Shown: positions 1 to 64,000 of the stretch, piece after piece
Position numbering within the stretch: position 1 is the stretch's first letter
Layout: each line of letters starts with the position of its first letter
Source of the DNA: Candidatus Hydrogenedentota bacterium
GTDB taxonomy: Bacteria; Hydrogenedentota; Hydrogenedentia; Hydrogenedentales; SLHB01
Assembly (NCBI GenBank): GCA_029552745.1
Contig: JAKPDK010000120.1
Location: 1 to 64,000 of the forward strand
Direction of reading: 5' to 3'
Length of the DNA stretch: 64,000 bases
Notes under the pieces: generated by a model
What the model saw: the letters and a program-made list of their open reading frames with translations, nothing else
Database searches by the model: none
Told to the model about the DNA's origin: nothing
Translations under genes and position numbers: made by a program

Positions 1-150
1 CTCAAGGAATTCAATAGGAAACTCGCTCAATGGTTACTGGCATACAATACCGTCCTCCCCCATCATTCCCTTAACGGACATTCCCCTCTTCAATTCCTCA
101 TCCAACAGAACAAAAAGTGCCAAAGGTACTGGACTTATACAACTATTTGA
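1..150 (+). CDS. Transposase C-terminal end (integrase core), cut by window edge
   Basis: Frame 1 is open from the first base to a TGA at 148-150, giving 49 visible residues. The segment LAYNTVLPHHSLNGHSPLQF has the usual end of an rve-type integrase core (N-x-x-x-P-H-x-S/A-L-x-x-x-S/T-P), as in IS3- and IS481-like transposases, and the protein ends in CQRYWTYTTI. The catalytic DDE residues lie outside the window, so the family and intactness cannot be judged. Decayed copies of this same 3' end occur at 17021-17085 (minus) and 35071-35157 (plus), so the element has been active in this genome. The -35 box of the following tRNA promoter overlaps the stop codon. Confidence 0.75.
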   Translation, partial: LKEFNRKLAQWLLAYNTVLPHHSLNGHSPLQFLIQQNKKCQRYWTYTTI

Positions 151-175
151 CAATATTTTTGCAACTCGGTAAACT
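147..175 (+). promoter_or_regulatory. Likely sigma-70 promoter of tRNA-Lys
   Basis: A perfect -35 TTGACA (147-152) is followed after 17 bases by TAAACT (170-175, four of six -10 matches). This places the start near 182, about 49 bases before the tRNA. The -35 uses the last bases of the transposase gene. Confidence 0.5.
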
Positions 176-230
176 ATCTGCAGGAGCGGGCCGATTTAAG
201 GCACGCTTTTTTCTACTTGCTGGATAATGT

Positions 231-306
231 GGACGGGTAGCTCAGGCGGTAGAGCATCGGACTTTTAATCCGGTGGCCGCGGGTTCGAGTCCCGCCCCGT
301 TCACCA
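231..306 (+). tRNA. tRNA-Lys (anticodon TTT)
   Basis: Full cloverleaf. The acceptor stem GGACGGG (231-237) pairs with CCCGTTC (296-302), with one G-U pair. The anticodon stem TCGGA/TCCGG encloses loop CTTTTAA with anticodon TTT at 264-266. The T arm is GCGGG-TTCGAGT-CCCGC. The discriminator is A303 and CCA is encoded at 304-306. The variable loop is short (class I). Confidence 0.95.
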
Positions 307-365
307 TTTTCTTCGAGAAGGCGAGTTACTCCTTCTATAGTCACCCCAGACTCAGAAGCAAGTTC

Positions 366-2003
366 TTACGATTCGGGTTCTTCTCCAAACACAATTGCTT
401 GGAAAACAGAGAATTTCGCTCCTTCCTTCCAGGCGTCAGGGGGCAATCCCGCTTTTCGCGACAAATGCTCCAGCGTGGTAGGAAGATCCCAGCCTTGCTC
501 CGGGGCAACCTGCGGCAAAAACAACGCCCGGCGGCCTTGCTTCTCCAAAACAATCCCGTCGCGTCCCAGTTGGATGTCTTCGTAAGAAGCAACGGGGCGG
601 GGACCTTCCGCGTAGGCTGAAATCTCGAAAGAAATGTCTTGGAGCTCATCCGCTCGTACGGGCGGGAAACGTGGGTCTTCAAAAGCAGCATTGAGGGTTT
701 GCGCCATGACCGCCTCGTAAACAGGCCGTTGGGGGAATATCTCCCCAATGCAGCCTCGCAATTCCCCGTTCTTCTTAAGCGTTACAAAGGCTCCCATGAT
801 CTGCTTCATTCCGGGAGTAATCTCTACACCCAGGTCTTCGGGTTTTGGCGTCTTTCGGTGTTCTAATGCGTAGTTTAGCGTTTTGCGCGCAAGTTCCAAC
901 AAACGGCGCTTGTCCTCCTCCGTCAGACTTCCCGATGAGGAAAGCCCCTGTGGTTGTGAGTCTTGTTGCGGCCATGATCCGGCGCACGCAATACTCAAAT
1001 AACTGACGGAATTGGTAAAGTCTTTCATAAGCGCCCCGGAGGTATCGTATTGCACCAAACTTACAGCAGCCTCTTGGGGCAGGAGATTCAACAACACGGC
1101 AATGGGGGAAGCACCACAAATGGTGGCGCCTGTCTCATGGATATATCCGAGAAATCCTTCCGCGTCCTTTTTCTCGATGAATGCAAACGCTCCCATATCG
1201 AGTTTCTTCAGGTTTTCCGCTTCATTTTCCCTGAAGGGCAAGTAACCGTAATTCGGGCCATAGTGCGTAAAATCGCTGCTCACCACGACCAACGTGTCCG
1301 TGTCTACCAGCTTCCGTAACGTGTCGCCCATCGACTTGGCCGTTGCAGCATCCAACTGTCCCACCACCACAGGAACCAAGCGGAAGTCGTGAAAGGTTTC
1401 TTGTAACAACGGCACTTCAATTTGCACGCTGTGCTCGTATTCAAACGCACCAGGTACGGTGCGGAAATGAGGGTCTTCTTTTAATTTCTGGATAAAATCG
1501 GCATCCAAGGCAATTTGCCCGAGTGGCGTCTCAAAATGAGTATAGTCCGGCACGCTGGCAATGTTCTCCATCGGCAATCTGTGGGACGGTCCCATCACAA
1601 GGATACGGTTATACGTTTTGCCGGATGCCATTTTCACGCCCGCAGCAGCCGTGCGTCCGCTGTACATATATCCTGCATGAGGCAGGACAAGGGCAATAAT
1701 ATCTTTCTGCGGCATACTCGCGGCGCTCTCAAAGTAATTTCGAATCTCTGCTCTCAGTTCTTCCGGGTCTGCCGCAAACCAGCGACCCGCCAAGGGGGAA
1801 GAAAACGTTTTTTGTTTCATGGCTGCTTGCTCCGAAGTTTTTTCCTGAGTCTTTTCTATGGCACCAGCGTTTTCCTTGTAGGGGTCTTCTCCGCTGGATA
1901 GAACGACTCGGCTGTTTTTTGCCAAAAGCCACCACATGATTCCGCCAAGAACGATGGCTAGTGCCAAAATGCCTACCCATGTCGAACGCGGTACCGACAA
2001 CAT
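366..2003 (-). CDS. Membrane-anchored MEMO-AMMECR1 fusion (AmmeMemoRadiSam B+A)
   Basis: A 545-residue protein joins two modules usually seen as separate parts of the AmmeMemoRadiSam system. Residues 9-27 form one membrane helix with a short cytoplasmic start, followed by a charged linker. Residues about 68-345 are a MEMO domain (related to LigB-type dioxygenases) with the expected His109 (LPHAGY), His141 (GPSHR) and Cys296 (TICGASP). Residues about 365-540 are an AMMECR1 domain with the hallmark LRGCIG motif. The ATG has GAGGG ten bases upstream. The third usual partner, a radical SAM protein, is not adjacent. The nearest radical SAM gene (33041) belongs to another subgroup. The topology would place both domains outside the cytoplasm if the helix is a signal anchor; that is inference. 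The biochemical role of the family is unsettled. Confidence 0.88.
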   Translation of the reverse strand: MLSVPRSTWVGILALAIVLGGIMWWLLAKNSRVVLSSGEDPYKENAGAIEKTQEKTSEQAAMKQKTFSSPLAGRWFAADPEELRAEIRNYFESAASMPQKDIIALVLPHAGYMYSGRTAAAGVKMASGKTYNRILVMGPSHRLPMENIASVPDYTHFETPLGQIALDADFIQKLKEDPHFRTVPGAFEYEHSVQIEVPLLQETFHDFRLVPVVVGQLDAATAKSMGDTLRKLVDTDTLVVVSSDFTHYGPNYGYLPFRENEAENLKKLDMGAFAFIEKKDAEGFLGYIHETGATICGASPIAVLLNLLPQEAAVSLVQYDTSGALMKDFTNSVSYLSIACAGSWPQQDSQPQGLSSSGSLTEEDKRRLLELARKTLNYALEHRKTPKPEDLGVEITPGMKQIMGAFVTLKKNGELRGCIGEIFPQRPVYEAVMAQTLNAAFEDPRFPPVRADELQDISFEISAYAEGPRPVASYEDIQLGRDGIVLEKQGRRALFLPQVAPEQGWDLPTTLEHLSRKAGLPPDAWKEGAKFSVFQAIVFGEEPES

Positions 2004-2163
2004 ACGCTGTATTCCCTCTTGCCGTTCAGAATCCTATACGCCAGGATCTCTGCCACCTTAAATAATAGTACGGTTTATAGTTTTCCGCAATAGAAGAATG
2101 AGGGGTGCCCTCGCAAACGACAAACCGTTCTGGTTTGGTTGCCGGTCCTGCAGGGGCACGCCT

Positions 2164-2793
2164 CTAATTCAGCAAGAAAACCCGTTGGGTAAGGGTTGCG
2201 GTGGCGGGATTGGTTCGGCGCATGCCGATGCGTTTGGATGCGGTGACGGTGACATTCACAACGTCGTTGTTTACGACAAACTGGACATTGCTGATATCAT
2301 TCGAAGCACCGAGGGACAGTTGTTCCCCCGGGGAAGCGAACTGACCGTCCCCGTCCAAATCCTGTAAACGTACCAAGCGGCGTGTAAGCAGTCCATCGCC
2401 GTCGACATCTTCTCCGGGATCCAAGACCGCGTTGTTGTTAGCGTCTTCGTTGGTGAAACGAAGGCGAATAGGGGTACTCCAATTTCTTCCGGTCGTATCA
2501 ACCGGGACTTGGAACACAATTTCCACGGGGCTTTGGGGTGCAGGGTTGGCCACGACCTCGACAGCTTGTAGCGGCGGAACCGTAGACGCATCGGAGTTCT
2601 TCCCTGCAAGCTGCAGCTCTTGGGTGATAGCGGTCATAAGGTCGCGCACCTCACTCTGAACGTCCGCCAGGGCTTTGGCAACATTTGCGGATTCGGAAGA
2701 AGAGGCCGTTGCCACAAAACCGAGTACGGCGACGATCGCGAGCAACGCCATGGCGATAGTGAGTTCGAGGAGTGTGAAGCCAGTTCGTTTCAT
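2164..2793 (-). CDS. Prepilin-like protein (PilW/GspJ-type minor pseudopilin)
   Basis: The start MKRTGFTLLELTIAMALL is a type IV prepilin leader: short basic leader, cleavage after Gly5, mature Phe1 and Glu5, then one hydrophobic helix. The longer reading frame begins at a TTG, but the ATG at 2793 has GGAGG seven bases upstream and is the better start (209 residues). The C-terminal part is rich in Asn, Asp, Val and Thr, with an acidic segment (DPGEDVDGDG) that looks like a calcium-loop type stretch. It follows a second prepilin gene by 16 bases. No assembly ATPase, platform or peptidase gene is in the window, so pilus versus type II secretion cannot be decided. Confidence 0.82.
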   Translation of the reverse strand: MKRTGFTLLELTIAMALLAIVAVLGFVATASSSESANVAKALADVQSEVRDLMTAITQELQLAGKNSDASTVPPLQAVEVVANPAPQSPVEIVFQVPVDTTGRNWSTPIRLRFTNEDANNNAVLDPGEDVDGDGLLTRRLVRLQDLDGDGQFASPGEQLSLGASNDISNVQFVVNNDVVNVTVTASKRIGMRRTNPATATLTQRVFLLN

Positions 2794-2809
2794 GGTAGAT
2801 TCCTCCAAG

Positions 2810-3223
2810 TCATCGGTCGGTCAGCAAGGTCGACACCGTTGCGATAGCAGGACGACCTCGTAGATCAACCCAGGAACAGGTGACAATGACTTCGAGTGGG
2901 TTCGCATTTACGTCCGTATAAGCGACGACAATTTGTTCTTGAGGTAAGGTATTAAATCCTGCCACGACCCCACCGTTTGGCCAGCGGCTCAGAATGGCGT
3001 TGGGAAAGTCTCCGGGATTATTTTCGCGTACATTTCGCATTTCGCTGATGACGCTGCGGCAGTGAAGTACGGCTTCGTTGCGCTGGCGTTGCAACGTAAG
3101 GGCACTATGATAAGAAATTAACGCCTGTGCAGCCGCCGCTAACACGATGGCAAACAAGGCAATTGCGAGCGTCAATTCCAAGAGAGTCAAGCCAGCATGT
3201 TTCCAGTTCGCATTTTTCACCAT
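2810..3223 (-). CDS. Prepilin-like protein (PilV/GspI-type minor pseudopilin)
   Basis: 137 residues from the ATG at 3223, which has GGAGG eight bases upstream; an in-frame TTG six bases earlier is less likely. The prepilin signature is KHAGLTLLELTLAIALFAIV, with cleavage after Gly, Leu at mature position 1 instead of the usual Phe or Met, and Glu at +5. The remainder is short and ends in a beta-rich pseudopilin-like body. It is the first gene of a two-gene unit with the PilW/GspJ-like gene downstream, a typical pairing of minor pilins. Confidence 0.8.
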   Translation of the reverse strand: MVKNANWKHAGLTLLELTLAIALFAIVLAAAAQALISYHSALTLQRQRNEAVLHCRSVISEMRNVRENNPGDFPNAILSRWPNGGVVAGFNTLPQEQIVVAYTDVNANPLEVIVTCSWVDLRGRPAIATVSTLLTDR

Positions 3224-3773
3224 ACGCAAACCCTCCGAACTATGTCCTCATTGTGACTCTCTTCATTGTGCGTATTGTCTTCATTCTTCATAGCTATCCA
3301 CTATATACCAAGCCACGCGTGCTGTGCGAAATGACGCACATATTTGGCAATATGAAAATGTGGTTTTGCCTCAAGCCCCCTCATATGAGGCATTACGCAG
3401 GGTCTATGGGTATTTTACCACAAAAACTGTTTTTTGAGTAGTGCTGGGGCATGTGGCACTTTTTTTATTCTCCTAGTAACATGTCCTGTGAAGTGCTTGT
3501 ATGACGAGCGACCTTCTTTCGAGTCCAAGTCTTGCCTCCACCTCTGTTTAGGTTCCTCCTGACGTAGTGAAAAAATGCGCCGGAAGGAGTACTGACAATC
3601 CCGCTAGTGAGACGTCTTGCTCTTCATTCGTTATCTGAGAAAAGAAAATTTTTGTTTCTCTGGAAACAAAACGCAAAGGAGCACTGTTTACTTGAGCGGT
3701 ATCGCAAAAGCGGTGACCACAGTAACGTTACAATACGAGAAAAATCAGTTAATCGAAAAGGAGAGTAGTACCT
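3224..3773. other. Intergenic region between prepilin genes and sodA
   Basis: A divergent gap of 550 bases without a convincing gene; it must carry promoters for both sides. On the plus strand a 5-bp hairpin AGTGC/GCACT (3440-3460) is followed by seven T residues, a weak terminator-like element with no obvious gene to serve. TACAAT at 3729-3734 could be a -10 for sodA, but no good -35 sits at the right distance. Confidence 0.5.
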
Positions 3774-4382
3774 ATGGCTTATGAACTTCCAAAACTTCCG
3801 TATAACTACGATGCTTTGGAACCTTATATTGACGCCCGGACGATGGAAATTCATCACACGAAACATCATCAGGCTTACATCAATAACGTAAATAAAGCGC
3901 TGGAGAGTACGCCCTTTGCCAATAAGCCCATTGAAGAAGTGTTACGTGAGATCTCGGCAGTTCCTGAAAACATTCGGCAAACAGTGATCAACAACGGTGG
4001 AGGTCATGCGAATCACACGTTGTTCTGGGAAATTATGGGTCCTGGAAAAGGCGGAGAGCCTTCGGGCAAGCTGGCAGATACCATAAAAAGTACGTTTGGT
4101 AGTTTTGCGGATTTCAAAGAGAAGTTCTCAAATGCCGCGGCGACACGTTTTGGCTCCGGCTGGGCTTGGTTGGTTGTGGGTGATAAGAAATTGCACGTGT
4201 ACAGCACAGCCAATCAGGACTCGCCATTGTTGCAAGGTCACGTTCCGATTTTAGGCCTTGACGTTTGGGAGCACGCGTATTATTTGCATTATCAAAACCG
4301 ACGTCCGGATTATATAGCGGCGTGGTGGAATGTTGTGAACTGGGATAAAGTAGCTCAACTCTTTGCTTCAGTCATGGCATAA
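3774..4382 (+). CDS. sodA: Superoxide dismutase, Mn/Fe family (Mn-type)
   Basis: A 202-residue cytoplasmic enzyme converting superoxide to oxygen and hydrogen peroxide. The N-terminal helical hairpin carries His27 (MEIHHTKHH) and [10 protein letters not shown] carries the second His. The C-terminal domain ends with [18 protein letters not shown], the family signature with the Asp and His ligands. The Gly before the second-His motif and the Gln in TANQDSPL are the pattern usual for Mn rather than Fe enzymes; cambialistic use is possible. AAAGGAG lies nine bases before the ATG. It is monocistronic, with a strong hairpin 28 bases after the stop. Confidence 0.95.
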
Positions 4383-4409
4383 CCCTTCCTCCTGGCGTCC
4401 ACACGAAAG

Positions 4410-4440
4410 AAGAGCAGACCGCACCCCTCGGTCTGCTCTT
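4410..4440 (+). terminator. Hairpin terminator after sodA
   Basis: Twelve-base inverted repeat AAGAGCAGACCG / CGGTCTGCTCTT with a 7-base loop. The T-run that follows is weak (CGCCTCTTTA), so it may act as a stabilising or factor-assisted terminator. Confidence 0.7.
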
Positions 4441-4591
4441 CGCCTCTTTAGTAAGTTTATACACCGCGAGAGCTGAGGAATGCTTCTCAAGCCGTCCGAA
4501 GGAGCATGTTTCTCGGATGGTCATGGCGGGGAGTGACGTCAGGCACGACGGAGAAATCCTCTCAGGGCTTTTAGGGGAAATCCAGGGGGTC

Positions 4592-4822
4592 AGTATAGGG
4601 CGCATAGCAGTGCGCCCCTAAAAGGACACGAGGGGATTGCTTCGTCGCTCGGGGACTCGCTCCTCGCAATGAAAACCATGAATACGGGTGTAAGACGGGC
4701 AACGCATGCCTCGCCCCTACATGGGAAAGAAGGGATAAACGGGCGCAACACGTTGTGCCCCTACAGAAGAGGAGGGAAATTGCTTTGTTGCATCAAGGAA
4801 TACGCTCCTCGCAATGGCAAGG
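4592..4822. repeat. Cluster of family A and B palindromic repeats
   Basis: The gap between sodA and the ABC binding protein holds a chain of repeats. A family B-like hairpin TAGGGCGCA/TGCGCCCCTA lies at 4596-4620. A half unit of family A (GAGGGGATTGC to CTCGCAATGA) lies at 4630-4672. A degenerate family B element with core GCATGCCTCGCCCCTAC lies around 4699-4720, another family B element at 4741-4764 (GGGCGCAACACGTTGTGCCC), and a worn family A half at about 4773-4815. Nothing here looks coding. Confidence 0.75.
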
Positions 4823-4946
4823 GGGCGATTAAAGAAGGCCCAAAACTGGAATTCGGGACATTGCCGCAATACAATGGGATTTTGAGAAGGCACGTTGCAA
4901 TAAGGCAAGAAGTTTCCGCAGGTTAGTAGTAGAAAGGAATCCGACG

Positions 4947-5939
4947 ATGCGCGTATTCGTCAAATTTATGTTTTTTCTGTGTCTCGCGACGCTTTTTGTG
5001 TCGGGTTGCGGCAACAGTCCCGCGCCGTCCAGCCCGGAAAACGCCCAAACTAGTTCGTCTTCAACAACAACTTCAAAACCCGTTGTTGCATTGGTCATGA
5101 AATCATTGGCGAATGAGTTTTTTCAAACCATGGAAAATGGCGCGCGCGCTCATCAACGGGCGCACGCAGACGAATACGAATTGATCGCTGTCGGTACAAA
5201 GGATGAGCTCGATGTCAACAAACAAGTGCAATTGGTAGAGCAAATGATCGCTCAAAAAGCAAATGCCATCGTGATCGCACCGGCAGATTCCAAGACGTTG
5301 GTAGGCGTATGTAAACGTGCGCAGGACGCCGGAATCGTTGTCGTGAACATTGACAATCGTTTCGACTCGGATGCCCTCGCGGAGCGCCAGCTCAAAATAC
5401 CTTTTGTTGGCCCGGACAATCGCAAAGGAGCGCGGCTTGCCGGAGAATACCTAGCGAAACATCTTCACCCAGGCGACCCGGTGGCGATTATCGAAGGTGT
5501 CCCTACGACGTTTAACGCCCAACAACGAAAACTGGGTTTTGAAGACGCCATGCAGGCTGCGGGTATGCAAATCGTCAGTTCACAAACTGCAAACTGGGAA
5601 ATGGACCGTGCCAGTCAAGTAGTCGCGGCATTGATCACTGAAAAACCTGAAATCAAGGCGTTTTTGTGCGCTAATGACAGTATGGCGCTCGGGGCAGTTT
5701 CCGCCCTTCGGGCAGCGAATCGTCTCCAAGATGTTTATGTAGTAGGATTTGATAACATTTCCGCGGTGCAGGATTTACTAAAGAAGGGGGAGATTCTCGC
5801 CACGGTGGATCAGCACGCCGACCAGCTCGCTGTCTATGGAATCGAATATGCTCTCGAAATGATCAAAAGCGGCGCGACGCCAGAAGACCGTGAAACTCCC
5901 GTAGACCTCATCACGGCCGAAACATTGGGGACACCCTAA
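4947..5939 (+). CDS. Sugar ABC transporter substrate-binding lipoprotein (RbsB-like)
   Basis: 330 residues. Residues 1-20 are a lipoprotein signal with lipobox VSGC, so the mature protein is anchored by Cys. The rest is a type 1 periplasmic binding fold (LacI/RbsB group): VVALVMKSLANEFFQTMENG at the start of the first lobe, APADSKTLVGVCKRAQDAG and VVNIDNRFDSD in the ligand region, and FLCANDSMALGAVSAL and VVGFDN in the second lobe. This group binds ribose, xylose, galactose, inositol and similar ligands; the actual ligand cannot be read from sequence. AAAGGA precedes the ATG. The permease follows after 15 bases. The third component, an RbsA-type ATPase, is absent from both sides. Confidence 0.88.
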   Translation: MRVFVKFMFFLCLATLFVSGCGNSPAPSSPENAQTSSSSTTTSKPVVALVMKSLANEFFQTMENGARAHQRAHADEYELIAVGTKDELDVNKQVQLVEQMIAQKANAIVIAPADSKTLVGVCKRAQDAGIVVVNIDNRFDSDALAERQLKIPFVGPDNRKGARLAGEYLAKHLHPGDPVAIIEGVPTTFNAQQRKLGFEDAMQAAGMQIVSSQTANWEMDRASQVVAALITEKPEIKAFLCANDSMALGAVSALRAANRLQDVYVVGFDNISAVQDLLKKGEILATVDQHADQLAVYGIEYALEMIKSGATPEDRETPVDLITAETLGTP

Positions 5940-5954
5940 GGTATTTCGAACGGT

Positions 5955-6953
5955 ATGGTGGAGAATGCGTTGCGCAATAATCCTCAAAAGGACCATGGTA
6001 TCCGTTTCCGGTTTCAAGCGTTTCTCGACTCCGTAGGGCTTGTCGTCGTACTTGTCCTGTTGATTCTTTTCTTTGGAGTGAAGACGGATCATTTTTTAAC
6101 GGCAGCGACGTTTCGCACTATCGCCAACCAAGTCCCGGATGCAATCGTCATCGCTGTCGGCATGACTCTGGTGCTAATAATCGGCGGCATTGACCTTTCC
6201 GTTGGCTCTGTGTTGGCGCTTTCCGGGGCAATTCTTGGTGTTGGATTAACCCGTCTTGGATGGTCCCTACCCGTGGCTATGGGGGTTTCGTTACTTGTAG
6301 GTGTAATGTGCGGGGCCGTGAACGGCGCCGTCGTCATCTTTTGGAACCTGCCGTCATTCATTGTCACCTTGGGCATGTTGGAAGCGGCTCGCGGCGGTGC
6401 CTATCTTATCGCGCGTTCACAGACTCAGTATATCGGAGCGGTGTTGGACCGCCTTGCCGTGCCTGTGATGTTCGGATTGTCCGTTTCCTTCCTTTTCTCG
6501 CTGTTGATAGCTGCCGGCGCCCAGTTTTTTCTTTCATACACTGCCCACGGCAGACATTTGTACGCACTCGGGGCAAATGAAGAAAGCGCCCGGCTGTCCG
6601 GAATCCCTACGCGTCGACTGAAGTTTGCTGTATTCACGTTTGCGGGGTTTCTAAGTGCACTTGCCGCATTAATGTACTGCGCGCGACTTTCCGCGGCAAA
6701 TCCGAACGACGCCCAGGGGTATGAACTTCAAGCCATAGCAGCTGTGGTTATCGGTGGGACAAGCCTGATGGGCGGTCGCGGGTCTGTCGTCAATTCCGTC
6801 TTGGGCGTTCTCATTATCAAAGTTTTGGAAAATGGTTTGTACCAAATCGGCGCTCAACTTCCCACCCAACGCCTGGTGACGGGCGCTGTCATCGTAGCAG
6901 CCGTGATTATTGACGTCTACCGTCGCAAATGGGAACGTGTGTCCCAAAAATAA
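5955..6953 (+). CDS. Sugar ABC transporter permease (RbsC-like)
   Basis: 332 residues with about nine to ten hydrophobic helices. Family markers are GGIDLSVGSVLALSGAI in the second helix region, ARLSGIPTRRLKFAVFTFAG (the cytoplasmic loop that contacts the ATPase) and AVVIGGTSLMGGRGSVVNSV near the end. It should form the inner-membrane channel for the ligand delivered by the upstream lipoprotein. The unit ends here at a hairpin, and the next gene runs the other way, so the ATPase must be encoded elsewhere or shared with another transporter. Confidence 0.88.
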   Translation: MVENALRNNPQKDHGIRFRFQAFLDSVGLVVVLVLLILFFGVKTDHFLTAATFRTIANQVPDAIVIAVGMTLVLIIGGIDLSVGSVLALSGAILGVGLTRLGWSLPVAMGVSLLVGVMCGAVNGAVVIFWNLPSFIVTLGMLEAARGGAYLIARSQTQYIGAVLDRLAVPVMFGLSVSFLFSLLIAAGAQFFLSYTAHGRHLYALGANEESARLSGIPTRRLKFAVFTFAGFLSALAALMYCARLSAANPNDAQGYELQAIAAVVIGGTSLMGGRGSVVNSVLGVLIIKVLENGLYQIGAQLPTQRLVTGAVIVAAVIIDVYRRKWERVSQK

Positions 6954-6980
6954 ACAAGCCGCAACTCGTAAGTTGCGGCT
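6944..6980. terminator. Bidirectional terminator between the ABC permease and PEP-CTERM genes
   Basis: A perfect 10-base stem AGCCGCAACT/AGTTGCGGCT (6957-6966, 6971-6980) with loop CGTA. Read on the minus strand it is followed by a T-rich run (the plus strand shows CCAAAAATAAAC at 6944-6955), so it best serves the PEP-CTERM gene. On the plus strand the T-run is poor. Confidence 0.8.
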
Positions 6981-7009
6981 CGTTTGGAAACACTCGTAAC
7001 AACGTATTA

Positions 7010-7690
7010 TTAGGCTTTACGCAGTTTACGCATTAGCATGCCCACGATGCCCAGACCCAACAGCGTGTTCGTTGCCGGTTCCGGTACTACTTGCGGCTGG
7101 CAAGGGATAGCGTACACACTGTCATCACACGGTCCCTGGGTGAATTTTATTGCAGCCTCCGCTGGTGTGAGACCACCCCCCCAGGACAGGCCAGAGAAAA
7201 AGTCCGCTAGTGTAAGCTGGTCAGTACCTACCAGACTTGTCACGTAAAATAAGAAAGTGGCGCTGTCTCCAGAAGACAATCCCCTGTTGCCGCGCCCTAA
7301 GTCCAGCTCATAGTCAAACGTTCCAAATCCGCCCGCGTGGCTGTTGGCGTTCAGGCTGGCATGATAGAAGCCGTCATCATATATAAGGGTCAACAAGGCG
7401 ACATCATTGGATACGTTGATGAAAACCTCACTGATGGTATAACCTGGATCAGTCAGATTATTGACCGTTAATCCAAAGATTCCGAAATCGGGATCATACC
7501 AATATTCGAAATTCGCATGGAAATAGTCTAGCGGGGCATCATCGTCGCTCAGTTCCCCGCTAAAACATATCGAGCCGACTTCTGCGCCTTCCGGGGGCCC
7601 AAGAGGGATAAAAACCGCATTTGCCTGGGAAGCAATGAGTAACGTGCCACACAGGGCAATCACCGCAAACCACCTAAGCTTCATAATCAT
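7010..7690 (-). CDS. PEP-CTERM sorting-domain protein, exported
   Basis: 226 residues. An N-terminal signal peptide ends at SQANA (about residue 25). The C-terminus VVPEPATNTLLGLGIVGM is a PEP-CTERM tripartite tail: the PEP motif, a hydrophobic helix and a basic end (MRKLRKA). Such proteins are processed by exosortase and often associated with extracellular polysaccharide or biofilm matrix in diderms. The middle is acidic, Gly/Asp/Tyr-rich and probably beta-structured, with no enzyme motif seen. GGAG lies eight bases before the ATG. No exosortase gene is in the window. A sigma-54 promoter lies about 45 bases upstream (see 7735-7751), which fits the known link between PEP-CTERM genes and RpoN in other bacteria. 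Confidence 0.85.
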   Translation of the reverse strand: MIMKLRWFAVIALCGTLLIASQANAVFIPLGPPEGAEVGSICFSGELSDDDAPLDYFHANFEYWYDPDFGIFGLTVNNLTDPGYTISEVFINVSNDVALLTLIYDDGFYHASLNANSHAGGFGTFDYELDLGRGNRGLSSGDSATFLFYVTSLVGTDQLTLADFFSGLSWGGGLTPAEAAIKFTQGPCDDSVYAIPCQPQVVPEPATNTLLGLGIVGMLMRKLRKA

Positions 7691-7734
7691 ATTATCGTCT
7701 CCTTTCGTATGAGTTCGACGTCCACCTTAAAGAA

Positions 7735-7751
7735 AGCAGCTTTCGTGCCAA
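7735..7751 (-). promoter_or_regulatory. Sigma-54 promoter of the PEP-CTERM gene
   Basis: Read on the minus strand the site is TTGGCACGAAAGCTGCT. Compared with the RpoN consensus YTGGCACGRNNNTTGCW it matches at all fixed positions but one (C for the first T of TTGC). The invariant GG (7749-7748) and GC (7737-7736) are exactly ten bases apart. The start would fall near 7724, leaving a leader of about 34 bases with the ribosome site. Confidence 0.85.
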
Positions 7752-8234
7752 AAGTCAAAGTTTCCCATCGATAGTCTAGCCGACACAGGTTGTCTAAATG
7801 GCGTTCAAAACGGACTATATTAATTTGAAATGCAACAAATTGTTTAAGTAATTCAAATTAAATAACTTACAAGATATAACTTTTAGTGACATTGCAGAAT
7901 CTGTCGATAGTTTCCGTAACGTAAGTCTAGAAAGTCTAATTGAAATAATTATTCATTTTTGATAAACATAGCGCTTTTAAATGATACAGGTTGTCAAATA
8001 TGATATATATTTATTAAATAATGCACCACTATTGATCTTACCTTGCGTTTCGAAGGTAGGAAACAGGGAATTCTATCGTTGTGGATCTCAAAAACAGGAT
8101 GTCGCAAATTGTCACTTTACGCCTAATACGAATCATCCGTTAATCCGCTCCCGGGAATCGTGGACACGTAAGAGCAAATACGTGTTCTCGCTTTGTATTT
8201 GCTCCATAGTTTTTGTATACTTCTTAGCTTAATT
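7752..8234. other. AT-rich divergent intergenic region with repeat motifs
   Basis: This gap between the PEP-CTERM gene and the PAP2 fusion gene is clearly richer in A+T than its neighbours. It holds two copies of ACAGGTTGTC followed by an AAAT run (7785-7799 and 7986-7999). The first lies in a GACA-N5-TGTC dyad, the second in a near TGATA-N5-TGTCA dyad. A 10-base inverted repeat TTAATTTGAA/TTCAAATTAA lies at 7820-7829 and 7852-7861. These are candidate protein-binding sites, perhaps enhancer sites for a sigma-54 activator. No gene is supported. Confidence 0.45.
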
Positions 8235-10391
8235 ATGAATACGTGGCTTTTCCGCTTAATTAATGATGGGATCAAGAACCCGTTTTTCGACTGGTTGCTA
8301 CCCATTTTTTCGGACAAGGACTACCTGGTCATTCCAGGTATTATGGCGCTTGCTTTTTGGGCCTATGTCGGGGGGAAACGGGCGCGGTTCTTTGTCGTGT
8401 GCCTTTTGATCTCTCTGGCGATTGCCGACATTGGGTCAGAAAAGGTTATCAAGAATATAGTTCGTTTAGATAGACCCTATGCTACCCTTGAAGGGGTTCA
8501 CCTGCACCGGGGGGAAGAATGGCGGGATTACGACCCGGCATTTTATCCATTTGATACGCGTAAGAGCTACTCCTTCCCATCGTCTCACGCGGCGAATATG
8601 GCGGCTGTGGCGGCCGTGCTCGCCTTTCTCCGCTTGGGAACTTTGTGGGTTACTGTGCCCCTTGCTTTACTCGTTGGATTGTCTCGAATTTACACCGGAA
8701 ACCATTACCCACTGGATATACTGGGGGGATACATATGGGGTGGGTTAGTCGGCATGGGGGTAACGGCAAGTTTTCTTGAAGCACGGAGGTTTCTGTTGCC
8801 GGCGGCGTCAAACCAGGAGCCATCTACCCAAGTGCCTCCCGAGCGGCAATGGTTTTATGTTCTGTTGGCGACGTGGCTTATCGGAAACTTTCTATTTCTA
8901 CATCTGAACCTCTTTGATTTGGCGGGTGATGAAGCCCAGTATTGGGACTGGTCAAGACGTCTTGCCCTGGGGTATTACAGCAAGCCTCCTTTAGTAGCTT
9001 ACGTTATCCGAGCCTTGACGAATGCCGGCGGCAACAAGGAATGGGCGATTCGAAGCGGGGCGTTGCTGTTTTCAGCGGCATCATTGGTGGCGATTCATGC
9101 TCTGGCGCTTCGCATGACGCGAAGCGAACGGGCGGCATTTCTGGCGGCAGCTACAGCCGTGGCGATGCCGGCTACCTGGGCAGGTTCGGTACTCATGACC
9201 ATTGACCCGATGCTGGTGTTTTTCTGGGCTGTTGCGGCTTATTTTTTTTACCAGTCGGTCAGGGAGGGACGACTTGGATCTTGGATCCTTACAGGTCTTG
9301 CCATAGGACTCGGTATGCTTGCCAAGTACACCATGGCGCTGATTTTCGTTTCGTTTTTCGTGTATCTCTTGGTGTACGACAGGCGCTGGTTGTTACGAAA
9401 AGAACCTTGGGTTGCTGCGCTATTAGCTTTGCTTTGTCTTTCGGGGGTCTTGTATTGGAATTGGGCAAACGATTGGGTGTCGTTTCGCCATACTGCCCAG
9501 ATTGGGGCCAGCGAAGAATACACGCTCTGGACGCCGGTGCGTAACCTGCTCGAACTCGCGGGGGGACAGATTGGGGTGGTTTCTCCCCTTATTCTAGCAC
9601 TTTTTGTATGGGCAGGTATTCACTGTTTATTGCGTGCACCCCAAAATCCCCACGCGGGATATCTTGCGCTGATTTCGGGTGTTCCGTTGGTGTTTTATGG
9701 TGTGGTAGCGGTAGCGCGCCGTCCTGAAGCGAACTGGCCGGTCGCGGGGTATGTCGGGGCATGCGTAGCCGTGGCGTGGGCTTGGCAACTCACTGAGAAA
9801 CGGCCTCCATGGGAACGGTATTTCCTGACGGCGTCGCTGATCCTAGGGTGTCTTATTGGTGCCTCTGCACGAGCGACAGACCTCTTGTATCTCTTTGGGA
9901 CGGAACCCGCACCCGGGGCACGACAAGATAGACTCTATTTGGGTACATGGGCGATTGATCCGGATGTTGACCCTACGAACCGTCTTCGGGGCGCGAGAGA
10001 ACTGGGTAACGCCCTAGGCAAATATGTGGGCGACAAGAAAACAGGTCCGTTTTTATTTAGCGATCGATACCAGGTCACGGCTTGGATGGCTTTTTATACC
10101 CCCGGACGCCCCAAGACCTATTGCTTACCGTTGCATCGTAGACAAAACCAATATGACCTCTGGGGTGGGTGGAAAGAACTGGCGGGTCGAGACGGCATTT
10201 TTGTTACCGGTGGAGATACCACACGGGCTCAACGTTGGGTGGAGATTCTCTTGAGCAGAGGCCTTTTTGAGCGTGGGGAGGTTTTGGAAACGGTAGAAGT
10301 GTGGCGGGGCAAGACGCTGATCAAGACGTTCACCATCTCTCGTTTGTATCACTATTCAGGCGAGGAATTGAAGCCACTGGAAATATATTAA
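8235..10391 (+). CDS. PAP2 phosphatase fused to an ArnT/PMT-like lipid-linked glycosyltransferase
   Basis: 718 residues from ATG 8235; an in-frame TTG at 8193 would add 14 residues, and neither has a clear ribosome site. Residues about 1-195 form a membrane PAP2 phosphatase with all three signature motifs: K-x6-RP in KNIVRLDRP, FPSSH, and SR-x5-H-x3-D in SRIYTGNHYPLD. From about residue 215 it continues as a polytopic GT-C glycosyltransferase of the ArnT/PMT_2 type, with the acidic loop motif DLAGDEAQYWDW after the first helix and SKPPLVAYV downstream, then many helices. Such enzymes use polyprenyl-phosphate sugars as donors. Coupling a phosphatase that releases or recycles polyprenyl phosphate to a user of that carrier is a sensible fusion. 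The next gene is uppP, which supports a role in undecaprenyl carrier metabolism and envelope glycan or lipid A modification. The acceptor is unknown. Confidence 0.85.
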   Translation: MNTWLFRLINDGIKNPFFDWLLPIFSDKDYLVIPGIMALAFWAYVGGKRARFFVVCLLISLAIADIGSEKVIKNIVRLDRPYATLEGVHLHRGEEWRDYDPAFYPFDTRKSYSFPSSHAANMAAVAAVLAFLRLGTLWVTVPLALLVGLSRIYTGNHYPLDILGGYIWGGLVGMGVTASFLEARRFLLPAASNQEPSTQVPPERQWFYVLLATWLIGNFLFLHLNLFDLAGDEAQYWDWSRRLALGYYSKPPLVAYVIRALTNAGGNKEWAIRSGALLFSAASLVAIHALALRMTRSERAAFLAAATAVAMPATWAGSVLMTIDPMLVFFWAVAAYFFYQSVREGRLGSWILTGLAIGLGMLAKYTMALIFVSFFVYLLVYDRRWLLRKEPWVAALLALLCLSGVLYWNWANDWVSFRHTAQIGASEEYTLWTPVRNLLELAGGQIGVVSPLILALFVWAGIHCLLRAPQNPHAGYLALISGVPLVFYGVVAVARRPEANWPVAGYVGACVAVAWAWQLTEKRPPWERYFLTASLILGCLIGASARATDLLYLFGTEPAPGARQDRLYLGTWAIDPDVDPTNRLRGARELGNALGKYVGDKKTGPFLFSDRYQVTAWMAFYTPGRPKTYCLPLHRRQNQYDLWGGWKELAGRDGIFVTGGDTTRAQRWVEILLSRGLFERGEVLETVEVWRGKTLIKTFTISRLYHYSGEELKPLEIY

Positions 10392-10411
10392 GGAGAGGAA
10401 CAAACACAACC

Positions 10412-11212
10412 ATGTTTTTATTTAAAGCGATTGTCCTCGCCGTTGTCGAAGGGTTGACGGAATTTTTGCCGATTAGCAGCACGGGCCATCTCATCCTTGC
10501 CGAATCGGTCTTATCGCTGAGCGATAAAAAATGCTTTAACGATGCTTACATAGTACTCATTCAGTTGCCCGCCATCTTAGCCGTGGTGGTGTACTTTTGG
10601 AATCGTCTTTGGCCCTTTACCCGCGATACGGAGCAGCGCCGCCTTCGGTTCTCTCTGTGGTTCAAGGTGTGCGTGGCATTCGTGCCTGCCGCGATAGCCG
10701 GGCTCTTGTTTGACGACTACATTGAAAGCAAACTCTTGTCCGAGTTGCCCGTGGCGATAGCCCTCGTCTTCGGCGGCATCGCTTTCATTGTGTTGGAGCG
10801 CCTCCCTTTGTCCCATCGTTTTGCTCACGCAGAAGATATCGGATGGCGCACAGCCCTCGGTATCGGGGCGCTGCAGTGCCTTGCATTATTTCCCGGGGTA
10901 TCGCGCTCGGGTGCCTCCATTTTGGGAGCGATGATTTTGGGTGCGAGCCGTCCTGCGGCAGCGGAGTTTTCCTTTTTCCTTGCTATCCCGACTATGGCAG
11001 GCGCCTGGGCGCTGACGGTGCTCAAATCCGGCTTGACGTTCACCGTGACAGAATGGACGGCGTTGGCAGTCGGTTCTGTCGTGTCGTTTGTTGTGGCGTA
11101 TGCGGTTATTGCATTTCTTATGCGGTTTGTACAACAGCACCGTTTCACGGTCTTCGGCTATTACCGAATCATCTTGGGTGGCTTGGTGTTGGTTGCTCAA
11201 CTCATGGGGTGA
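10412..11212 (+). CDS. uppP: Undecaprenyl-diphosphatase (UppP/BacA)
   Basis: 266 residues from the ATG at 10412, which has AGGAGAGG about 13 bases upstream; the reading frame is open further 5' but that part overlaps the preceding gene. It is an integral membrane enzyme that turns undecaprenyl diphosphate into the monophosphate carrier. Signature motifs: EGLTEFLPISSTGHLIL near the N-terminus with the catalytic Glu pair and Ser, and PGVSRSGASI in the second half. It is the usual length for the family. It lies 20 bases after the PAP2-glycosyltransferase gene, and the two are probably cotranscribed. Confidence 0.95.
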   Translation: MFLFKAIVLAVVEGLTEFLPISSTGHLILAESVLSLSDKKCFNDAYIVLIQLPAILAVVVYFWNRLWPFTRDTEQRRLRFSLWFKVCVAFVPAAIAGLLFDDYIESKLLSELPVAIALVFGGIAFIVLERLPLSHRFAHAEDIGWRTALGIGALQCLALFPGVSRSGASILGAMILGASRPAAAEFSFFLAIPTMAGAWALTVLKSGLTFTVTEWTALAVGSVVSFVVAYAVIAFLMRFVQQHRFTVFGYYRIILGGLVLVAQLMG

Positions 11213-11319
11213 ATCCGGAAAGGTTCTGGGATTGGCGTTCCAGGTGTTCCTCAGCTCATGTTTCTTAATTTAGGCTTGCCAGAGAGTCTCCACGGCACGT
11301 AAGATTTAACCCATGATAC

Positions 11320-13767
11320 ATGGATATTTTCGTAGGCTTTGGAGTGCCCATCTTGACAGGTGAACGACTCATCCAGGTAAATGATCCCCTTCCCCCTGTT
11401 CGAGGGTTGATCCCTCTGCACAACGCAAAGGGCAAACCTTACCCTATCCGCGATATACATCGGTGGATCCGATTCCTTCGGCAGGAGCTCAAAGTCGAAA
11501 AAATCGACCTTGCCGTGCAAGGCAAGATATCATTTGTTGCGCACGCCTTGCTGCATTACTACAGCAAAGGCGACACCCTGTGGATGCCAAATTGCCCCCA
11601 TCACGTTCCGATCGTCAATCTCTCCCTTCGCACGGATTGTCCAGAGCCGCCCTATTGGTTGCAGGGCACAAAATGGCTGAAACTGTTCGATGTCTTTTTA
11701 ACGCCGACTTCGGTTAATAATCCTAACCTAACTGCCTGGCTGGAGTTATGTCGCCGCGAGGAACTTGCTGCCCGTCTGCAGATCCAACCACCCTTCCCAG
11801 AAGGTTTCGACACGGAAGGCTTTTGTGCCAACGCCGTAAACTGCGGCGTAACTTCGGTAAACATTGTGCTGAACGATCCTTTTGTGACGCCAGCGCCGAA
11901 GCATGTTTCAGTACAATCTTATGAGACGACGCTCAGTCAGATTCACGCCCTGGCATATGGCTTCGCAAACCGCGGCGTCGAAGTGAATCTCTACGACATA
12001 CCGCTTTGCCACGTGGCGCCGGATCTGAGGGACTGCGCAGGCGGACGTTCTCGATACTTTCTCGACCACCAGCAATACCACCGCAAAGCCTATCGTCTTG
12101 CGCAAATGTTATATCAGTATCATCCACGCCTCGCGGGTTTAGCCTTGATGTTCTTGAGTATTCGTAACCATTCTTATCGGCCGCCTACAGATGCACACCT
12201 GATCCATTGGTTGATGGTCAATCAGCACAAGTCCATTTACAGTCTGCTGTTGTTGCTCAGCAAGACCGTAAGGCGACGGGGTTGGTTTCCCGGCGAGACG
12301 GAATTGTTGGAGGATCGCGAGCACGCTTATTTGGATGAAGTGGTGATGGAAGCCGAGGCTGCAGAGGAAAAAATGAACGCTGCCTGTAGGAGTTGTGCCT
12401 TGCGCCGGACCTGCGATGGCGAAACCCCTCTGGTCAGACGTTATCTCCCAGGACTCCACGTACTTCCTGAAAAGGCAGAACGCATTCTTTCACCCCGGGC
12501 GAGCTTATGTAGGCAATCAAAGTATTACGACCCGATTGATAACATGAGGCTTCAACAGGAGAGAGAATGGCAAGCCCTTGCTCACGAAGCGGCTGCGGTG
12601 ATGAGTAACAGACTGCCCACACCGCTAAGCATAGAAAAAATCATTATCGATAAGACATTTTACACGAAAATGCCGGGGGCATACCGGTACTACGGCTTCG
12701 AAGATCGTGAACACCTGAGTACATTGGCTTTTTGGGGAGAGATTCCTTTCACGCTTGCTGCAACGTTCGGGGGCGGCATGGCGGAATTGGCTGGGTTTTG
12801 CCTATGGGATTCGATTCGTCTTGTCTGTCCCATGATTGCGCCGTCCCATCAGATTGTTCTTCATGCGAGCGCGGATGGACGTTATGTGTTGTTGCGGGAC
12901 GGACAACCTGTTCGCCCTGCAGAGTTCCGGGGCAAGTATTTTGTCCCACGGCGGATGCCTACCTATGTCCAAATCAAACTCTCCTTGTGGGACATTCAAG
13001 GCGATATCTGCCTGCAAAATCTGCAGGAATGGCGGGGTGAGCAAGACCTGAGGCGAAAGGATAAGGTGAAGTATTCGTTTCTTGTAGTGAGCACCCGGTT
13101 TGCGCGACGGCTACAAGCCGTGCTTCAGGGCATTGCTCACCAACGCGGGATTGACCCCGAAGAAGTGGAAGTTATCGTAGGTTACGTTCCGGGACTGGAT
13201 GCCACGGAAGACGTGTTAAGTTCCATCCGGTTAGCCTTTCCCAATCTACGGGTGCTGCACGCACCCTTCCCGGAGAACGCTGCCCATGCCAAGGGGTTCA
13301 TCATCAACCGTTCTGTCTCGATGGCCTCCGGTGAGTGGGTGATCTTGATTGATTCCGACATTGTGGTTGCTCCGGATATGTGTTCCCAGTTGGCAAAAGT
13401 GCCCGAGTCGGCAATCATTGCCGCCCCCGTGGGACGAAAGATGCTTCCACCGGACATCACCGGTAGGATTCTACTTGGAGAGTTACGCCCTTGGGAAGAT
13501 TGGGATTGTGTCGTGGCGGGTCCTGGGGAAAACCGCTTCGGTGAAAAACGGGAGGGCGGGGAGATCCCCGTGGGCTTTTGTCAATGCGTTCGCAAGTCCT
13601 GTTTTCAAGAGATTCGTTATAATGAATACGAACATTTTGAGGGGGCGGATTGGGAATTTGCCGCAGCCACCGTCGAAAAACATGGGCGCTGTGTGTGGTT
13701 AGAATCGCCCGTGTTACACTTGGATCATGGAGGAAGCCAGTGGTTCGGAACGCGCACACATCGATGA
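11320..13767 (+). CDS. Degenerate radical SAM/SPASM-like domain fused to a GT-A glycosyltransferase
   Basis: 815 residues. The N-terminal 390 residues resemble the radical SAM protein at 33041: GVEVNLYDIPLC here matches GIEANVRYLPLC there, and CRSCALRRTCDG matches CQKCAARDICDG, the C-terminal Cys cluster. Yet the CxxxCxxC cluster that binds the SAM iron-sulfur centre is missing (the first Cys is near residue 92), and the GGEP strand reads VQGKI, so radical chemistry is unlikely. The last 250 residues are a GT-A glycosyltransferase (family 2-like): VSTRFARRLQAVLQGI, the metal-binding DSD in WVILIDSDIVVAP, and an acceptor-side segment EYEHFEGADWEFAA. The central 200 residues are not recognised. 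Two glycosyltransferase-like genes follow closely, so a glycan assembly role is likely. The start lacks a clear ribosome site. Confidence 0.7.
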   Translation: MDIFVGFGVPILTGERLIQVNDPLPPVRGLIPLHNAKGKPYPIRDIHRWIRFLRQELKVEKIDLAVQGKISFVAHALLHYYSKGDTLWMPNCPHHVPIVNLSLRTDCPEPPYWLQGTKWLKLFDVFLTPTSVNNPNLTAWLELCRREELAARLQIQPPFPEGFDTEGFCANAVNCGVTSVNIVLNDPFVTPAPKHVSVQSYETTLSQIHALAYGFANRGVEVNLYDIPLCHVAPDLRDCAGGRSRYFLDHQQYHRKAYRLAQMLYQYHPRLAGLALMFLSIRNHSYRPPTDAHLIHWLMVNQHKSIYSLLLLLSKTVRRRGWFPGETELLEDREHAYLDEVVMEAEAAEEKMNAACRSCALRRTCDGETPLVRRYLPGLHVLPEKAERILSPRASLCRQSKYYDPIDNMRLQQEREWQALAHEAAAVMSNRLPTPLSIEKIIIDKTFYTKMPGAYRYYGFEDREHLSTLAFWGEIPFTLAATFGGGMAELAGFCLWDSIRLVCPMIAPSHQIVLHASADGRYVLLRDGQPVRPAEFRGKYFVPRRMPTYVQIKLSLWDIQGDICLQNLQEWRGEQDLRRKDKVKYSFLVVSTRFARRLQAVLQGIAHQRGIDPEEVEVIVGYVPGLDATEDVLSSIRLAFPNLRVLHAPFPENAAHAKGFIINRSVSMASGEWVILIDSDIVVAPDMCSQLAKVPESAIIAAPVGRKMLPPDITGRILLGELRPWEDWDCVVAGPGENRFGEKREGGEIPVGFCQCVRKSCFQEIRYNEYEHFEGADWEFAAATVEKHGRCVWLESPVLHLDHGGSQWFGTRTHR

Positions 13768-13797
13768 AGATACGCATAGGGGGATAGAAAAAATAAC

Positions 13798-15033
13798 ATG
13801 CGAATCGCCTTTGCAGACCTTGTGTTCGCTTGGCCGCCTACAGGAGGTGCGCAAGCTGATTTGTATCATGTTATTGCAGGACTCCAAAACGCGGGATATG
13901 AAACCAAGCTCTTTGCGGCGTCGTATGATTTCCTTTGGCGGTTCGGTTCGTTCGAGCCCGAAGCACTGCCTTTTCCTTCCATGCGGTTGGAATTTAACTC
14001 AAAGGATTTCGTGCCTAAAGAAATCGTTGGACGATTTCGGAAGGCGATTGACGCTTGGCAACCGGACGTTGTTTTTGTCGGGTTTGGCAGGACGTTGAAG
14101 CCGTATCTTTTGGATGCTCTTTCGGGCTACCCTCTTATTTCCCGATACTACATGTACGAGCATCTTTGTCTGCGCGATTTTTGCTTGTTCTATGATGGGA
14201 AGCTGTGTCCGAATGACGTATTTCATACCCCCGAGGCGTGTCGCCTGTGCATGTGGCAGACTTGGAAAAACGAAACCCGAATCGGGCGATTGACTCCCTA
14301 TTCGGACGAATATCATCGGGCACGAGCCTACGCGCCCGGTTACATGAATTTTTTTGTGTCCACCATCAAGAAGGTCCGCACCCTGATTGTCAATAACGAA
14401 TTAGCGCAACGCCGCGCGCAGGCTGTCTGCCAGGACGTGCGCATTATTCCGGGAGGAGTGGAGCTACAACACTACAACCACGTGGGGTGGGCAAGACAGG
14501 ACGATAGCGCACGGAAAAAAGTGATTTTAATGTCCGGTAGGGCAGATGACCCGCGGAAAGGTTTGTATGTTTTGTTGCAGGCGGCTGGAGGTCTTGCGAG
14601 AACTCGACGGGATTTTGAGGTGTGGGTCACTTTTCCAGGGCGATTGAAAACACCGAGCTGGCTCAAAAACATCGGTTTCGTACCCCACAGGGAGGTTTCG
14701 AAGATTTATGCCGAGGCCGACATCTGTGTCGTTCCTTCGGTCTGGGAAGAACCGTTTGGACTTGTCGCTTTAGAGGCGATGGCGGCGGGTGTGCCTGTGT
14801 GCGCAAGTCGGTGTGGTGGGCTGGCTACTATTGTGGAACATGGTGTAACCGGTTTTTTGTTTCAACCGGGCAATTCGGTGGAGTTGGCGCTTTATTTGAA
14901 CCGATTGCTTGACGACGCGGAACTTCGGCATAACATGGGGTTGGCGGGACGAAACCGAGTGGAAACCCAATATACGTGGGATTCCATTGTTTCCAAATAC
15001 TATGTGCCTTTGATGGAGGAGTTCGAGGCGTGA
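13798..15033 (+). CDS. Glycosyltransferase family 4 (group 1)
   Basis: 411 residues with a GT-B fold. The N-terminus MRIAFADLVFAWPPTGGAQADLYHVI has the glycine-rich acceptor-domain start. The C-terminal nucleotide-sugar domain shows VILMSGRADDPRKGLYVLLQA and the E-x7-E motif in SVWEEPFGLVALEAMAAG, with GGLATIVEHGVTGFLF after it. An unusual Cys-rich segment (CLRDFCLFYDGKLCPNDVF, then CRLC) in the N-terminal half could bind a metal or form disulfides. The gene starts 30 bases after the preceding fusion gene and overlaps the next start (GTGA), so the three genes form one unit. Donor and acceptor sugars are unknown. Confidence 0.88.
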   Translation: MRIAFADLVFAWPPTGGAQADLYHVIAGLQNAGYETKLFAASYDFLWRFGSFEPEALPFPSMRLEFNSKDFVPKEIVGRFRKAIDAWQPDVVFVGFGRTLKPYLLDALSGYPLISRYYMYEHLCLRDFCLFYDGKLCPNDVFHTPEACRLCMWQTWKNETRIGRLTPYSDEYHRARAYAPGYMNFFVSTIKKVRTLIVNNELAQRRAQAVCQDVRIIPGGVELQHYNHVGWARQDDSARKKVILMSGRADDPRKGLYVLLQAAGGLARTRRDFEVWVTFPGRLKTPSWLKNIGFVPHREVSKIYAEADICVVPSVWEEPFGLVALEAMAAGVPVCASRCGGLATIVEHGVTGFLFQPGNSVELALYLNRLLDDAELRHNMGLAGRNRVETQYTWDSIVSKYYVPLMEEFEA

Positions 15034-15560
15034 GCGAATTCAAAATAGGGGTCTTCTGCAACGGCGGCACTCATGTCACGGAGGTACTTGCCGCAGCCCG
15101 ACAAAAATACCCTCACGCAAACCTGTGTGCCATACTCCCGCCTAGTTTTGAACTCACCCCAAATCGAGCGGATGGTGTTGACCGTATAGTTCGCACCGAC
15201 CGTGATAACTACACCGTAAGAGATGTTAAGGCGGGGATTCGTCTTATTCGACAGATTCGAAAGGAACGTTTCGACCTGTTTGTCGTTCTTTTTGACAGCA
15301 TGCAGTTGAATGTTCTCGGAGGACTCAGTGGGGCACGGAGCGTCGAATGCTGGGACAATGCCAATGTGATCCATAGGTTGCCCCGTTCTCCCGAGGGCGT
15401 TGTTCGTCGGCTGCTGGTTCGTCGCCTAAAGGGGTTCATGCGCTGGTGTTTCTTGGAACTACTTATGTGGGTTACACAGAAAAAGGGACCAGACTTACGT
15501 CGCAAAGAAGATTCTTTTATGGAATCATCTTTTTTAGAAGACGATCCGTCTAAGTACTGA
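15030..15560 (+). CDS. Glycosyltransferase-like Rossmann protein, short
   Basis: The start is taken as the GTG at 15030, which overlaps the TGA of the preceding gene (GTGA) and has GGAGG upstream; this gives 176 residues. The sequence has a Rossmann-like start (KIGVFCNGGTHVTEVLAAAR), a middle block RKERFDLFVVLFDSMQLNVL and GARSVECWDNANVI. This resembles the N-terminal half of heptosyltransferase-like (GT9/GT-B) proteins, but the nucleotide-sugar half is absent. It may be a stand-alone helper or a truncated transferase. The last 11 bases overlap the convergent HAD gene, which also hints at 3' erosion. Assignment to a family is tentative. Confidence 0.55.
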   Translation: MSEFKIGVFCNGGTHVTEVLAAARQKYPHANLCAILPPSFELTPNRADGVDRIVRTDRDNYTVRDVKAGIRLIRQIRKERFDLFVVLFDSMQLNVLGGLSGARSVECWDNANVIHRLPRSPEGVVRRLLVRRLKGFMRWCFLELLMWVTQKKGPDLRRKEDSFMESSFLEDDPSKY

Positions 15561-16941
15561 GAATCCAGGAATCCGGCAAAAAGACGCGTTTTTTCAAAAC
15601 GACTTCTGGAATGCCCGCACGTGCCACATAGGTTGCCGCCGAGAAATCATGCCCATGCGTTTCGGGAAACGGGACCGCACAACAGAGCGGGATGCCCGCA
15701 GCCCGTATGGCAATGACGCCGGACTCGCTATCTTCAAACCCAACGACTTTGCCGAAGTCTTCCGGCAAGATGCCCATGCGGTGCAATGCGATACAATACA
15801 AGTCTCGATGGGGTTTTAATCGGATCTCGCTGGAATCCGAAGCCGTGACGAAACCGTCGTAATAGTTCGAGTAATGGCGGAAACGGTCTAAAATCGTGCG
15901 TCGTCGGGCTATTGCAATATCCCAAGATTCGGCTTGCTGGCACAACACACGAAATACCTCGCCCAATACAATATCCGCTTCGTAATGAATAGACGAAGTC
16001 ACAACCGCAACCGATATGGGATTCTGAGCAAAAAACTTCCCAAGTGATCTCAAAAACGGACGGCAAGACTCGGCTTCTTTACGGGAAGCGAACGCGCCAT
16101 GCCGGAGCGTGTATTGCGCGAATTCCTCAAAACAGAACTCGACATCTTCTCCGAGAAGACCTTTCATCAACGCCAAGAACACTCCGATTCCCGGCATCGG
16201 CTGTATCAGATGTCGATTGGAATCTCCAAACACCTCTTTAGCGGCAAGGGCACCTGAGCCCTCACGAATCCGCCCCAGGATGAAATGGTATCGCTGATAA
16301 TAAATGTCTACAGCTGCCCGTACCCTGTCGGTCAACGTGTTGAGAGTCATCCGCTGTCCATAATCCTGTTGGAGCCGATAAATTGCCTCCCGTTCTTCCG
16401 GAGTATCTAACGAGGGAGCACTCGTCAATGCCAAGAACCGATTGTCTTCAAGCAGGTCTCTTACCCCTAGTGCGGCGCAGTTGTTGCGTACTTCGTTTTT
16501 ACGCCCTTCGTCTGCTCCCTTGCCCAGCGTCCAAGCCACGGCGTGAATAAAAAAATACCGCATCGCATCGAGCGAGATGTCATTTTGATAAGTACGAACA
16601 AGATATTCGACGTGTTTTGTGGTGCTGTTACCTATAATGTTTGGATAGTCTTTCTCGGGGTTTAGTCCCTTCCATTCCGGGTCCTGTTCACGTCCTGAAA
16701 TACGACGGACCATGGTCTCGAGAGAATGCAGGCATAAGGGTTCCGTTGTGGTTGTCGTCCCGTCCATGTCCATTACGGCACCGGCGATGCCACGCACCAA
16801 CGTATCTGTCCGGGCAGGGAGCGGATAAACATCATATTTCGGATACACATAACTTGGATTCTCTACAACAGCATATTCCTGCCCTGACTCTGTCAAGATC
16901 GAAACAGCAGCGTCTTTCGGCACGATTCGGTTTGTCTTCAT
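15550..16941 (-). CDS. HAD-superfamily hydrolase, enlarged (phosphoglucomutase-like)
   Basis: 463 residues, about twice the length of a common HAD phosphatase. Motif I is VMDMDGTTTTTEPL near residue 58, motif II VVTSSIHYEADIVL, and motif IV GFEDSESGVIAIRAAGIPLC, which is close to the beta-phosphoglucomutase/GS-like subgroup. Between motifs I and II lies an unusually large helical cap of about 250 residues, with GNSTTKHVEYLVRTYQ next to motif I. The enzyme should be a cytoplasmic Asp-nucleophile phosphatase or phosphomutase; the substrate is unknown, and location beside glycan genes suggests a sugar phosphate. It is monocistronic and converges on the preceding gene with an 11-base overlap. Confidence 0.8.
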   Translation of the reverse strand: MKTNRIVPKDAAVSILTESGQEYAVVENPSYVYPKYDVYPLPARTDTLVRGIAGAVMDMDGTTTTTEPLCLHSLETMVRRISGREQDPEWKGLNPEKDYPNIIGNSTTKHVEYLVRTYQNDISLDAMRYFFIHAVAWTLGKGADEGRKNEVRNNCAALGVRDLLEDNRFLALTSAPSLDTPEEREAIYRLQQDYGQRMTLNTLTDRVRAAVDIYYQRYHFILGRIREGSGALAAKEVFGDSNRHLIQPMPGIGVFLALMKGLLGEDVEFCFEEFAQYTLRHGAFASRKEAESCRPFLRSLGKFFAQNPISVAVVTSSIHYEADIVLGEVFRVLCQQAESWDIAIARRRTILDRFRHYSNYYDGFVTASDSSEIRLKPHRDLYCIALHRMGILPEDFGKVVGFEDSESGVIAIRAAGIPLCCAVPFPETHGHDFSAATYVARAGIPEVVLKKRVFLPDSWILST

Positions 16942-17020
16942 TACCTAGGTCCTTGTTTCTGATCGTTAAAACTGAAGAGCTCAGATTTTACAACGCCGGG
17001 AAATCGTAGACCAAAAATCT

Positions 17021-17085
17021 GTATAAGTTCAGTACCTTTGGCACTTTTTGTTATGTTGGATGAGGAATTTAAGAGAGGATTTTTT
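17021..17085 (-). pseudogene. Decayed transposase 3' end
   Basis: Read on the minus strand, this segment matches bases 83-137 of the window (the end of the transposase) almost base for base: AATTCCTCATCCAACA, then AACAAAAAGTGCCAAAGG, then ACTTATAC. The Trp codon of the intact copy is here a TGA. Upstream the match fades. It lies in a 757-base gap (16942-17698) that otherwise holds repeats. Confidence 0.75.
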
Positions 17086-17212
17086 ATAAGAGTTATTAAG
17101 AGAAAGGCATTGACGCATGACATTTCCGAGGTACGCTTGAACTAGTTACGAACCGCTTTGACCACTTAAGATTACTTGTTTTTCCGTCCTATTGCGCTTT
17201 GTCCCGCCCCCT

Positions 17213-17355
17213 GTCATTGCGAGGAGCCCCGAAGGGGCGACGTGGCAATCCCCTTAGGTATCCGGAGATTACCCCGACCCATGCCCCATGTCATCTTGCG
17301 CTACGCGGTCGAGGGGATTGCTTCGTCGCGTCGGGGACTCGCTCCTCGCAATGAC
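17213..17355 (+). repeat. Family A palindromic repeat, copy 1 of a close pair
   Basis: A 143-base unit. It begins GTCATTGCGAGGAGCCCCG and ends in the imperfect inverse CTCGCTCCTCGCAATGAC. The inner parts are GTGGCAATCCCCTTAGG and GAGGGGATTGCTTCGTCG. The next unit, 218 bases on, differs at only a handful of positions. Confidence 0.9.
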
Positions 17356-17386
17356 AAAAGTCCTGGGCAAACACGGTGTGGGGGCG

Positions 17387-17412
17387 AGGCATGCCTCGCC
17401 CTTTTTTCCCTT
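17387..17412 (+). repeat. Family B palindrome between two family A units
   Basis: GGGCGAGGCATGCCTCGCCC (17387-17406 region) is a perfect 20-base palindrome followed by a run of T residues, so it could also stop transcription on the plus strand. Confidence 0.75.
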
Positions 17413-17430
17413 TTCCTCCGGCCCCCCGTT

Positions 17431-17573
17431 GTCATTGCGAGGAGCCCCGAAGGGGCAACGTGGCAATCCCCTTAGGTATCCGGAGATTACCCCGACCCAT
17501 GCCCTATGTCCTCTTGCGCTACGCGGTTGAGGGGATTGCTTCGTCGCTTCGGGGACTCGCTCCTCGCAATGAC
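17431..17573 (+). repeat. Family A palindromic repeat, copy 2 of a close pair
   Basis: A 143-base unit in the same orientation as 17213-17355 and nearly identical. Exactly 37 bases after its end comes GTGCCAAAGG and GAACTTATGCAG (17611-17637), related to the transposase tail. The same spacing is found after the half unit at 38774-38816. Confidence 0.9.
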
Positions 17574-17698
17574 AACCAGGCGTACAAGCCCAGTCTACGT
17601 CCTCGATGCAGTGCCAAAGGTTTGGGAACTTATGCAGAATCCCGATCTGAGAAACAGGACGATGTACCATGTTAAGGTACAAGAGCCCAAATGTCGCG

Positions 17699-20600
17699 CT
17701 AGTTTGAATGGCGAGAAGGCCGATCGCTGTCCCTGCGGTAATAGAGGGCCTCGCGGTCGGAAAGCAACCCGCGACGAATCATTCGATGGAGCCGCTCCAT
17801 GTCAACATTTCGCGGTTTTCCCGCCACAGCCGAACGGGGTTGGGACACGATAGGAGCGGACTTTTCCTTCCATAACGAGGTTTCCGCCAGAGAGTAGAAA
17901 CCCATGGAAAGCGCCAGTGTCGCACAGGTTGCTATAAGAACCCCATATAGCCATGGCGACTTTTCGGGGGGCTGGACTGTGACATCAGGGGCGGAAGGCA
18001 TACGACATCGATCACAGCAAATGCAATCCAATTCCGCGGTAGAGCGTACACCGAGATCGCAACGTATCGGAGCCGTGGTTGGCAAAAAGCGTCTCATCAA
18101 ACGAACACCGCCTAATAACGCCAGAAATGCCCCCGAAGGACAAAGATTGCGACACCAAAACCTCGGGAAAAACAGTGCAAATACGAGCGCTGTGGCTCCC
18201 AATATGATTGTGAAACGGCTGGGATGAGCGGTGAACCATGTAGTCAAGGGGTCGGAGTTAAACACGGATGGGTTGCGCGTCAGCGCGAACAAAAGAACCA
18301 AAAAGAATAGCAGCCCATACTTGACGTGCCGTGCGTAACGCCACGTCATTTTGTTCAAAGATACCGAAAACTTTTTGGGAATTAGATCGCCTAGCAGTTC
18401 CTGGAACGCACCGAAGGGACAGAGGTAACCGCAATACAGGTTCCCGAAAACGATAACAAGAACCGGCACGCCTACGGTAAGAAGAAAAGCAGGCCGAAAC
18501 GATGGGAAAAGCGGCTTGAGACCGACGAACGTGGCTACGTGTTGTGCTGCGTATTGCATGTTGAAGCGATATCCCAACACCACGACAATGCCTAGCAATA
18601 AAAGCCGTCGCACTGTACGGTTAGGATATGTTCTCATTACGGCAAGCGCCGCGAGGAATGCCAGAAACAGCGCCGATGCCCAATCCCACTGGGAGATGTT
18701 CCCTTCGTAAGAATCTTGTTTCAAAGGTGCTTCAAGCGCGATACGGGCAAATGTAGGCGCGGCTTTTCGCAAGGCATCCAGGACGGCAGCCGATGTGAGC
18801 GTGGCTCCACTGCAGCCATCCACATTAAGTTCCGAAGGGGCGCGTAGCAAATTTTTCTCATAAAGTTTTGGAAGCCACGTTCGCACCATTTCCAGGTATG
18901 CTGGCGTCTCGTCATTTTGGAGGAATTCCACGCCTTGTAACACACCGTCCTTTCCCATAACCACGGCGATGTTTACGGGTCCGGCATAGCCGGCCAACGC
19001 ATTTGGCGCCAAATCACGGGCTGCAAAGACGAATGTTTGCTTTTCGGGCGCTTCGAGATACACGAACGACCTACCGTCCGACAACATGGCTGACCGTTGC
19101 TGCAGTTGGGCTTCGGGCAGAAACTTCCGGGCTATTTCTTGGAGCTGTTGTATCTCATCCGTACGGTTGTAATACGAAAACAAATCCGAGGCGATGAGTA
19201 ATAGGACTGCGAAACCTGTGGCAACATAGCCAATGCGCCGTACCCAAAGGTCATAGCGGTCTGTGGGAACAACCGGCAGGCCACGACCCGATGCGAGGAA
19301 AACGAGAGCCACCCATTCGACCAGGAATAAGCTCACCGCGAGGAGGGTCTGCGCCATTCCAAGAAAAGGTAGTAATATCAACCCCGTGAAGGCAGCCCCG
19401 AACGCGCCACCCATGTGATCCAAAAACTCCAGCCATCTGCTGCTAGCTTCTACCTTGTGTCCAAGCCGATCAAAAAGATAGGCGCTCGCTGGGAAAAAGG
19501 TTCCATTCACGACACCGGCGCCCAGTACGATGATGCGCCAGAACGTTTTCGAGAGATTCCGCGGCAACACCGGCGCCGAGAGTGCGAACGCAATGTATAC
19601 GAGTAGGACCCCAAACAGGAAAAACAAAATCCTGTTGGGGTGTCGAGAAACCACCGATTTTGTTAGGCTGCCTCCTAAAAAAATACCCAGCATGAATACA
19701 GCGGTAAGCAGCCCCACATCCAAGTAAAGTGAACCAAATTGATACTGATAGGCGAAAAGCAGGGTGAGGTTGAAAGACATGCTGGCAACGCCTGTTCCGA
19801 ATACAAGAATTGCGGCATCAAACATATTGGGCTTTGCGGCGTCCGCGCGGTAATGTCGCCAGATATAGGTCAGACGGAAACTTCCATACAGTAGCAAGAG
19901 AGCAAAGCAAAGAACGGGCACCGTGGCAAAAACCGCCGGAAACACCTCCGCCAAAGCCAAATCCGAGTACAAATGCAGGGTAGCGGAAAGGCTGTACACA
20001 AGCGATTTGGGAGCACCGTCTGTATTGAGCAATATCGTTTCGTTGCCTTGCGTCATCAAAGTCTCGTAGGCTTCGCGTTGAAAGGCAATGCGGTCGACAG
20101 GATACAAAGCAGAGAGACCCGTTGTGGGATAGATTTCTGACGCATCAGGGATGGAGGCAAAAAGCGAGCACAATTCGTCGGGGTTCTCTGACAATGGGGC
20201 GTCTGACGCCAAAAACCAACTCTCTTCGCCCGGTTTCAGTGCGATGTGCGCAAAGGAAGTGCGTAACGTTTGCAATATGGAAGCGCCCAAGTACGCCAGT
20301 TCGCTGCTCATGTAATTCACAGGACCGCGGAAACGTACGGATATGACTCCTCCTTCCGAAAGATGGCGTTTCAGGGCAGCGAAAAATTCACGTGTGACAT
20401 AACGATTGGTAACTAATGAAGAAAGATCTCCCACGGATAGAAGAATAAGGTCAAATTTCGGTTGGTCAGCATGTGAATGACTGAAATAGACGCGGGGCTC
20501 TTCCGAAGCAATCCCGAATCGCTCCTTGTCTGTCGGGAACATGTCAGGCGCTATCTGCAACAATCGTTTTGGATACGCGGCATCGGGACAAAACCAGACC

Positions 20601-21607
20601 ACCGTTTCAGTCGTCGGCGCCTCTAAGAACCGACTGCAAATCGCTAAAGCGGATTGGCCTACAACCGCTATACGGCGGCTCTTGGGACGTTGCGCCAGAT
20701 GCATAGCAACGACTTGGGAAGCATGTTCTTTTTCAGGCAAGGTCTCGCAGACGCCGCCCCAAGACAACACGACAAGTTGATCCCGGTTCCACCCATAAAG
20801 ATAGAGGGTTTGAGGGGTTGTAAAATGCCCACCAAATTGACCTGTGGGAATCATACGCCGCCACAGAGATCCTTGGTTATAAGAACTCCATGCGGTGCCC
20901 GTTCCGGCGGCGGTTGCCCCTATCAAACCCAACGCCGTCAAACCAAGGATCATGTCTTGCATGTGACGTGAACGGCGCTCGTCGGTCATATGAGTAAGCC
21001 CTACCAACACGGCAAAAAGGCACGCACCGATCAGGATCAAAGTTTCCGATGTGTTACCGTAGGCAAGAAACAAAGTCGCTGAAACGCCGCCGATAAATGC
21101 GCCCAACGTTTCCAGGACATAGACGTATGCCACGGGTAGTGGGCGGTCTCTCTCGCTCGCCCATCGGCACGTTTTGACGAACAAATAGCCCGTCGTGAAC
21201 GAAAAGGGCGCTGTGAGCGCAAGCGTCGTTACAATCATTCGCCCTAGAGGGAAAAGTTCGAATGTTTCGACACGTGCAAGAGGCCGTGCACAGTGCATGA
21301 GCTGAAATTGGAGAGCAAGAATCGGAATGTAGAACAGACAGACAACCGGGAGCGACGGACCGACTTTATTCTCGCCTTTCCAGGAAATGCGGTTAGGCGT
21401 TGTGGCGCCGATACCCACCCAGAATAACCAGCCCGCAAAGAAACAAGCGGTGGAGAATTCGTTTCCTTCAACAACGGTCAAAAACTCGCGGAATATAACC
21501 GTCTGAGCAATCGTGGAGAACAAACCAAGGGCTATCGGCACGCCTGACAAGGCTATTTGTCGATAGAATGTCTTTGGTTGAAGGGCTGCTGCCTCTTGTC
21601 GTTCCAT
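17699..21607 (-). CDS. Giant membrane fusion: spermidine-synthase-like, FMN-binding and NosR/NapH-like iron-sulfur domains
   Basis: 1302 residues with about 20 or more membrane helices. Residues 15-235: seven or so helices of the membrane spermidine-synthase-like type. Residues 260-510: soluble Rossmann domain like aminopropyltransferases (FDLILLSVGDLSSLVTNRYV, then LSEGGVISVRF), but the usual GGGDG loop reads VVGQSALA, so catalysis is doubtful. Residues 550-810: second helix block. Residues 865-960: FMN-binding domain with the covalent-FMN motif DGCSGATLTS (Ser933-Gly-Ala-Thr936). Residues 975-1240: NosR/NapH-type domain with CGYLCPFGA (Cys1059, 1063) and CRNLCPSGA (Cys1152, 1156), and a third cluster CICCDRC (1195-1201). 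Known relatives of the last two modules move electrons across or along the membrane (RnfG/NqrC, NosR, NapH). The gene stands alone, so its partner is unknown. The combination is unusual. Confidence 0.82.
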   Translation of the reverse strand: MERQEAAALQPKTFYRQIALSGVPIALGLFSTIAQTVIFREFLTVVEGNEFSTACFFAGWLFWVGIGATTPNRISWKGENKVGPSLPVVCLFYIPILALQFQLMHCARPLARVETFELFPLGRMIVTTLALTAPFSFTTGYLFVKTCRWASERDRPLPVAYVYVLETLGAFIGGVSATLFLAYGNTSETLILIGACLFAVLVGLTHMTDERRSRHMQDMILGLTALGLIGATAAGTGTAWSSYNQGSLWRRMIPTGQFGGHFTTPQTLYLYGWNRDQLVVLSWGGVCETLPEKEHASQVVAMHLAQRPKSRRIAVVGQSALAICSRFLEAPTTETVVWFCPDAAYPKRLLQIAPDMFPTDKERFGIASEEPRVYFSHSHADQPKFDLILLSVGDLSSLVTNRYVTREFFAALKRHLSEGGVISVRFRGPVNYMSSELAYLGASILQTLRTSFAHIALKPGEESWFLASDAPLSENPDELCSLFASIPDASEIYPTTGLSALYPVDRIAFQREAYETLMTQGNETILLNTDGAPKSLVYSLSATLHLYSDLALAEVFPAVFATVPVLCFALLLLYGSFRLTYIWRHYRADAAKPNMFDAAILVFGTGVASMSFNLTLLFAYQYQFGSLYLDVGLLTAVFMLGIFLGGSLTKSVVSRHPNRILFFLFGVLLVYIAFALSAPVLPRNLSKTFWRIIVLGAGVVNGTFFPASAYLFDRLGHKVEASSRWLEFLDHMGGAFGAAFTGLILLPFLGMAQTLLAVSLFLVEWVALVFLASGRGLPVVPTDRYDLWVRRIGYVATGFAVLLLIASDLFSYYNRTDEIQQLQEIARKFLPEAQLQQRSAMLSDGRSFVYLEAPEKQTFVFAARDLAPNALAGYAGPVNIAVVMGKDGVLQGVEFLQNDETPAYLEMVRTWLPKLYEKNLLRAPSELNVDGCSGATLTSAAVLDALRKAAPTFARIALEAPLKQDSYEGNISQWDWASALFLAFLAALAVMRTYPNRTVRRLLLLGIVVVLGYRFNMQYAAQHVATFVGLKPLFPSFRPAFLLTVGVPVLVIVFGNLYCGYLCPFGAFQELLGDLIPKKFSVSLNKMTWRYARHVKYGLLFFLVLLFALTRNPSVFNSDPLTTWFTAHPSRFTIILGATALVFALFFPRFWCRNLCPSGAFLALLGGVRLMRRFLPTTAPIRCDLGVRSTAELDCICCDRCRMPSAPDVTVQPPEKSPWLYGVLIATCATLALSMGFYSLAETSLWKEKSAPIVSQPRSAVAGKPRNVDMERLHRMIRRGLLSDREALYYRRDSDRPSRHSN

Positions 21608-21855
21608 CCCGAACGCGCCGCCTTCGTACCGTTATAAATGCCTACAGTCATGATGCTACGAAGACCCGTTGGCGCGCAACACAAGAAAGGTTGCTCTTTC
21701 GAAACCGATCATAAGCCGTGGTCTCAATAGTTGCACAAGGCAAAACGGTTAGGATGGAAGGTTCGTCAAGAAACTCGCTATTTCTTTCGTTTTTCTATCA
21801 TGCGTTCTACGCGGGATTCGACCTTGCAAACATCAAAAAAACGGAAATCTTGAGT

Positions 21856-22302
21856 TTATTGACTTTTGTCCTCAGGCGGGGTCGGCGGCACGGAAGGCAT
21901 GCTGGACGCTTTTTTCATGAAGAAGAAACCGACTGTGAGAGCCAAGATAATCGCCGCGATGCCCAGCAGCGCAAACGTATCCACCTCTTTGATATCCAGA
22001 ATGATGACTTTTCGGGCTATGGCGATTATCGCCACAGACATCACGACTTCATGACGGTATTCGCGGTGCGCCATGTAGGTTCTCATGATGGTTTCCAATA
22101 ATTCCACACCGATGATGACGAGCATGAATTGCCCAAAGAGTTCCAACAGGCGGTCGACCGAAATGTACAAATAAGGGGGGGTGGTAACACTCTCCAAGAT
22201 AATCCAGGCGAGGTCAACTGTCGCGAGGAACAAAATTAATGCCATCATGACCATAAGCACTGTGACCATAAAGGTCTCGTATTTTTTCAGAAAAGCCGTC
22301 AT
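21856..22302 (-). CDS. PsiE-like small membrane protein
   Basis: 148 residues from the ATG at 22302, which has GGAGGG eight bases upstream; a longer in-frame reading has no such site. Four hydrophobic helices, with the central segment LYISVDRLLELFGQFMLVII, GVELLETIM and YRHEVVMSVAIIAIARKVII typical of the PsiE (phosphate-starvation-inducible E) family. The C-terminus is a short Pro-rich tail. The family's function is unknown; in enterobacteria expression is phosphate-responsive. It is a single gene, downstream of a repeat-filled gap. Confidence 0.8.
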   Translation of the reverse strand: MTAFLKKYETFMVTVLMVMMALILFLATVDLAWIILESVTTPPYLYISVDRLLELFGQFMLVIIGVELLETIMRTYMAHREYRHEVVMSVAIIAIARKVIILDIKEVDTFALLGIAAIILALTVGFFFMKKASSMPSVPPTPPEDKSQ

Positions 22303-23279
22303 AGGGATTTCCCTCCTATGGAGTGGAGTTACTTTGGGTCTGCAACACATGTACTCGTTACGTGCATGTGTATGTCCTATGGCAAGCCCTCTCGTCCTCG
22401 AATGGGAAAAGGAGTGACGAAAGAGGTTCCATTGCCCTTATACCTAAAATCTTCCAAGGCAGTCAACCTATTGTTCGAACGGAGCAAATATACAAGAGGA
22501 CGAAGCGATCTCCTCGGGTATCTGTAGGGGCGCAACGTGTTGCGCCCTTTCACCCGTGGTCCTTCAGGTAAGCGCGAGACATTGATCGGGAGGGCGACCA
22601 CAGCGGGTCGCCCCTACAATGCGGTACGCGAGGGCTTTTTTTCTCACATGCCCTTGTTTTCTCTGTAGGGGCGAGGCATGCCTCGCCCTGTTCGGTTATT
22701 CTTGCGAGGAGCCGCGTCCGCTACGCGAGGAATCAGTCCCCGGTGTTTTTTGTAGGGGCGAGCCCCCGTGCTCGTCCTCTTCGTCCCCCTGGTTGTCATT
22801 GCGAGGAGTAAGACCCCGACGTGACGAAGCAATCCCCTCAACCTCGCAGCGCAAGAGAACCTAAGGCAAGGTCATTTTTGAATACCTAAGGGGATTGCCA
22901 CGTCGCCCCTTCGGGGCTCCTCGCAATGACAACCTGGATACGTAGCGTAAGGGGACATCGTGCGTGACGGCATACCTCGCAATGACAGTGCGGGGCGTAG
23001 TGCAAGAGGATGCTGGGCGAGGTCCGGGTCCACCGCAAGTACCTGGGAAAGTTGTTGCATTGGAGGCAAGGATGACTGCCCCGCGTTGTGCCCGTCAAGG
23101 CTGACGTATCGTCTGTGGATGTGCGTGTCACGTGGGGTGCTGGGCTGTCTATCTGACCTGAACGGGCGCGAGACCTTATTGCATCTACTTGGGATCTCGT
23201 CGGCACATGCTTGGTCTTTTATCGTTCCTTGGGGGGTAAATAGCGGCAAGGCTCGTCTAATTACGCAACGGATTACGAC
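22303..23279. repeat. Repeat-filled gap of about 1 kb
   Basis: No gene is supported here. Family B hairpins lie at about 22523-22548 (core GCAACGTGTTGC), 22592-22617 (GACCACAGCGGGTC), 22664-22689 (GAGGCATGCCTC) and 22752-22777 (GAGCCCCCGTGCTC). A full family A unit, inverted relative to the 17 kb pair, lies at 22795-22930, and a half copy (GTGCGTGACGGC to CGCAATGAC) at 22958-22986. From 22990 to 23279 I see only unassigned sequence; short open frames there lack family features. Confidence 0.75.
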
Positions 23280-24212
23280 CTATTTCCGAAGTCTTGCAAA
23301 GTATTCGGTGATTGTTTGAACATCTTTCCGAATCTGTTCAACCAAATCCTCACGGGAGGGAAACTTTCTTTCGGGGCGCAGTCTGTGATGAAAAATCAGC
23401 TCCATCTCTTTTCCTGAGATATCCCCGCTGAAGTTTATCAGGTGTGCCTCCACAACGACGTTGTCTTGACGAATCGTAGGGGCAATGCCGATGTTGATAG
23501 CGGCAGGGTAGGACATCCCATCCAGTAGTGCTTCCGCCGCATAGACGCCGTGTGCGGGAATGATGCTCCGTGGGGAGATAACGTTTGCCGTGGGAAATCC
23601 CAGAGTTTTGCCGATGCCGCGGCCTTGCTCGATGCGCCCATGCAGGGCAAATTTTCTGCCAAGAAATAGTTCCGCTTGTTCCAGGTCGCCCTCGAGAATG
23701 CGCTCTCGGATCGCTGTGCTGCTCACGCGTTCGCCTTGTATGAGGAGAGGTGCCATCTGAGAAACTTTGAAACCGAAGCGAGGAGCCATGTTCTCCAGCA
23801 GGTCGAAGTCGCCCCGCGCGGCACGTCCAAACCGGAAATCATGCCCCACAACAAGCTCCCGCACGCCACATTTACCCAAAAGGACCTTTTCGACAAAATC
23901 TTTCGGCTCGAGACTTGCCGTTTCGGCATTAAAGGGAAAGAAAAAAACTGCGTCCAAGCCAAGGTGCTCCAGCAAGGCGATTTTCTGTTTTTCTGTAGTC
24001 AATAAGTTGGGGGTGTGGTTGGGCATAAAGAATTCTCGAGGGTGAGGACGAAATGTGAGGACGGCGGCTGTCCCATTGATTCGGCGCGCATCTTGCACTA
24101 CTTGACGAAGAATCGCTTGGTGTCCCAGGTGTACCCCGTCAAAACTCCCGATGGTCATGACGACATGCGGCAACCGCGGCGTCTCAGTGAATATGTTATT
24201 AACCACGAGCAT
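23280..24212 (-). CDS. ribF: Bifunctional riboflavin kinase/FAD synthetase
   Basis: 310 residues from the ATG at 24212, the usual length; a longer open frame would run into truB. The N-terminal FAD synthetase domain has VVMTIGSFDGVHLGHQAIL (nucleotidyltransferase signature), FRPHPREFF and VGHDFRFGRAARGD, with STAIRERI closing the domain. The C-terminal kinase domain shows GRIEQGRGIGKTLGFPTANV and NIGIAPTI. It makes FMN and FAD from riboflavin in the cytoplasm. It is the last gene of the rimP-nusA-infB operon, starting five bases after the truB stop, a common arrangement (truB-ribF). Confidence 0.95.
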   Translation of the reverse strand: MLVVNNIFTETPRLPHVVMTIGSFDGVHLGHQAILRQVVQDARRINGTAAVLTFRPHPREFFMPNHTPNLLTTEKQKIALLEHLGLDAVFFFPFNAETASLEPKDFVEKVLLGKCGVRELVVGHDFRFGRAARGDFDLLENMAPRFGFKVSQMAPLLIQGERVSSTAIRERILEGDLEQAELFLGRKFALHGRIEQGRGIGKTLGFPTANVISPRSIIPAHGVYAAEALLDGMSYPAAINIGIAPTIRQDNVVVEAHLINFSGDISGKEMELIFHHRLRPERKFPSREDLVEQIRKDVQTITEYFARLRK

Positions 24213-24216
24213 GACG

Positions 24217-25107
24217 TCACGAAGATTGAACCGCGAGCACGCGTCTCGGTTGAATGCGCCGACCTGGTTGCACCTCACCTAACGCGATCAATTCCCCTCG
24301 CTCGTTCTTGATTTGTACCCAACCCTCGACCACAGGGCACTCAAACTTCAAATGACTTCGTTCAATGACGCCGCCCGAGAGTGTATTTAGCGCTGCCTTT
24401 GCGCACACAACCACCTCTGGTAAATCGAGCGCCTTTTCCATGGGAAGTAACCGCTCCCTTACGGCATCCGCGGAAGTCAACTCATCCAAAGGCGCGGCTT
24501 CGTGTACACCATGTTTTCCAACCCATGTTCGCCGAAGTGATACCAACGCTGCACCGCATCCCGCCAACTCTCCCACTTCGTGACACAAGGCGCGCGCATA
24601 CGTGCCGCTGCTGCACCGCAACACAAACTCCACATCGGGTGGCTGATAGTCTCGCACGAGAAATTCATGAACGGTAATGGCGCGAGGCTGACGTTCTACG
24701 GTCTCTCCTTTACGCGCCAGTTTATAAAGCCGCTGCCCTTTGACCTTGACAGCGCTGACCATGGGCGGCATCTGCTGAATGTTTCCAGTAAATTTGTTGA
24801 ACAGGTGCTGTATTTGTGCCAAATGTAATTCCGGCACAGGACGCACCGCAACCACCTCTCCTTCCATGTCATACGAAGTTGTGGTGATACCGAATCGCAT
24901 GTTGCCTTCGTAGACCTTGTCCAACGACGTCAGAAATTCCGACAGGCGCGTGGCGTTTCCCAAACAGAGAATCAGCAGACCGGTTGCGGACGGGTCCAGC
25001 GTACCCGTGTGGCCGACCCGTCGTATTCCAACCACACGCCGGATTCGGTCTACTACATCATGCGAGGTCAAACCTTGGGGTTTATCTACAAGCAAGACAC
25101 CGTTCAT
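24217..25107 (-). CDS. truB: tRNA pseudouridine(55) synthase
   Basis: 296 residues. It converts U55 in the T arm of tRNAs to pseudouridine. The N-terminus LLVDKPQGLTSHDVVDRIR and the catalytic motif VGHTGTLDPSATGLL with Asp38 are diagnostic; RYGTTT-like and YARALCHEVG segments follow in order. A C-terminal PUA-like part is short. The ATG overlaps the TGA of the DHH gene (ATGA), so translation is likely coupled. Confidence 0.96.
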   Translation of the reverse strand: MNGVLLVDKPQGLTSHDVVDRIRRVVGIRRVGHTGTLDPSATGLLILCLGNATRLSEFLTSLDKVYEGNMRFGITTTSYDMEGEVVAVRPVPELHLAQIQHLFNKFTGNIQQMPPMVSAVKVKGQRLYKLARKGETVERQPRAITVHEFLVRDYQPPDVEFVLRCSSGTYARALCHEVGELAGCGAALVSLRRTWVGKHGVHEAAPLDELTSADAVRERLLPMEKALDLPEVVVCAKAALNTLSGGVIERSHLKFECPVVEGWVQIKNERGELIALGEVQPGRRIQPRRVLAVQSS

Positions 25108-26120
25108 CGGGAATTCTCCAGCAGGCGGCGGGCAACGTCCAACACGGCATCTCGAGCCTGTTCCAAAGGCATGGCGAGGGTTGCACCCGCAGCCCCTACG
25201 TGTCCGCCGCCGCCGAAAGGCACGATGAGACGTAACGCGTTAAATTCAGGGGCTGCTCGAACACTGATTTTTGTCGTTCCATCGGGCAGTCCACGGAAAA
25301 GAATGGCAACTTGTACCCCTTCCACATTTCGTCCTAGGTTGATGAGATTATTGATGTCTTCTGCACCCGCTCCGGTCTCTTCTAAATCGGAAGGATAGAC
25401 TTCTGAGTACGCAAGCCGCGTATTCTCCAAGAATTGCATGCGGCTGAGAATGCGCGCCATCAAACTGAATTTGGCCTGTGACATTGCATCAAAACATCGT
25501 TGTGAAATCTCCGCCGCGTTGACGCCGTGTTCGATCATCCGCGCAGCAAGCCGGTGAGAGCGCGCCGTTGTGGATGCATACCGGAACCCGCCGGTGTCGG
25601 TGGCGATCGCCACATACAAGCACAACGCCGCCTCTGCATCGAGCGGGACACGGGCGACATCGAAAAGCTCAGCGACTATTTCTCCGGTTGCCGCATAGGA
25701 CGCGTCAACAAGCCGCATATCGCCATCGGGGTTGTCGTCTACATGGTGGTCGAGTACGACCAACGTGGCGTCTTGCGGAAGCACATCCTGGACGAGACCC
25801 AGTCGGTCTCTCCTTGGTGCGTCGAGCAGCAAGATCAAATCCGGATAAGCAGGGATCTCATTTGGAGACACGATAGATTTGGATCCCGGTAACCAGGAAT
25901 AGGCATGAGCGGTGGGGTTTTCCAATAGACAGGTGCATGGGACCCCCATCTTTTGAAGCAAATTCGCCGCAGCAAGCATGCTTCCCACCGCGTCCCCGTC
26001 GGGTGACACATGGGTAGCGATGGCGACTGAACTTGCTGCGCGTAATTTGGCAACAATCTCGCGCAAATCAACGTTCTTGGTCGCTTGAATCGGATTGTTT
26101 TTGATCGTCTTGTTCCGCAC
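25104..26120 (-). CDS. nrnA: DHH-DHHA1 phosphoesterase (NrnA-like)
   Basis: About 338 residues. The catalytic DHH domain has HVSPDGDAVGS (metal-binding DxD), LLLDAPRRDR and VVLDHHVDDNPDGD. The DHHA1 domain ends with VPFGGGGHVGAAGATL. NrnA-type enzymes degrade short oligoribonucleotides and often also pAp, and are commonly encoded between rbfA and truB, as here. The start is uncertain. The GTG at 26120 has AAGGA five bases before it but overlaps rbfA by 53 bases. A TTG at 26066, right after the rbfA stop, gives a more family-like N-terminus. The end overlaps truB by four bases. Confidence 0.9.
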   Translation of the reverse strand: MRNKTIKNNPIQATKNVDLREIVAKLRAASSVAIATHVSPDGDAVGSMLAAANLLQKMGVPCTCLLENPTAHAYSWLPGSKSIVSPNEIPAYPDLILLLDAPRRDRLGLVQDVLPQDATLVVLDHHVDDNPDGDMRLVDASYAATGEIVAELFDVARVPLDAEAALCLYVAIATDTGGFRYASTTARSHRLAARMIEHGVNAAEISQRCFDAMSQAKFSLMARILSRMQFLENTRLAYSEVYPSDLEETGAGAEDINNLINLGRNVEGVQVAILFRGLPDGTTKISVRAAPEFNALRLIVPFGGGGHVGAAGATLAMPLEQARDAVLDVARRLLENSR

Positions 26121-26457
26121 GAATTTCCTTAAAAACCTCTTCCAGGCGAAATGCTTTATCAAGGGTTGTGTCCGCTTCAAAACGTATTTCGGGCACATAA
26201 CGGAGCCGGATACTCCGTGCAATTTCTCGCCGAATCCAGCCAGCGCACTGTTGCAGCCCGATCAACGAACTCTTTCGTTCTTTTTCGGAACCATACAGGC
26301 TCACGTAGACCGTGGCGTAACGCAGATCCGGCGACATTCGGACCTCCATAACAGATACGAATCCGATACGCGGATCTTTGACGCCGTTCAAAAGGAGGTC
26401 GGCAATCTTCTTCCGTATTTCTTCGGCAACCCGTTTGCCACGGCCTTCTTGTTTCAT
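26068..26457 (-). CDS. rbfA: 30S ribosome-binding factor RbfA
   Basis: 129 residues from the ATG at 26457 (GAGG seven bases upstream). A KH-like cold-shock maturation factor of the 30S subunit. Visible features are RVAEEIRKKIADLLLNGVKD in the first helix, DPRIGFVSVMEVRMSPDLRY in the core, and RYVPEIRFEADTTLDKAFRL near the end. The C-terminal tail is polar (EQDDQKQSDSSDQER), as in many homologues. It lies 10 bases after ylxP in the translation operon. Confidence 0.95.
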   Translation of the reverse strand: MKQEGRGKRVAEEIRKKIADLLLNGVKDPRIGFVSVMEVRMSPDLRYATVYVSLYGSEKERKSSLIGLQQCAGWIRREIARSIRLRYVPEIRFEADTTLDKAFRLEEVFKEIRAEQDDQKQSDSSDQER

Positions 26458-26467
26458 GGTTACATCC

Positions 26468-26749
26468 TCAAAGCATTTCGATGTGGTAATCCAGCAGTTC
26501 AGCGCCGTTCTTTTGTGCGGCAAACCGGGCAATTTCATTTAGTTGCGCATTGACAAACCGCGTGTCATCTCCGATAACACAGGCGGCAAGTGTCGCACGC
26601 GCCCAGAGATCCTTTTCGCCAATCTCCGCCACGGAACAGTTATAGCGATTGTGGATCTGCTGTTTTAGGCTCTTCACGACGCGGCGTTTCTCTTTCAACG
26701 AATGTGAGCCCGGGATGAGTAATTCAATGTGGAGCACACCGATAGTCAC
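26468..26749 (-). CDS. DUF503 protein (YlxP-like)
   Basis: 93 residues with a GTG start. The sequence GVLHIELLIPGSHSLKEKRR is diagnostic of DUF503, followed by VVKSLKQQIHNRYNCSVAEI. These small proteins lie between infB and rbfA in many bacteria and have been proposed to help ribosome maturation; the function is not settled. Position and length here are typical. Confidence 0.92.
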   Translation of the reverse strand: MTIGVLHIELLIPGSHSLKEKRRVVKSLKQQIHNRYNCSVAEIGEKDLWARATLAACVIGDDTRFVNAQLNEIARFAAQKNGAELLDYHIEML

Positions 26750-26817
26750 GTGTCGAATCCTGCTGTCGTGTCGGAGTTTGCCGCCCCCGAAGCAGCGCCC
26801 TCGATAGCATTATCTTT

Positions 26818-26844
26818 TTTGTAACAAACCAGGTTTGTTACAAA
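26818..26844. repeat. Palindrome between infB and ylxP
   Basis: TTTGTAACAAACC / GGTTTGTTACAAA around a single A, 13-base arms. No T-run follows on the minus strand, so it is not a standard terminator. It may be an mRNA hairpin that tunes read-through from infB or a protein-binding site. Confidence 0.55.
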
Positions 26845-26846
26845 CT

Positions 26847-29747
26847 TTAGGCTAACGTCTTTGCGATCGTCTCGAGTCGATATGTCTCAATAATGTCGTG
26901 AACTTTAATATCCTCGAAATTCTCCAGTTTGATACCGCACTCAAATCCCGCCGAAACAGATCGGGCATCGTCTTTCTCGCGGCGCAACGAAGCAATTCGT
27001 CCTTGATAAACCACAACGTCGTCTCGCACAACGCGTGCCAATGAGCCGCGGGTTATTTCACCGTCTAACACGGCACAGCCGGCGATATTACCTAGCGCCG
27101 AAGACCGGAACACCTTCCGGATCTCAGCATGTCCGGTAATCACCTCTTTCGTTTCGGGGGCGAGCATGCCTTCGAGTGCTAACCGGATGTCTTCGAGCGC
27201 TTCGTAAATGATTTGATAAGTGCGAATATCAACACCTTCTTCTTCGGCGCGCTTTTGTGCCCTCATATTCGCCGTGACATGGAATCCTATGATGACGGCA
27301 TCGCTCGCACTTGCCAGCATGACGTCCGATTCGTTGATGCCGCCCACGCCGGAGTGCACAATGTGAATACGGACTTGGTCGCCCGCCAATTTCATAATAC
27401 TGGATTGCAACACGTCAACGGAGCCCTGCACATCCGCCTTAATAATCATGTGAAGCTCCGGTTTCTCTCCCGCCATCACTCGGGCATGGAAATCTTCCAG
27501 GGAGATATGGCGTCGTGCTTGTCCTTCTTTTTGTTTGGCAATTGCTGCGCGTTTCTCGGCGATTGACCGAGCGAGGCGTTCATCTTCAACGACGACAAAG
27601 GTGTCGCCGGCATCGGGGGGTTCACTGAACCCCATAATTAAGACCGGCGTAGACGGACCTGCTTCGCGAATTCGGGCGCCTCGCGAGTTGAGCATTGACC
27701 GTACCCGACCGGAAGTGCGTCCTGCCAAAAACACATCGCCCTCGCGTAACGTACCCGACTGAATCAGCACCCATGCCACCGGTCCCTGCCCTCGCGAGAT
27801 CTCGGACTCGATCACGGTTCCTCGGGCGCGTTTTTTCGGATTGGCTTTGAGTTCCATGAGTTCCGCCTGGAGCACGAGAAGTTCCATCAATTCGTCTACA
27901 CCTTCGCCGGTTTTCGCGGAGATGTTTTTCATGATGGTCTTCCCGCCCCATTCCTCACTGACTAGATCGTATTTCACGAGTTCCTGGCGGATTCGGTCGG
28001 GCTGTGCCCCGGGCTTATCTATCTTGTTTATTGCAACGACGATGGGAACCTCTGCAGCACGAGCATGGTCAATGGCTTCGACGGTTTGCGGCATAACGCC
28101 ATCGTCCGCCGCCACGACGAGAATGACAATGTCCGTCACTTTTGCACCACGTGCGCGCATCTCAGTAAATGCTTCGTGCCCGGGCGTGTCTAAGAACACC
28201 ACACGGTTCGAGCCCACTTGGACATCGTACGCGGCAATATGTTGTGTGATGCCGCCCACTTCTCCCGCCGCAACATTGGATTTGCGGATACGGTCTAGCA
28301 AGGTGGTCTTCCCATGGTCGACATGCCCCATAACCGTCACTACCGGCGCACGTGGCTGTAGGTCGGCGGGATCATCGGGCTCCTCAGCCAACACTTCGTC
28401 TTCTTCGGGTATTGCCAGTTGCGGTTCATAGCCGAACTGTTCGGCAATCTTGCGAATCACATCGACGGACAACGTGGAATTCTTGGTGGCGAGGATTTCC
28501 AAGTCCATCAAACTTAAAATAATGTCGTTAACGGGCACATCCATGGCCAATGCAAGTTGTTCTACCGTCATACCTTCTTCAATTTCCAGCGGGATCGGTG
28601 CATTCACGTCAATTTCTTCGACGCCTTCATCCTCGCCACCGCGTCCATAATGTTTTCTTCTGCGCCGTATGCCCGTGGGTCCCAAAGACCCTTGAATACT
28701 TCGTACCGTCGCTGCCGCTTCACGGCGAAGAGCTTCCTCCTGTCGAGCCTTTTCTGCTTTCTTTTGGCGTTTGCGCGCCGTTTTGCCGACACCGGGTTTT
28801 TGAGCCGTGGCGTTTTTTGCCGCCTTCGCGGCTTTAAGCTTCTGCTCGCGTTCGGCGGCTTTTCGTTTGACTTCAGCTACAACAGCCGGGTCGGGCTTGG
28901 CAAGAGGTTTCGCGGCAAGTCGTGCTTTGCGTTTTTCTTCTTCCTCTTGGCGTAACTCCGCCTCGACAAGAATACGAGAAACCTCTTCTTCCTCTTTTTC
29001 AACCGTCAGAGGCTTCTCGTCCACAATAACTTCATCCGGGGTAGTTACAAGCGTGCCGTCCGCACGGACAAGGCGAACCGCAGGCTCCCGATCCCCCGCA
29101 GCAATACCGATGGCTATCGGAGGCGCTTTCGGCTTTTGCGGTTCTGCGGGTTTCTTTGGTTTCTGTGCCGGCGGTGTAGGTGTGGGCTTCTTCTCGGCCT
29201 CTGCGGGCACCTTCGTCTCTTTTGGTGGTTCAACCTTTTGTTCGGTAGCCTTTTCTTCCACCGGTTGTTCCGGTTCGGGCGCAGGCCTTTCTGCCGGTAA
29301 GATCTCGGCTACAGAGGTTGGGGGAGGAGACGGAGCGGTTTCAGTTGCTTGCTGAACCGCAGGTTCTTCGGTGATAGGCTCCGCGGCTTTTTTCCTTCGC
29401 GCCGTACGTTTAGGCTTCGCAGGAGCCTCCTTTGGTGTTGCAGTCTTTTTAGCGGTTTTTTCTTCTTCTGCTTTGACGGTTTTCTTCCGACGCCCCGCTG
29501 CGGCTTTTTTCACCGCGCTTTTCAGCCGTTCTGCGCGTTTCTGCTTTTGCTCGGCTTCTTTTAACTTTGCCGCGCGCACCTCGTCAGCTTTTGAGGGATT
29601 TTCGTCCACATCAATAAGCAGATCGATCTGCTCATCGGTGATCACCGAATCGACGCCTTCCACGTCAAACAGCATATAGCGAAGCTTTTCAACCGCTTCT
29701 TCTGCGGTCATATCAAGCCGCTTGGCTATGCTGGCGACCGTCTGCAT
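26847..29747 (-). CDS. infB: Translation initiation factor IF-2
   Basis: 966 residues. Residues 1-50 are an IF2_N-like domain (ASIAKRLDMTAEEAVEKL). Residues 60-400 are a long low-complexity linker rich in Lys, Ala, Glu and Pro. A second IF2_N domain follows (LALAMDVPVNDIILSLMDL). The G domain, from about 465, contains G1 GHVDHGKTTLLDRIR, G2 GGITQHIAAY, G3 DTPGHEAF, G4 NKIDKP and G5 SAKTGEG; domains II to IV complete the protein (VQGSVDVLQSSIMKL, SGVGGINESDVMLASASDA). It binds initiator tRNA and joins ribosomal subunits. Second-last major gene of the nusA unit; total length is at the large end because of the linker. Confidence 0.97.
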   Translation of the reverse strand: MQTVASIAKRLDMTAEEAVEKLRYMLFDVEGVDSVITDEQIDLLIDVDENPSKADEVRAAKLKEAEQKQKRAERLKSAVKKAAAGRRKKTVKAEEEKTAKKTATPKEAPAKPKRTARRKKAAEPITEEPAVQQATETAPSPPPTSVAEILPAERPAPEPEQPVEEKATEQKVEPPKETKVPAEAEKKPTPTPPAQKPKKPAEPQKPKAPPIAIGIAAGDREPAVRLVRADGTLVTTPDEVIVDEKPLTVEKEEEEVSRILVEAELRQEEEEKRKARLAAKPLAKPDPAVVAEVKRKAAEREQKLKAAKAAKNATAQKPGVGKTARKRQKKAEKARQEEALRREAAATVRSIQGSLGPTGIRRRRKHYGRGGEDEGVEEIDVNAPIPLEIEEGMTVEQLALAMDVPVNDIILSLMDLEILATKNSTLSVDVIRKIAEQFGYEPQLAIPEEDEVLAEEPDDPADLQPRAPVVTVMGHVDHGKTTLLDRIRKSNVAAGEVGGITQHIAAYDVQVGSNRVVFLDTPGHEAFTEMRARGAKVTDIVILVVAADDGVMPQTVEAIDHARAAEVPIVVAINKIDKPGAQPDRIRQELVKYDLVSEEWGGKTIMKNISAKTGEGVDELMELLVLQAELMELKANPKKRARGTVIESEISRGQGPVAWVLIQSGTLREGDVFLAGRTSGRVRSMLNSRGARIREAGPSTPVLIMGFSEPPDAGDTFVVVEDERLARSIAEKRAAIAKQKEGQARRHISLEDFHARVMAGEKPELHMIIKADVQGSVDVLQSSIMKLAGDQVRIHIVHSGVGGINESDVMLASASDAVIIGFHVTANMRAQKRAEEEGVDIRTYQIIYEALEDIRLALEGMLAPETKEVITGHAEIRKVFRSSALGNIAGCAVLDGEITRGSLARVVRDDVVVYQGRIASLRREKDDARSVSAGFECGIKLENFEDIKVHDIIETYRLETIAKTLA

Positions 29748-29856
29748 ACGTTCTCGAACTCCTCTCTATCCCTCAAGCAACAACTGGCAATACTAGTATA
29801 TCACTGATAAAGATTCATTATCATTTCCACAGGTGGGAAAGACATAAACACGTTTG

Positions 29857-31026
29857 CTACGCGCCCGCGTCCGACTCCTTTTCCGGTTCACGAGCGCCCG
29901 GCTGCGATTCAGCATCCGCGACTTCCTGCAATGATTCCGTTGGGTCTGATGCGGAAGATTCGTCGGGCGTGGCTTCTTCTGGAGCTTCGCGCCCCTCTGG
30001 AGTGGTATCGCCTCGAATATCGATATTCCAACCCATCAGTTTTGAAGCAAGTCGGGCATTCTGTCCCCGCTTCCCAATAGCGAGAGACAACTGGTCGTGA
30101 GGCACTACTACCGAAATAGTACGTGTGGCTTCATCCACGTTGATCTGCACAATATCCGCAGGGTTCAAAGCATTGGCACACATCTCGACCGGATCGTCGC
30201 TCCAGCGGACAATGTCGATTTTTTCTCCGTTGAGCTCCTCTACCACGGCACGTACCCGCGCGCCCTTCATGCCCACGCAAGCGCCCACTGGGTCCACATT
30301 GGGGTCATTGGAAGCCACGGCAATTTTCGTGCGGCTGCCTGCCTCACGTGCAATCGACTTAATGACAACCGTGCCATCATAAATCTCAGGCACCTCCAAA
30401 TCGAACAAAAGCCGCACCAGTTCCGCTGATGCGCGCGAAAGAATAATTTGTGGTCCTTTCGGGGTCTTTTCCACTTCCAAAAGATACGCCTGGATACGGT
30501 CTCCCGGTTTGAACGATTCGCGTGGGTTTTGTTCCCGGTGTGGCACGATCGCCTCCGCTTTTCCCAAGGAAACGATGATGTTTCCATGAGCAACACGCTT
30601 GACCACTCCGGTAATCAATTCCCCTTCGCGTTTCTTAAACTCTTCGTATACGTTTTCGCGCTCTGCATCCTTGATGCGCTGGATAATGACTTGTTTGGCC
30701 GTCTGCGCGGCTATCCGCCCAAAGTCTCGCGGTTCTGTGGGCACTTTTAACCGGTCACCCACCTGTGCGTCCGGGTTTAACTGGCGTGCCTCTTCTAACG
30801 AAATCTCCGTGACCGGATCGGATACGGGGTCTGCCACTTGACGCACCTGGAAAATCTTATAATTCAGCGTATTAGGATCCAACTCCGCGCGGATATCTGC
30901 CGAAGGCGGAAAACTCCTACGCGCAGCGCTCTCGATCGCACTACGAATGGCTTCTAAGAGCGCATCCCGATCGATGCTTTTCTCCGCTTGCAATTGTTGG
31001 AGAACCAGCTGTAAGTTGACGTCCAC
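29857..31026 (-). CDS. nusA: Transcription termination/antitermination factor NusA
   Basis: 389 residues with a GTG start preceded by GGGAG. The N-terminal RNA-polymerase-binding domain runs to about residue 125. The S1 domain is seen in EGELITGVVKRVAHGNIIVS and AYLLEVEKTPKGPQIILSRA. The KH domains contain VGACVGMKGARVRAVVEELN and LAIGKRGQNARLASKLMGW. The C-terminal tail is acidic and unstructured-looking and lacks the repeats of the E. coli protein, as in many other phyla. It lies downstream of rimP and 109 bases upstream of infB. Confidence 0.96.
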   Translation of the reverse strand: MDVNLQLVLQQLQAEKSIDRDALLEAIRSAIESAARRSFPPSADIRAELDPNTLNYKIFQVRQVADPVSDPVTEISLEEARQLNPDAQVGDRLKVPTEPRDFGRIAAQTAKQVIIQRIKDAERENVYEEFKKREGELITGVVKRVAHGNIIVSLGKAEAIVPHREQNPRESFKPGDRIQAYLLEVEKTPKGPQIILSRASAELVRLLFDLEVPEIYDGTVVIKSIAREAGSRTKIAVASNDPNVDPVGACVGMKGARVRAVVEELNGEKIDIVRWSDDPVEMCANALNPADIVQINVDEATRTISVVVPHDQLSLAIGKRGQNARLASKLMGWNIDIRGDTTPEGREAPEEATPDESSASDPTESLQEVADAESQPGAREPEKESDAGA

Positions 31027-31052
31027 GCGTTACTCCCTATTTATCCTTAAAC

Positions 31053-31502
31053 CTATCGGACTAAATTCGCTCGCTCTATGTTTTCGAGGTGAATCTCATA
31101 TTCTGAACCGTCGCAATCGAGCACGATCCAACCATCACGGTAGCTCTTCAGCTCGCCGCGAAAGTTCCGAACGCCTTGAACCGGTGCCACAGACTTCACG
31201 CGGACAAGCTGGCCAACAAAGCGCTCGAAGTCTTTTGGGCGCCTTAACGGCCGGTCGAATCCCGGCGACGATACCTCCAGAACGTAACTGGCACTAAACA
31301 AGTCCGTCGCATCCAACACCGGGCTCAGCACTTGAGAAACCGCGGCGCAATCATCTACGGTCACACCGCCCGGCTTATCCACAAAGATGCGAAGGACACA
31401 GCGCCTTCCCGATCTGCCGAGCAACACCTCAATCAGCTCGCATCCCAGCTCCGTGATGTGAGGCTCTATCTCGTTCCAAACCCGAAGCGCCATCTCGTCC
31501 AT
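31053..31502 (-). CDS. rimP: Ribosome maturation factor RimP
   Basis: 149 residues, first gene of the operon. RimP assists 30S maturation. The N-terminal domain shows GCELIEVLLGRSGRRCVLRI followed by FVDKPGGVTVDDCAAVSQVL; YVLEVSSPGFDRPL is the most conserved family motif and the C-terminal SH3-like domain follows. AAGGAAG precedes the ATG. The start of the operon lies just downstream of a terminator hairpin belonging to the gene before it. Confidence 0.95.
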   Translation of the reverse strand: MDEMALRVWNEIEPHITELGCELIEVLLGRSGRRCVLRIFVDKPGGVTVDDCAAVSQVLSPVLDATDLFSASYVLEVSSPGFDRPLRRPKDFERFVGQLVRVKSVAPVQGVRNFRGELKSYRDGWIVLDCDGSEYEIHLENIERANLVR

Positions 31503-31593
31503 TCGCGTCCGCTTCCTTTCGCGTCAGTCTGCCCGGCTGCGGTTTTTGGTCTATGCAAAACCGCCATGCCGTGTGACGACATCTGCGCACTAT

Positions 31594-31622
31594 AACAAAA
31601 AGAGTGGGCATTTACCCACTCT
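31594..31622 (-). terminator. Rho-independent terminator before rimP
   Basis: On the minus strand an 8-base stem AGAGTGGG/CCCACTCT with a 6-base loop is followed by TTTTTG. It can end transcripts coming from the EamA gene. The rest of the 396-base gap (31503-31898) shows no gene or repeat. TATAGT just after the T-run may be part of the rimP promoter. Confidence 0.75.
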
Positions 31623-31898
31623 CATGTGCATGACGCCCAATTCTCAAAGTTTACCACAGAATGTCAGCGCTTGCAAACCACAAAAGATCTCGGAGCTTCC
31701 GAATTTTGTATCTGCCGCTCAACTTATTGTCATCTATCAATTTACCGTGGATAGGTAGGTCGTTGTACAGTGCTGGTCGTCTGCGCTGCGGCGGATCATT
31801 TTGATTTCGTAGATTAGAGGCTGACGGTTATTCTCGGGGAAAATGGGCGTGCAAGCCTTTTGCTTATAGCGAAGAGGCTATCCAAATCGGTCTTCTGC

Positions 31899-32858
31899 TT
31901 ACGTCTTTCCTCTATTTTCCAGGGATATGGGATTCTCTTCTGTCAGCCCGTGTGAGGCGCGCGCCACCAGGAATGTGCCTCCCAACAACAGGGCTGCCCC
32001 CACCCATTGGTGCAAGAGTAATTTCTCATTCGGCAGAATCACCAAAGAAAACAAGAACGTCGCTAGAGGGTTGATAAGGTTCATGCTGGAACAAAACGCT
32101 GACCCTAAATGACGTTGGGCATAATGAAAGCAGGGATGGGCAAGCGCAATTGGAAACATGCCCGACACAAACGCCAAACCGGCAGTGGGGGCGCCGGCGG
32201 AGATAAGTGTCTTCGGACTACCCATAAGCAGGCTTACTACGCCCAGCCCGACCGTCACGAAAATAGCCATAACCGTGAACATAGGCAACGGATGAACACC
32301 TAATGCGATGTGTCGTGCCCAGACGGTATAGACCGCCCACAAAATAGCAGCCAGTATCAAGTACCCCGTACCCATGTCAAACTGGAACGTGAGGAGGTCA
32401 CCGTCACGGCTTACCACCGCGGCAAGTCCTACCAGGCTAAGCAACGTGCCGAAGAGATAAGAGGGATTCTTGATGACGGTTCGTTCCTCTCGAAACATGA
32501 CATATCCCATTGGGATAACAAGTACGATACTCAATTTGCTTATGAGTTGCGCCACCGTTGCTGAGGATGTTTTTAAACAGCCCAAGGTCCAAAACGTCTG
32601 CAAGAACATTGTAATCAACGCAATTCCCCATACGCCCCGGGGGTTCCGTAAAATCTTAAGAAACTCCTGACGGTATCCCACTGAACAGATTACGGTCAGC
32701 ACCACAGCCGCGCTCGCGTAGCGTATAAATGCTTGTGAGTATGGGTCATACGCATCACCGAGCCACCGGATGAACACGGGCGCCGAGCCCCAGCCGAAGA
32801 TGGAAAGAATTAACGCCCAAAATGCGGCAAATGTTTTTTTCGAAGTCTTGTCTGTCAT
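31899..32858 (-). CDS. EamA/DMT-family transporter
   Basis: 319 residues from the ATG at 32858 (a GTG nine bases upstream is also possible). Ten hydrophobic helices in two EamA repeats: repeat 1 includes IFGWGSAPVFIRWLGDAYDP and ATVAQLISKLSIVLVIPMGY; repeat 2 includes YLILAAILWAVYTVWARHIA and the end block FSLVILPNEKLLLHQWVGAA. This superfamily exports metabolites such as amino acids or nucleotides, and the substrate cannot be told from sequence. It is transcribed alone, with a terminator about 280 bases downstream. Confidence 0.88.
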   Translation of the reverse strand: MTDKTSKKTFAAFWALILSIFGWGSAPVFIRWLGDAYDPYSQAFIRYASAAVVLTVICSVGYRQEFLKILRNPRGVWGIALITMFLQTFWTLGCLKTSSATVAQLISKLSIVLVIPMGYVMFREERTVIKNPSYLFGTLLSLVGLAAVVSRDGDLLTFQFDMGTGYLILAAILWAVYTVWARHIALGVHPLPMFTVMAIFVTVGLGVVSLLMGSPKTLISAGAPTAGLAFVSGMFPIALAHPCFHYAQRHLGSAFCSSMNLINPLATFLFSLVILPNEKLLLHQWVGAALLLGGTFLVARASHGLTEENPISLENRGKT

Positions 32859-33040
32859 TGTAGACACTATCCCAGGAGTTTCGTAGTTTAGAACTTAACA
32901 ACAATCGAAACGCAATCCTATCACATTACAGGAATGAACGCCTTGACACAGTTCGTTTACAAGAATCGAAAAGGGTATAATTAGGTATCGTTAATTTCAA
33001 GCATTCACGCATAAAACGGCATCAGGATTGGTTCAAACAC

Positions 33041-34339
33041 ATGACACACCAAAATCAAGCCGCAGCGCCCGTTCTTTTCAATAAAGACCCCGAACGTTTA
33101 GTAACACGAAAACGTGTGATTACAAAAAGGGCGGTCATGTGGTTAGGCCAGACTTGCAATCAGCGGTGCTGGTTCTGTTATTTCATTGATGCGATATCCA
33201 ATCCGCACAGCCCCGAACATGCCTTCATGACACTCGAGAAAGCCAAAGCTATCTGTCATGTTCTTCGAACCTTTTACGACAACACATCCATTGACATACA
33301 AGGGGGCGAACCCACCATTTTCCCCGGCATCTTAGACCTTGTTCACTATTGTCGGGAAATTGGTTTATATCCCACGCTGATCACAAACGGCATCGCGCTG
33401 GCAAAACCGGGAGTTTTGGAAAAATATAAGGAAGCGGGCATCCGAGATTTCTTGGTAAGCTTGCATGGGCTTCGCGAGATTCACGATGAGGTAGTTTGTA
33501 AAAAAGGCGCCTACGAAAAAATTGCTGCCGCCATTGACGGAATGCGCGAAGTGGGCATCCCGTTCCGATACAATTGCACCATGTCGAAGCCTGTTATTCC
33601 TATCCTACCGGAGATCGCCCAACATGCAATCGACCATGGAGCACGTGTGGTCAACTTTATCCATTTCAATCCATTCCGAGACCAGACAGGGAAAGTCACC
33701 CCCCAGGGTGTCGAGCGCTATAGAGTAATAAAGCCGCAGCTGACTGAAGCCGTCGATCTGTTAGAATCCCATGGGATCGAAGCCAACGTGCGATATTTGC
33801 CGCTGTGCATGGTGGAAGAACGCCACCGCAAGAATGTTTATAACTGGCAGCAGTTGTCCTACGATACGCACGAGTGGGACCTCGAAAGCTGGTTGTGGAC
33901 CATGATGGGGCCCCAAATGACCCGCGAAGGTCATATATCGCCGCCGTTTCGATTGGGTCCTTGGGCGCGAGCCTTTGCATGCGGTGATTATCGGAAGAGT
34001 CGGCAACGTTACGAGCAAAACTCTGTTGTAGAAAAAGGTAAATACTACCTTCAGAGACGCATTGCCCGATTGACACAGGCCCTCGTAGGTAAAGAGACTC
34101 TTTTGCGACGGGAGGCAAAAATCCGGGTAAAGACCGATCTGCAGTATGTTCACGGGGCGCCCTGCCAAAAATGCGCCGCCCGAGACATATGTGACGGGTT
34201 TCACAAGGATTATGTGACGTTGTTTGGGTTTGAAGAAGCGAGCCCCATACAAGCTGCCACTCCCATTACCGATCCGCTGCACTATATCCAACATCAAGAA
34301 AAAATAGTGGAACCCGAGGACAGACACTGGGCATTGTAA
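33041..34339 (+). CDS. Radical SAM protein with SPASM-like C-terminal Cys cluster
   Basis: 432 residues. CNQRCWFC (CxxxCxxC) binds the catalytic 4Fe-4S cluster, and DIQGGEPTIF supplies the SAM-binding GGE strand. ITNGIAL and FLVSLHG follow in the barrel. The C-terminal APCQKCAARDICDG is a second, short Cys cluster like a SPASM or twitch domain. Many members modify peptides or cofactors, but no small precursor peptide is seen beside it. Its C-terminal half resembles the N-terminal part of the 815-residue protein at 11320, which lost its cluster. The gene stands alone in a 2.4-kb stretch; no clear ribosome site precedes the ATG. Confidence 0.85.
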   Translation: MTHQNQAAAPVLFNKDPERLVTRKRVITKRAVMWLGQTCNQRCWFCYFIDAISNPHSPEHAFMTLEKAKAICHVLRTFYDNTSIDIQGGEPTIFPGILDLVHYCREIGLYPTLITNGIALAKPGVLEKYKEAGIRDFLVSLHGLREIHDEVVCKKGAYEKIAAAIDGMREVGIPFRYNCTMSKPVIPILPEIAQHAIDHGARVVNFIHFNPFRDQTGKVTPQGVERYRVIKPQLTEAVDLLESHGIEANVRYLPLCMVEERHRKNVYNWQQLSYDTHEWDLESWLWTMMGPQMTREGHISPPFRLGPWARAFACGDYRKSRQRYEQNSVVEKGKYYLQRRIARLTQALVGKETLLRREAKIRVKTDLQYVHGAPCQKCAARDICDGFHKDYVTLFGFEEASPIQAATPITDPLHYIQHQEKIVEPEDRHWAL

Positions 34340-35070
34340 ATGCCGCCCTGTTCCCTTTCCGTTGGTTTCTAAATGGCACGGGGGGACGTTATGTCATTTT
34401 CAAGTGTCTGTTTCACCGGGTTCGTTATTTTTACTATCTTGCGCACAGATTTCCAAGCACATCCGGTCCCACGTCGAAAGAATAGATAGCGCACATTTTG
34501 ATCCGACACGTATCTGGTGAAAAGTAGCATAGGTAATCAGGCGAGTCGTTTGGTTGCTATGAGATTGGGGAAATACGAAACATAAGTTCACGAACGTATC
34601 GCATTGCATCGAGGGGGTAGACCTGGGCATATATGCTCGCTTGTCACCGCGAGGAGGCCGGCAGGCACGACGTGGCAATCCCCTGAGAAATTGGAAATAG
34701 CCCCGGGCTCTGCTTTACCCGTTGTCGTCTTGCGCTATGTCTCCCCGGTTGTCATTGCGAGGAGCCCTGAAAGGGCGACGTGGCAAACCCCTCGGGAATC
34801 CGGAGACGACCATGCCCTGGGGCCTCTTGCGCTACGCGGTTGAGGGGATTGCTTCGTCGCGTCGGGGACTCCGCTCCTCGCAATGACAACCACAAATACG
34901 AGGATGAGACGGGCGAGGCATGCCTCGCCCTACGACGCCGTCGTCAGACGGTTCAGCCCCCCCTGTCTCCCCCGCACGCGCGGGGATAATGTGGCGATTG
35001 CGCGGGGCGAGATAGGCGATCCGTCCATCCCCCGCATGCGGAGGGTTGCAAGGGGGGCATCTATCTTCTT
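34340..35070. repeat. Gap with family A and B repeats and a CRISPR-like pair
   Basis: No gene is supported. A worn family A half (GCGAGGAGGCCGG, then CGTGGCAATCCCCTGAG) lies around 34649-34685 and a full unit at 34751-34887 (GTCATTGCGAGGAGCCCTG to CTCGCAATGAC). The family B palindrome GGGCGAGGCATGCCTCGCCC lies at about 34911-34930. At 34965-34989 and again 60 bases on are sequences like a type I-E CRISPR repeat (see findings). Confidence 0.7.
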
Positions 35071-35157
35071 CATGAAGTTTCCCCGCATAGCATCACAACT
35101 CTCTCTTCAATTCCAAATGGTCAAGAAATACCAAAGGTATAGGGCAAATATATATGA
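35071..35157 (+). pseudogene. Decayed transposase 3' end
   Basis: CTCTTCAATTCC followed by ACCAAAGGTA and an AT-rich end mirrors the last 60 bases of the transposase at the window start (CTCTTCAATTCC ... GCCAAAGGTACTGG). In frame it reads SLQFQMVKKYQRYRANIY against PLQFLIQQNKKCQRYWTYTT. It runs into an unrelated open frame and has no start. Confidence 0.6.
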
Positions 35158-35286
35158 TTTCCTTTTGGATGTCCGTTTCGATACAATGAGGCTCCCCCTC
35201 CATAGGCCCGGGTTGATTTCCAAAGGGGATGGTGTTTGAATGATGGATTGAAACGTGGGCAAAAGTAGCTAAAGAAAGGGCAACAT

Positions 35287-36294
35287 ATGGCATTGCGAGT
35301 AGCGATTGTAGGTATGGGTGGCATCGGGAATGTTCATGCGCGCTGTTACATGAACGATCCGTTAGCGGAGATCGTCGCGGTATGCGATATTATCAAAGAA
35401 CGCGCCGACCGGGCAGCGGCAGCGTATAACTGTCCCGCTTTTTACACCGTCAAAGACATGCTTAAGAGCGGCATTCAGATTGACTGCGCGAGTATGTGTA
35501 CCGCTGGTAAGGAAAATGGTGGCGACCATTATACCCCCACAATGGAACTGCTTGGTGCGGGCATCCCTGTGCTGGGAGAGAAACCCATTTCCAATGAGCT
35601 TGACAAAGCGAAAAAGATGGTGGCGCTCGCCAAGAAAAAGAACCTGCGTTATGCGATCAATTTGAATCATCGGTTTACGCCGGCAGCACGCCGCGCAAAA
35701 CAATGGATCAACGAAGGGCGCCTCGGTGAACTCAATATGATCAACATGCGGATGTGGATCAATAACCCCAATGAAACCTCACCCCATTTTCATATTCGCG
35801 CACTGCATCCGCACTCGATTGATGTCATGCGTTATTTCTGCGGGGATGTCAAGGCGGTTCAGGCGTTTTTCAAACGGGGCTTAACGATGGACGGCAAACG
35901 CCGCGTGTGCTGGTCAAATGTCCAAGTCAATATGTTTTTCAAGAACGGCATCTTGGGACATCTGTGCGGCAGTTACGATGCAGGCGGTGGTTTTGGGCTG
36001 GAATCTTGCGAAGTAACCGGTAGTTTGGGGCGTTTCGTCATTCTCGAAGCATGCGAAGAATTGTATTTCTACAGTCGCAAGAATACCGAGACAGAGCATT
36101 ACCATCATCTGGGAGGTATGACAAATTTCGGCGAGACCTTTGCCGACCGAATCCATGTATGGCTGGAGCAAAATGCCAAGAACGTGAAACCGGAAGAGAT
36201 TGACGGCTCCGGTTGGGACGCTTACAAAGCGCAACAGATTATTGAAGCGGCAATCGAGTCTTGGGAAAAGAAGAAAATTGTGGAGATTCGCTAA
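35287..36294 (+). CDS. Gfo/Idh/MocA-family NAD(P)-dependent oxidoreductase
   Basis: 335 residues. The N-terminal Rossmann fold starts RVAIVGMGGIGNVHARCY and includes the family motif GEKPISN with the catalytic-site Lys. The C-terminal alpha/beta domain starts near AINLNHRFTPAARRAKQWIN, and the HPHSIDVMRYFCG segment carries the His and Asp expected near the active site. These enzymes oxidise or reduce sugars, inositols or their derivatives. It is first in a three-gene unit with a sugar isomerase-like and a sulfatase-like protein, which argues for breakdown or remodelling of a sugar or polyol. AAAGGG lies a few bases before the ATG. Confidence 0.92.
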   Translation: MALRVAIVGMGGIGNVHARCYMNDPLAEIVAVCDIIKERADRAAAAYNCPAFYTVKDMLKSGIQIDCASMCTAGKENGGDHYTPTMELLGAGIPVLGEKPISNELDKAKKMVALAKKKNLRYAINLNHRFTPAARRAKQWINEGRLGELNMINMRMWINNPNETSPHFHIRALHPHSIDVMRYFCGDVKAVQAFFKRGLTMDGKRRVCWSNVQVNMFFKNGILGHLCGSYDAGGGFGLESCEVTGSLGRFVILEACEELYFYSRKNTETEHYHHLGGMTNFGETFADRIHVWLEQNAKNVKPEEIDGSGWDAYKAQQIIEAAIESWEKKKIVEIR

Positions 36295-36369
36295 TTCTCA
36301 AGGCGCTACATACGGCGAAATGTACGGTCGACAGATACGAACCGCCGATACGAGGAAAGTGAGGTCACG

Positions 36370-37170
36370 ATGATGAAACTGGGAGTAAATACAGTACTTT
36401 TTGCTAGTCACGATTTTCGCACCGCGATGCAACACATCAAATGGGCAGGCTATGATGCTGCGGAAATCTCAGCCATTAAGGGGATGTGTGAACATTTGTG
36501 CTTGGATGAGTGGAAAAAACAGAAAACAGAGATTAAATCGATCGTGGAGGAATTCCAATTGCCGCTGACGGCGATGGAGGAAGCCGCACTCGATGAGGAC
36601 CGCTTGATGAAAGCGTTTGAAGCGGGCGCCGAGATAGGCATTCCCATAGTAAACATCGGTCCTGGAGGTTCCAAAGACAACCCCGATGATCTGAAACGGG
36701 TTATCGAGAAGATGGCAGCCATGGCGGAAAAGGCGGAACCGTTTGGGGTAACGCTTTGCGTCAAGGCGCATGTTGGGGCAGCCATTTGGAATACGCCGAC
36801 AACCCTTGAAGCCATGGCACAGATCCCTTCGCCCGCGTTCGGGATCGATATGGACCCGAGTCACATCCACCGCGGCGGTGAAGTGCCGAAAGACGCGCTT
36901 CGACAAGTGGTGTCTCGCGTGAAACATGTGCACATCCGTGACTGCAAAGGGCCGGGACCCTCTCCGGGAGCGCCCGAGCTGCAGGCATGTGGCCGAGGTG
37001 ATATTGACCTCTACGGTTACTGCAAGGTGCTTGTTGAAGCGGGATACAATGGGCCTGTCAATCTCGAAGTCATTGGCGCCGGGGGATACGATCTCGCCCG
37101 TTGTGCTATCATCGCCGCCGAATCCTATGGGTATCTCAATGCATGCCTGAAGCACTGCGGTGCCCGATGA
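36370..37170 (+). CDS. Sugar phosphate isomerase/epimerase-like TIM barrel
   Basis: 266 residues. Xylose-isomerase-like barrel (AP endonuclease 2 superfamily): MKLGVNTVLFASHDFRTAMQ at the start, ITA-type strand with MEEAALDEDRLMKAFEAGAE, metal-side residues in FGIDMDPSHIHRGGEVP and VKHVHIRDCKGPG, and NLEVIGAGGYDL at the end. The expected Glu/Asp/His metal ligands are present. The reaction is probably an isomerisation, epimerisation or dehydration of a keto-sugar or inositol derivative made by the upstream oxidoreductase. It lies 75 bases after that gene and 51 bases before the sulfatase-like gene. Confidence 0.9.
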   Translation: MMKLGVNTVLFASHDFRTAMQHIKWAGYDAAEISAIKGMCEHLCLDEWKKQKTEIKSIVEEFQLPLTAMEEAALDEDRLMKAFEAGAEIGIPIVNIGPGGSKDNPDDLKRVIEKMAAMAEKAEPFGVTLCVKAHVGAAIWNTPTTLEAMAQIPSPAFGIDMDPSHIHRGGEVPKDALRQVVSRVKHVHIRDCKGPGPSPGAPELQACGRGDIDLYGYCKVLVEAGYNGPVNLEVIGAGGYDLARCAIIAAESYGYLNACLKHCGAR

Positions 37171-37221
37171 TAACAGGAGAAACTATCAATATAAAAAAAT
37201 GCATACTGGAAGGAGAAAGAC

Positions 37222-38562
37222 ATGTCCAAGCGATTTCCTAACATTCTTATTTTTGCAATTGACAGCATTCGCCGCGACCATATGAGTTGTTATGGGTATC
37301 CTCGGTTGACTACGCCTCACATGGATCGGTTGGCGGCAAAAGGAACCTTATTTGAGAATGCCTTCAGCGCGTATATTCCGACGACACCGGCGTATTCCAG
37401 CATTCTTTCGGGCGCAGACGTCATCAATACGCAAATGCCTTCTTTGCGTCCCCTGGGACCACTGCCCAAAGACCTTCATCTCATGCCGGAAGTGCTGCGT
37501 AAACTCGGCTACAATACAACCTGCGTGGGATTTGATGGTAACTTTTACCGCGGGTTTAACAATTACCTTAACTTTGAGGGATGGGTTTCCTGGGAAGATC
37601 GTCCGGCGCGAAAAGCGGAAAATCTCAACGCTGTGACGATCCCCGAGCTGGAGCGATTGGCAAAATCCAAAAAACCGTTCTTGCTATTTCTTAGACACAT
37701 GGACCCGCACGCACCGTATTTGCCACCGCCGCCTTTCGATACGATGTTTTATTCGAAAGACCCGTGTGACAAGAAAAACAAGAGCATGAAACCGGTATTT
37801 GACTTTAAGCCGTTTGCAGAATTCTTGAAGTCCTGGATGCCGCCGGGAATCACCGATAAAGACTACGTCATTGCTCAGTATGACGGGGAGTTGGCTTACA
37901 TGGATGCGTGTATCCAACGCCTGATCACCCGCGTGGAAGAATTAGGGATTATGGAAGACACCTTGATCGTTATCACGGGCGACCATGGCGAAACCTTGTA
38001 CGATCATGAGATCTATTTCGACCACCACGGACTATATGAGCCCACATTGGTCGTGCCGCTCATCTACTATTGGCCCGGACATGTGCCCCAAGGGGTACGG
38101 GCGAAGGCTTATACGCTTCATGAGGACCTGTTGCCGACAATACTCGATGTCTGTGGATTGACCAAAGAGACCAAGGGCTTAAAATTCGACGGTGTCTCGC
38201 TAGTGCCTTATTTTACGGATACCGATAACAGCCCGCGTTCGGAGTTTTACATCAGTGAGTGCACCTGGATGCGAAAACAAGGTTGGCGGACACCGATTTG
38301 GAAATTCTGGGAAGCGTTGGAACCAGATTTCCACAATAAGCCCCCGGTGGAGCTCTATAATCTGGTGGAAGACCCGGAAGAGTCTGTCAACCTCGCTGAT
38401 AAGGAACCTAAAATTGTGGCGATGTTGCGCGAACGCATGAACCGCTGGATCGCGATGCGGGAAAAACAGACCGGTAAGAAGAGTAACATCATGAACTATA
38501 AACTGGGAACCGATCTCAAAATTGGTTCCATTGCTACGGCGAAGAAACTGCAGGCAAGATAA
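37222..38562 (+). CDS. Sulfatase-like alkaline-phosphatase-superfamily protein with Thr in place of the formylglycine Cys
   Basis: 446 residues without signal peptide, so cytoplasmic. Typical sulfatase start PNILIFAIDSIRRDHMSCYG with the metal-binding Asp, and the second metal site GDHGETLYDHEIYFDHHG. The activation motif (C/S-x-P-x-R) is replaced: Thr54-Thr-Pro-Ala-Tyr58 in YIPTTPAYSS. A Thr nucleophile is found in phosphotransferase and phosphodiesterase members of the superfamily, so sulfate ester cleavage is unlikely, though sequence alone cannot exclude it. It follows the oxidoreductase and isomerase genes and has its own terminator. Ribosome site AAGGAG lies nine bases before the ATG. 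Confidence 0.85.
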   Translation: MSKRFPNILIFAIDSIRRDHMSCYGYPRLTTPHMDRLAAKGTLFENAFSAYIPTTPAYSSILSGADVINTQMPSLRPLGPLPKDLHLMPEVLRKLGYNTTCVGFDGNFYRGFNNYLNFEGWVSWEDRPARKAENLNAVTIPELERLAKSKKPFLLFLRHMDPHAPYLPPPPFDTMFYSKDPCDKKNKSMKPVFDFKPFAEFLKSWMPPGITDKDYVIAQYDGELAYMDACIQRLITRVEELGIMEDTLIVITGDHGETLYDHEIYFDHHGLYEPTLVVPLIYYWPGHVPQGVRAKAYTLHEDLLPTILDVCGLTKETKGLKFDGVSLVPYFTDTDNSPRSEFYISECTWMRKQGWRTPIWKFWEALEPDFHNKPPVELYNLVEDPEESVNLADKEPKIVAMLRERMNRWIAMREKQTGKKSNIMNYKLGTDLKIGSIATAKKLQAR

Positions 38563-38572
38563 GAGTTTTAAC

Positions 38573-38613
38573 AACGTCCCCTTTCGTTTGTTACGGACGG
38601 GGACGTTTGTTTT
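38573..38613 (+). terminator. Terminator of the oxidoreductase-isomerase-sulfatase-like unit
   Basis: AACGTCCCC (38573-38581) pairs with GGGGACGTT (38599-38607) around a 17-base loop, followed by TGTTTTA. Confidence 0.75.
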
Positions 38614-38773
38614 ACCGTAATCAAGAGTCCGTATCGCCTTTTTCCGCAGGAGGGGCTATTTACAAGCGGGGAGGAGATCGCCCCCGGATTTTCAACATGC
38701 CGATGACACGGCAGACGTCACGTGAGGTAGGTACGCTCCCTGCGCTAACTACTGTTGTCATCTTCGACTACCC

Positions 38774-38816
38774 GAGGGGATTGCCACGTCGCCCCTGCGG
38801 GGCTCCTCGCAATGAC
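38774..38816 (-). repeat. Family A half unit
   Basis: GAGGGGATTGCCACGTCGCC to CTCCTCGCAATGAC, the inverse of the left half of the 17 kb units. The 417-base gap 38563-38979 also holds the tail motif at 38854-38880 (GTGCGGCAGG then GAACTTATGCAG), 37 bases after this unit. Confidence 0.85.
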
Positions 38817-38901
38817 CGGGCGGGGTATAAGCATGCCCTACTTTCTCGGTGGAGTGCGGCAGGTTTATGAACTTATGCAGGCACAGGGCTTATCCAACGT
38901 T

Positions 38902-38931
38902 TTGTATGTATTCCTTAAATGGATGTATACT
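38902..38931 (+). promoter_or_regulatory. Likely sigma-70 promoter for the SAM hydrolase gene
   Basis: TTGTAT, 18-base spacer, TATACT (five of six -10 matches). The start would be near 38938, 42 bases before the GTG codon. A similar -10 block TATACTGTAAC precedes the NDP kinase gene (59337). Confidence 0.5.
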
Positions 38932-38979
38932 GTAAAGGAACAATATTTCTAGTAATCCCGGAATGAAGGAGCCTTCCCC

Positions 38980-39879
38980 GTGCGATATCTAGTTTTTCTT
39001 TCTTTATTTATGGCGCTTGTACCATCGCTGTCGGCAACTGCTCAGGACAATGCGCCCCCCGAGCCCGTTCCAGCCAATGGTATGGTGATTCTTGTGACGG
39101 ATTATGGTGCCGATTCCGTCTATGTAGGCGCTATTAAGGGCGCCATTTATAGCACCTTTCCCAATGCCAAGGTAGACGCCATTACCAACAGCGTTCCGGA
39201 GTTTGACGTGTTAGCGGGGGCGTTTTGTTTAGCTGAAGCGTGTCCCACATATCCCCCAGGGACGACGTTCTGTTGCGTTGTTGACCCTGGGGTTGGTACG
39301 GAACGCCGCGTGGTTGTGTTGCGCACAAAATCAGGGCATCTATTCGTGGCGCCCGACAACGGCCTTCTCACGCTGGTCGCCGACAAACTCGGGGTGGCGG
39401 CTCTGTTTGAAGGAAATAATCGCGCTCTTTGGCGGGCAACCATTCCTTCCAACACATTTCATGGGAGAGATATCTTTGGTCCGTTAGCCGCCAATCTAGC
39501 ATCTGGTGTGCCGATTGAGAAGGTCGGCGAACCCCTCGCCAGCATGGTGCGCCTCGATATCCCCGTGAGCGCTGTTGACAACGGGAAAACCACGGGTGTG
39601 GTGATCCGCGTCGATTCTTACGGGAACATGATTACCAATATCCCCCAAGAAAACGTTGCGGCGCTAGGCGTGAACGAGGGCGACAAACTCCAAGTGACGT
39701 TGGGCAAAGCGGAATTCGTAGTTCCTTTTGTCGCCACCTATGGAGCTGTGGAAAAAGGGACACGTCTTGCTCTCATCCAAAGTGCCGGATACCTCGAATT
39801 TGCTGTTAATCTTGGCAACCTTGCCAACGAAATTGGTGAAGGGTTGCACGCAGCTGTTGTGGTACAGAAAGCCCCCTGA
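38980..39879 (+). CDS. SAM hydroxide adenosyltransferase (DUF62/SAM hydrolase), with signal peptide
   Basis: 299 residues, GTG start with AAGGAG upstream. Residues 1-22 form a signal peptide (LVFLSLFMALVPSLSATAQ). The rest is the fluorinase/chlorinase-like family that hydrolyses S-adenosylmethionine to adenosine and methionine: VILVTDYGADSVYVGAIKG, ITNSVPEFDVLAGAFCL, CVVDPGVGTERRVV, and NTFHGRDIFGPLA with the active-site His161. C-terminal domain has DSYGNMITNI. Most relatives are cytoplasmic, so export of this one is notable because SAM is not expected outside; the true role may differ. The TGA overlaps the next ATG. Confidence 0.88.
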   Translation: MRYLVFLSLFMALVPSLSATAQDNAPPEPVPANGMVILVTDYGADSVYVGAIKGAIYSTFPNAKVDAITNSVPEFDVLAGAFCLAEACPTYPPGTTFCCVVDPGVGTERRVVVLRTKSGHLFVAPDNGLLTLVADKLGVAALFEGNNRALWRATIPSNTFHGRDIFGPLAANLASGVPIEKVGEPLASMVRLDIPVSAVDNGKTTGVVIRVDSYGNMITNIPQENVAALGVNEGDKLQVTLGKAEFVVPFVATYGAVEKGTRLALIQSAGYLEFAVNLGNLANEIGEGLHAAVVVQKAP

Positions 39880-40544
39880 TGTCTGCGGACGCACGCCCTC
39901 TCCGTAAAACACTTTTGACCATTTATCGTTATCTGTTCTCGCACTACGGTCCTACGGGATGGTGGCCGGGAGATACACCGTTCGAGATCGCTGTGGGCGC
40001 CATTCTCACGCAAAATACCGCATGGAACAATGTCGAAAAAGCCATTGCCAATCTGAAAGCGCGGCAGTTGCTGCTTCCCGGGAGAATCCTCAGCTGTCCC
40101 GATGACATCCTCCATGAGGCGCTGCGTCCCTCGGGGTATTTCCGTATTAAGGCAGTCCGTCTTCGTGCCTTTTGTAGTTTTCTGGAAAAGACGTATCAGG
40201 GCGATATGACTCGAATGGCGAAGGAGCCCCTCGAGGTTCTGCGTCAAGAACTCTTGGGAATAAAGGGAATTGGTCCGGAAACAGCCGACGATATTCTTCT
40301 TTACGCCTGCGAGAAACCCATATTCGTCGTAGATGCTTATACACGCCGTATTCTAAGCCGCCACGCGCTTTGTCCCGAAAACACTCCCTATCACGAATTG
40401 CAGGAGCTATTCCAGCGACATTTACCCCACCAGGTCGAACTCTTCAAGGAGTTTCACGGCTTGATCGTGTTCACGGGTAAAGATTTCTGCCGACGCCGTC
40501 CCAAATGCGAGGCGTGTCCTCTCCGTCCCTTGTTGCCTAAGTAA
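39879..40544 (+). CDS. Endonuclease III-like HhH-GPD DNA glycosylase
   Basis: 221 residues. HhH-GPD base-excision family: FEIAVGAILTQNTAWNNVEK at the start, helix-hairpin-helix GIKGIGPETADDILLYA, and catalytic Asp in FVVDAYTRRIL. The Lys used by bifunctional endonuclease III is replaced (PETAD), as in the related monofunctional group of about 220 residues. The C-terminal iron-sulfur loop shows FCRRRPKCEACPL with three Cys, but the fourth Cys is missing because the chain ends in RPLLPK. It overlaps the SAM hydrolase stop by one base, so it is cotranslated. It would excise damaged bases, perhaps alkylated or oxidised ones. Confidence 0.88.
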   Translation: MSADARPLRKTLLTIYRYLFSHYGPTGWWPGDTPFEIAVGAILTQNTAWNNVEKAIANLKARQLLLPGRILSCPDDILHEALRPSGYFRIKAVRLRAFCSFLEKTYQGDMTRMAKEPLEVLRQELLGIKGIGPETADDILLYACEKPIFVVDAYTRRILSRHALCPENTPYHELQELFQRHLPHQVELFKEFHGLIVFTGKDFCRRRPKCEACPLRPLLPK

Positions 40545-40588
40545 TTTTTCCAGACGACATGGCTCAAGTGAGGACGTTATATCGCGCA

Positions 40589-41323
40589 TCAGCACATTCC
40601 CCATACCGTCACGCACTCCCAGCGCACATCTACGGGAACAACCCCGTATTTCTCAATGTCAGCCTGTAAATGTGCGATACCGCGTTCCAATTCACCGGGC
40701 GGCAACAGGTCGAATGTGGACAAGAAACGGCCTTTGACTTTCTCTAAGTAACGATGATCCAGAGGTTGCGGTTCGCCGATAATACGCTCCGCAATTACCT
40801 CCGTGAATCCGGCTTGTTTGAGGGCTTCTTCTATTTTCTCGATGGGATGGAATCGGGCTTTGTCAATGGCGGCAAAGCTCGGGAAATACCGGTTCATTGG
40901 ATGACGATCAATGAAATCATGCGGTGATGTGACAAACGCCGCACAGCCGCGGCGCAACACCCGTCGGCATTCCTGCATGACAGGAAAAATGTCAAGGATG
41001 TGATGCAGTACCAGCACAGCAAAAACAAAATCAAAGGAAGCGGAACGAAACGGCAAATGTTCGGCTCTGCCTTGCACCCAATGCGCCGCATGGACTTTGC
41101 CTGCTGCCCGTTTGACCATCGCTCTAGACAATTCCAAACCGTAAAGTTTGCAGGGATAGATATCGAGAAAGGCTTGCGTGTTATTTCCAGTGCCTGCGCC
41201 AAGTTCCAGCACGTGAGCGGCGTTCGACCGGCAAGCCAATTCATGAAGAGTTTTTAGAAAAGGGCCGCCACCTTTACGATACGCATCGTAGCGTTCTGCA
41301 GCTTTGTTGTAATCGAATTCCAT
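40589..41323 (-). CDS. Class I SAM-dependent methyltransferase
   Basis: 244 residues. Motif I VLELGAGTGNNTQAF and motif II YGLELSRAMVKRA bind SAM; post-I VQGRAEHLPFRSASFDFVFA and AVLVLHHI follow in the UbiE/type 11 pattern. Substrate unknown. It lies 48 bases upstream of nothing else on its strand and 45 bases before the convergent glycosylase gene. The glyQS stop is 48 bases away on the same strand, so it may be transcribed with glyQS. Confidence 0.88.
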   Translation of the reverse strand: MEFDYNKAAERYDAYRKGGGPFLKTLHELACRSNAAHVLELGAGTGNNTQAFLDIYPCKLYGLELSRAMVKRAAGKVHAAHWVQGRAEHLPFRSASFDFVFAVLVLHHILDIFPVMQECRRVLRRGCAAFVTSPHDFIDRHPMNRYFPSFAAIDKARFHPIEKIEEALKQAGFTEVIAERIIGEPQPLDHRYLEKVKGRFLSTFDLLPPGELERGIAHLQADIEKYGVVPVDVRWECVTVWGMC

Positions 41324-41371
41324 AGGCGTACCGGAAGCGGTAAGTTTGTTCGCCCTACATAGAAGCAGATC

Positions 41372-44300
41372 CTACGCTGCTGAAACTTCTTTCTTCTCGA
41401 TTTTCGTGAAATCCGCCGGCAAAGTCAATGCTGCAAGCGTATCGCGCAACAACGCGTGGCGATTTCGGCGAATCGCTTCGTTTTCTTCGTTCACCAGTAC
41501 TTTTTCAAAATAGGTATTGATAATCGGTGCCCATTCGAGCACGGTGTGCAACGCAGCATCAAATGCGCACCCGTCGGTTAGCCGTTTTACCTGCACCGAT
41601 CCTCGCTCACTCAGCTCAAATAGCGTCTTATCGTATTCGTTTAGTAACGAAGGATCCACTTTGGGTGATGGTTCCTTGACGATGCGCTGCATGCGTTTTG
41701 CCTGTTCGGCTAGTTCCTGTACCGCTGTCGCGTCCAGCTGTTGCAGCGAGCCCAGGCATTTCCAAAACGCTACCGGACGATGCCCGTGAGCCGCCAATGC
41801 CGCCGCAACATAGTCATAAGGATAACCTTCTTCGCGTGCCAGCGCTTCCATACGGTCGGCGAAGAAACCCAATAATGCCGTCAGTACCGACTCTGTATCC
41901 CAGTCGGCTCGGCCATAATTTTCTATGGCGGCTCGGAAACACGTGCTCAGATCGATATCCAACCCTTGAGACCGGACGATAGCCAGTATTGCCAACGTAT
42001 TTCGACGAAGCGCGTACGGGTCGCTGGTGCCTTTCACTCGCACGCCGATACCGAAGTACCCCGCCAGGGTGTCGAACCGATCGAGCAATCCCGCCACTGT
42101 GCCCAGCGACGAGGTTGGCAATTCATCGCCTGCCCGGCGCGGAAGTCGATGCTCTAAGATCGCCTGCGCAATGGGCTCCGGCACCCCTTCTTTTTGGGCA
42201 TATAGCATTCCTACCACACCTTCAAGCGAATCAAATTCAAAGACCATCTGTGTGGTGAGGTCGGCCTTCATCAACTGCAACACACGCAGCATCTCTTTTT
42301 CATCTGTGTTGGGTAAATGGGTTCGAAGCTTCCGGTACAGGTGCTTCAGCCGCTCTATCTTATCGGCAACGGTCCCCAATTGCTGGTGAAACATGACCGA
42401 CGAAAGCCGCTTGGCAAACTCTTCCAAGGACGTGCGCGTATCGGTATCCCAGAAGTACTTGGCATCGCGCAACCGTGCTGTCAGGACACGCTCGTTACCC
42501 GCGCGGATCAATTCTTTTCCTGTGTTGTCGTGATTTCCGTTTGCGACAGCGACAAACCAGCGGCTGAGTTTCCCGTCGTTTTCGCGAAGAGGGATGTAAC
42601 GCTGATGGACTTTCATGGGCGTAATCAGGATCGGCTCAGGAAGATCAAGGGCTTCCTCAGGTATCCGACATAAAATCGCTTCCGGCAGTTCCACCAAATC
42701 GCACACTTCCTCAAGAAGTTCCGGGTCCTTCTCCGCTTGGACGCCCAATTCTTCACAACACCGTTTCACCGATTCCTGCAAGGCGTTCATACGTTCCTCA
42801 CGACTCGCCAGCACCATGTGTTTTCGGAGAACGGAAAGATATTCCGATGCCGAGGAAACTATGACTTCACCCGGGCAAAGACGTCGATGTCCATAACTTA
42901 CCCTGCCGGAATGCAAGACTCGCGGTGCGCCACCGCCTTGGTTGTCACGATACACCCATGAGACAGGCACCGGTGTTTTTCCATGCAAAACCAAAAGCCA
43001 ACGTATCGGGCGGGAAAACGTCACCGTCGAGTCTTCCCAACCCATGCTCTTGTTGAACTGAATCCCGCGGATCAATCGAGAAACCAGGTCGGAAGCCAAC
43101 TCGGTCAGATGTTTCCCCTTGGTCTCCACACGCAAGAAACAATACTCGTTTTTGTCTTGTTGACGAAAATAAATATCCGCCACGGTAGCGCCATTGCCCT
43201 CGGCAAAACGTCGGGCAGCGATGCTCCATTCGCCTGAGGCATTTAACGCAGCGGACTTCTTCGGACCCCGCACTTCTTTTACGGTATCCGGTTGACACGC
43301 GGGAACGTCTTCCACGAGCACCGCCAACCTACGTGGAGTGCCGTACACCGTGACCTGCCCATGGGATAAGCCAAATTCCTCAAGTAGTTGGGGCACCAGC
43401 GTGTTCATTTGAGCCATCGCGGAACGTAAATCCCCAGGTGGCAGCTCCTCACAACCAATCTCAATTAACAAGACATCCCGATCTGAAAACTCCCCTTGGT
43501 TCCCTTCCATTGGCAGGGCTTGTGGCAAATCGGTAACGGGTACGGCATAGCGTTTCAGGGGAAAGCCCATCTCCTCGCGCTGATGCAGGTATGCCTTGGC
43601 GCATCGCTCCGCCGTTGCGCGACACCGAAGCAAAAACCTGCCCCGTTCCGTGACAGACAACGCTCCGCGTGCATCGAGCAGGTTGAATACATGAGACAAC
43701 CGCAAACAATGGTCATACGCCGGCAACACAACACCGGCATCCAACAACCGGTGCGCTTCAGACTCCCATAAGTCAAATATTTGAAATAACTTAGCGGTAT
43801 CCGCCAATTCAAAGTTGTATTTACAATATTCCACTTCTTGCCGATGAAATATATCGCCGTATGTTATGCCGCCGGGCGCCCATTTCAGGTCGTAAACACT
43901 TTCAACGCCCTGCAAATACATCGCGATACGTTCCACACCGTAGGTGAGTTCACATGCCCGCACATCCAGTTTGGCACCCCCGCACTCCTGAAAATACGTG
44001 AACTGGAGAATCTCCATCCCGTCCAACCACGCTTCCCATCCAAGCCCCCACGCGCCCAACGACGGACTTTGCCAGTTATCCTCCACAAATCGGAAATCAT
44101 GTTGGCGCAAATCCAACCCCAGCGCTTCCAACGATTGCAAGAACAGGTCCTGAACATTCGGGGGAGATGGTTTCAAAATTACCTGATACTGATAGTAGTG
44201 CTGCAAACGATTTGGATTTTCTCCATACCGACCGTCCGTTGGCCTGGTGCTCGGTTCCGGATACGCCACCCACCATGGCTCGGGACCCAACGCTCGCAGG

Positions 44301-44416
44301 AACGTCGCCGGATTCGATGTGCCCGCCCCGACTTCGGTATGGTACGGTTGCCACAGGATACAGCCGCGTTTTTCCCAAAACTCGTTCAGTGTTTGGATAA
44401 CTTCCTGAAAATACAT
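41372..44416 (-). CDS. glyQS: Fused glycyl-tRNA synthetase (alpha-beta)
   Basis: 1014 residues, joining the two chains of the bacterial heterotetrameric enzyme. Residues 1-295 are the GlyQ catalytic chain: [36 protein letters not shown] and [21 protein letters not shown] short linker (about 296-315) leads into GlyS from [20 protein letters not shown]; further markers are [15 protein letters not shown] and the HD-like core [19 protein letters not shown]. The C-terminal part has the anticodon-binding DALR-like domain. It charges tRNA-Gly. Fusion is known in a few bacterial groups (for example chlamydiae), so it is a modest taxonomic clue. Confidence 0.95.
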
Positions 44417-44736
44417 GAATGCTCATCCCTTTTCTTGTGGTCAGCGGATATCTATTTTTAGCGCCCCGTTGCCGTGTCTAAACGAAAATGGTATTGCGCA
44501 CATCCCACGGACCAAGCGGAGGATTAATTGAACAGATGGGGTATTCTAGCCGTCGATCGCGACTGAAATCAAAAGGGGCAGGTCGCCCCGCTCATGCGGA
44601 AAATATGTTTCCATAAACCCATGTTGTGTTTGGTATTCGCATGCAGGGACGAGTTGTTGACTCGTCCCACTCATCTAGGGGATACATACCCATGCACCCC
44701 CTGAAAGTTTTTCCAAAGAATATTGCCTGCTGCTGA
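44417..44736. other. Gap upstream of glyQS with one family B-like hairpin
   Basis: 320 bases, no gene seen. GGGACGAGT (44646-44654) pairs with ACTCGTCCC (44660-44668), a degenerate family B element. The rest should hold the glyQS promoter, but no strong -10/-35 pair was recognised. Confidence 0.5.
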
Positions 44737-45444
44737 TCAGTGTGAGGGTTTGGGCAAGAAGGGTTTGAGCATTTGCGCAAAACTTTTTAGGCTACGGGTT
44801 TGAACATAGACCTGGCCTGGCCCTCGGTAACGGCAGACAAGGCCTTCGCCACTTAATGCGCTCGTCACCATGCCTTTGAGCAGTCCAGCGACCCCTTCGG
44901 TTTTGCCGGCTGCTTTTTCGATATGAAATTGCACGGTGCTTTCAAAGGCGACCATGTGGGAGGTGTCCACTATGTATTCCTCTCCATCGGCGAGCGTTTT
45001 TGAATGGATGGCGCCAAAACTTGAAAGTAAGAGCAAGCCGGATCCTGAAAGTGTTAGCAGAAAAAGCCCTTCGCCGCTGAACATGGCTTTCGCACTGGCT
45101 TCGACGCTCATGTTTAGTTGAGCATCGCCGGCGAGATAGCAGCCGCTTTGAACGTACAGTTTTTGATTATTCAGTACAACGGCGGCAATGTCTCCTGTAT
45201 AAGACGGAGCCAGGAGCAGTTCCCCGGGGCCGGTCTCTGCCGTAAAGATTGTGCGAAAAATTGACTCGCCGCCCAGGGCGCTTTTCACCGCACCCAGCAT
45301 TCCCCCGCCCGCGACCCGTGCCTCGAGGCGAATGGTGGGACTCATGCTAAGCATCGCGCCGGATTCCGCCATGAATGATTCGCCCTGGTCCAATAGAATT
45401 CGGGCTATGCTGTAGGACGGTTGATAAAGGATTTCGTACTGCAT
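44737..45444 (-). CDS. AIM24/TIGR00266-family protein
   Basis: 235 residues. The start YEILYQPSYSIARILLDQGE, ESGAMLSMSPTIRLEARVAG and the Gly-rich GGMLGAVKSALGGESIFRTI are characteristic of the AIM24 family, a beta-barrel-like fold related to the tryptophan RNA-binding attenuator fold. Bacterial members have no known enzymatic role. No signal peptide. GGAGG precedes the ATG. Located just downstream of the histidine kinase gene (15 bases), so probably cotranscribed with ksgA and the kinase. Confidence 0.85.
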   Translation of the reverse strand: MQYEILYQPSYSIARILLDQGESFMAESGAMLSMSPTIRLEARVAGGGMLGAVKSALGGESIFRTIFTAETGPGELLLAPSYTGDIAAVVLNNQKLYVQSGCYLAGDAQLNMSVEASAKAMFSGEGLFLLTLSGSGLLLLSSFGAIHSKTLADGEEYIVDTSHMVAFESTVQFHIEKAAGKTEGVAGLLKGMVTSALSGEGLVCRYRGPGQVYVQTRSLKSFAQMLKPFLPKPSH

Positions 45445-45459
45445 CTTGGTTCCTCCTTC

Positions 45460-46563
45460 TCATGGGTTGAAAGTTTCGGTAGCAAAGGGTGGTACTGCTA
45501 AAGGCAAACGTAATTCGAAACGGGCGCCTCCGTCTTTTCGATTGGCGTAGGTTATAGAACCCTGATGGGCGGTCACGATGCGATGCGCGATGGTCAATCC
45601 CAGCCCCGTGCCGCCTTCTTTTTGGGTGAAAAACGGTGTGAAGAGGTCTTCCCCGGGTCGCAAATGAATACCGGGACCATTATCAAGTACTTCGAATACA
45701 AAGTGTTCGTCTTCTTTGGCGGCGCGGAGTTGTACGTTGCCCCCTTCCGAAACCGCATCGACCGCGTTTGTTAATATGTTGCCAAGGGCCTGTGCGATGC
45801 GGTCGGCGTCAACGAAAAGATAGGGCAATTCCGCTTGGGGGTGATACTCCACAGACACGTTCTTGTGTTGTGCGCGTCGTCGGCAGAATTGCAACGCCCT
45901 CCGTGCGATGTCATCGGGATGGCACCGAGTTTTTTCGGGTTCGTAAGGTTTGGCGAACGCCAAGAACTGAGAAATCGCCCGCTCCAAGCCGATGGATTCT
46001 CGCAAAATGGTCTCAGCGGTTTCATGACATTCGTGGTTTGAGTCCAGTTTTCGGAGCAGCAGTTCGGCCATGCCGCTGATGACGCTGATGGGGTTTCGAA
46101 GTTCGTGCACTACTCCGGCGGTCAGTTCGCCCAATGTTGCCAATTGGCGGGTGAGTGCGGCCGCTCGTTCGGATTTGCGGACGTCCGTCAGATCGGTAAA
46201 TAAGAAAATGACACCCCATAGGCTTTCATTTTGTGTTAAAGGAGCAGCGGACAATCCTAGTGATTTCTCGCCTCGTTCAGGAATTTCAAATACAATCTCT
46301 CGGCGTTGCAATACCCGTCCTGTAGTTCTTACTTCGTTGAAAACTGCCATGAGAGGTTCCACACTAGGAACAGTTTTCCAAGAGACGCCGACAGTCAAGT
46401 GTTCAATCACGCCGTCTAAAAATCGGGCGGCGGCGGTGTTCGCCGAGCGCAAAACGCCATCCTGATCCAGCACGACGACGCCGCTGGGCAACTGGTTGAG
46501 AATCAGCCACGGGTCTATGTCTCCCAAAAGAACATTGGGAAGATTGTTAGACGAGTCATTCAT
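45460..46563 (-). CDS. PAS-domain sensor histidine kinase (NtrB-like)
   Basis: 367 residues, no membrane helix, so cytoplasmic. Residues 18-130 form a PAS domain (LNQLPSGVVVLDQDGVLRSA). The dimerisation domain carries His153 in GELTAGVVHELRNPISVISG. The ATPase domain has the N box NILTNAVDAVSEGG, the G1 box DNGPGI and the G2 box GGTGLGLTIAHRIV. This layout is that of NtrB/AtoS kinases, which usually partner sigma-54 activators. No response regulator is nearby, although two sigma-54 promoters are in the window. The start codon overlaps the ksgA stop (ATGA). Confidence 0.9.
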   Translation of the reverse strand: MNDSSNNLPNVLLGDIDPWLILNQLPSGVVVLDQDGVLRSANTAAARFLDGVIEHLTVGVSWKTVPSVEPLMAVFNEVRTTGRVLQRREIVFEIPERGEKSLGLSAAPLTQNESLWGVIFLFTDLTDVRKSERAAALTRQLATLGELTAGVVHELRNPISVISGMAELLLRKLDSNHECHETAETILRESIGLERAISQFLAFAKPYEPEKTRCHPDDIARRALQFCRRRAQHKNVSVEYHPQAELPYLFVDADRIAQALGNILTNAVDAVSEGGNVQLRAAKEDEHFVFEVLDNGPGIHLRPGEDLFTPFFTQKEGGTGLGLTIAHRIVTAHQGSITYANRKDGGARFELRLPLAVPPFATETFNP

Positions 46564-47498
46564 CCCGCGTTGCCTTTCGTTAGAGCCGCTGGGTGGGATT
46601 CCTCAAAGGGGTTTGCTTGCTCTGAGACGGAGGTATGCCGGGAGACCCGCTGCCAGATTTCCTGCGCGAGGCGTGCGAATTCATCTACATGTAATGTTTG
46701 TGGCCTTCTGCCGAGGTCGATTTGCGCTGCCTCCGCGGCTTCTTCCACGACGAGGCGGGGTGCGCCAAAAATGCCGCTGCGCGTTAAGGTGTTGCGGAGT
46801 GTCTTGCGCCGATGCGAGAAGGCCGCGCGAACCACTTTCATTACGAATTGCGGCGGCAAATCGTTGTATCGGCCACCGGGTAGGTTGCGCAACCGGACGA
46901 TGCAGCTGTCCACTTCCGGTTGAGGTCGGAAACACGTGCGCGGCACGCGGTGGACAATGTCGGCATGAGCGTAAAGACTTGTTGCAACGCTCAGTACGCC
47001 GTACGAAGCGCTATCGGGCAATGCCGTCATACGTTCTGCGACTTCTTGTTGGAGCATCACCACAATCAATTGGAAGAACACGGGCGATTCCCAAAAGTGG
47101 AACAGAACCGGTGTGGTAATGTAATAAGGTAAGTTCGAAACCATCTTGTAGGAGGAAGCCCCGGGTAAGTATTCCTCGAGCAAACGGTCTAGGTCATGAT
47201 TCAGGATGTCTCCCCGAAAGAGTTTCACATGGGACAGTTCTCCGAATTGTTCTATGAGACACGGCATAAACGTGGGATCGATTTCCACAGCAAGCACGTG
47301 CCCCGCCCTGCGTTGCAATTGCTCGGTTAAAGCCCCTAACCCGGCGCCTACTTCAACAACATGGTCTTCTTTGGACAAGTCGGCGGCATCCACCATGATA
47401 CGGTTGATATTCTCATCGAGAAGGAGATTCTGCCCGAGTTGTTTTTTGAAACGGATGTTGTATCTTTTGCACAGCTCTTGTAGACGGCTCACTCCCAT
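46560..47498 (-). CDS. rsmA: 16S rRNA (adenine1518/1519-N6)-dimethyltransferase
   Basis: 312 residues from the ATG at 47498 (GGAG eight bases before it; an in-frame GTG is three codons upstream). RsmA (KsgA) dimethylates two adenines at the 3' end of 16S rRNA. KKQLGQNLLLDENINRIMVD, motif I VEVGAGLGALTEQL, and the catalytic MVSNLPYYITTPVLFHF are all present, with FRPQPEVDSCIVRL in the C-terminal part. The C-terminus is extended by about 20 polar residues. Its stop overlaps the kinase start, an unusual partner. Confidence 0.95.
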   Translation of the reverse strand: MGVSRLQELCKRYNIRFKKQLGQNLLLDENINRIMVDAADLSKEDHVVEVGAGLGALTEQLQRRAGHVLAVEIDPTFMPCLIEQFGELSHVKLFRGDILNHDLDRLLEEYLPGASSYKMVSNLPYYITTPVLFHFWESPVFFQLIVVMLQQEVAERMTALPDSASYGVLSVATSLYAHADIVHRVPRTCFRPQPEVDSCIVRLRNLPGGRYNDLPPQFVMKVVRAAFSHRRKTLRNTLTRSGIFGAPRLVVEEAAEAAQIDLGRRPQTLHVDEFARLAQEIWQRVSRHTSVSEQANPFEESHPAALTKGNAG

Positions 47499-47708
47499 AG
47501 TATTCACTCCAAATCATTAGCATACCACAATTAAATCCTTTTATGGTGAAATACGCAGGATCAATGCAGGCTGATGAAATGACTAACTCAAACGGCAGGC
47601 GCACCGTTCTTGCCTAGGGAAAAGCCACCCCTCTGATACGGTACGTAAGTGAGATAATAGTCTGGGAATATATGGCTTGAGCAGTAAATACGGTTTCCTA
47701 TGTGGGAA

Positions 47709-48086
47709 TCAAGACGTCCATGGTGTGATGGAACTGCGAAGACGCTGTTCTTGTTCCTGCTCGTATGCGGCGCGCCACTTGGCTGCGTAACGGTTTATCC
47801 AATCAAATACGGCTTCACTTCCGAGGTCACGTTGGGCTTTTTCGGACTCGATCCACTTGTGTTTTAGAATCTCTTCCCGTTGTCGCGCGAGAAACTCGCG
47901 CATCCATTTGGCTCGCCATTCGGTTGCGCGGTGCTTTTCCCAAAGTTCTTTTGCCTCTTCAAAGGAGATGGGGCGTCCCTGTTCTTCGCAGAGTTCCTTC
48001 CGATATTGCTCAATCGCCAAGCGCTCCAGCCGTTGGATACCGCTTTGCGGCTCGCTGGAAATTGTTGCCTTCTCTTCTCGACACAT
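47709..48086 (-). CDS. Small charged protein of unknown function
   Basis: Not recognised. From the ATG at 48086 it has 125 residues, rich in Arg, Glu, Lys and Trp, predicted largely helical, e.g. ISFEEAKELWEKHRATEWRA and AVFDWINRYAAKWRAAYEQ. No membrane segment or Cys pattern. An AAGGAG lies 15 bases before the ATG, rather far; an ATT codon nearer to it, or a start further upstream, cannot be ruled out. A good sigma-70-like promoter at 48204-48232 would make a leader of about 110 bases. It is bounded on both sides by non-coding sequence and stands alone. Confidence 0.5.
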   Translation of the reverse strand: MCREEKATISSEPQSGIQRLERLAIEQYRKELCEEQGRPISFEEAKELWEKHRATEWRAKWMREFLARQREEILKHKWIESEKAQRDLGSEAVFDWINRYAAKWRAAYEQEQEQRLRSSITPWTS

Positions 48087-48203
48087 AGTATGAATGCTCA
48101 ACTCCTTTTCCCGATCCCCCGTATAGAACGTCAAAACTGAAGGGTTAAAGTTTTGGCGTTTCGTCTCCCTTTCTTCACTTTTTACAACATATAGTTCCTT
48201 TCT

Positions 48204-48232
48204 ATCATGATCATACCACCGACAGGTGTCAA
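48204..48232 (-). promoter_or_regulatory. Sigma-70-like promoter of the small unknown gene
   Basis: On the minus strand TTGACA (48232-48227), a 17-base spacer and CATGAT (48209-48204, four of six). The start would be near 48197, which excludes the longest open frame (to 48305) as the true gene. Confidence 0.55.
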
Positions 48233-48316
48233 TGTCACGTCGGGGGTAACCTAAAAAGGGGTTTTGGGAGTCATTCTTGCCTGGTCTAAGGATCTTTCCG
48301 CACATCGTGCCCCGTT

Positions 48317-48453
48317 GTCATTGTGAGGAGCGGCGTCTTCGATGCGACGAAGCAATCCCCTCGACCCCGTAGCGCACCGTAGTGCCCAGACGGGGCATCT
48401 TCCAATTCTTAAGAGGATTGCCGTGTCGCCCCTTTGGGGCTTCTCGCAATGAC
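48317..48453 (-). repeat. Family A palindromic repeat
   Basis: 137 bases, GTCATTGTGAGGAG to CTTCTCGCAATGAC, inverted relative to the 17 kb pair: the half with GACGAAGCAATCCCCTC comes first. It lies between the small unknown gene and the cyclo-ligase gene. Confidence 0.9.
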
Positions 48454-48578
48454 ATCGCGGGGGACGCAGCGCAAGAGTGGGCATTCCGGAGACAGGGCCC
48501 TTTCCAAACACGCGTGGGGCTTTCAGCGTCGTGTCTACAGCATCCCCGCTGTCTCAACACGGGGCTTGAATGGGGGGG

Positions 48579-49145
48579 CTAGCGGCAGGTGATCACGCGT
48601 TTTTCGGTCACGACCATTTCTACGGGAATATCATGCTCACAAACGGGAAATTCTTCGATAAGTTGAAAGTCAAAAGCCAGCCCAATGCGGCGACCGTTAT
48701 GGGTTGCAAGAAATCTGTCGAAGTACCCGGCACCATAGCCGATGCGAAATCCTTTTGGGGTAAAGGCAATGCCGGGTACTAACACGGGCGCAGAAGGGGA
48801 GGGAGGGATAGGCTCCGAGACTTGTGAGTCGGGCTCCAAGATGCCGAAACGATTACGCCTGAGGTCACTTAGAGCAAAAAGACGGTGCCATGCCAACTGA
48901 CGACCTGGGATTGTTTTTGGTACGAAGACCTGGATTTGCCGGTTCAGTGCCCACTGGATAATCATCCAAGTATCTACCTCGTTATCTTTTGAGGAAACAT
49001 ACGTTAGCAGGGCATCAGCTGTTTGGAGTTCCGGAAGCGCAACCAGTTGTCGTCGGATTTCGTTCGACCATCGGAGAACGTCCTCGAGCGATAGGGCGCG
49101 CCGTTTTTCCAAAAACTCTTTTCTTAACGTTGCTTTGTCATTCAT
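48579..49145 (-). CDS. 5-formyltetrahydrofolate cyclo-ligase
   Basis: 188 residues. ATP-dependent conversion of 5-formyl-THF to 5,10-methenyl-THF. Early LRKEFLEKRRAL, then middle VFVPKTIPG, and the diagnostic ATP-site motif PGIAFTPKGFRIGYGAGYFD followed by RFLATHNGRRIGLAFDFQ. Family length is typical. It complements folD at the right edge in one-carbon metabolism, though they are 14 kb apart. It is divergent from the flagellar operon, sharing a 357-base spacer. Confidence 0.93.
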   Translation of the reverse strand: MNDKATLRKEFLEKRRALSLEDVLRWSNEIRRQLVALPELQTADALLTYVSSKDNEVDTWMIIQWALNRQIQVFVPKTIPGRQLAWHRLFALSDLRRNRFGILEPDSQVSEPIPPSPSAPVLVPGIAFTPKGFRIGYGAGYFDRFLATHNGRRIGLAFDFQLIEEFPVCEHDIPVEMVVTEKRVITCR

Positions 49146-49296
49146 ACAGATTTAACTTCTCTAATGGAGCACCTACGTGCAGATTCTACCGCCACGCGGA
49201 AAGTTTTTCACTTTTCTTCGGGAGCTTTTTCGGGCAATAGTTCGTTAAGTCATTGTCAATGGTTGATTTATGCTGTTTTCCTTATGCAGAAACCTA

Positions 49297-49312
49297 TGGC
49301 ATAGGCTTTGCT
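49297..49312 (+). promoter_or_regulatory. Sigma-54-like promoter of the flgF operon
   Basis: TGGCATAGGCTTTGCT. Against YTGGCACGRNNNTTGCW it keeps TGGCA, the purine and TTGCW; the C and G after TGGCA read T and A. GG (49298-49299) and GC (49310-49311) are exactly ten bases apart. The start would be near 49323, giving a leader of about 180 bases before flgF. Confidence 0.65.
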
Positions 49313-49321
49313 TTTCCTTCA

Positions 49322-49435
49322 TGTGGTGCTGTGAGAGCACAGCCCACCACAGACACAACATAGGTAGGCCCGGCCTCCAAGCGGCGCCCCCATCGTCGCG
49401 AAGGTAAAGGCTGTTGTCCAACAGGTTGCCGGGCC
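49322..49435 (+). promoter_or_regulatory. Predicted structured leader RNA of the flgF operon
   Basis: Two stable folds can be drawn by hand. The first, 49322-49351, is a 12-bp hairpin TGTGGT-GCTGTG / CACAGC-CC-ACCACA with loop AGAG, right at the predicted 5' end. The second, 49367-49435, is a three-way junction closed by GGCCCGGC (49367-49374) with GCCGGGCC (49428-49435). It has arms GCGGCG/CGTCGC (49381-49399) and CTGTT/AACAG (49411-49424) and joining sequence GAAGGTAAAGG. A further GAACCA/TGGTTC hairpin lies just before the ribosome site. No known riboswitch consensus was recognised (not c-di-GMP-I, TPP or cobalamin). Function is unproven. Confidence 0.45.
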
Positions 49436-49502
49436 GCCGCGAATGACGCCGAGAGGCTTTTTATATGACGAACCAGGTGGTTGGTTCTTGGGGGATGGCG
49501 CA

Positions 49503-50261
49503 GTGATTGTTGGATTGTATGCTGCAGCGAACGGATTGCGTGCCGTGGCGGATCGGCAGGATATTTTGGCGAACAACATTGCCAACGCCGCCACGCCGGG
49601 GTTCCGTCGGCAGCGTGTGATCGACAAGGGTTTCTATCCTGTCTTTTTGGACAAGGCACGGCGCCCGATCTGGACGGATGGGGTACGAGCTCCTGGGGGT
49701 GGACTACAAACCACAGAAACCTTTTCGGATTTCACGTCCGGTGGTATACGTACAACGGGTAATCCGTTGGATGTGGCGCTTCAAGGCCCGGGCTTTTTTG
49801 CGGTGGAAACTCCCCAAGGGGAACGGTTTACGCGAAACGGCACATTTACGGTGGATACCGATGGGCAGCTTGCCACGCCGGACGGGTTCAAAGTGTTGGG
49901 CGAAGGCGGTGGTGGGATAGATGTACGTGGGGGACGGGTTCAATTCGCACGGGACGGCACGGTGTATGTGGACGGCGCCCCCACGGGGCGGCTTCGTTTG
50001 GTGGAGTTCGAGGATGCTCACATGCTCACACGGGAAGGGGCAAACCTGTTTCGGGCTTCGGAGGCAGCCTTGAGGCGTTCGGCGCCCGCGGCGGAAACCG
50101 AGGTTCTTGCAGAGTCCTTGGAATTGAGCAATGTGCGGTTACCGTATGAGTTGATTCAAATGACCATGGGGTTGCGGCTCTACGAAGCGAATCAACGGGT
50201 GATAACGGCCATTGACGAGACGGCAAGTCGTGTGATTCAGGATGTTGGAACGCCGCAATAA
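49503..50261 (+). CDS. flgF: Flagellar basal-body rod protein FlgF
   Basis: 252 residues from the GTG at 49503 (GGGGGA seven bases upstream); the longer ATG reading frame lacks a family-like start. FlgF is a proximal rod subunit exported by the flagellar type III system. The N-terminal rod motif is VGLYAAANGLRAVADRQDIL and ANNIANAATPGFRRQRV; the Dc domain GNPLDVALQGPGFFAVETPQ and the C-terminal MTMGLRLYEANQRVITAIDE helix complete the FlgE/F/G pattern. It is the first gene of flgF-G-A-H-I-J, behind a sigma-54-like promoter. Confidence 0.93.
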   Translation: MIVGLYAAANGLRAVADRQDILANNIANAATPGFRRQRVIDKGFYPVFLDKARRPIWTDGVRAPGGGLQTTETFSDFTSGGIRTTGNPLDVALQGPGFFAVETPQGERFTRNGTFTVDTDGQLATPDGFKVLGEGGGGIDVRGGRVQFARDGTVYVDGAPTGRLRLVEFEDAHMLTREGANLFRASEAALRRSAPAAETEVLAESLELSNVRLPYELIQMTMGLRLYEANQRVITAIDETASRVIQDVGTPQ

Positions 50262-50317
50262 CGAGAAGTGCGAGATGATAAGGCGCTCGGCAATTTCGAG
50301 GAGGATATAAGGGGCCT

Positions 50318-51109
50318 ATGATAAGGGCGATGTTCACAGCAGCCACCGGGATGATTGGGCAGCAGCTCCACGTCGACACCATCGCGAATAACCTCGCAAA
50401 CGTGAACACGACAGGTTTTAAGAAAAGCCGCGTCAACTTTCAGGACTTGATTTACGAGACCCTCAAACCCGCGGGAACGGAGACGGCAGCGGGTCAGCTT
50501 GTGCCCGAGGGAATTCAAGTGGGACACGGTGTCAGGCCGTCTTCTATTTCTAAATTGTTCACACCGGGGAACTTTGTCCAAACCGGAAATCCTTTGGATG
50601 TGGCAATTGAGGGAGATGGATTTTTCCAGATCACCTTACCCGACGGTACAACGGCATATACCCGTGACGGCTCCTTCAAACTAGACGCCAATGGCCAGGT
50701 GGTTACAGCGGATGGGTATTTGTTGGAACCGGCTATTGTTGTCCCCACGGATTATGTCCAAATCGTCATTGGTTCGGACGGCGTGGTGTCGGCACTCGTA
50801 GCCAACCAAACGGCGCCGCAAAACGTGGGCGAAATTCAGTTAGTACGTTTTGTAAATCCCAGTGGGCTGGACGCACGACTGGGACGTAACTTGTTGACAG
50901 AGACGGACGCTTCCGGAACACCTATAGCGGGACAGCCCGGACAAGACGGACTGGGAACGTTGGAGCAGGGTTTTTTGGAGAGCTCGAACGTTCAGGTCGT
51001 GGAAGAAATCATCAATTTAATCCTCGCACAACGCGCATACGAGGCGAGTTCGCGCGTGATCACGAGTTCCGATGAAATGTTGCAGACGGCGAACAACATC
51101 CGCCGGTAA
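50318..51109 (+). CDS. flgG: Flagellar distal rod protein FlgG
   Basis: 263 residues, close to the canonical length of about 260. MIRAMFTAATGMIGQQLHVD and ANNLANVNTTGFKKSRVNFQ at the N-terminus are nearly textbook FlgG; the Gly-rich core GNPLDVAIEGDGFFQITLPD and the C-terminal AQRAYEASSRVITSSDEMLQ follow. The subunits build the distal rod through the P- and L-rings encoded downstream. GAGGA lies a few bases before the ATG. Confidence 0.97.
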   Translation: MIRAMFTAATGMIGQQLHVDTIANNLANVNTTGFKKSRVNFQDLIYETLKPAGTETAAGQLVPEGIQVGHGVRPSSISKLFTPGNFVQTGNPLDVAIEGDGFFQITLPDGTTAYTRDGSFKLDANGQVVTADGYLLEPAIVVPTDYVQIVIGSDGVVSALVANQTAPQNVGEIQLVRFVNPSGLDARLGRNLLTETDASGTPIAGQPGQDGLGTLEQGFLESSNVQVVEEIINLILAQRAYEASSRVITSSDEMLQTANNIRR

Positions 51110-51157
51110 CCGTAGGCTAGGGGCACCGGTGTCTCGAGGAGTTGAAAGCACATCGAG

Positions 51158-52138
51158 ATGAAACGACAGAGCCATAGATTCCAACGCCTATGTGACGGCT
51201 TTGGGTGTATGTTGTTAATCGCATGCATCATGAATGCGGCTACCGCTGATTCGGTGACGCGGGTAACCCTCAAACCGGAAGTGCATGTTGCAGGCCCCAA
51301 ACTCACCGTGGGTGATATCGCCGATATTCAAGGACCGCAACGGGAAGCCGTGGCGAATGTCGAATTGGGTTTTGCGGCATTGCCGAATCAATCGCGTAAT
51401 TTGCAAGCCTCCTTGGTGCAATCTCAGATTCGTCAAGCTGGTTTTTCGGAAACGGACGTTATCGTTGGGGGGGCGGCGCTGGTATGCGCTATGACGCGGT
51501 CGCAAGTAATAAACAAAACCGCCATCGAGGCGAGTCTGCGGGAGTTTATCGAGCAGGAGCTTCCCTGGGATGTAGCGACCGCCACGATCGATTTGCAGGT
51601 GCCTTCTTTGGAGTTGGTGCTGCCGGAGGGAGCGGTGGAGTTTTCGTGGCGGCCTAGTCCGGATTATCGCTATTTAGGGCACGGTGCGTTTCGGGGCGAA
51701 ATCAAAGTGAATGGTGTGACTTGCAAAACCGTGATGTGTCGTGCCTCGATAGAGGCGTATGGTCCTGTGTTAGTTGCCCAGCGGAGTATTCCCCGGGGTC
51801 AAATCGTTTCTCCCACAGATCTTGTGGTGGAACAGCGGGCGCTGAGTACGTTGCCGCGGGATGCGTTGGTCGATCCCGAAGAGGCTGTCGGATTGATCAC
51901 CGTGAAGACCGTTTTCCCGGACCAAATCATAACGCGACGGCTGTTAACCGCGAGAACGGTAGTGCGGAAGAACCAGATTGTTACAGTGGAGACAGGAGGT
52001 TCGGGTCTTGTGGTGCGGACACGTGCCAAAGCTTTAGCGGATGGCAAAGAAGGCAGTCTGGTGCTTTGTGAAAACTTGGATTCCAAAGAGCAATTTATGG
52101 GAGAGGTGCGGAAAGATGGAACAATACGGGTGCAATAG
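51158..52138 (+). CDS. flgA: Flagellar P-ring assembly chaperone FlgA
   Basis: 326 residues, longer than the enterobacterial protein (about 220) because of an extra N-terminal region. A signal-like helix (GCMLLIACIMNAATA) implies export to the periplasm. The C-terminal SAF domain has VLVAQRSIPRGQIVSPTDLV, LSTLPRDALVDPEEAVGLIT and VETGGSGLVVRTRAKALADG, the usual FlgA end. FlgA helps FlgI assemble into the P-ring; flgI lies three genes on. The last 23 bases overlap flgH. Confidence 0.9.
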   Translation: MKRQSHRFQRLCDGFGCMLLIACIMNAATADSVTRVTLKPEVHVAGPKLTVGDIADIQGPQREAVANVELGFAALPNQSRNLQASLVQSQIRQAGFSETDVIVGGAALVCAMTRSQVINKTAIEASLREFIEQELPWDVATATIDLQVPSLELVLPEGAVEFSWRPSPDYRYLGHGAFRGEIKVNGVTCKTVMCRASIEAYGPVLVAQRSIPRGQIVSPTDLVVEQRALSTLPRDALVDPEEAVGLITVKTVFPDQIITRRLLTARTVVRKNQIVTVETGGSGLVVRTRAKALADGKEGSLVLCENLDSKEQFMGEVRKDGTIRVQ

Positions 52139-52784
52139 GCGCAAGACTTTCTGGCTAGTCTTGTCATTCTGGGTTATTTATGGGGCATTTTGCGGGTGCG
52201 TTGGCGCAGATTCTTTATTCAATAGTGAAACGGAAAAACGGGGCTCGTTGATCGCTGATAATCAGAGACGGTTTAACGTGGGCGACATCATTACCGTTAT
52301 GGTACGTGAGACGATTGACGCCAACACGCAGAGCGACACGCGTACCAAGAAGGAATCGGATGTCAATGCGAAAGCACCGGCAACGCAAAACGAGTTTTTG
52401 ATTGCTGAAACTCCCGGCGGACTTAACATTATCCCGAAAGAGCAACTTCCTAATTGGAATATAGGTGTGAATAATGAACACAAAGCTCGGGGACAAACCC
52501 TGAGAAAGAATAGCTTATTGACAACGATCGCGTGCACCGTGAAACGAGTGCACGAGAACGGCAATCTCGATATTGAAGGGCAAAAAAAGGTATCCATAAA
52601 CCGCGAAGAATCCGCCATTTTCGTTTCGGGGACGATTCGTTCGAGGGACGTAACCCCGGCCAATACAGTGGAATCGACGCAGGTCGCCAATGCGGTGGTG
52701 GAACTAAAAGGCAACGGTCCGCTTTGGAATAACCAACGCCGCGGGCTTATCACGAGGCTGCTGGATTGGTTTTCGCCATTTTGA
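52116..52784 (+). CDS. flgH: Flagellar L-ring protein FlgH
   Basis: 222 residues from the ATG at 52116, which has GGAGAGG upstream; it overlaps flgA. FlgH forms the outer-membrane L-ring. SLFNSETEKRGSLIADNQRR and FNVGDIITVMVRETIDANTQ are the family's conserved start, with NGNLDIEGQKKVSINREES in the core and a trans motif SGTIRSRDVTPANTVES near the end. The usual lipobox is not clear: Cys appears in AFCGC, which fits the pattern only loosely, so lipid anchoring is uncertain. Presence of FlgH is the best evidence for an outer membrane in this organism. Confidence 0.93.
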   Translation: MEQYGCNRRKTFWLVLSFWVIYGAFCGCVGADSLFNSETEKRGSLIADNQRRFNVGDIITVMVRETIDANTQSDTRTKKESDVNAKAPATQNEFLIAETPGGLNIIPKEQLPNWNIGVNNEHKARGQTLRKNSLLTTIACTVKRVHENGNLDIEGQKKVSINREESAIFVSGTIRSRDVTPANTVESTQVANAVVELKGNGPLWNNQRRGLITRLLDWFSPF

Positions 52785-52796
52785 GGATAGTAACGT

Positions 52797-53918
52797 ATGT
52801 CGACCCAAGGTATCCGCTTACGAATCGGTCAGTTGGGCGTTGTCCTGGGGTTATTTTGCGCTAGTCTTGTGGGTATTGCGCCGGCGGCGTCTGCGGCGCG
52901 AATCAAAGATCTCTGCGAAATCCAAGGTGCCCGGGGCAACGTACTGAAAGGCATTGGGTTGGTCGTGGGTCTTGCCGGCACAGGAGACAAAGTGCCGGAG
53001 GCGATCCGTGCTCAGCAAAGGATGTTGACCCGACTGGATGTTTCCGTAGATGATCTGAAAAACCTGAAAACCGATAATGCCGCCGTGGTCATCGTAACGG
53101 CGGTTTTCCCGCCTTTTGGAAAAGAAGGGACGCGAATAGACGTTCAGGTGAGTTCCCTGTACAACTGTGAAAGCCTACAAGGCGGGATTTTGTTGAATAC
53201 GCAATTGACCGGCGACGACGGCAACGTTTATGCCGTGGCGCAGGGTCCCGTGAGCATCGGTGGGTTTAATGAAGGTAAAGGCGGCGCTACGGTGCGGCAA
53301 AACCACGTCACCGTAGGTCGTATTCCCATGGGGGCTTACATCGAACGCGAAATCCCATCCACGATAACCGATGGAGAACGTATTGTTCTGACCCTGAAAC
53401 GTCCCGACTTTACGACGGCGTCCAATATCGAAAAGGTGCTCAATGCAGCTTTGGGACCGGGTGTGGCATCGGCACACGGCGCGGGCGCTGTGAATGTGCG
53501 GATTCCACCCGAAGACCAGCAAGATTTAATTGGTTTTATTGCTCGGTTGCAAGATATGAACGTCGATACCCAGCTTCCCGCGCGCGTGGTCATCAACGAA
53601 CGCACGGGTACCATCGTGGTAGGGGGGGACGTGGTGGTTCAACCTTGTCAGATTGCTCATGGCAACATCACGATCGAGATCACGACGACGCCGGTTTTCC
53701 CGCCTGCGCCTGTTGTGGGACAAGAGCAACGTCAGGGGGAAGCCACTCAGACCACCGTCACTCAGAAAGAAGCCTATTTGATGCCCGTGGCGGGCACCAG
53801 CGCCAGTGAAGTCGCCTTGGCGTTGAACAAACTGAAGGTGACACCACGCGATCTGATTTCGATTTTTCAAGCGCTTCGTGAGGCAGGAGCCCTCGAAGCC
53901 GACTTGGAGATCATGTGA
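52797..53918 (+). CDS. flgI: Flagellar P-ring protein FlgI
   Basis: 373 residues. A signal peptide ends near AASAA. The mature protein begins RIKDLCEIQGARGNVLKGIG with LVVGLAGTGD, the diagnostic FlgI start, followed by NAAVVIVTAVFPPFGKEGTR and VINERTGTIVVGGDV. It forms the ring in the peptidoglycan layer around the rod. The C-terminal LNKLKVTPRDLISIFQALRE is also typical. The stop overlaps the flgJ start. Confidence 0.96.
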   Translation: MSTQGIRLRIGQLGVVLGLFCASLVGIAPAASAARIKDLCEIQGARGNVLKGIGLVVGLAGTGDKVPEAIRAQQRMLTRLDVSVDDLKNLKTDNAAVVIVTAVFPPFGKEGTRIDVQVSSLYNCESLQGGILLNTQLTGDDGNVYAVAQGPVSIGGFNEGKGGATVRQNHVTVGRIPMGAYIEREIPSTITDGERIVLTLKRPDFTTASNIEKVLNAALGPGVASAHGAGAVNVRIPPEDQQDLIGFIARLQDMNVDTQLPARVVINERTGTIVVGGDVVVQPCQIAHGNITIEITTTPVFPPAPVVGQEQRQGEATQTTVTQKEAYLMPVAGTSASEVALALNKLKVTPRDLISIFQALREAGALEADLEIM

Positions 53919-54226
53919 TGCTGTATGTGGATCCCTTGTCCTCGCTTTATGTCCAGCGATTTGACGTAGGACGCGCCGAGGGCAAAGAACGCGCGGCATT
54001 ACAGGAACTTGAGCATTATTTCTTATATACGCTCCTTCAAGAAATGCACAAGACGATGGGGCGATTTGCGGGGGTTCCCCAATCGCGCGAGTTGTCTTTC
54101 TACACCGATCTGCTGGACGATGCCCTTAGCGGAGAAATGGCGGCAAGCGGGCAGTTAGGCATCGCTCAACAGATTGCGACCCAGCTTCACGCGGCTGAAG
54201 TCCAGTCCAAACTTCACCTGACCTAG
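53918..54226 (+). CDS. flgJ: Rod-binding protein FlgJ, N-terminal domain only
   Basis: 102 residues. The ATG at 53918 overlaps the flgI TGA and has GGAG eight bases upstream. Only the rod-binding (rod-cap) domain is present: LQELEHYFLYTLLQEMHKTM and YTDLLDDALSGEMAASGQLG with IAQQIATQL. The C-terminal peptidoglycan hydrolase domain of the enterobacterial protein is missing, as in many other phyla, so another enzyme must open the wall. It ends 34 bases before a sigma-28 promoter, so the flgF-J unit probably stops here. Confidence 0.9.
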   Translation: MLYVDPLSSLYVQRFDVGRAEGKERAALQELEHYFLYTLLQEMHKTMGRFAGVPQSRELSFYTDLLDDALSGEMAASGQLGIAQQIATQLHAAEVQSKLHLT

Positions 54227-54259
54227 ACTCCTGTTCCCCATCATTTTTGCTACTCCAGT

Positions 54260-54286
54260 TAAGTCTTTGGCACTTTCTGCCGATAA
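54260..54286 (+). promoter_or_regulatory. Sigma-28 (FliA) promoter of flgN-flgL
   Basis: TAAGTCTT (54260-54267; five of eight against TAAAGTTT), an 11-base spacer, and a perfect GCCGATAA (54279-54286). Expected start about 54293, 23 bases before the flgN GTG. The late-gene role of FlgN and FlgL matches FliA control. Confidence 0.85.
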
Positions 54287-54315
54287 TTCCAGTACATTCG
54301 GGAGGAAGTAGAACG

Positions 54316-54822
54316 GTGTCAGTGTTATATGAAGAACTATGCGACGCATTGGCGGAGGAACTTGAACGCCAGGAAACCGTCCTTGCGGTTTGTCGGTCGC
54401 AACAGGAAGCCTTGCTTGCGCGCGATGTCGCCCGAGTGCGGGATACGGCACGTTCCCTGGAGATGTTGACACGGGAAGCGCGTGAAGCGGAGCACAATCG
54501 GAATGCGGTAACGGCGCGCCTGGCGCAAGTCCTTGCCCTCACATCAACAAAACCGACGCTTTCGGAACTTATCGCTTTGTCGCCGGAACCGTGGAGAAGT
54601 CGGCTCAGTTTCTATCAGAAACGGTTACGCGCAGTTTTTGCGGAAACCCGTGCACTCGTGCGTGAAAACGAGTTGCGGGCGAGACGTTCCGCTCAAATTG
54701 TCCAGCGCTGTCTTTCCCTCTTGGCGCCGCAGCCCTCTTATGACAGTGTTCCCTACGATATGCGGGGGGCGCTGGTCGCAGTGTCCACTTATAAACCGGC
54801 GTTGTTGGATGCACGAGGTTAA
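54316..54822 (+). CDS. flgN: Flagellar chaperone FlgN-like
   Basis: 168 residues from the GTG at 54316 (GGGAGGAAG upstream). Fully helical and charged, with Leu/Glu/Arg heptads (ALAEELERQETVLAVCRSQQ and AREAEHNRNAVTARLAQVLA), which fits FlgN, the export chaperone for hook-filament junction proteins. Family sequence conservation is low, so the call leans on length, composition and position: directly behind a FliA promoter and seven bases before flgL. Confidence 0.75.
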   Translation: MSVLYEELCDALAEELERQETVLAVCRSQQEALLARDVARVRDTARSLEMLTREAREAEHNRNAVTARLAQVLALTSTKPTLSELIALSPEPWRSRLSFYQKRLRAVFAETRALVRENELRARRSAQIVQRCLSLLAPQPSYDSVPYDMRGALVAVSTYKPALLDARG

Positions 54823-54828
54823 GGGGTT

Positions 54829-55743
54829 ATGAGTGTACCACGTATCACACAACGGTTGATGGCAAACCGCGTTTTGGCGGATTTGCGCACACAAACGGAG
54901 CGTCTGCTCCGCGTTCAAGATCAACTAGCCACGGGACAGCGGATTACTAAGCCATCTGACGATCCGATTGATACCCGTCGCGCCATTGACACCCGCGCGC
55001 TGATTCAAAAGTACCAGCAATATGTTGACAACGTGGCAATGGTATCGCCTCAGTTGGACGAGACTACTTCGATGATCGGGTTGGCGATGTCTGCGGTGCA
55101 GCGTGTCCATGAACTGACGCTGCAGGGAGCCAATGGGACAAATTCTCAAGAGCAAATGAGTTATCTCGCCGAAGAAGTCAACCAAGTTCTGGAAGGTGTA
55201 TTTCAAAATGCAAACCACGTGACCAACGGGAGGTATATCTTCGCGGGTACAAGGTCTAAAGCCCCGGCATTTTCCGCCACACGTAACGTCCAGGGAGAAA
55301 TAACCGGTGTTTCTTATGACGGTGATAGTGGCACCATCGAAATTGCCCTTGCGGATAACATCCAGCTCCGCATTAACGAGCCGGGCGATCGCGTGTTTCA
55401 AGGAACGGTAGATATTTTCCAGACGTTCATCAACATTCGCGACGAGCTTCGCGCAGGCAACAGGGCTTCTTTAAGCAATGTGCGTATCGGTGAGCTTGAC
55501 CAGTTGCGTTCCCAGCTCTCCCAGGCGCAAGCGCGTGTTGGTGCGTTGCAGAATCGTGTGGCAACCATTCAAAACGAAAATGAAGACCTTATTCTGCAGA
55601 ACCAAATTCTGCAATCCCAAGTTCTAGACGCAGATTACGCCGATACGATTGTCAATCTGAATATGCAGCAGAACGCTTACCAAGCGGCACTAAACGCCGC
55701 AGGACGTGTGCTTCAGCCCAGCTTGCTCGACTACGTGCGATGA
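54829..55743 (+). CDS. flgL: Flagellar hook-filament junction protein FlgL
   Basis: 304 residues. The N-terminal helix RITQRLMANRVLADLRTQTE with LATGQRITKPSDDPIDTRRA is the flagellin-like signature of HAP3, and the C-terminal VLDADYADTIVNLNMQQNAY and QAALNAAGRVLQPSLLDYVR end is typical. It caps the hook and connects the filament. FlgK (HAP1), which normally lies between flgN and flgL, is not present here. Confidence 0.92.
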   Translation: MSVPRITQRLMANRVLADLRTQTERLLRVQDQLATGQRITKPSDDPIDTRRAIDTRALIQKYQQYVDNVAMVSPQLDETTSMIGLAMSAVQRVHELTLQGANGTNSQEQMSYLAEEVNQVLEGVFQNANHVTNGRYIFAGTRSKAPAFSATRNVQGEITGVSYDGDSGTIEIALADNIQLRINEPGDRVFQGTVDIFQTFINIRDELRAGNRASLSNVRIGELDQLRSQLSQAQARVGALQNRVATIQNENEDLILQNQILQSQVLDADYADTIVNLNMQQNAYQAALNAAGRVLQPSLLDYVR

Positions 55744-55767
55744 GCGGCGTTGCATGAGTTGCAAGGT

Positions 55768-58700
55768 TCAGAAGTAACCAATACTCCTCATTTGATCCTG
55801 TAAATCACCCGGTAAAGTCTCGTGCAGCGAGGGTTCTGCCGCGTGCTCCCGGATGAAGGCTTGCATGCCGGAAAGGGTATCGGCAAGGGTCTGTTCCCGA
55901 ACATCGTGGGTACCCGCCAAATTGGTTTTTTCTTTCGGATCTTTGATCAGATCGTAAAATTCGACAGGCGCCAGGTTGCGTGAATTATCGGGGTTGGCAT
56001 GGATAATCTTGGCGTCAGCCGAACGCACGGCTTGGAGGGTATTCCCTTCGAAATCGTTTTCAGCATAGATAAATCCCACGGCGCGGGGAGTGGGGGTTCC
56101 AGAAGAATCCAGCAGGGGCGTTCCCGGCAAATCACCTGTAACGGGAATGCCGGCTAAAGAAAGGATTGTGGGAGCAAGGTCTACGTGCCGCGCAAACGTG
56201 TCGTCGACAGCGCCTCCCGATAGATTCTTGGGCAATTTGATGAATAGGGGCACATGCAGGAGTTCATCGTACAAGGTCTGTCCATGCCACCAACCGCCAT
56301 GATCGTAAAACTCTTCTCCATGATCGGACACAACGACGATCAGGGCGTCGTCGTACAAACCCCGAGCGCGAAGTCCTTCGAATAGTTCTCCCAAATAACG
56401 ATCCAAGTGTTCCACTTCCTGCCGGTAGGCGTCTCGCATCAAGGTCAGATAGCGGTCGGGGTCAGGGTGTTCCATTCTCACCCGGGCGTAGCCCACGCCG
56501 GGGCGGCTCCAATCCATGAATGGGTCGTGCGGCTCCATATAATGGAGGAAAAGGTAGAAGGGGACCTGGGAAGGGCGGTTCGGTGTGTCAAGCCAGTCCA
56601 ATGCTGTGGCTGTCACGACCTCGGCGGGTTGATAAAAATCAGACACGTCGATTTTACCGTGACGGAGTTTTTCATAGGCTTTTTGCCGGACGCGTCTTAA
56701 TACTTCATAAAGACTAAGTTTCGAAACGGAATACGAGGCACCAAAATAAAGATTGGGTTTGAGATCGACATATTCCACAAAGCCTTGGTCGAATTGAAAA
56801 ATCACCGATATATTTGGGTTGTTGGCGAAACCTTGCGTGTAGTAACCCGCGTTGCGCAGGCGTTCTGCCAACGTAGTCACCTCAAGGGGCAACGCAGCAC
56901 TTTTCGATGTGGCGCGGTGCGAGTCCGGATATAGCCCTGTGAAGATGGTCGCAAAGGAGGGTTTTGTCCAAGGCGCTTGGGTGAACGCGCGAGAAAACCG
57001 AATCGCGTCACGCGCAAAGGCATCTAGGTTCGGCGTGTGGGCTTCCGCTTCGGGGTTGTACAGGCGCAGTGCATCCGCACGTAATGCGTCGAGACCTATG
57101 AGAATGATGTTGGGCCCTTTGGCGCCGGAAGTGGGAGTGAATGCGGGAGCTGGGATGCGTGAGCCGGCAATCGCGGAAGTGACAACTGCCCCCACCCCAC
57201 AGATGACATAACCCGCAAGACCTATCACAATGGCGTTATGTCCGTATCGTTCCAGACTTCGGGTGATGAAATATGCGGCAAATCCCAGAACAATCCCTGC
57301 GGCGACAGCACCCGTGCCGACGCCAGCGAAATGAACCAGACGGGGATGATGTCCGCCAAGTACATCGCGATATAGACGAAACATACTCAGTATGAAGGTC
57401 CCACCACACGTCAACAGACCGACAACCAAGGAGCAGGTTAACGCCGGTTGCATCATGCGGTCTCGCATAAGGGATAGGAAAGCGAAAACCACGGCGGCAG
57501 CCAAGCCGGCAGCAGCAAATGTAATTCCGTAGGTCATCACGGCCCAAGGGAAAAGCCGGTATTCGGTGAACCCTGGAACGATGTGCGCGATCCATGCGGC
57601 TTCCGCTGTGCCGCACGCTCCTCCTGCCCAGAGCCCACCTAGGATTCCCGCCGCTCCCATCGCCAACAAGCCGCGTCGGTACAGAAGAATTTGTTCGCTG
57701 TCCAAAATCGGAGAGGAAGATTCCGCTTGTTTCGTGTCATGGGCTTGTCGGAGGGCTTTTTGAATTTCTGCTTTTCCGGGCACGCGACGGAGCAGGAAGA
57801 TCGGCAGACCGATTAGAAACGGCACGACATCCCCCGTCCACCAACCCAGATGACCGATGAGGAAGGCTTTTGTTTGTCCGCTGGTGGCGCCCAAAATCGT
57901 GGTAAAGACGATCTCGCGGATCCCCTCGCCCCCCACAGAAGGCCCCAGCACGGTGCCCCAGATCATCAGCGGGCTAGTAAAGAAAATGTCAAAAATGGTC
58001 GTATTGGGTGCGCGGATCGCCGACATCACCCCGAAAAACATCATGCAAATGGCGACGTGTACCAGTACGCCAAAAAATACCGCGGCCAATAATAAGCCCC
58101 GGTGTTCCCCATAGGCGGCTGCTGCCGCGCCAACTTTGTCCAGTTTCGTTCGGAGTTTCTCTGGGGTCGGCAATACCGCAATCAGTACGCGGAGCACCCG
58201 CGGATAAAGCAGCAAAAGCAAAGAGACGATGACGAACGTGCCGAGCAGTATCATCGTCAGGATCAGCATCGGGACATTGAAATGGATCAACCGGAAGCCC
58301 ATCGGAAACGTAAGGAAGACCAATAGCGTCAACGCAATGAAACCGGTCAATTTTTCTACGACAATAACGGTCACCGACCGAATCGCCTCGCCGGTGTACC
58401 GCACGGAGTCATACAACCGATACCCGTCAAGCCCTATCGTTCCCGGCAGAAAAATGCCTATGGCCCTGCCTACAAACCAACTTTGTAGGGCGTACCCAAA
58501 GGGGATTGTTAATCCTTGTCCTTTCAACAAGAGACGCCAACGCACGACGCCACATAAAATGCCCATGAGTCGCACCGCCGCCGCAAACATGAGCCAAAAC
58601 ATCAGATTCTGCGACTCTACGCCGCGGATCTCTTCAAGTAACCCCCGTACGGTCAGATTTTCACCCCAAAATTCAGGCGAGAGCCCGAAGGTTTCCGGGC

Positions 58701-58770
58701 GAAACAACAAAACAAAGAGACTTACTGTTACGAGAAGTTTCAAGAGAAAAACGACGATCTTCTTTTTCAT
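55768..58770 (-). CDS. UPF0104/LPG-synthase-type membrane domain fused to a sulfatase-like domain
   Basis: 1000 residues. Residues 1-340 are an AglD/MprF-like integral membrane domain (UPF0104): FLPGTIGLDGYRLYDSVR and the VGGEGIREIVFTTILGATSG motif. Residues 365-535 add a second group of helices. From about 552 a soluble alkaline-phosphatase-superfamily domain starts, GPNIILIGLDALRADALRLY, with the second metal site VVSDHGEEFYDHGGWWHGQT. The formylglycine motif is replaced: Thr602-Lys-Pro-Ser-Phe606 in APWTKPSFATIFTG. Thr in this position is common in lipid and glycan phosphotransferases such as LtaS/EptA-like proteins, so transfer of a phosphate-linked group to an envelope polymer or lipid is more likely than sulfate hydrolysis. 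Convergent with flgL. Confidence 0.85.
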   Translation of the reverse strand: MKKKIVVFLLKLLVTVSLFVLLFRPETFGLSPEFWGENLTVRGLLEEIRGVESQNLMFWLMFAAAVRLMGILCGVVRWRLLLKGQGLTIPFGYALQSWFVGRAIGIFLPGTIGLDGYRLYDSVRYTGEAIRSVTVIVVEKLTGFIALTLLVFLTFPMGFRLIHFNVPMLILTMILLGTFVIVSLLLLLYPRVLRVLIAVLPTPEKLRTKLDKVGAAAAAYGEHRGLLLAAVFFGVLVHVAICMMFFGVMSAIRAPNTTIFDIFFTSPLMIWGTVLGPSVGGEGIREIVFTTILGATSGQTKAFLIGHLGWWTGDVVPFLIGLPIFLLRRVPGKAEIQKALRQAHDTKQAESSSPILDSEQILLYRRGLLAMGAAGILGGLWAGGACGTAEAAWIAHIVPGFTEYRLFPWAVMTYGITFAAAGLAAAVVFAFLSLMRDRMMQPALTCSLVVGLLTCGGTFILSMFRLYRDVLGGHHPRLVHFAGVGTGAVAAGIVLGFAAYFITRSLERYGHNAIVIGLAGYVICGVGAVVTSAIAGSRIPAPAFTPTSGAKGPNIILIGLDALRADALRLYNPEAEAHTPNLDAFARDAIRFSRAFTQAPWTKPSFATIFTGLYPDSHRATSKSAALPLEVTTLAERLRNAGYYTQGFANNPNISVIFQFDQGFVEYVDLKPNLYFGASYSVSKLSLYEVLRRVRQKAYEKLRHGKIDVSDFYQPAEVVTATALDWLDTPNRPSQVPFYLFLHYMEPHDPFMDWSRPGVGYARVRMEHPDPDRYLTLMRDAYRQEVEHLDRYLGELFEGLRARGLYDDALIVVVSDHGEEFYDHGGWWHGQTLYDELLHVPLFIKLPKNLSGGAVDDTFARHVDLAPTILSLAGIPVTGDLPGTPLLDSSGTPTPRAVGFIYAENDFEGNTLQAVRSADAKIIHANPDNSRNLAPVEFYDLIKDPKEKTNLAGTHDVREQTLADTLSGMQAFIREHAAEPSLHETLPGDLQDQMRSIGYF

Positions 58771-58889
58771 TTATTCTACACCTTGTTTGTATCGACCTTT
58801 CAGGGTGAGGCATACCGCACCATTAAGGGTGTCATACTTTAGCGTATTTCGGCAAGTTGCTAGGACATCTTTGGACGTTTGTTCCCCTT

Positions 58890-59210
58890 GTCATTGCGAG
58901 GAGCAAGGTCTTTCCTTCCTGGAGGGGCGAGTCTCAGACTCGCCCCTACCACGTCTTTGCCCAGGACAACCCTTTTCCAGCCCACTGCCCGCGGTTTTCA
59001 TTGCGAGGAAGCAGTCCCCGCCGTTCTTTGTAGGGGCGAGCCCCCGTGCTCGCCCTTCCAGCCCCCGGGTTGTCATTGCGAGGAGCGGAGACTTCGACGC
59101 GACGAAGCAATCCCCTCGACCGCGCAGCACGAGAGGACAATGGGCGGGGTTTTCCCCTGAATTCCCGAAGGGATTGCCACGTCGTGCCTGACGGCACTCC
59201 TCGCAATGAC
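58890..59210. repeat. Family A and B repeat block
   Basis: The 613-base gap 58771-59383 holds a family A start (GTCATTGCGAGGAGC) at 58890, a family B hairpin at 58921-58949 (GAGTCTCAGACTC core), another at about 59030-59056 (GAGCCCCCGTGCTC core), and a full inverted family A unit at 59072-59210. A weak TATACT -10 (59337-59342) lies before the NDP kinase gene. No gene is seen. Confidence 0.8.
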
Positions 59211-59383
59211 AGCAGGAGGGATGTGTACCGCACGAGGATGCCGTGGAGGGCTTGTCTTTACCTCTCGGTAGCAAACAGGCGGCGTAACACCTTATGACTG
59301 GTATGCGCTAAGCTGAATCCGACCGCGGTGTTTGAATATACTGTAACGGTTTTGTTGATGAATGAATAGAAAGGGAACCTTCG

Positions 59384-60130
59384 ATGGATGTCGAAAAAGC
59401 CGAACAGACGCTTGTATTGATTAAGCCGGATGCGCTCAAGAACTCTTTGACTGGTTACGTGCTTTCGCAGCTTTCCGAGTTTCACGCGGGCGTGCGCTTT
59501 GCCGGTGCGAAGATTGTGTATGTCAGTCGGATGCTTGCGGAAGAGCATTATGCGGAACATCGGGGAAAGGCATTTTATCCCGCCTTGTTGGATTACATTC
59601 GTGGGTTGGTGCATTACCCGGACGCACCGCAGAAGAGGCGCGTCATCGCGCTGGTTTATCATGGGGAAAATGCCATCCAAAAGATACGTAACATCGCGGG
59701 ACCGACAAACCCCCATGTCGCGCGGGACACAAAACCGGGCTGTATCCGTGCATTGGGAACCGTTGTGCCTATCGTGGATGATACGGGAAAAATTATCGCC
59801 GAACGGATGGATAACCTCATTCATGCCTCTTCAAATCCAACCGATGCGGAACGTGAAATAAAACTGTGGTTTCGGCCTACCGACATCCCGCCTCTTATGC
59901 GGATTTACCCCACCGGAGTTTGCCAAGATCATTTCTATTACAAGGAAGGCAAGATTTACCAGGAACGCGAGGAAGGTTGCACGTCGTTGCTGGCGCCCGG
60001 AGATATTGCGTGGGCGTCAGATATGGAAGTCTTACGTTGCGTGTTAAAGGGAGCAACGCCGCCGTATCCTGTAAATGCGGTAGCGGCGAAATATATGATC
60101 AACGAAGCGCCGGAACCGGACGAGCAGTGA
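59384..60130 (+). CDS. Nucleoside-diphosphate kinase with long C-terminal extension
   Basis: 248 residues, against about 140 for ordinary NDP kinase. The NDK start QTLVLIKPDALKNSLTGYVL, GPTNPHVARDTKPGCIRALG, and the active-site NLIHASSNPTDAEREI with His147 are clear; an insertion (VVPIVDDTGKIIAERMD) precedes the His. The last 85 residues (from LWFRPTDIPP) are an unassigned extension with Cys at three positions. It should equilibrate nucleoside tri- and diphosphates, but the altered active-site context and the tail leave room for another phosphotransfer. AAGGGAAC lies just before the ATG. Confidence 0.82.
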   Translation: MDVEKAEQTLVLIKPDALKNSLTGYVLSQLSEFHAGVRFAGAKIVYVSRMLAEEHYAEHRGKAFYPALLDYIRGLVHYPDAPQKRRVIALVYHGENAIQKIRNIAGPTNPHVARDTKPGCIRALGTVVPIVDDTGKIIAERMDNLIHASSNPTDAEREIKLWFRPTDIPPLMRIYPTGVCQDHFYYKEGKIYQEREEGCTSLLAPGDIAWASDMEVLRCVLKGATPPYPVNAVAAKYMINEAPEPDEQ

Positions 60131-60185
60131 CGGGACATAAGCCACAGCTCGGCACGGGCTCGTCATGCTGCGTTTCAAAGGAACA

Positions 60186-63100
60186 CTATTCTGGTTTTTC
60201 CAGCGAGAATGTTGGCTCGATGGCACACCATGGTTTCAATGTCTGAATGGTGAGGTGCAGTTCTTTGCCTGTAAACGTCAATGGGGGAGTCTGCGCCATG
60301 CCAAAATAGGCGTTTCCCAAGCGCGCGTTGGGTTCGAAACTCGTCCAGGTGAGGGGTACGTCTGTTCCGTCAATTAACACTCGATACGCATCACATAATT
60401 CTCTTGCGTCGGGACTGCGTTCGCTCGTGCGTAACGTTAGACGTATGTAGTACGTGCCCTGGGGAGTTTTCAAACGGGACCACGTCAGCTTTGCCGGTTC
60501 GTGTGCGAATAGAATGTTGTTATGGACAGAGAAAGGCGCCGTACAGTCAAATCCCGGACGTTCTGGTGACTTGTATCGTTTCTTTACTGGGATAAGTTTT
60601 TCGATGTCCTGTTTCGAGAACGCGATCTCCAGACGAACGGTTGTCCGCCCGGCTTCTGGTGAGCTTGCTAATCGCCAGGGAGTCATGGGTCCTAATGCCG
60701 CCACATGGGGTTGCAAGTCTCGATCCAAGCCATAGAAACGTAGTTCGAGATGAGGAGGGCTATTGTTGCCGTCGGGTTCATCGCCGCAATCGGTCAGCAC
60801 AATATTTTCTGCAGAAGACTCCAACAGGGTTATTGTGATTCCGTTGCCGACGCGGTCTGCAAACCCTAGCGTTGGTTGCGCCTTGTCCAAAGGTTCTACG
60901 ACAGACTGCCAGAGTCTTCCTGTCGGCGCCACCTGTTGATACAGCAGGTTATTTATCCACGGAAGTGACTTGTCCCAGTGGTATGCCGACTCCTCCGGGA
61001 AAGGAAATCTGCGCTGAATAAACCGGTCGTACAGTCGGGCAGTCTGTCCCATCACGATCCAACGGTCTACTCCGAACAAGCGGAGTCCCCAAACTTCGTC
61101 AGAGATAGACACCTGAATCATCACCTTTTCTTTTGCTGGCATTATCGTAATCTCGCCTCGTTCCGAGCGAAAACAAAAGCGTCCATCCGGGAATCGCTCC
61201 AGTTGCCTAGAAGTATTTTCCGGCAGGAATTTCGCCACGAGGGTCCCAAAGACGACAGAGCCTGTTTCGATTTGTTGAGGGTGTGTTGAGTGCGGTGGTT
61301 TCTGAGATTTTTGTGTTTCTTGCGCTGCGAATGCGGCTGGGGTGTCTTTTGGTTCGGGGGGCTTATTCACGCGGAATAACGTCGTGCTATAAGGGGGGAT
61401 AGTCCATTTTAGTTTGCCCCTTTCTATTCGGGTGGTTTTTCCTGTCACAGCGTCATACAGTCTGGTTCCGGATTCAAGCCCTCGTACGGAGCGCATGTGC
61501 ACTTCACGAGTTATTGTTTTGGGTGAAAGGTTTACCAGACATACCGCAACGCAGGTGTCGTCCAGAAAACGCAATGCTGTGAAGACCTCTGGTGCAAAAG
61601 AGAATGTGGTGTAATCTGCGTCTGCAACAGCGAGTTCGGGGATACCTCTCCGTGCCCAGTTCGTTGCTCGCAAAGAATACCACGAGCCCACTTCTTCTTC
61701 CTGATACAGCATGGGTATCCCAGGGACGGAAAGGCATACCCCGTAGAGTGCCCGTGCCAAACCTGTCCCGAACTGGAAGGTAGACCTGCCGTGGGCGCAG
61801 ACGGTGTCGTGATTGCCGAGCGTGCGTACGATGAGTGCGCCGGGTGGCAGAGAACCCCGTTCCTCTTCAAGAAAATCCACTAAGACGCGACGGAGCCTGG
61901 TAGCGTCGCTCAGGTCAAACTGCAAATGACGGCGCAAGAAATCGGTGAACTCCATCCCATAACCCAGTATAGCTGCTTCGGGAATGGCGAAATACTCCGG
62001 GCGATTTTTCCCCGATTCGGGTAGTAGGACGGGAAGAGCGACTCCCGTGGCACGTATACCGTCCCGCACGGCTTGTTGAATTTCGATACCCCCGCCAATT
62101 GTGGAGTATGACGCGTGGTTGGTTCGTGGCGAACCCCAGTTGGGACCATTGCCGTCAGCGACATCAATCCTCGCGCCCTCTATCCCAGTGATTCGAGCCA
62201 CCAAATTGATCGCGTCTCTCATAACAGCTTGCCATTCGGGACTGGCGTAGTCCATTCCATAACCACCCCAGGGACGTGTGGGTGTGAGGTCACGACTGCG
62301 GAGCCACCAACGTTCGAGTTGTTCCGCCTGAACGGCATGTCCGCCATGGGGCACGATCTCTCCGATAAGGTGCATGCCACATGCTTTGGCTTTTTCGGCA
62401 AAATACTTGAGGTCTGTTTCTCCTCCCAAGATGGGATCAATCTGGTAAAAGTCAAGGGGATCATAAAGGTTCCACCCTCCCCGTACCGGATCGGGCGGGG
62501 TCTTATGCCTATGCACGGCGTTGAGCCAAAGCACATTTACCCCAAGGTCACGCAGATATTCCAACTGATGCGAAAAGGCACGAAAGCCTCCCACGTCACT
62601 GAACCGCGAATCGATGTGACCACCGGCGGAGGCTTCGTACAAGATACCAGTGTAAATCCATTCAGGATAGCGGAGGGGTTTCTCGAAACCATGAGTCGCG
62701 TACCACCGACGAGCTTCGTGTCGAAAGGGGTCGCTACCTTCTGATTGTGCGAGCCACACTTCTGCATAGCCGACAGCGGCTTCTTCCCCCGGTTTTAGAC
62801 GCCAGCATGTGTTTAATGCAAGTCCTATCTCGCTCCGCTCACGCTCCACAAAGTAGTGGTCGTCGGCTTCTGACCAACCTGCCAAGCAGAACAATCGGTG
62901 CGGTGAGGTCTGTATCATGCGAAATGTCGCCGGTTTCCACGGTTTCGACGTCTCGTTCCACTTGGGTGCAAACCAAAACTCTACTCCCGTAATGTCCAGT
63001 TGGTTCGATGAGGTGTTTTTGACCCGCACGCACCGGCGCCAGGCGGCATCCCCTAAGAGTGGAATAGATTCATACTCGTCTTCGATCAAGACGGCTGGGA

Positions 63101-63347
63101 AGTCATAGATTACACGTGTGTGGTTCTCGTATTCTTCGATGTGGCAGGTTGTTTCTTCCGAGCGAAACGGAGCGCCGTCAGCCCGGTACACCACGAGAGC
63201 GGAACCCTGACCCACGCAAAGTGCATCGTCGTACGTTAACCAACCTTGGGAAATGCAAGAAGCAGGCACTGAGAGTCGCGGCGTTTCCGCAGCGCCGGAA
63301 CCTCCAAAAAGACACAAGGAAATAACAGCAAGATTTTTCCAGAACAC
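60186..63347 (-). CDS. Secreted GH13-family (alpha-amylase-like) protein with extra domains
   Basis: 1053 residues from the GTG at 63347, which has AAAGGA upstream and directly follows folD; a longer open frame overlaps folD. A signal peptide lies in residues 1-22. Residues about 25-220 look like a beta-sandwich. The catalytic barrel follows (about 225-600): GVNVLWLNAVHRH, GARIDVADGNGP with nucleophile Asp395, LLPESGK with acid/base Glu444, and RTLGNHDT with His513-Asp514. This is the GH13 set, with an unusual region I (GEIVPHGGH in place of D-x3-NH). About 400 residues downstream are beta-rich domains with no clear family. It probably acts on an alpha-glucan or related sugar outside the cytoplasm. 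Convergent with the NDP kinase gene. Confidence 0.8.
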   Translation of the reverse strand: MFWKNLAVISLCLFGGSGAAETPRLSVPASCISQGWLTYDDALCVGQGSALVVYRADGAPFRSEETTCHIEEYENHTRVIYDFPAVLIEDEYESIPLLGDAAWRRCVRVKNTSSNQLDITGVEFWFAPKWNETSKPWKPATFRMIQTSPHRLFCLAGWSEADDHYFVERERSEIGLALNTCWRLKPGEEAAVGYAEVWLAQSEGSDPFRHEARRWYATHGFEKPLRYPEWIYTGILYEASAGGHIDSRFSDVGGFRAFSHQLEYLRDLGVNVLWLNAVHRHKTPPDPVRGGWNLYDPLDFYQIDPILGGETDLKYFAEKAKACGMHLIGEIVPHGGHAVQAEQLERWWLRSRDLTPTRPWGGYGMDYASPEWQAVMRDAINLVARITGIEGARIDVADGNGPNWGSPRTNHASYSTIGGGIEIQQAVRDGIRATGVALPVLLPESGKNRPEYFAIPEAAILGYGMEFTDFLRRHLQFDLSDATRLRRVLVDFLEEERGSLPPGALIVRTLGNHDTVCAHGRSTFQFGTGLARALYGVCLSVPGIPMLYQEEEVGSWYSLRATNWARRGIPELAVADADYTTFSFAPEVFTALRFLDDTCVAVCLVNLSPKTITREVHMRSVRGLESGTRLYDAVTGKTTRIERGKLKWTIPPYSTTLFRVNKPPEPKDTPAAFAAQETQKSQKPPHSTHPQQIETGSVVFGTLVAKFLPENTSRQLERFPDGRFCFRSERGEITIMPAKEKVMIQVSISDEVWGLRLFGVDRWIVMGQTARLYDRFIQRRFPFPEESAYHWDKSLPWINNLLYQQVAPTGRLWQSVVEPLDKAQPTLGFADRVGNGITITLLESSAENIVLTDCGDEPDGNNSPPHLELRFYGLDRDLQPHVAALGPMTPWRLASSPEAGRTTVRLEIAFSKQDIEKLIPVKKRYKSPERPGFDCTAPFSVHNNILFAHEPAKLTWSRLKTPQGTYYIRLTLRTSERSPDARELCDAYRVLIDGTDVPLTWTSFEPNARLGNAYFGMAQTPPLTFTGKELHLTIQTLKPWCAIEPTFSLEKPE

Positions 63348-63357
63348 GTTGTTCCTT

Positions 63358-64000
63358 TTACCCGCAGTGCCGTTGCAGCGTTGCCCGTGCGGCTTGCACC
63401 GTGTTCTTGAGCAGCATGGCAACTGTCATAGGTCCCACACCGCCGGGTACGGGCGTGATGGCCCGGGCTTTCAGGCGTACGCGCTCAAAATCTACGTCTC
63501 CGGCGAGGCGGTATCCTGATTTACGGGTCGAATCAGCAACACGGGTCGTGCCGACATCTATGACGACGGCGCCCTCCTTCACCATCCGTGCTTTTATGAA
63601 TTCCGGTTGCCCCATCGCCGCGACGAGTATGTCCGCTTCTTGGGTTATAGCAGCGAGTTTCTTCGTACGCGAGTGACAAATGGTTACTGTGGCGTTCGCG
63701 TGAGGCGCCTTTTGGACGAGTAGTGCCGCCAAGGGTTTTCCCACCAAGTTGGAACGGCCGACGATGACCACGTGTTTCCCTGCCGGATCAAAGCCGCTGC
63801 GCACGAGAAGCTCTTGCACCCCATGAGGAGTACAGGAGATCAGACCCGGCTCGCCCATCAACAATTTCCCCATGTTTACAGGATGTAAGCCATCGGCGTC
63901 CTTTTCGGGCAAAATAGCGTTCACTACTCGGTTTTCGTTTATAGGGTCCGGCATAGGCGATTGCACCAGCATCGCGTGGACACGCGGATCGGCGTTCAAC
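63358..64000 (-). CDS. folD: Methylenetetrahydrofolate dehydrogenase/cyclohydrolase, C-terminal part
   Basis: The 5' end lies beyond the window; 213 residues are seen. [40 protein letters not shown] (NADP-binding) and the closing [20 protein letters not shown] are FolD signatures. It interconverts 5,10-methylene- and 10-formyl-THF in the cytoplasm. The stop lies eight bases before the GH13 gene, so the two may be transcribed together, an odd pairing that may be chance proximity. Confidence 0.93.

Follow-up and report, generated by a model that had tools for sequence, protein, structure and literature searches.

This work indicated that a metagenome-assembled genome of Candidatus Hydrogenedentota encodes, within one chain, a complete PAP2 phosphatase and a GT-C glycosyltransferase of the ArnT/PMT type, the activities of both halves being predicted. 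The gene (8235..10391, plus strand) lies in the window, i.e., the whole stretch of 64,000 nucleotides that was analysed, and forms an uninterrupted open reading frame of 718 residues from ATG to TAA. We propose, with our confidence evenly balanced, that the fusion may be a one-chain enzyme which exchanges a phosphate for a sugar, probably on lipid A.

Domain Organization and Conserved Motifs

The PAP2 lipid phosphatase domain, at residues 54-181 (8394..8777, plus strand), matched Pfam PF01569 with 65.6 bits (cut-off 27.2), and the fold match covered residues 1-179. The glycosyltransferase half, from about residue 198 to 718 (8826..10388, plus strand), has the ArnT fold and matched PMT_2 (PF13231) at residues 249-408 with 108 bits (cut-off 26.1) over the complete profile (1-160 of 160), as well as PMT (PF02366) with 47.9 bits. 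These halves are joined by a variable linker (about residues 182-197; 8778..8825, plus strand), with weakly conserved alignment columns and a lower pLDDT (77 and 62, residues 181-200) in the predicted model (me6caca5b4485). The whole model reached a pLDDT of 90.3 and a pTM of 0.84, residues 31-46 being under pLDDT 50. An acidic motif in the first loop is a mark of GT-C transferases of the ArnT/PMT kind; indeed, D232/E233, like D324, were invariant across eight aligned fusions, which, together with the GT-C fold and the PMT_2 match, places this half among the polyprenyl-phosphate-sugar transferases of that kind.

The tripartite PAP2 motif is described as KX6RP - PSGH - SRX5HX3D (PMC6581854). 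The window protein contains K73-x6-R80-P81, P115-S-S-H118 (PSSH replacing PSGH) and S150-R151-x5-H157-x3-D161, in line with membership of the lipid phosphatase branch of the PAP2 superfamily. The initial annotation, whose reading of one chain with both domains is borne out by these Pfam matches and motifs, had pointed to mutated PAP2 motifs in homologues as evidence that would count against it. Nine motif residues (K73, R80, P81, P115, S116, H118, S150, R151, and H157) were invariant among the eight fusions; D161 was the exception, replaced by Gln in one of the eight (G005, locus L004), and the equivalent Asp is absent from Helicobacter pylori LpxE as described in PMC6581854. A degenerate PAP2 domain was ruled out for the window protein, its motifs being intact.

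Fold and Phylogenetic Placement

The best solved structure for the PAP2 half of the predicted model was Aquifex LpxE (6ebu; Z 17.6, 1.9 A over 157 residues, 27% identity), and a profile built from the fused PAP2 halves matched this protein along almost all of its length (51 bits). The PAP2 half thus appears to adopt an LpxE fold, but similarity of fold does not imply similarity of function. In the same profile search, YodM scored above LpxE (54.6 bits, profile positions 95-176). Among NCBIfam models, SepP (51 bits) and YbjG (45 bits) fitted the window PAP2 best, below their cut-offs of 250 and 229. On three fused PAP2 domains, LpxE (NF007159) gave 18.0, 18.3, and 28.4 bits, under the cut-off of 177, and LpxF (NF045633, cut-off 400 bits) was not among the NCBIfam matches listed. 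The transferase half was closest to ArnT (5f15/5ezm, Z 24.6 over 434/429 residues, 16% identity), the ArnT model NF009784 giving 34.2 bits on the fusion against a cut-off of 567.

In the PAP2 trees, fused domains fell outside both the LpxF-like clade and the other large clade of transferase-linked PAP2 proteins. They formed a single clade before gammaproteobacterial sequences were added; once these were included, the fused PAP2 of G985 and the separate PAP2 of G1098 were nested within the group by a long branch, and PAP2 phylogeny by itself is therefore no proof of two fusion events. The G985 transferase grouped elsewhere in the transferase tree than the Hydrogenedentota fusions. The transferase of G007 lay inside the fusion clade in one tree and at its base in another, and this clade further took in the unfused transferase of G032 (L124), which has a long branch.

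Distribution of the Fusion

Complete fusions were found in 8 of 68 genomes of the phylum: that of the window and seven more, at 48-54% identity. The assembly artefact against which the initial annotation had cautioned is thereby ruled out. The seven genomes of the window's family that carry a complete fusion gave no other PAP2 match, and six of them also have BacA. G007 keeps the transferase without PAP2. In G038, GT2, PAP2, GT-C, and fusion genes follow one another on one strand with gaps of at most 33 bp; G038 excepted, the window and the fetched regions held no ArnC-kind GT2 near the fusion. LpxC was present in the window's genome and in 22/22 other genomes tested, and hence does not discriminate.

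The fusion is not a Hydrogenedentota speciality, a possibility rejected through G985, of another class, in which a PAP2-GT-C fusion spans residues 3-542 without a stop (1 of 369 genomes, class of G080). Among the genomes surveyed in the class of G074 (385, E up to 1e-30) and in the phylum of G068 (392, E up to 1e-35), no match spanned both halves without a stop, an absence to be read as weak since these surveys scored just two or three candidates per genome. Likewise, the scan of genome contigs for exact peptide patterns is no census. A phage or plasmid origin was rejected: there was no phage match, and of the 22 matching plasmid records, all from Rhizobium, none covered more than 80% of the query, the best places lying in the transferase half. 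Two Rhizobium plasmid loci differed in that a PAP2 gene lies about 0.8 kb before the transferase in one (L239), with none annotated in the other (L240). Among the open-licence PMC papers listed in literature searches, none was seen to describe such a PAP2-GT-C fusion.

Linkage of Unfused Transferases to PAP2 and GT2 Genes

Many unfused relatives of the transferase, though not all, lie near PAP2 genes. In the alphaproteobacterial regions, PAP2 was found within 4.5 kb in 31/60 (29 at no more than 150 bp, 23 in the same orientation), for a chance expectation of about 0.6% per region (62 PAP2 matches in 115.7 Mb); this sample comprises the first 60 of 74 rows, including G074, known beforehand, and becomes 30/59 without it. 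A PAP2 gene was also near the transferase in 18/21 Burkholderiaceae and in 25/27 planctomycete-type loci, the latter set containing two loci from the same isolate as well as records under the labels Bacillota, bacterium or uncultured. Gammaproteobacterial regions (the first 18 of 60 rows, plus G1098 and G1105, selected for long frames) showed a separate PAP2 in 9/20 and one fused, or 7/18 and one fused without the two selected genomes. In L267 and L268, PAP2 lies 2-2.5 kb from the transferase. PAP2 was neither near nor fused in 29/60 alphaproteobacterial, 10/20 planctomycetotal, and 10/20 gammaproteobacterial regions, and none of five unfused Hydrogenedentota transferases had PAP2 nearby. Within the planctomycetotal sample (20 of 31 rows), PAP2 was near in the first ten after G068 (10/10) and in 0/10 of the next ten. 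Of ten unfetched rows, two (G076 and G078) correspond to the genomes that hold L052 and L057, both with PAP2 near, so the loss of linkage does not simply follow distance. The labels alphaproteobacteria, gammaproteobacteria, and Planctomycetota were deduced from the named loci used as centres (L048, L066, L037). Neighbours from L037, L044, L046, L048, L052, L060, L066, and L129 supplied part of the seed of the PAP2 profile, and these loci therefore count partly by construction; PAP2 motifs were also seen, independently of this profile, in seven of the eight (L037, L044, L046, L048, L052, L060, and L066).

PAP2, GT-C, and ArnC-like GT2 genes are consecutive in L037, L038, L043, L044, L047, and also L271. 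For 14 of 25 author-selected neighbouring unfused PAP2 proteins, the best NCBIfam model was LpxF, with 66-147 bits, all below the cut-off of 400; among the other 11, the PAP2 part was best fitted by SepP in ten and by PhoC in one. In L048 and L194, a SepP-type PAP2, the transferase, and an LpxF-like PAP2 follow in this order, and L172 carries both PAP2 kinds within one chain.

The uppP Gene and a Possible Role in Carrier Recycling

Directly downstream of the fusion, as first annotated, lies uppP/bacA (10412..11212, plus strand), encoding an undecaprenyl-diphosphate phosphatase of 266 residues (BacA match 270 bits, above several NCBIfam BacA cut-offs) and providing the only BacA match in the window's genome. 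Its ATG is 20 bp past the fusion stop on the same strand, and AAGGAGAGGA overlaps that stop codon; co-transcription in one operon is therefore probably likelier than separate regulation. The latter had been suggested from the A+T-rich upstream region, which is real (34% GC at 7750-8249 vs. roughly 50-55% in the surroundings) but corresponds to the gap (7691..8234) between the fusion and a divergent PEP-CTERM gene (7010-7690, minus strand). Three promoter-like sites were found in 7600-11400, two of them in this gap, and their number did not exceed the 4.0 (sd 1.6) expected in shuffles. The neighbourhood of the fusion also contains other glycosyltransferase genes besides the PEP-CTERM gene.

The initial annotation saw in this arrangement a coupling between release and use of carrier phosphate: the PAP2 half would be an undecaprenyl-diphosphate phosphatase supplying the undecaprenyl phosphate pool for the transferase donor, and the fusion and uppP a carrier-recycling unit. 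We consider this reading, which is partly supported, rather unlikely. The ranking of SepP and YbjG as best models is in its favour, as are PAP2 enzymes which dephosphorylate undecaprenyl diphosphate in E. coli (PMC12826051) and LpxE enzymes which also hydrolyse it (PMC6581854). Moreover, uppP lies at most 2.6 kb from the fusion in three of six judgeable genomes (20 bp downstream in the window, next to it in convergent orientation in G005, and some 2.5 kb downstream in G003), and the fusion genome G014 (84% complete) has no BacA match. However, transferases of the ArnT kind release undecaprenyl phosphate directly, rather than the diphosphate, according to PMC12826051, so that no pyrophosphate would be left for PAP2 to recycle. 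BacA is present in 61/68 genomes of the phylum, the fetched regions around the fusions of G014, G017, and G038 lack uppP, and the unfused relatives have LpxF-like proteins among their PAP2 neighbours.

Proposed Exchange of Phosphate for Sugar

From a mechanistic point of view, the fusion would sit at the outer face of the inner membrane, where its N-terminal PAP2 half may remove a phosphate from a glycolipid of the envelope, lipid A being the likeliest candidate. A GT2 enzyme (ArnC/RgtE-like) would make the polyprenyl-phosphate sugar donor, and the C-terminal GT-C half would attach the donor sugar, most likely at the freed hydroxyl, freeing undecaprenyl phosphate. The fusion would thus unite the LpxE/LpxF and RgtF/RgtD steps, which are separate genes in rhizobia. 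The sequence data establish both domains with their motifs, their conservation, the gene linkage in relatives, and the predicted folds, whereas we infer the lipid A substrate, the replacement of phosphate by sugar, the order of steps, the donor, and the nature of the sugar. In favour of the exchange are the PAP2 linkage, the LpxF-like neighbours, the GT2 genes in the same row, the LpxE fold, and the presence of LpxC, together with the fusion as sole PAP2 match in complete-fusion genomes of the window's family, mostly alongside BacA, and the further fusion in another class (G985). This interpretation is weakened by the SepP/YbjG ranking, the higher score of YodM, the PAP2 trees, uppP near half of the judgeable fusions, the lone transferase of G007, the scarcity of GT2, and the patchy linkage. 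Among the papers listed in a literature search on the phylum and lipopolysaccharide, none dealt with the lipid A structure of Hydrogenedentota.

A stronger version seems doubtful to us, namely that one polypeptide performs the whole exchange on lipid A with a handover from PAP2 to GT-C, that the PAP2 half, like Aquifex LpxE, produces undecaprenyl phosphate as well, tying surface-charge removal to carrier regeneration, and that such fusions arose more than once.

PMT_2 transferases have diverse acceptors, and G007 has the transferase alone. It is conceivable, albeit improbable, that another envelope lipid or glycan is dephosphorylated and glycosylated, or that halves with unrelated substrates were joined for co-expression, in line with the PEP-CTERM and glycosyltransferase genes near the window fusion and with the occasional promiscuity of PAP2 enzymes (PMC6581854); the repeated LpxF-like linkage and the fusion in another class nevertheless favour a single shared substrate. 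Least probable is an LpxT-like role, in which the PAP2 half would move a phosphate from undecaprenyl diphosphate onto lipid A, or regulate the transferase, and the latter would modify this phosphate in the manner of ArnT. The PAP2 protein LpxT uses the same donor (PMC2229476), P. aeruginosa LpxT and ArnT co-purify (PMC13142001), and ArnT is the best fold of the transferase half, but LpxT was not among the NCBIfam models listed for the PAP2 half (a library which may hold none), and a phosphatase model fits many PAP2 neighbours in relatives best.

If the exchange of phosphate for sugar is true, members of a phylum with little-known envelope biochemistry would be predicted to make lipid A in which a sugar replaces a phosphate, a modification already published for Caulobacter, Aquifex, and some rhizobia. 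The gene would then offer a single-gene tool for producing lipid A of this type in laboratory strains, and linkage of PAP2 and GT-C, at times with GT2, would predict altered lipid A from genomes of Planctomycetota, Alpha- and Gammaproteobacteria.

Comparison With Known Systems

Cupriavidus metallidurans ArnT (5ezm/5f15) has the GT-C fold in common with the transferase half, but at 16% identity and without a PAP2 domain; ArnT also adds L-Ara4N to a phosphate instead of replacing it. Aquifex aeolicus LpxE (6ebu), the nearest solved PAP2 fold, is by contrast a stand-alone protein, with 165 residues in the structure and no transferase domain. The PAP2 half resembles the YbjG and SepP models and BacA is encoded by the next gene, yet it scores far under their curated cut-offs and is fused to GT-C. 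In P. aeruginosa, the PAP2 protein LpxT interacts with the GT-C lipid A transferase ArnT (PMC13142001), but as a complex of two proteins in which LpxT is a phosphotransferase. In Mesorhizobium loti, lpxE, rgtF, and rgtE, for a lipid A 1-phosphatase, an alpha-(1,1)-GalA transferase, and a polyprenyl-phosphate-GalA synthase, are clustered (PMC5644692), and the phosphatase is described as required before the transferase acts (PMC5644692, PMC7795004). The likeness, drawn for RgtF from gene arrangement and not from sequence, lies in the grouping of a PAP2 phosphatase, a polyprenyl-phosphate-sugar transferase, and a GT2-type synthase; whereas M. loti has separate genes, the window joins the first two in one chain, with no GT2 alongside.

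Distribution and origin of the fusion

The reading frame at 8235-10391 (+ strand) encodes a protein of 718 aa, counted from the ATG, in which a PAP2 domain (residues 54-181) precedes a PMT_2 domain (residues 249-408), both comfortably clearing the Pfam cut-offs. It belongs to a genome of 188 contigs whose nearest relatives among named records are Candidatus Hydrogenedentota. This PAP2-GT-C fusion, pointed out in the initial annotation, is indeed a real gene and not an assembly artefact, as it was found complete in eight of the 68 genomes of the phylum (G000, the genome under study, G003, G005, G013, G014, G017, G020 and G038). In G043, the two halves lie on two contig ends with the junction at the same residue, and are probably one gene split by assembly; G011 has residues 1-39 of the fusion only. 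The transferase of G007 has no PAP2 half; one tree places it inside the clade of the fusions, a second one at the base of that clade. Because MNIPLF, similar to the first residues of the fusions (MNIALF in G038), persists ahead of this transferase in its frame, the sequence suggests in-frame loss of the PAP2 part. The fusion is the sole PAP2 match in all seven complete-fusion genomes of the family to which the genome under study belongs; G038 has four PAP2 matches (one below the cut-off), and G043 two. The PAP2 half was rightly described as complete: the motif set K73-x6-RP, PSSH and SR-x5-H157-x3-D161 is full, and it is retained across the eight aligned fusions with the sole exception of Gln at D161 in G005 (locus L004).

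Among 369 genomes of another, probably gammaproteobacterial class, one (G985) joins PAP2 and PMT_2 in a single 683-aa chain (L253:4845-6893), in which Gln replaces the final Asp of the motif set and PSGH is altered. Its transferase pairs with that of G1098 (support 100/100), a genome that encodes PAP2, GT2 and GT-C separately, in frames of the same strand. Since it groups with this unfused relative, apart from the Hydrogenedentota fusions, G985 is best read, on the transferase side of the sequence, as a second fusion event. In the PAP2 tree, the G985 domain (on a long branch) and the separate G1098 PAP2 fall among the Hydrogenedentota fused domains, so that the PAP2 domains, taken by themselves, do not tell one fusion from two.

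Genomic neighbourhood

The genes flanking unfused relatives of the transferase were surveyed. In the first 60 of 74 alphaproteobacterial regions, a PAP2 gene lay within 4.5 kb in 31, within 150 bp in 29 and on the same strand in 23, against a background of about 0.6% per region (estimated from 30 of the genomes, which together span 115.7 Mb and contain 62 PAP2 matches). PAP2 was nearby in 25/27 planctomycete-type loci, in 18/21 Burkholderiaceae loci (at about 2.4 kb), and, separately encoded, in 9/20 gammaproteobacterial regions, plus one fused. For planctomycetotal genome matches, of which 20 of 31 were covered, it was near all of the first ten and none of the next ten, and none of five Hydrogenedentota transferases outside the fusion had a PAP2 neighbour. 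Linkage is thus not general to PMT_2 genes, since some region sets are without it.

Twenty-five unfused neighbouring PAP2 proteins, picked by hand, were scored against family models. LpxF (lipid A 4'-phosphatase) was the top match for 14, at 66-147 bits for a cut-off of 400, and the PAP2 part of the remaining 11 scored best with SepP (ten) or PhoC (one), far below the cut-offs. In L048 and L194, the order is SepP-type PAP2, transferase, LpxF-like PAP2; a double-PAP2 protein at L172:5993-7408, on the strand opposite to the transferase, has an LpxF-like and a SepP-type half, and another (L184:1558-3030) likewise adjoins the transferase. Transferase, PAP2 and GT2 are consecutive in L037, L038, L043, L044 and L047, the GT2 of L037 having ArnC as top model (152 bits, cut-off 529). 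In G038, GT2, PAP2 and a further GT-C (PMT_2, PMT) precede the fusion on one strand.

Several other arrangements were observed. In Phycisphaerales UBA2421, PAP2 and an ArnC-like GT2 form one 504-aa chain directly after the transferase gene (L042:7493-9004), a different fusion of the same protein set. On another contig of the genome under study, a GT2 - LAB_N - PMT_2 set (L139:4224-7639) could serve as donor source and flippase for the fusion or another transferase. The window also holds a PEP-CTERM motif protein (7010-7690), divergent from the fusion; an 815-aa protein (11320-13767) with a cysteine-rich middle, matched by Pfam only at residues 585-693, as glycosyltransferase family 2; and a 1302-aa membrane protein (17699-21607) with FMN-binding and Fer4_5 4Fe-4S domains. 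In G038, a gene for a protein of these same domains (L129:4432-7536) has its end some 230 bp away from the fusion.

Predicted function

The structure model of the fusion is confident overall (pLDDT 90.3, pTM 0.84; below 50 at residues 31-46). Compared with solved structures, the C-terminal half aligns with ArnT (Z 24.6). For the N-terminal 179 residues, Aquifex LpxE (Z 17.6, 1.9 Å over 157 residues) is a closer match than B. subtilis YodM (Z 14.5, 2.9 Å over 164). The top sequence profile matches were YodM, with 54.6 bits over a portion of the domain, and LpxE, with 51 bits over almost all of it. From a mechanistic standpoint, the single chain would exchange a lipid phosphate for a sugar, most likely on lipid A, a predicted activity to which we give about an even chance. 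LpxC is present in this genome and in 22/22 others, so its organism likely makes lipid A; this presence does not discriminate between readings.

The initial annotation had instead proposed that the fused chain ties the release of carrier phosphate to its use, a reading that we take as undecaprenyl-PP recycling and consider unlikely. It keeps some support from the SepP/YbjG-like model scores of the fused PAP2, which nonetheless leave room for a role on lipid A because LpxE enzymes hydrolyse undecaprenyl-PP too (PMC6581854). It also draws on uppP, which, as annotated, adjoins the fusion, starting 20 bp past its stop. Of six genomes in which this linkage could be judged (contigs of G013 and G020 end just past the fusion), uppP lies within 2.6 kb in G000, G003 and G005, but not in G014, G017 and G038. 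BacA occurs in 61/68 genomes of the phylum, including 7/8 with the complete fusion, G014 having no match.

A phosphate-to-sugar swap on lipid A, our preferred reading, has described counterparts. In Mesorhizobium loti, lpxE, rgtF and rgtE form a cluster encoding a lipid A 1-phosphatase, an alpha-(1,1)-GalA transferase and a polyprenyl-phosphate-GalA synthase, and the transferase depends on prior action of the phosphatase (PMC5644692, PMC7795004). The equivalent steps at the 4' position belong to LpxF and RgtD in R. leguminosarum (PMC7663294, PMC5644692, PMC7795004), and GalA replaces both phosphates in Aquifex pyrophilus lipid A (PMC6581854). No one-chain PAP2-GT-C arrangement was found in the open-licence literature searched; known enzyme types are here joined in one chain. 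The likeness to rhizobial lipid A systems lies in the three kinds of protein that these share with the neighbourhoods surveyed here.

Follow-up and report, generated by a model that had tools for sequence, protein, structure and literature searches.

AmmeMemoRadiSam is a widespread trio of proteins, two of which, Memo and AMMECR1, have human homologues (MEMO1 and AMMECR1); the third is a radical SAM protein (RSAM). Our search of the literature on AmmeMemoRadiSam, and on Memo or AMMECR1 together with radical SAM, found nothing on function. Human MEMO1 is a metal-binding redox protein that binds iron and copper (PMC9477392, PMC11081632). Parts of the protein examined here also resemble other described families: NosR and NapH, in which an FMN_bind domain with a flavinylation motif accompanies membrane helices carrying two CxxxCP motifs; the covalent-FMN subunits RnfG and NqrC, with which it has the FMN_bind fold and the SGAT attachment motif in common; and the fused MFS/spermidine synthases (NF037959, PRK03612), in which, as here, membrane helices surround an aminopropyltransferase-like domain. 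The protein, 1302 amino acids long, is encoded at 17699–21607 on the reverse strand (as are all features located below) of the window, the whole 64,000-nucleotide stretch of DNA analysed. It is none of the three named AmmeMemoRadiSam members and is proposed as an added one: a new component, real and conserved, of a variant of the known system. Our preferred reading, held with somewhat better than even confidence, is that it would serve an extracytoplasmic AmmeMemoRadiSam variant as its membrane subunit for electron input and docking.

The open reading frame runs uninterrupted for 1302 codons from its ATG and encodes a single fused membrane protein. Homologue searches recovered the same single-frame fusion in approximately 37 genomes from at least three phyla. 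Genomes with a full-length one-frame homologue number approximately 14 among the 60 nearest, at least 4 among 392 sampled from Planctomycetota, and 19 among 388 drawn from the phylum to which a Kiritimatiellae MAG belongs. The named matches include that MAG and, as partial matches, MAGs of Verrucomicrobia, Phycisphaerae and Auribacterota; along the entire chain, identity between the full-length homologues and the window protein is 26–40%. An earlier account based on the DNA alone (the sequence-only reading) had described a fusion of three modules, while raising the alternatives that an assembly error had joined adjacent genes or that homologues keep the modules apart. Recurrence of one and the same ORF across so many genomes and phyla shows that the fusion in the window is no misjoin. 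An assembly or frame artefact, for which the 1302-aa frame itself offered nothing, was therefore rejected, and its probability is negligible. Some relatives (L147–L149, L186 and L200) do encode the modules in distinct adjacent genes, as the artefact explanation would have it; even so, the fusion is a genuine and common arrangement, and it recurs together with conserved neighbours.

The three modules named by the sequence-only reading, spermidine-synthase-like, FMN-binding and NosR/NapH-like, were recovered by Pfam, NCBIfam and Foldseek. Pfam identified Fer4_5 (E = 2.5e-16, in two stretches) and FMN_bind (E = 1.5e-11), while NCBIfam gave sub-threshold matches to MFS_SpdSyn, NosR, NapH and RnfG in the expected chain order. 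Structure prediction, which that reading had also proposed, recognised the SpeE and RnfG folds but yielded poor models: the AF2 models of the two halves (residues 1–815 and 801–1302), built with only 5 and 3 sequences, had a mean pLDDT of 51.7 and 44.9 and are usable solely for fold recognition. For the low-confidence model of residues 1–815, spermidine synthases were the top Foldseek matches, the best being 7xih (SpeE; E = 7.1e-7, probability 1.00). The synthase-like domain (residues ~245–545; 19973–20875) lies between a first MFS-like membrane block of seven predicted transmembrane (TM) helices (residues 21–237; 20897–21547) and a second of eight (residues 559–810; 19178–19933), both placed by family-averaged hydropathy and the positive-inside rule.

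Compared with SpeE, the position of the glycine loop GGG(D/E)G is occupied in the window protein by VVGQSALA (residues 315–322), in line with the earlier description of an aminopropyltransferase-like fold that had lost its GGGDG loop between two membrane blocks, and the catalytic segment reads LLSVGDL against IIMDLTDP, with Ser replacing the first Asp. The loop is missing from all 24 fused members compared, and 19 of them, the window protein included, have another residue in place of the first catalytic Asp; the second Asp of the DxxD segment is mostly retained. Unfused MFS-SpdSyn relatives often keep the GGG loop and frequently have Asn for the catalytic Asp. Since the glycine loop and usually the catalytic Asp are gone, aminopropyl transfer by this domain appears unlikely, and ligand binding is possible. 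An active spermidine synthase was rejected on the active-site residues. The broader proposal of an active aminopropyl- or SAM-dependent transferase could draw on the fold match to SpeE and on the retained second Asp, but it is very improbable given the losses across the fused members and the predicted position of the domain outside the cytoplasm. Those same losses, a score below cut-off and the added FMN/Fe-S half set the window protein apart from NF037959 and PRK03612, although one unfused relative scores above or well towards the cut-off of these models.

The FMN_bind domain (residues ~815–960; 18728–19165) was placed by Pfam and Foldseek, the poor model of residues 801–1302 matching RnfG (E = 0.025). 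Its flavinylation motif, DGCSGAT (residues 930–936; 18800–18820), follows the pattern D-x-x-S/T-G-A-T; G934 and A935 are invariant among homologues, D930 and T936 nearly so, and the window genome contains two ApbE genes. T936 is a candidate site for covalent attachment of FMN by ApbE, and the covalent-FMN domain of the sequence-only reading stands, with attachment predicted from the motif. In contrast to RnfG and NqrC, FMN_bind is here one domain of a much larger chain, and no Rnf or Nqr context was seen. Next follows a third membrane block of five TM helices (residues 973–1150; 18158–18691), Fer4_5 and NosR/NapH-like by Pfam, NCBIfam and topology. The two CxxxCP motifs are CGYLCP (residues 1059–1064; 18416–18433) and CRNLCP (residues 1152–1157; 18137–18154), and a third cluster, C1183-x11-C1195-x2-C1198-x2-C1201, spans 18005–18061. 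All eight cysteines (1059, 1063, 1152, 1156, 1183, 1195, 1198 and 1201) are invariant in 15 homologues, and the Cys motifs of the sequence-only reading are confirmed. The protein reaches 51.3 bits against a curated cut-off of 1000 for NosR and 36.2 bits against 213 for NapH, and after residue 1157 no C-terminal CxxCxxCxxxCP ferredoxin motif was found, only C-x11-C-x2-C-x2-C; membership of either family was rejected on these grounds, and the fused MFS/synthase-like half is a further difference. The chain ends with a last TM helix (residues 1223–1241; 17885–17941, from the topology profile) and a C-terminal tail (17702–17884) that bears the motif GLLSDREALYY (17738–17770).

Topology was derived from hydropathy and the positive-inside rule averaged over the family, because single-sequence predictions by dynamic programming were mutually inconsistent, mainly through false helices in the synthase domain. 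The averaged profile gives 21 TM helices, with a mean of 3.1 Lys plus Arg in inside loops against 1.3 in outside loops, in alternation. From a cytoplasmic N-terminus, the predicted order is seven helices, the synthase-like domain outside, eight helices, the FMN domain outside, five helices with all Cys motifs inside, one helix, and the tail outside. The predicted outside position of the FMN agrees with the extracytosolic location of ApbE-flavinylated domains (PMC8238504, PMC11334425). Motifs and predicted topology suit the earlier suggestion of a single-chain membrane electron carrier, and support for electron delivery by the membrane protein is moderate.

What the protein might deliver electrons to is indicated by its neighbours. 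The sequence-only reading had described the gene as alone, with redox partners unknown. It does stand alone in the window, but relatives show a conserved AmmeMemoRadiSam operon, and on those neighbourhoods the idea of a gene truly without partners was rejected. The order in relatives is a TIGR04337 RSAM gene, a tiny twin-arginine (Tat) ORF, a Memo–AMMECR1 fusion, and then the fusion of the 1302-aa type. Of the 26 fused loci whose flanks were long enough, 22 have one or more of these AmmeMemoRadiSam partners next to the fusion; the other four are L193, L194, L196 and the window. Within the window genome the partners are scattered: a Memo–AMMECR1 fusion with an N-terminal signal anchor lies at 366–2003, 15.7 kb from the fusion gene (TIGR04336, 216.7 bits against a cut-off of 26; TIGR04335, 160.4 bits against 99), while an RSAM of the operon type (TIGR04337, 379 bits against 220) and, directly 3' of it, the tiny ORF are on another contig (C106; L033/L042). 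The three proteins of the known system, TIGR04335, TIGR04336 and TIGR04337, are the operon partners, well above cut-offs. Among the 60 nearest genomes, a high-scoring RSAM is present in 17 of the 18 with the fusion and in 0 of the 42 without it (Fisher 5e-14, uncorrected for relatedness). Association of the fusion protein with the AmmeMemoRadiSam system is strongly supported. The domain content and the scattered genes of the window genome would also suit a general NosR/Rnf-type transmembrane carrier with a ligand-sensing synthase-like domain, acting independently of AmmeMemoRadiSam; this is improbable, given the flanked loci and the observation that both halves, where they are separate genes, likewise adjoin a TIGR04337 RSAM.

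Compared to the known system, the variant has export signals on Memo–AMMECR1 and on many RSAM proteins, and has gained a redox membrane component and the tiny Tat protein. Memo–AMMECR1 in these operons begins with either a lipobox-like signal (e.g., LTISGC, IPFAC) or a signal anchor, and RRxFLK-type signals are found on dozens of RSAM proteins. These signal sequences suggest that the trio acts outside the cytoplasm in these bacteria, and we regard the case for export of the system as moderate. The tiny ORF has 55–75 codons, lies between RSAM and Memo–AMMECR1, and overlaps the 3' end of the RSAM gene in another frame; it starts with an RRxF-type twin-arginine motif and usually ends (Y/F)PG...W-x-G, with L-A-G in place of W-x-G in two Planctomycetota sequences. 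A profile built from 11 tiny-ORF sequences gave 21 matches in 15,036 frames, and all 21 end 0–400 nt past a same-strand RSAM stop. No Pfam family scored above cut-off for the tiny ORF, and the Pfam TAT models gave sub-threshold scores only, the RRxFLK-type motif being present in dozens of RSAM and tiny-protein sequences.

The RSAM proteins of fused operons begin right at the core and have no signal of their own. Elsewhere the parts are arranged differently. In approximately 41 of 392 Planctomycetota genomes, RSAM has a Tat-like start (e.g., SRREFLKAG), typically followed by EAxYYKKL and then the CxLCPxxC core. Such RSAM genes are often adjacent to an unfused MFS-SpdSyn gene, and they occur in 38 of 56 genomes with the unfused protein of approximately 800 aa against 3 of 336 others (p = 2e-35, uncorrected for relatedness). 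L147–L149 have one gene each for the FMN/Fer4_5 protein, RSAM and MFS-SpdSyn, all neighbours, and in L148 and L149 a Memo–AMMECR1 gene adjoins them; L149 thus has all four parts as separate adjacent genes, with domains confirmed by Pfam. The RSAM proteins of these three loci start with a membrane anchor, after which comes a motif such as LSLHEALYW; they lack an RR motif, which weakens the case for their export. In operons L181, L182, L185, L186 and L200 the Tat ORF is separate and is accompanied by MFS-SpdSyn, either alone or as MFS-SpdSyn-FMN, and in L016, L018, L022–L025, L109 and L110 the equivalent of the tail (TM helix plus GLLSDREALYY) is a separate anchored protein of approximately 100 aa. 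The tail motif of the window protein resembles, over a short match, the N-terminal segment of stand-alone RSAM, although in chimera scoring the window tail joined to RSAM gained just 3.9 bits against TIGR04337, a weak gain. In the RSAM tree, members with a separate Tat ORF form one clade (support 100/95) whose sister is the Tat-fused RSAM of L162 (96/82). From these arrangements, and from the segment match in motif and position, we infer a past state in which a single chain or complex held signal, docking segment and core.

These arrangements bear on the main rival explanation, in which a cytoplasmic RSAM modifies the tiny protein, Tat exports the modified peptide, and Memo–AMMECR1 and the FMN/Fe-S protein use or finish it outside, the tiny protein being a substrate or carrier rather than an escort. 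In its favour, the RSAM gene is always followed directly by the tiny ORF, whose C-terminal residues (Y-P-G, W-x-G) are conserved; the RSAM of fused operons lacks a signal; and TIGR04337 is related to glycyl-radical activases. However, RSAM itself has a Tat-like signal in close and distant relatives, and no separate W-x-G peptide accompanies the signal-bearing RSAM genes in the loci scanned; we consider this explanation unlikely, though deserving of serious attention.

Under the preferred reading, an electron-input and docking subunit, the inner-face Fe-S centres (the two CxxxCP motifs and the third cluster) would take up electrons from quinol or from a donor in the cytosol; these would cross the membrane to the covalent FMN outside and there reduce a cluster or metal in an exported complex of RSAM and Memo–AMMECR1, serving one or both of them. 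Radical SAM enzymes cannot begin turnover without a low-potential electron, and outside the cytosol that electron would have to come through the membrane. RSAM would acquire its fold and its clusters in the cytoplasm and leave through Tat, using its own signal or the tiny Tat protein as escort, and would dock on the tail motif, which in relatives belongs to its own N-terminus. Tat hitchhiking of partners without a signal is established (PMC10924467). A probable role of the MFS/synthase-like half is to bind or transport a small molecule; that this is SAM, or a product made from it, is a guess. Supply of SAM outside is speculative and is the weakest step of the mechanism. To our knowledge, there is no exported radical SAM enzyme and no extracytoplasmic SAM supply, and our literature search for either found none. 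The most specific form of the proposal, a Tat-exported RSAM family bearing its Fe-S clusters and served by one dedicated membrane protein with both low-potential electrons and, through its MFS/synthase-like half, SAM or a related nucleoside, is advanced only tentatively, as possible but rather doubtful.

By having export signals and a dedicated membrane electron carrier, the variant gives tangible pointers to the compartment, the redox partner and the docking of the system, and these make the question of AmmeMemoRadiSam function testable. If it is true that the RSAM acts outside the cell membrane, this would break the assumption that radical SAM enzymes are confined to the cytoplasm.

The fused gene is flanked by a dispersed repeat of approximately 150 bp (window 17204-17575 and 22783-22964), with the two sides in opposite orientation, and about 40 substantial copies of this repeat occur genome-wide. 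These flanking repeats are a possible cause of the departure of the fused gene from its operon in this genome. Two genes upstream of the fused gene lies a bifunctional riboflavin kinase/FAD synthetase gene (23280-24278), whose link to flavin use is probably coincidental. The same genome contains three additional Memo-family genes (contigs C24, C106 and C36:66036-66899) and, on contig C25, a second TIGR04337 radical SAM gene with a lower score. In a relative (genome G038), the fused gene (locus L018, 7985-11536) is broken between 8401 and 8432.

Stand-alone proteins combining two FMN_bind domains with Fer4_5 were found at two loci (L031, 3227-4915; L032, 6975-8663), each adjoining a large gene, whose L031 copy is similar to FAD-dependent oxidoreductases; this protein and its large neighbour are a different electron-transfer pair. 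Other stand-alone FMN/Fer4_5 proteins have a similar third Cys cluster (L099, 6719-8128; L188, 5973-7385; L189, 4188-5783), and no TIGR04337 radical SAM gene was found near them in the flanks retrieved for each locus. Unfused FMN/Fer4_5 proteins that do adjoin the radical SAM gene (L147, 1948-3978; L148, 4654-6951; L149, 5603-7498) carry an extra membrane domain at the N-terminus, which in L149 matches DsbD_2. This match hints that thiol chemistry takes part in the radical SAM-associated system.
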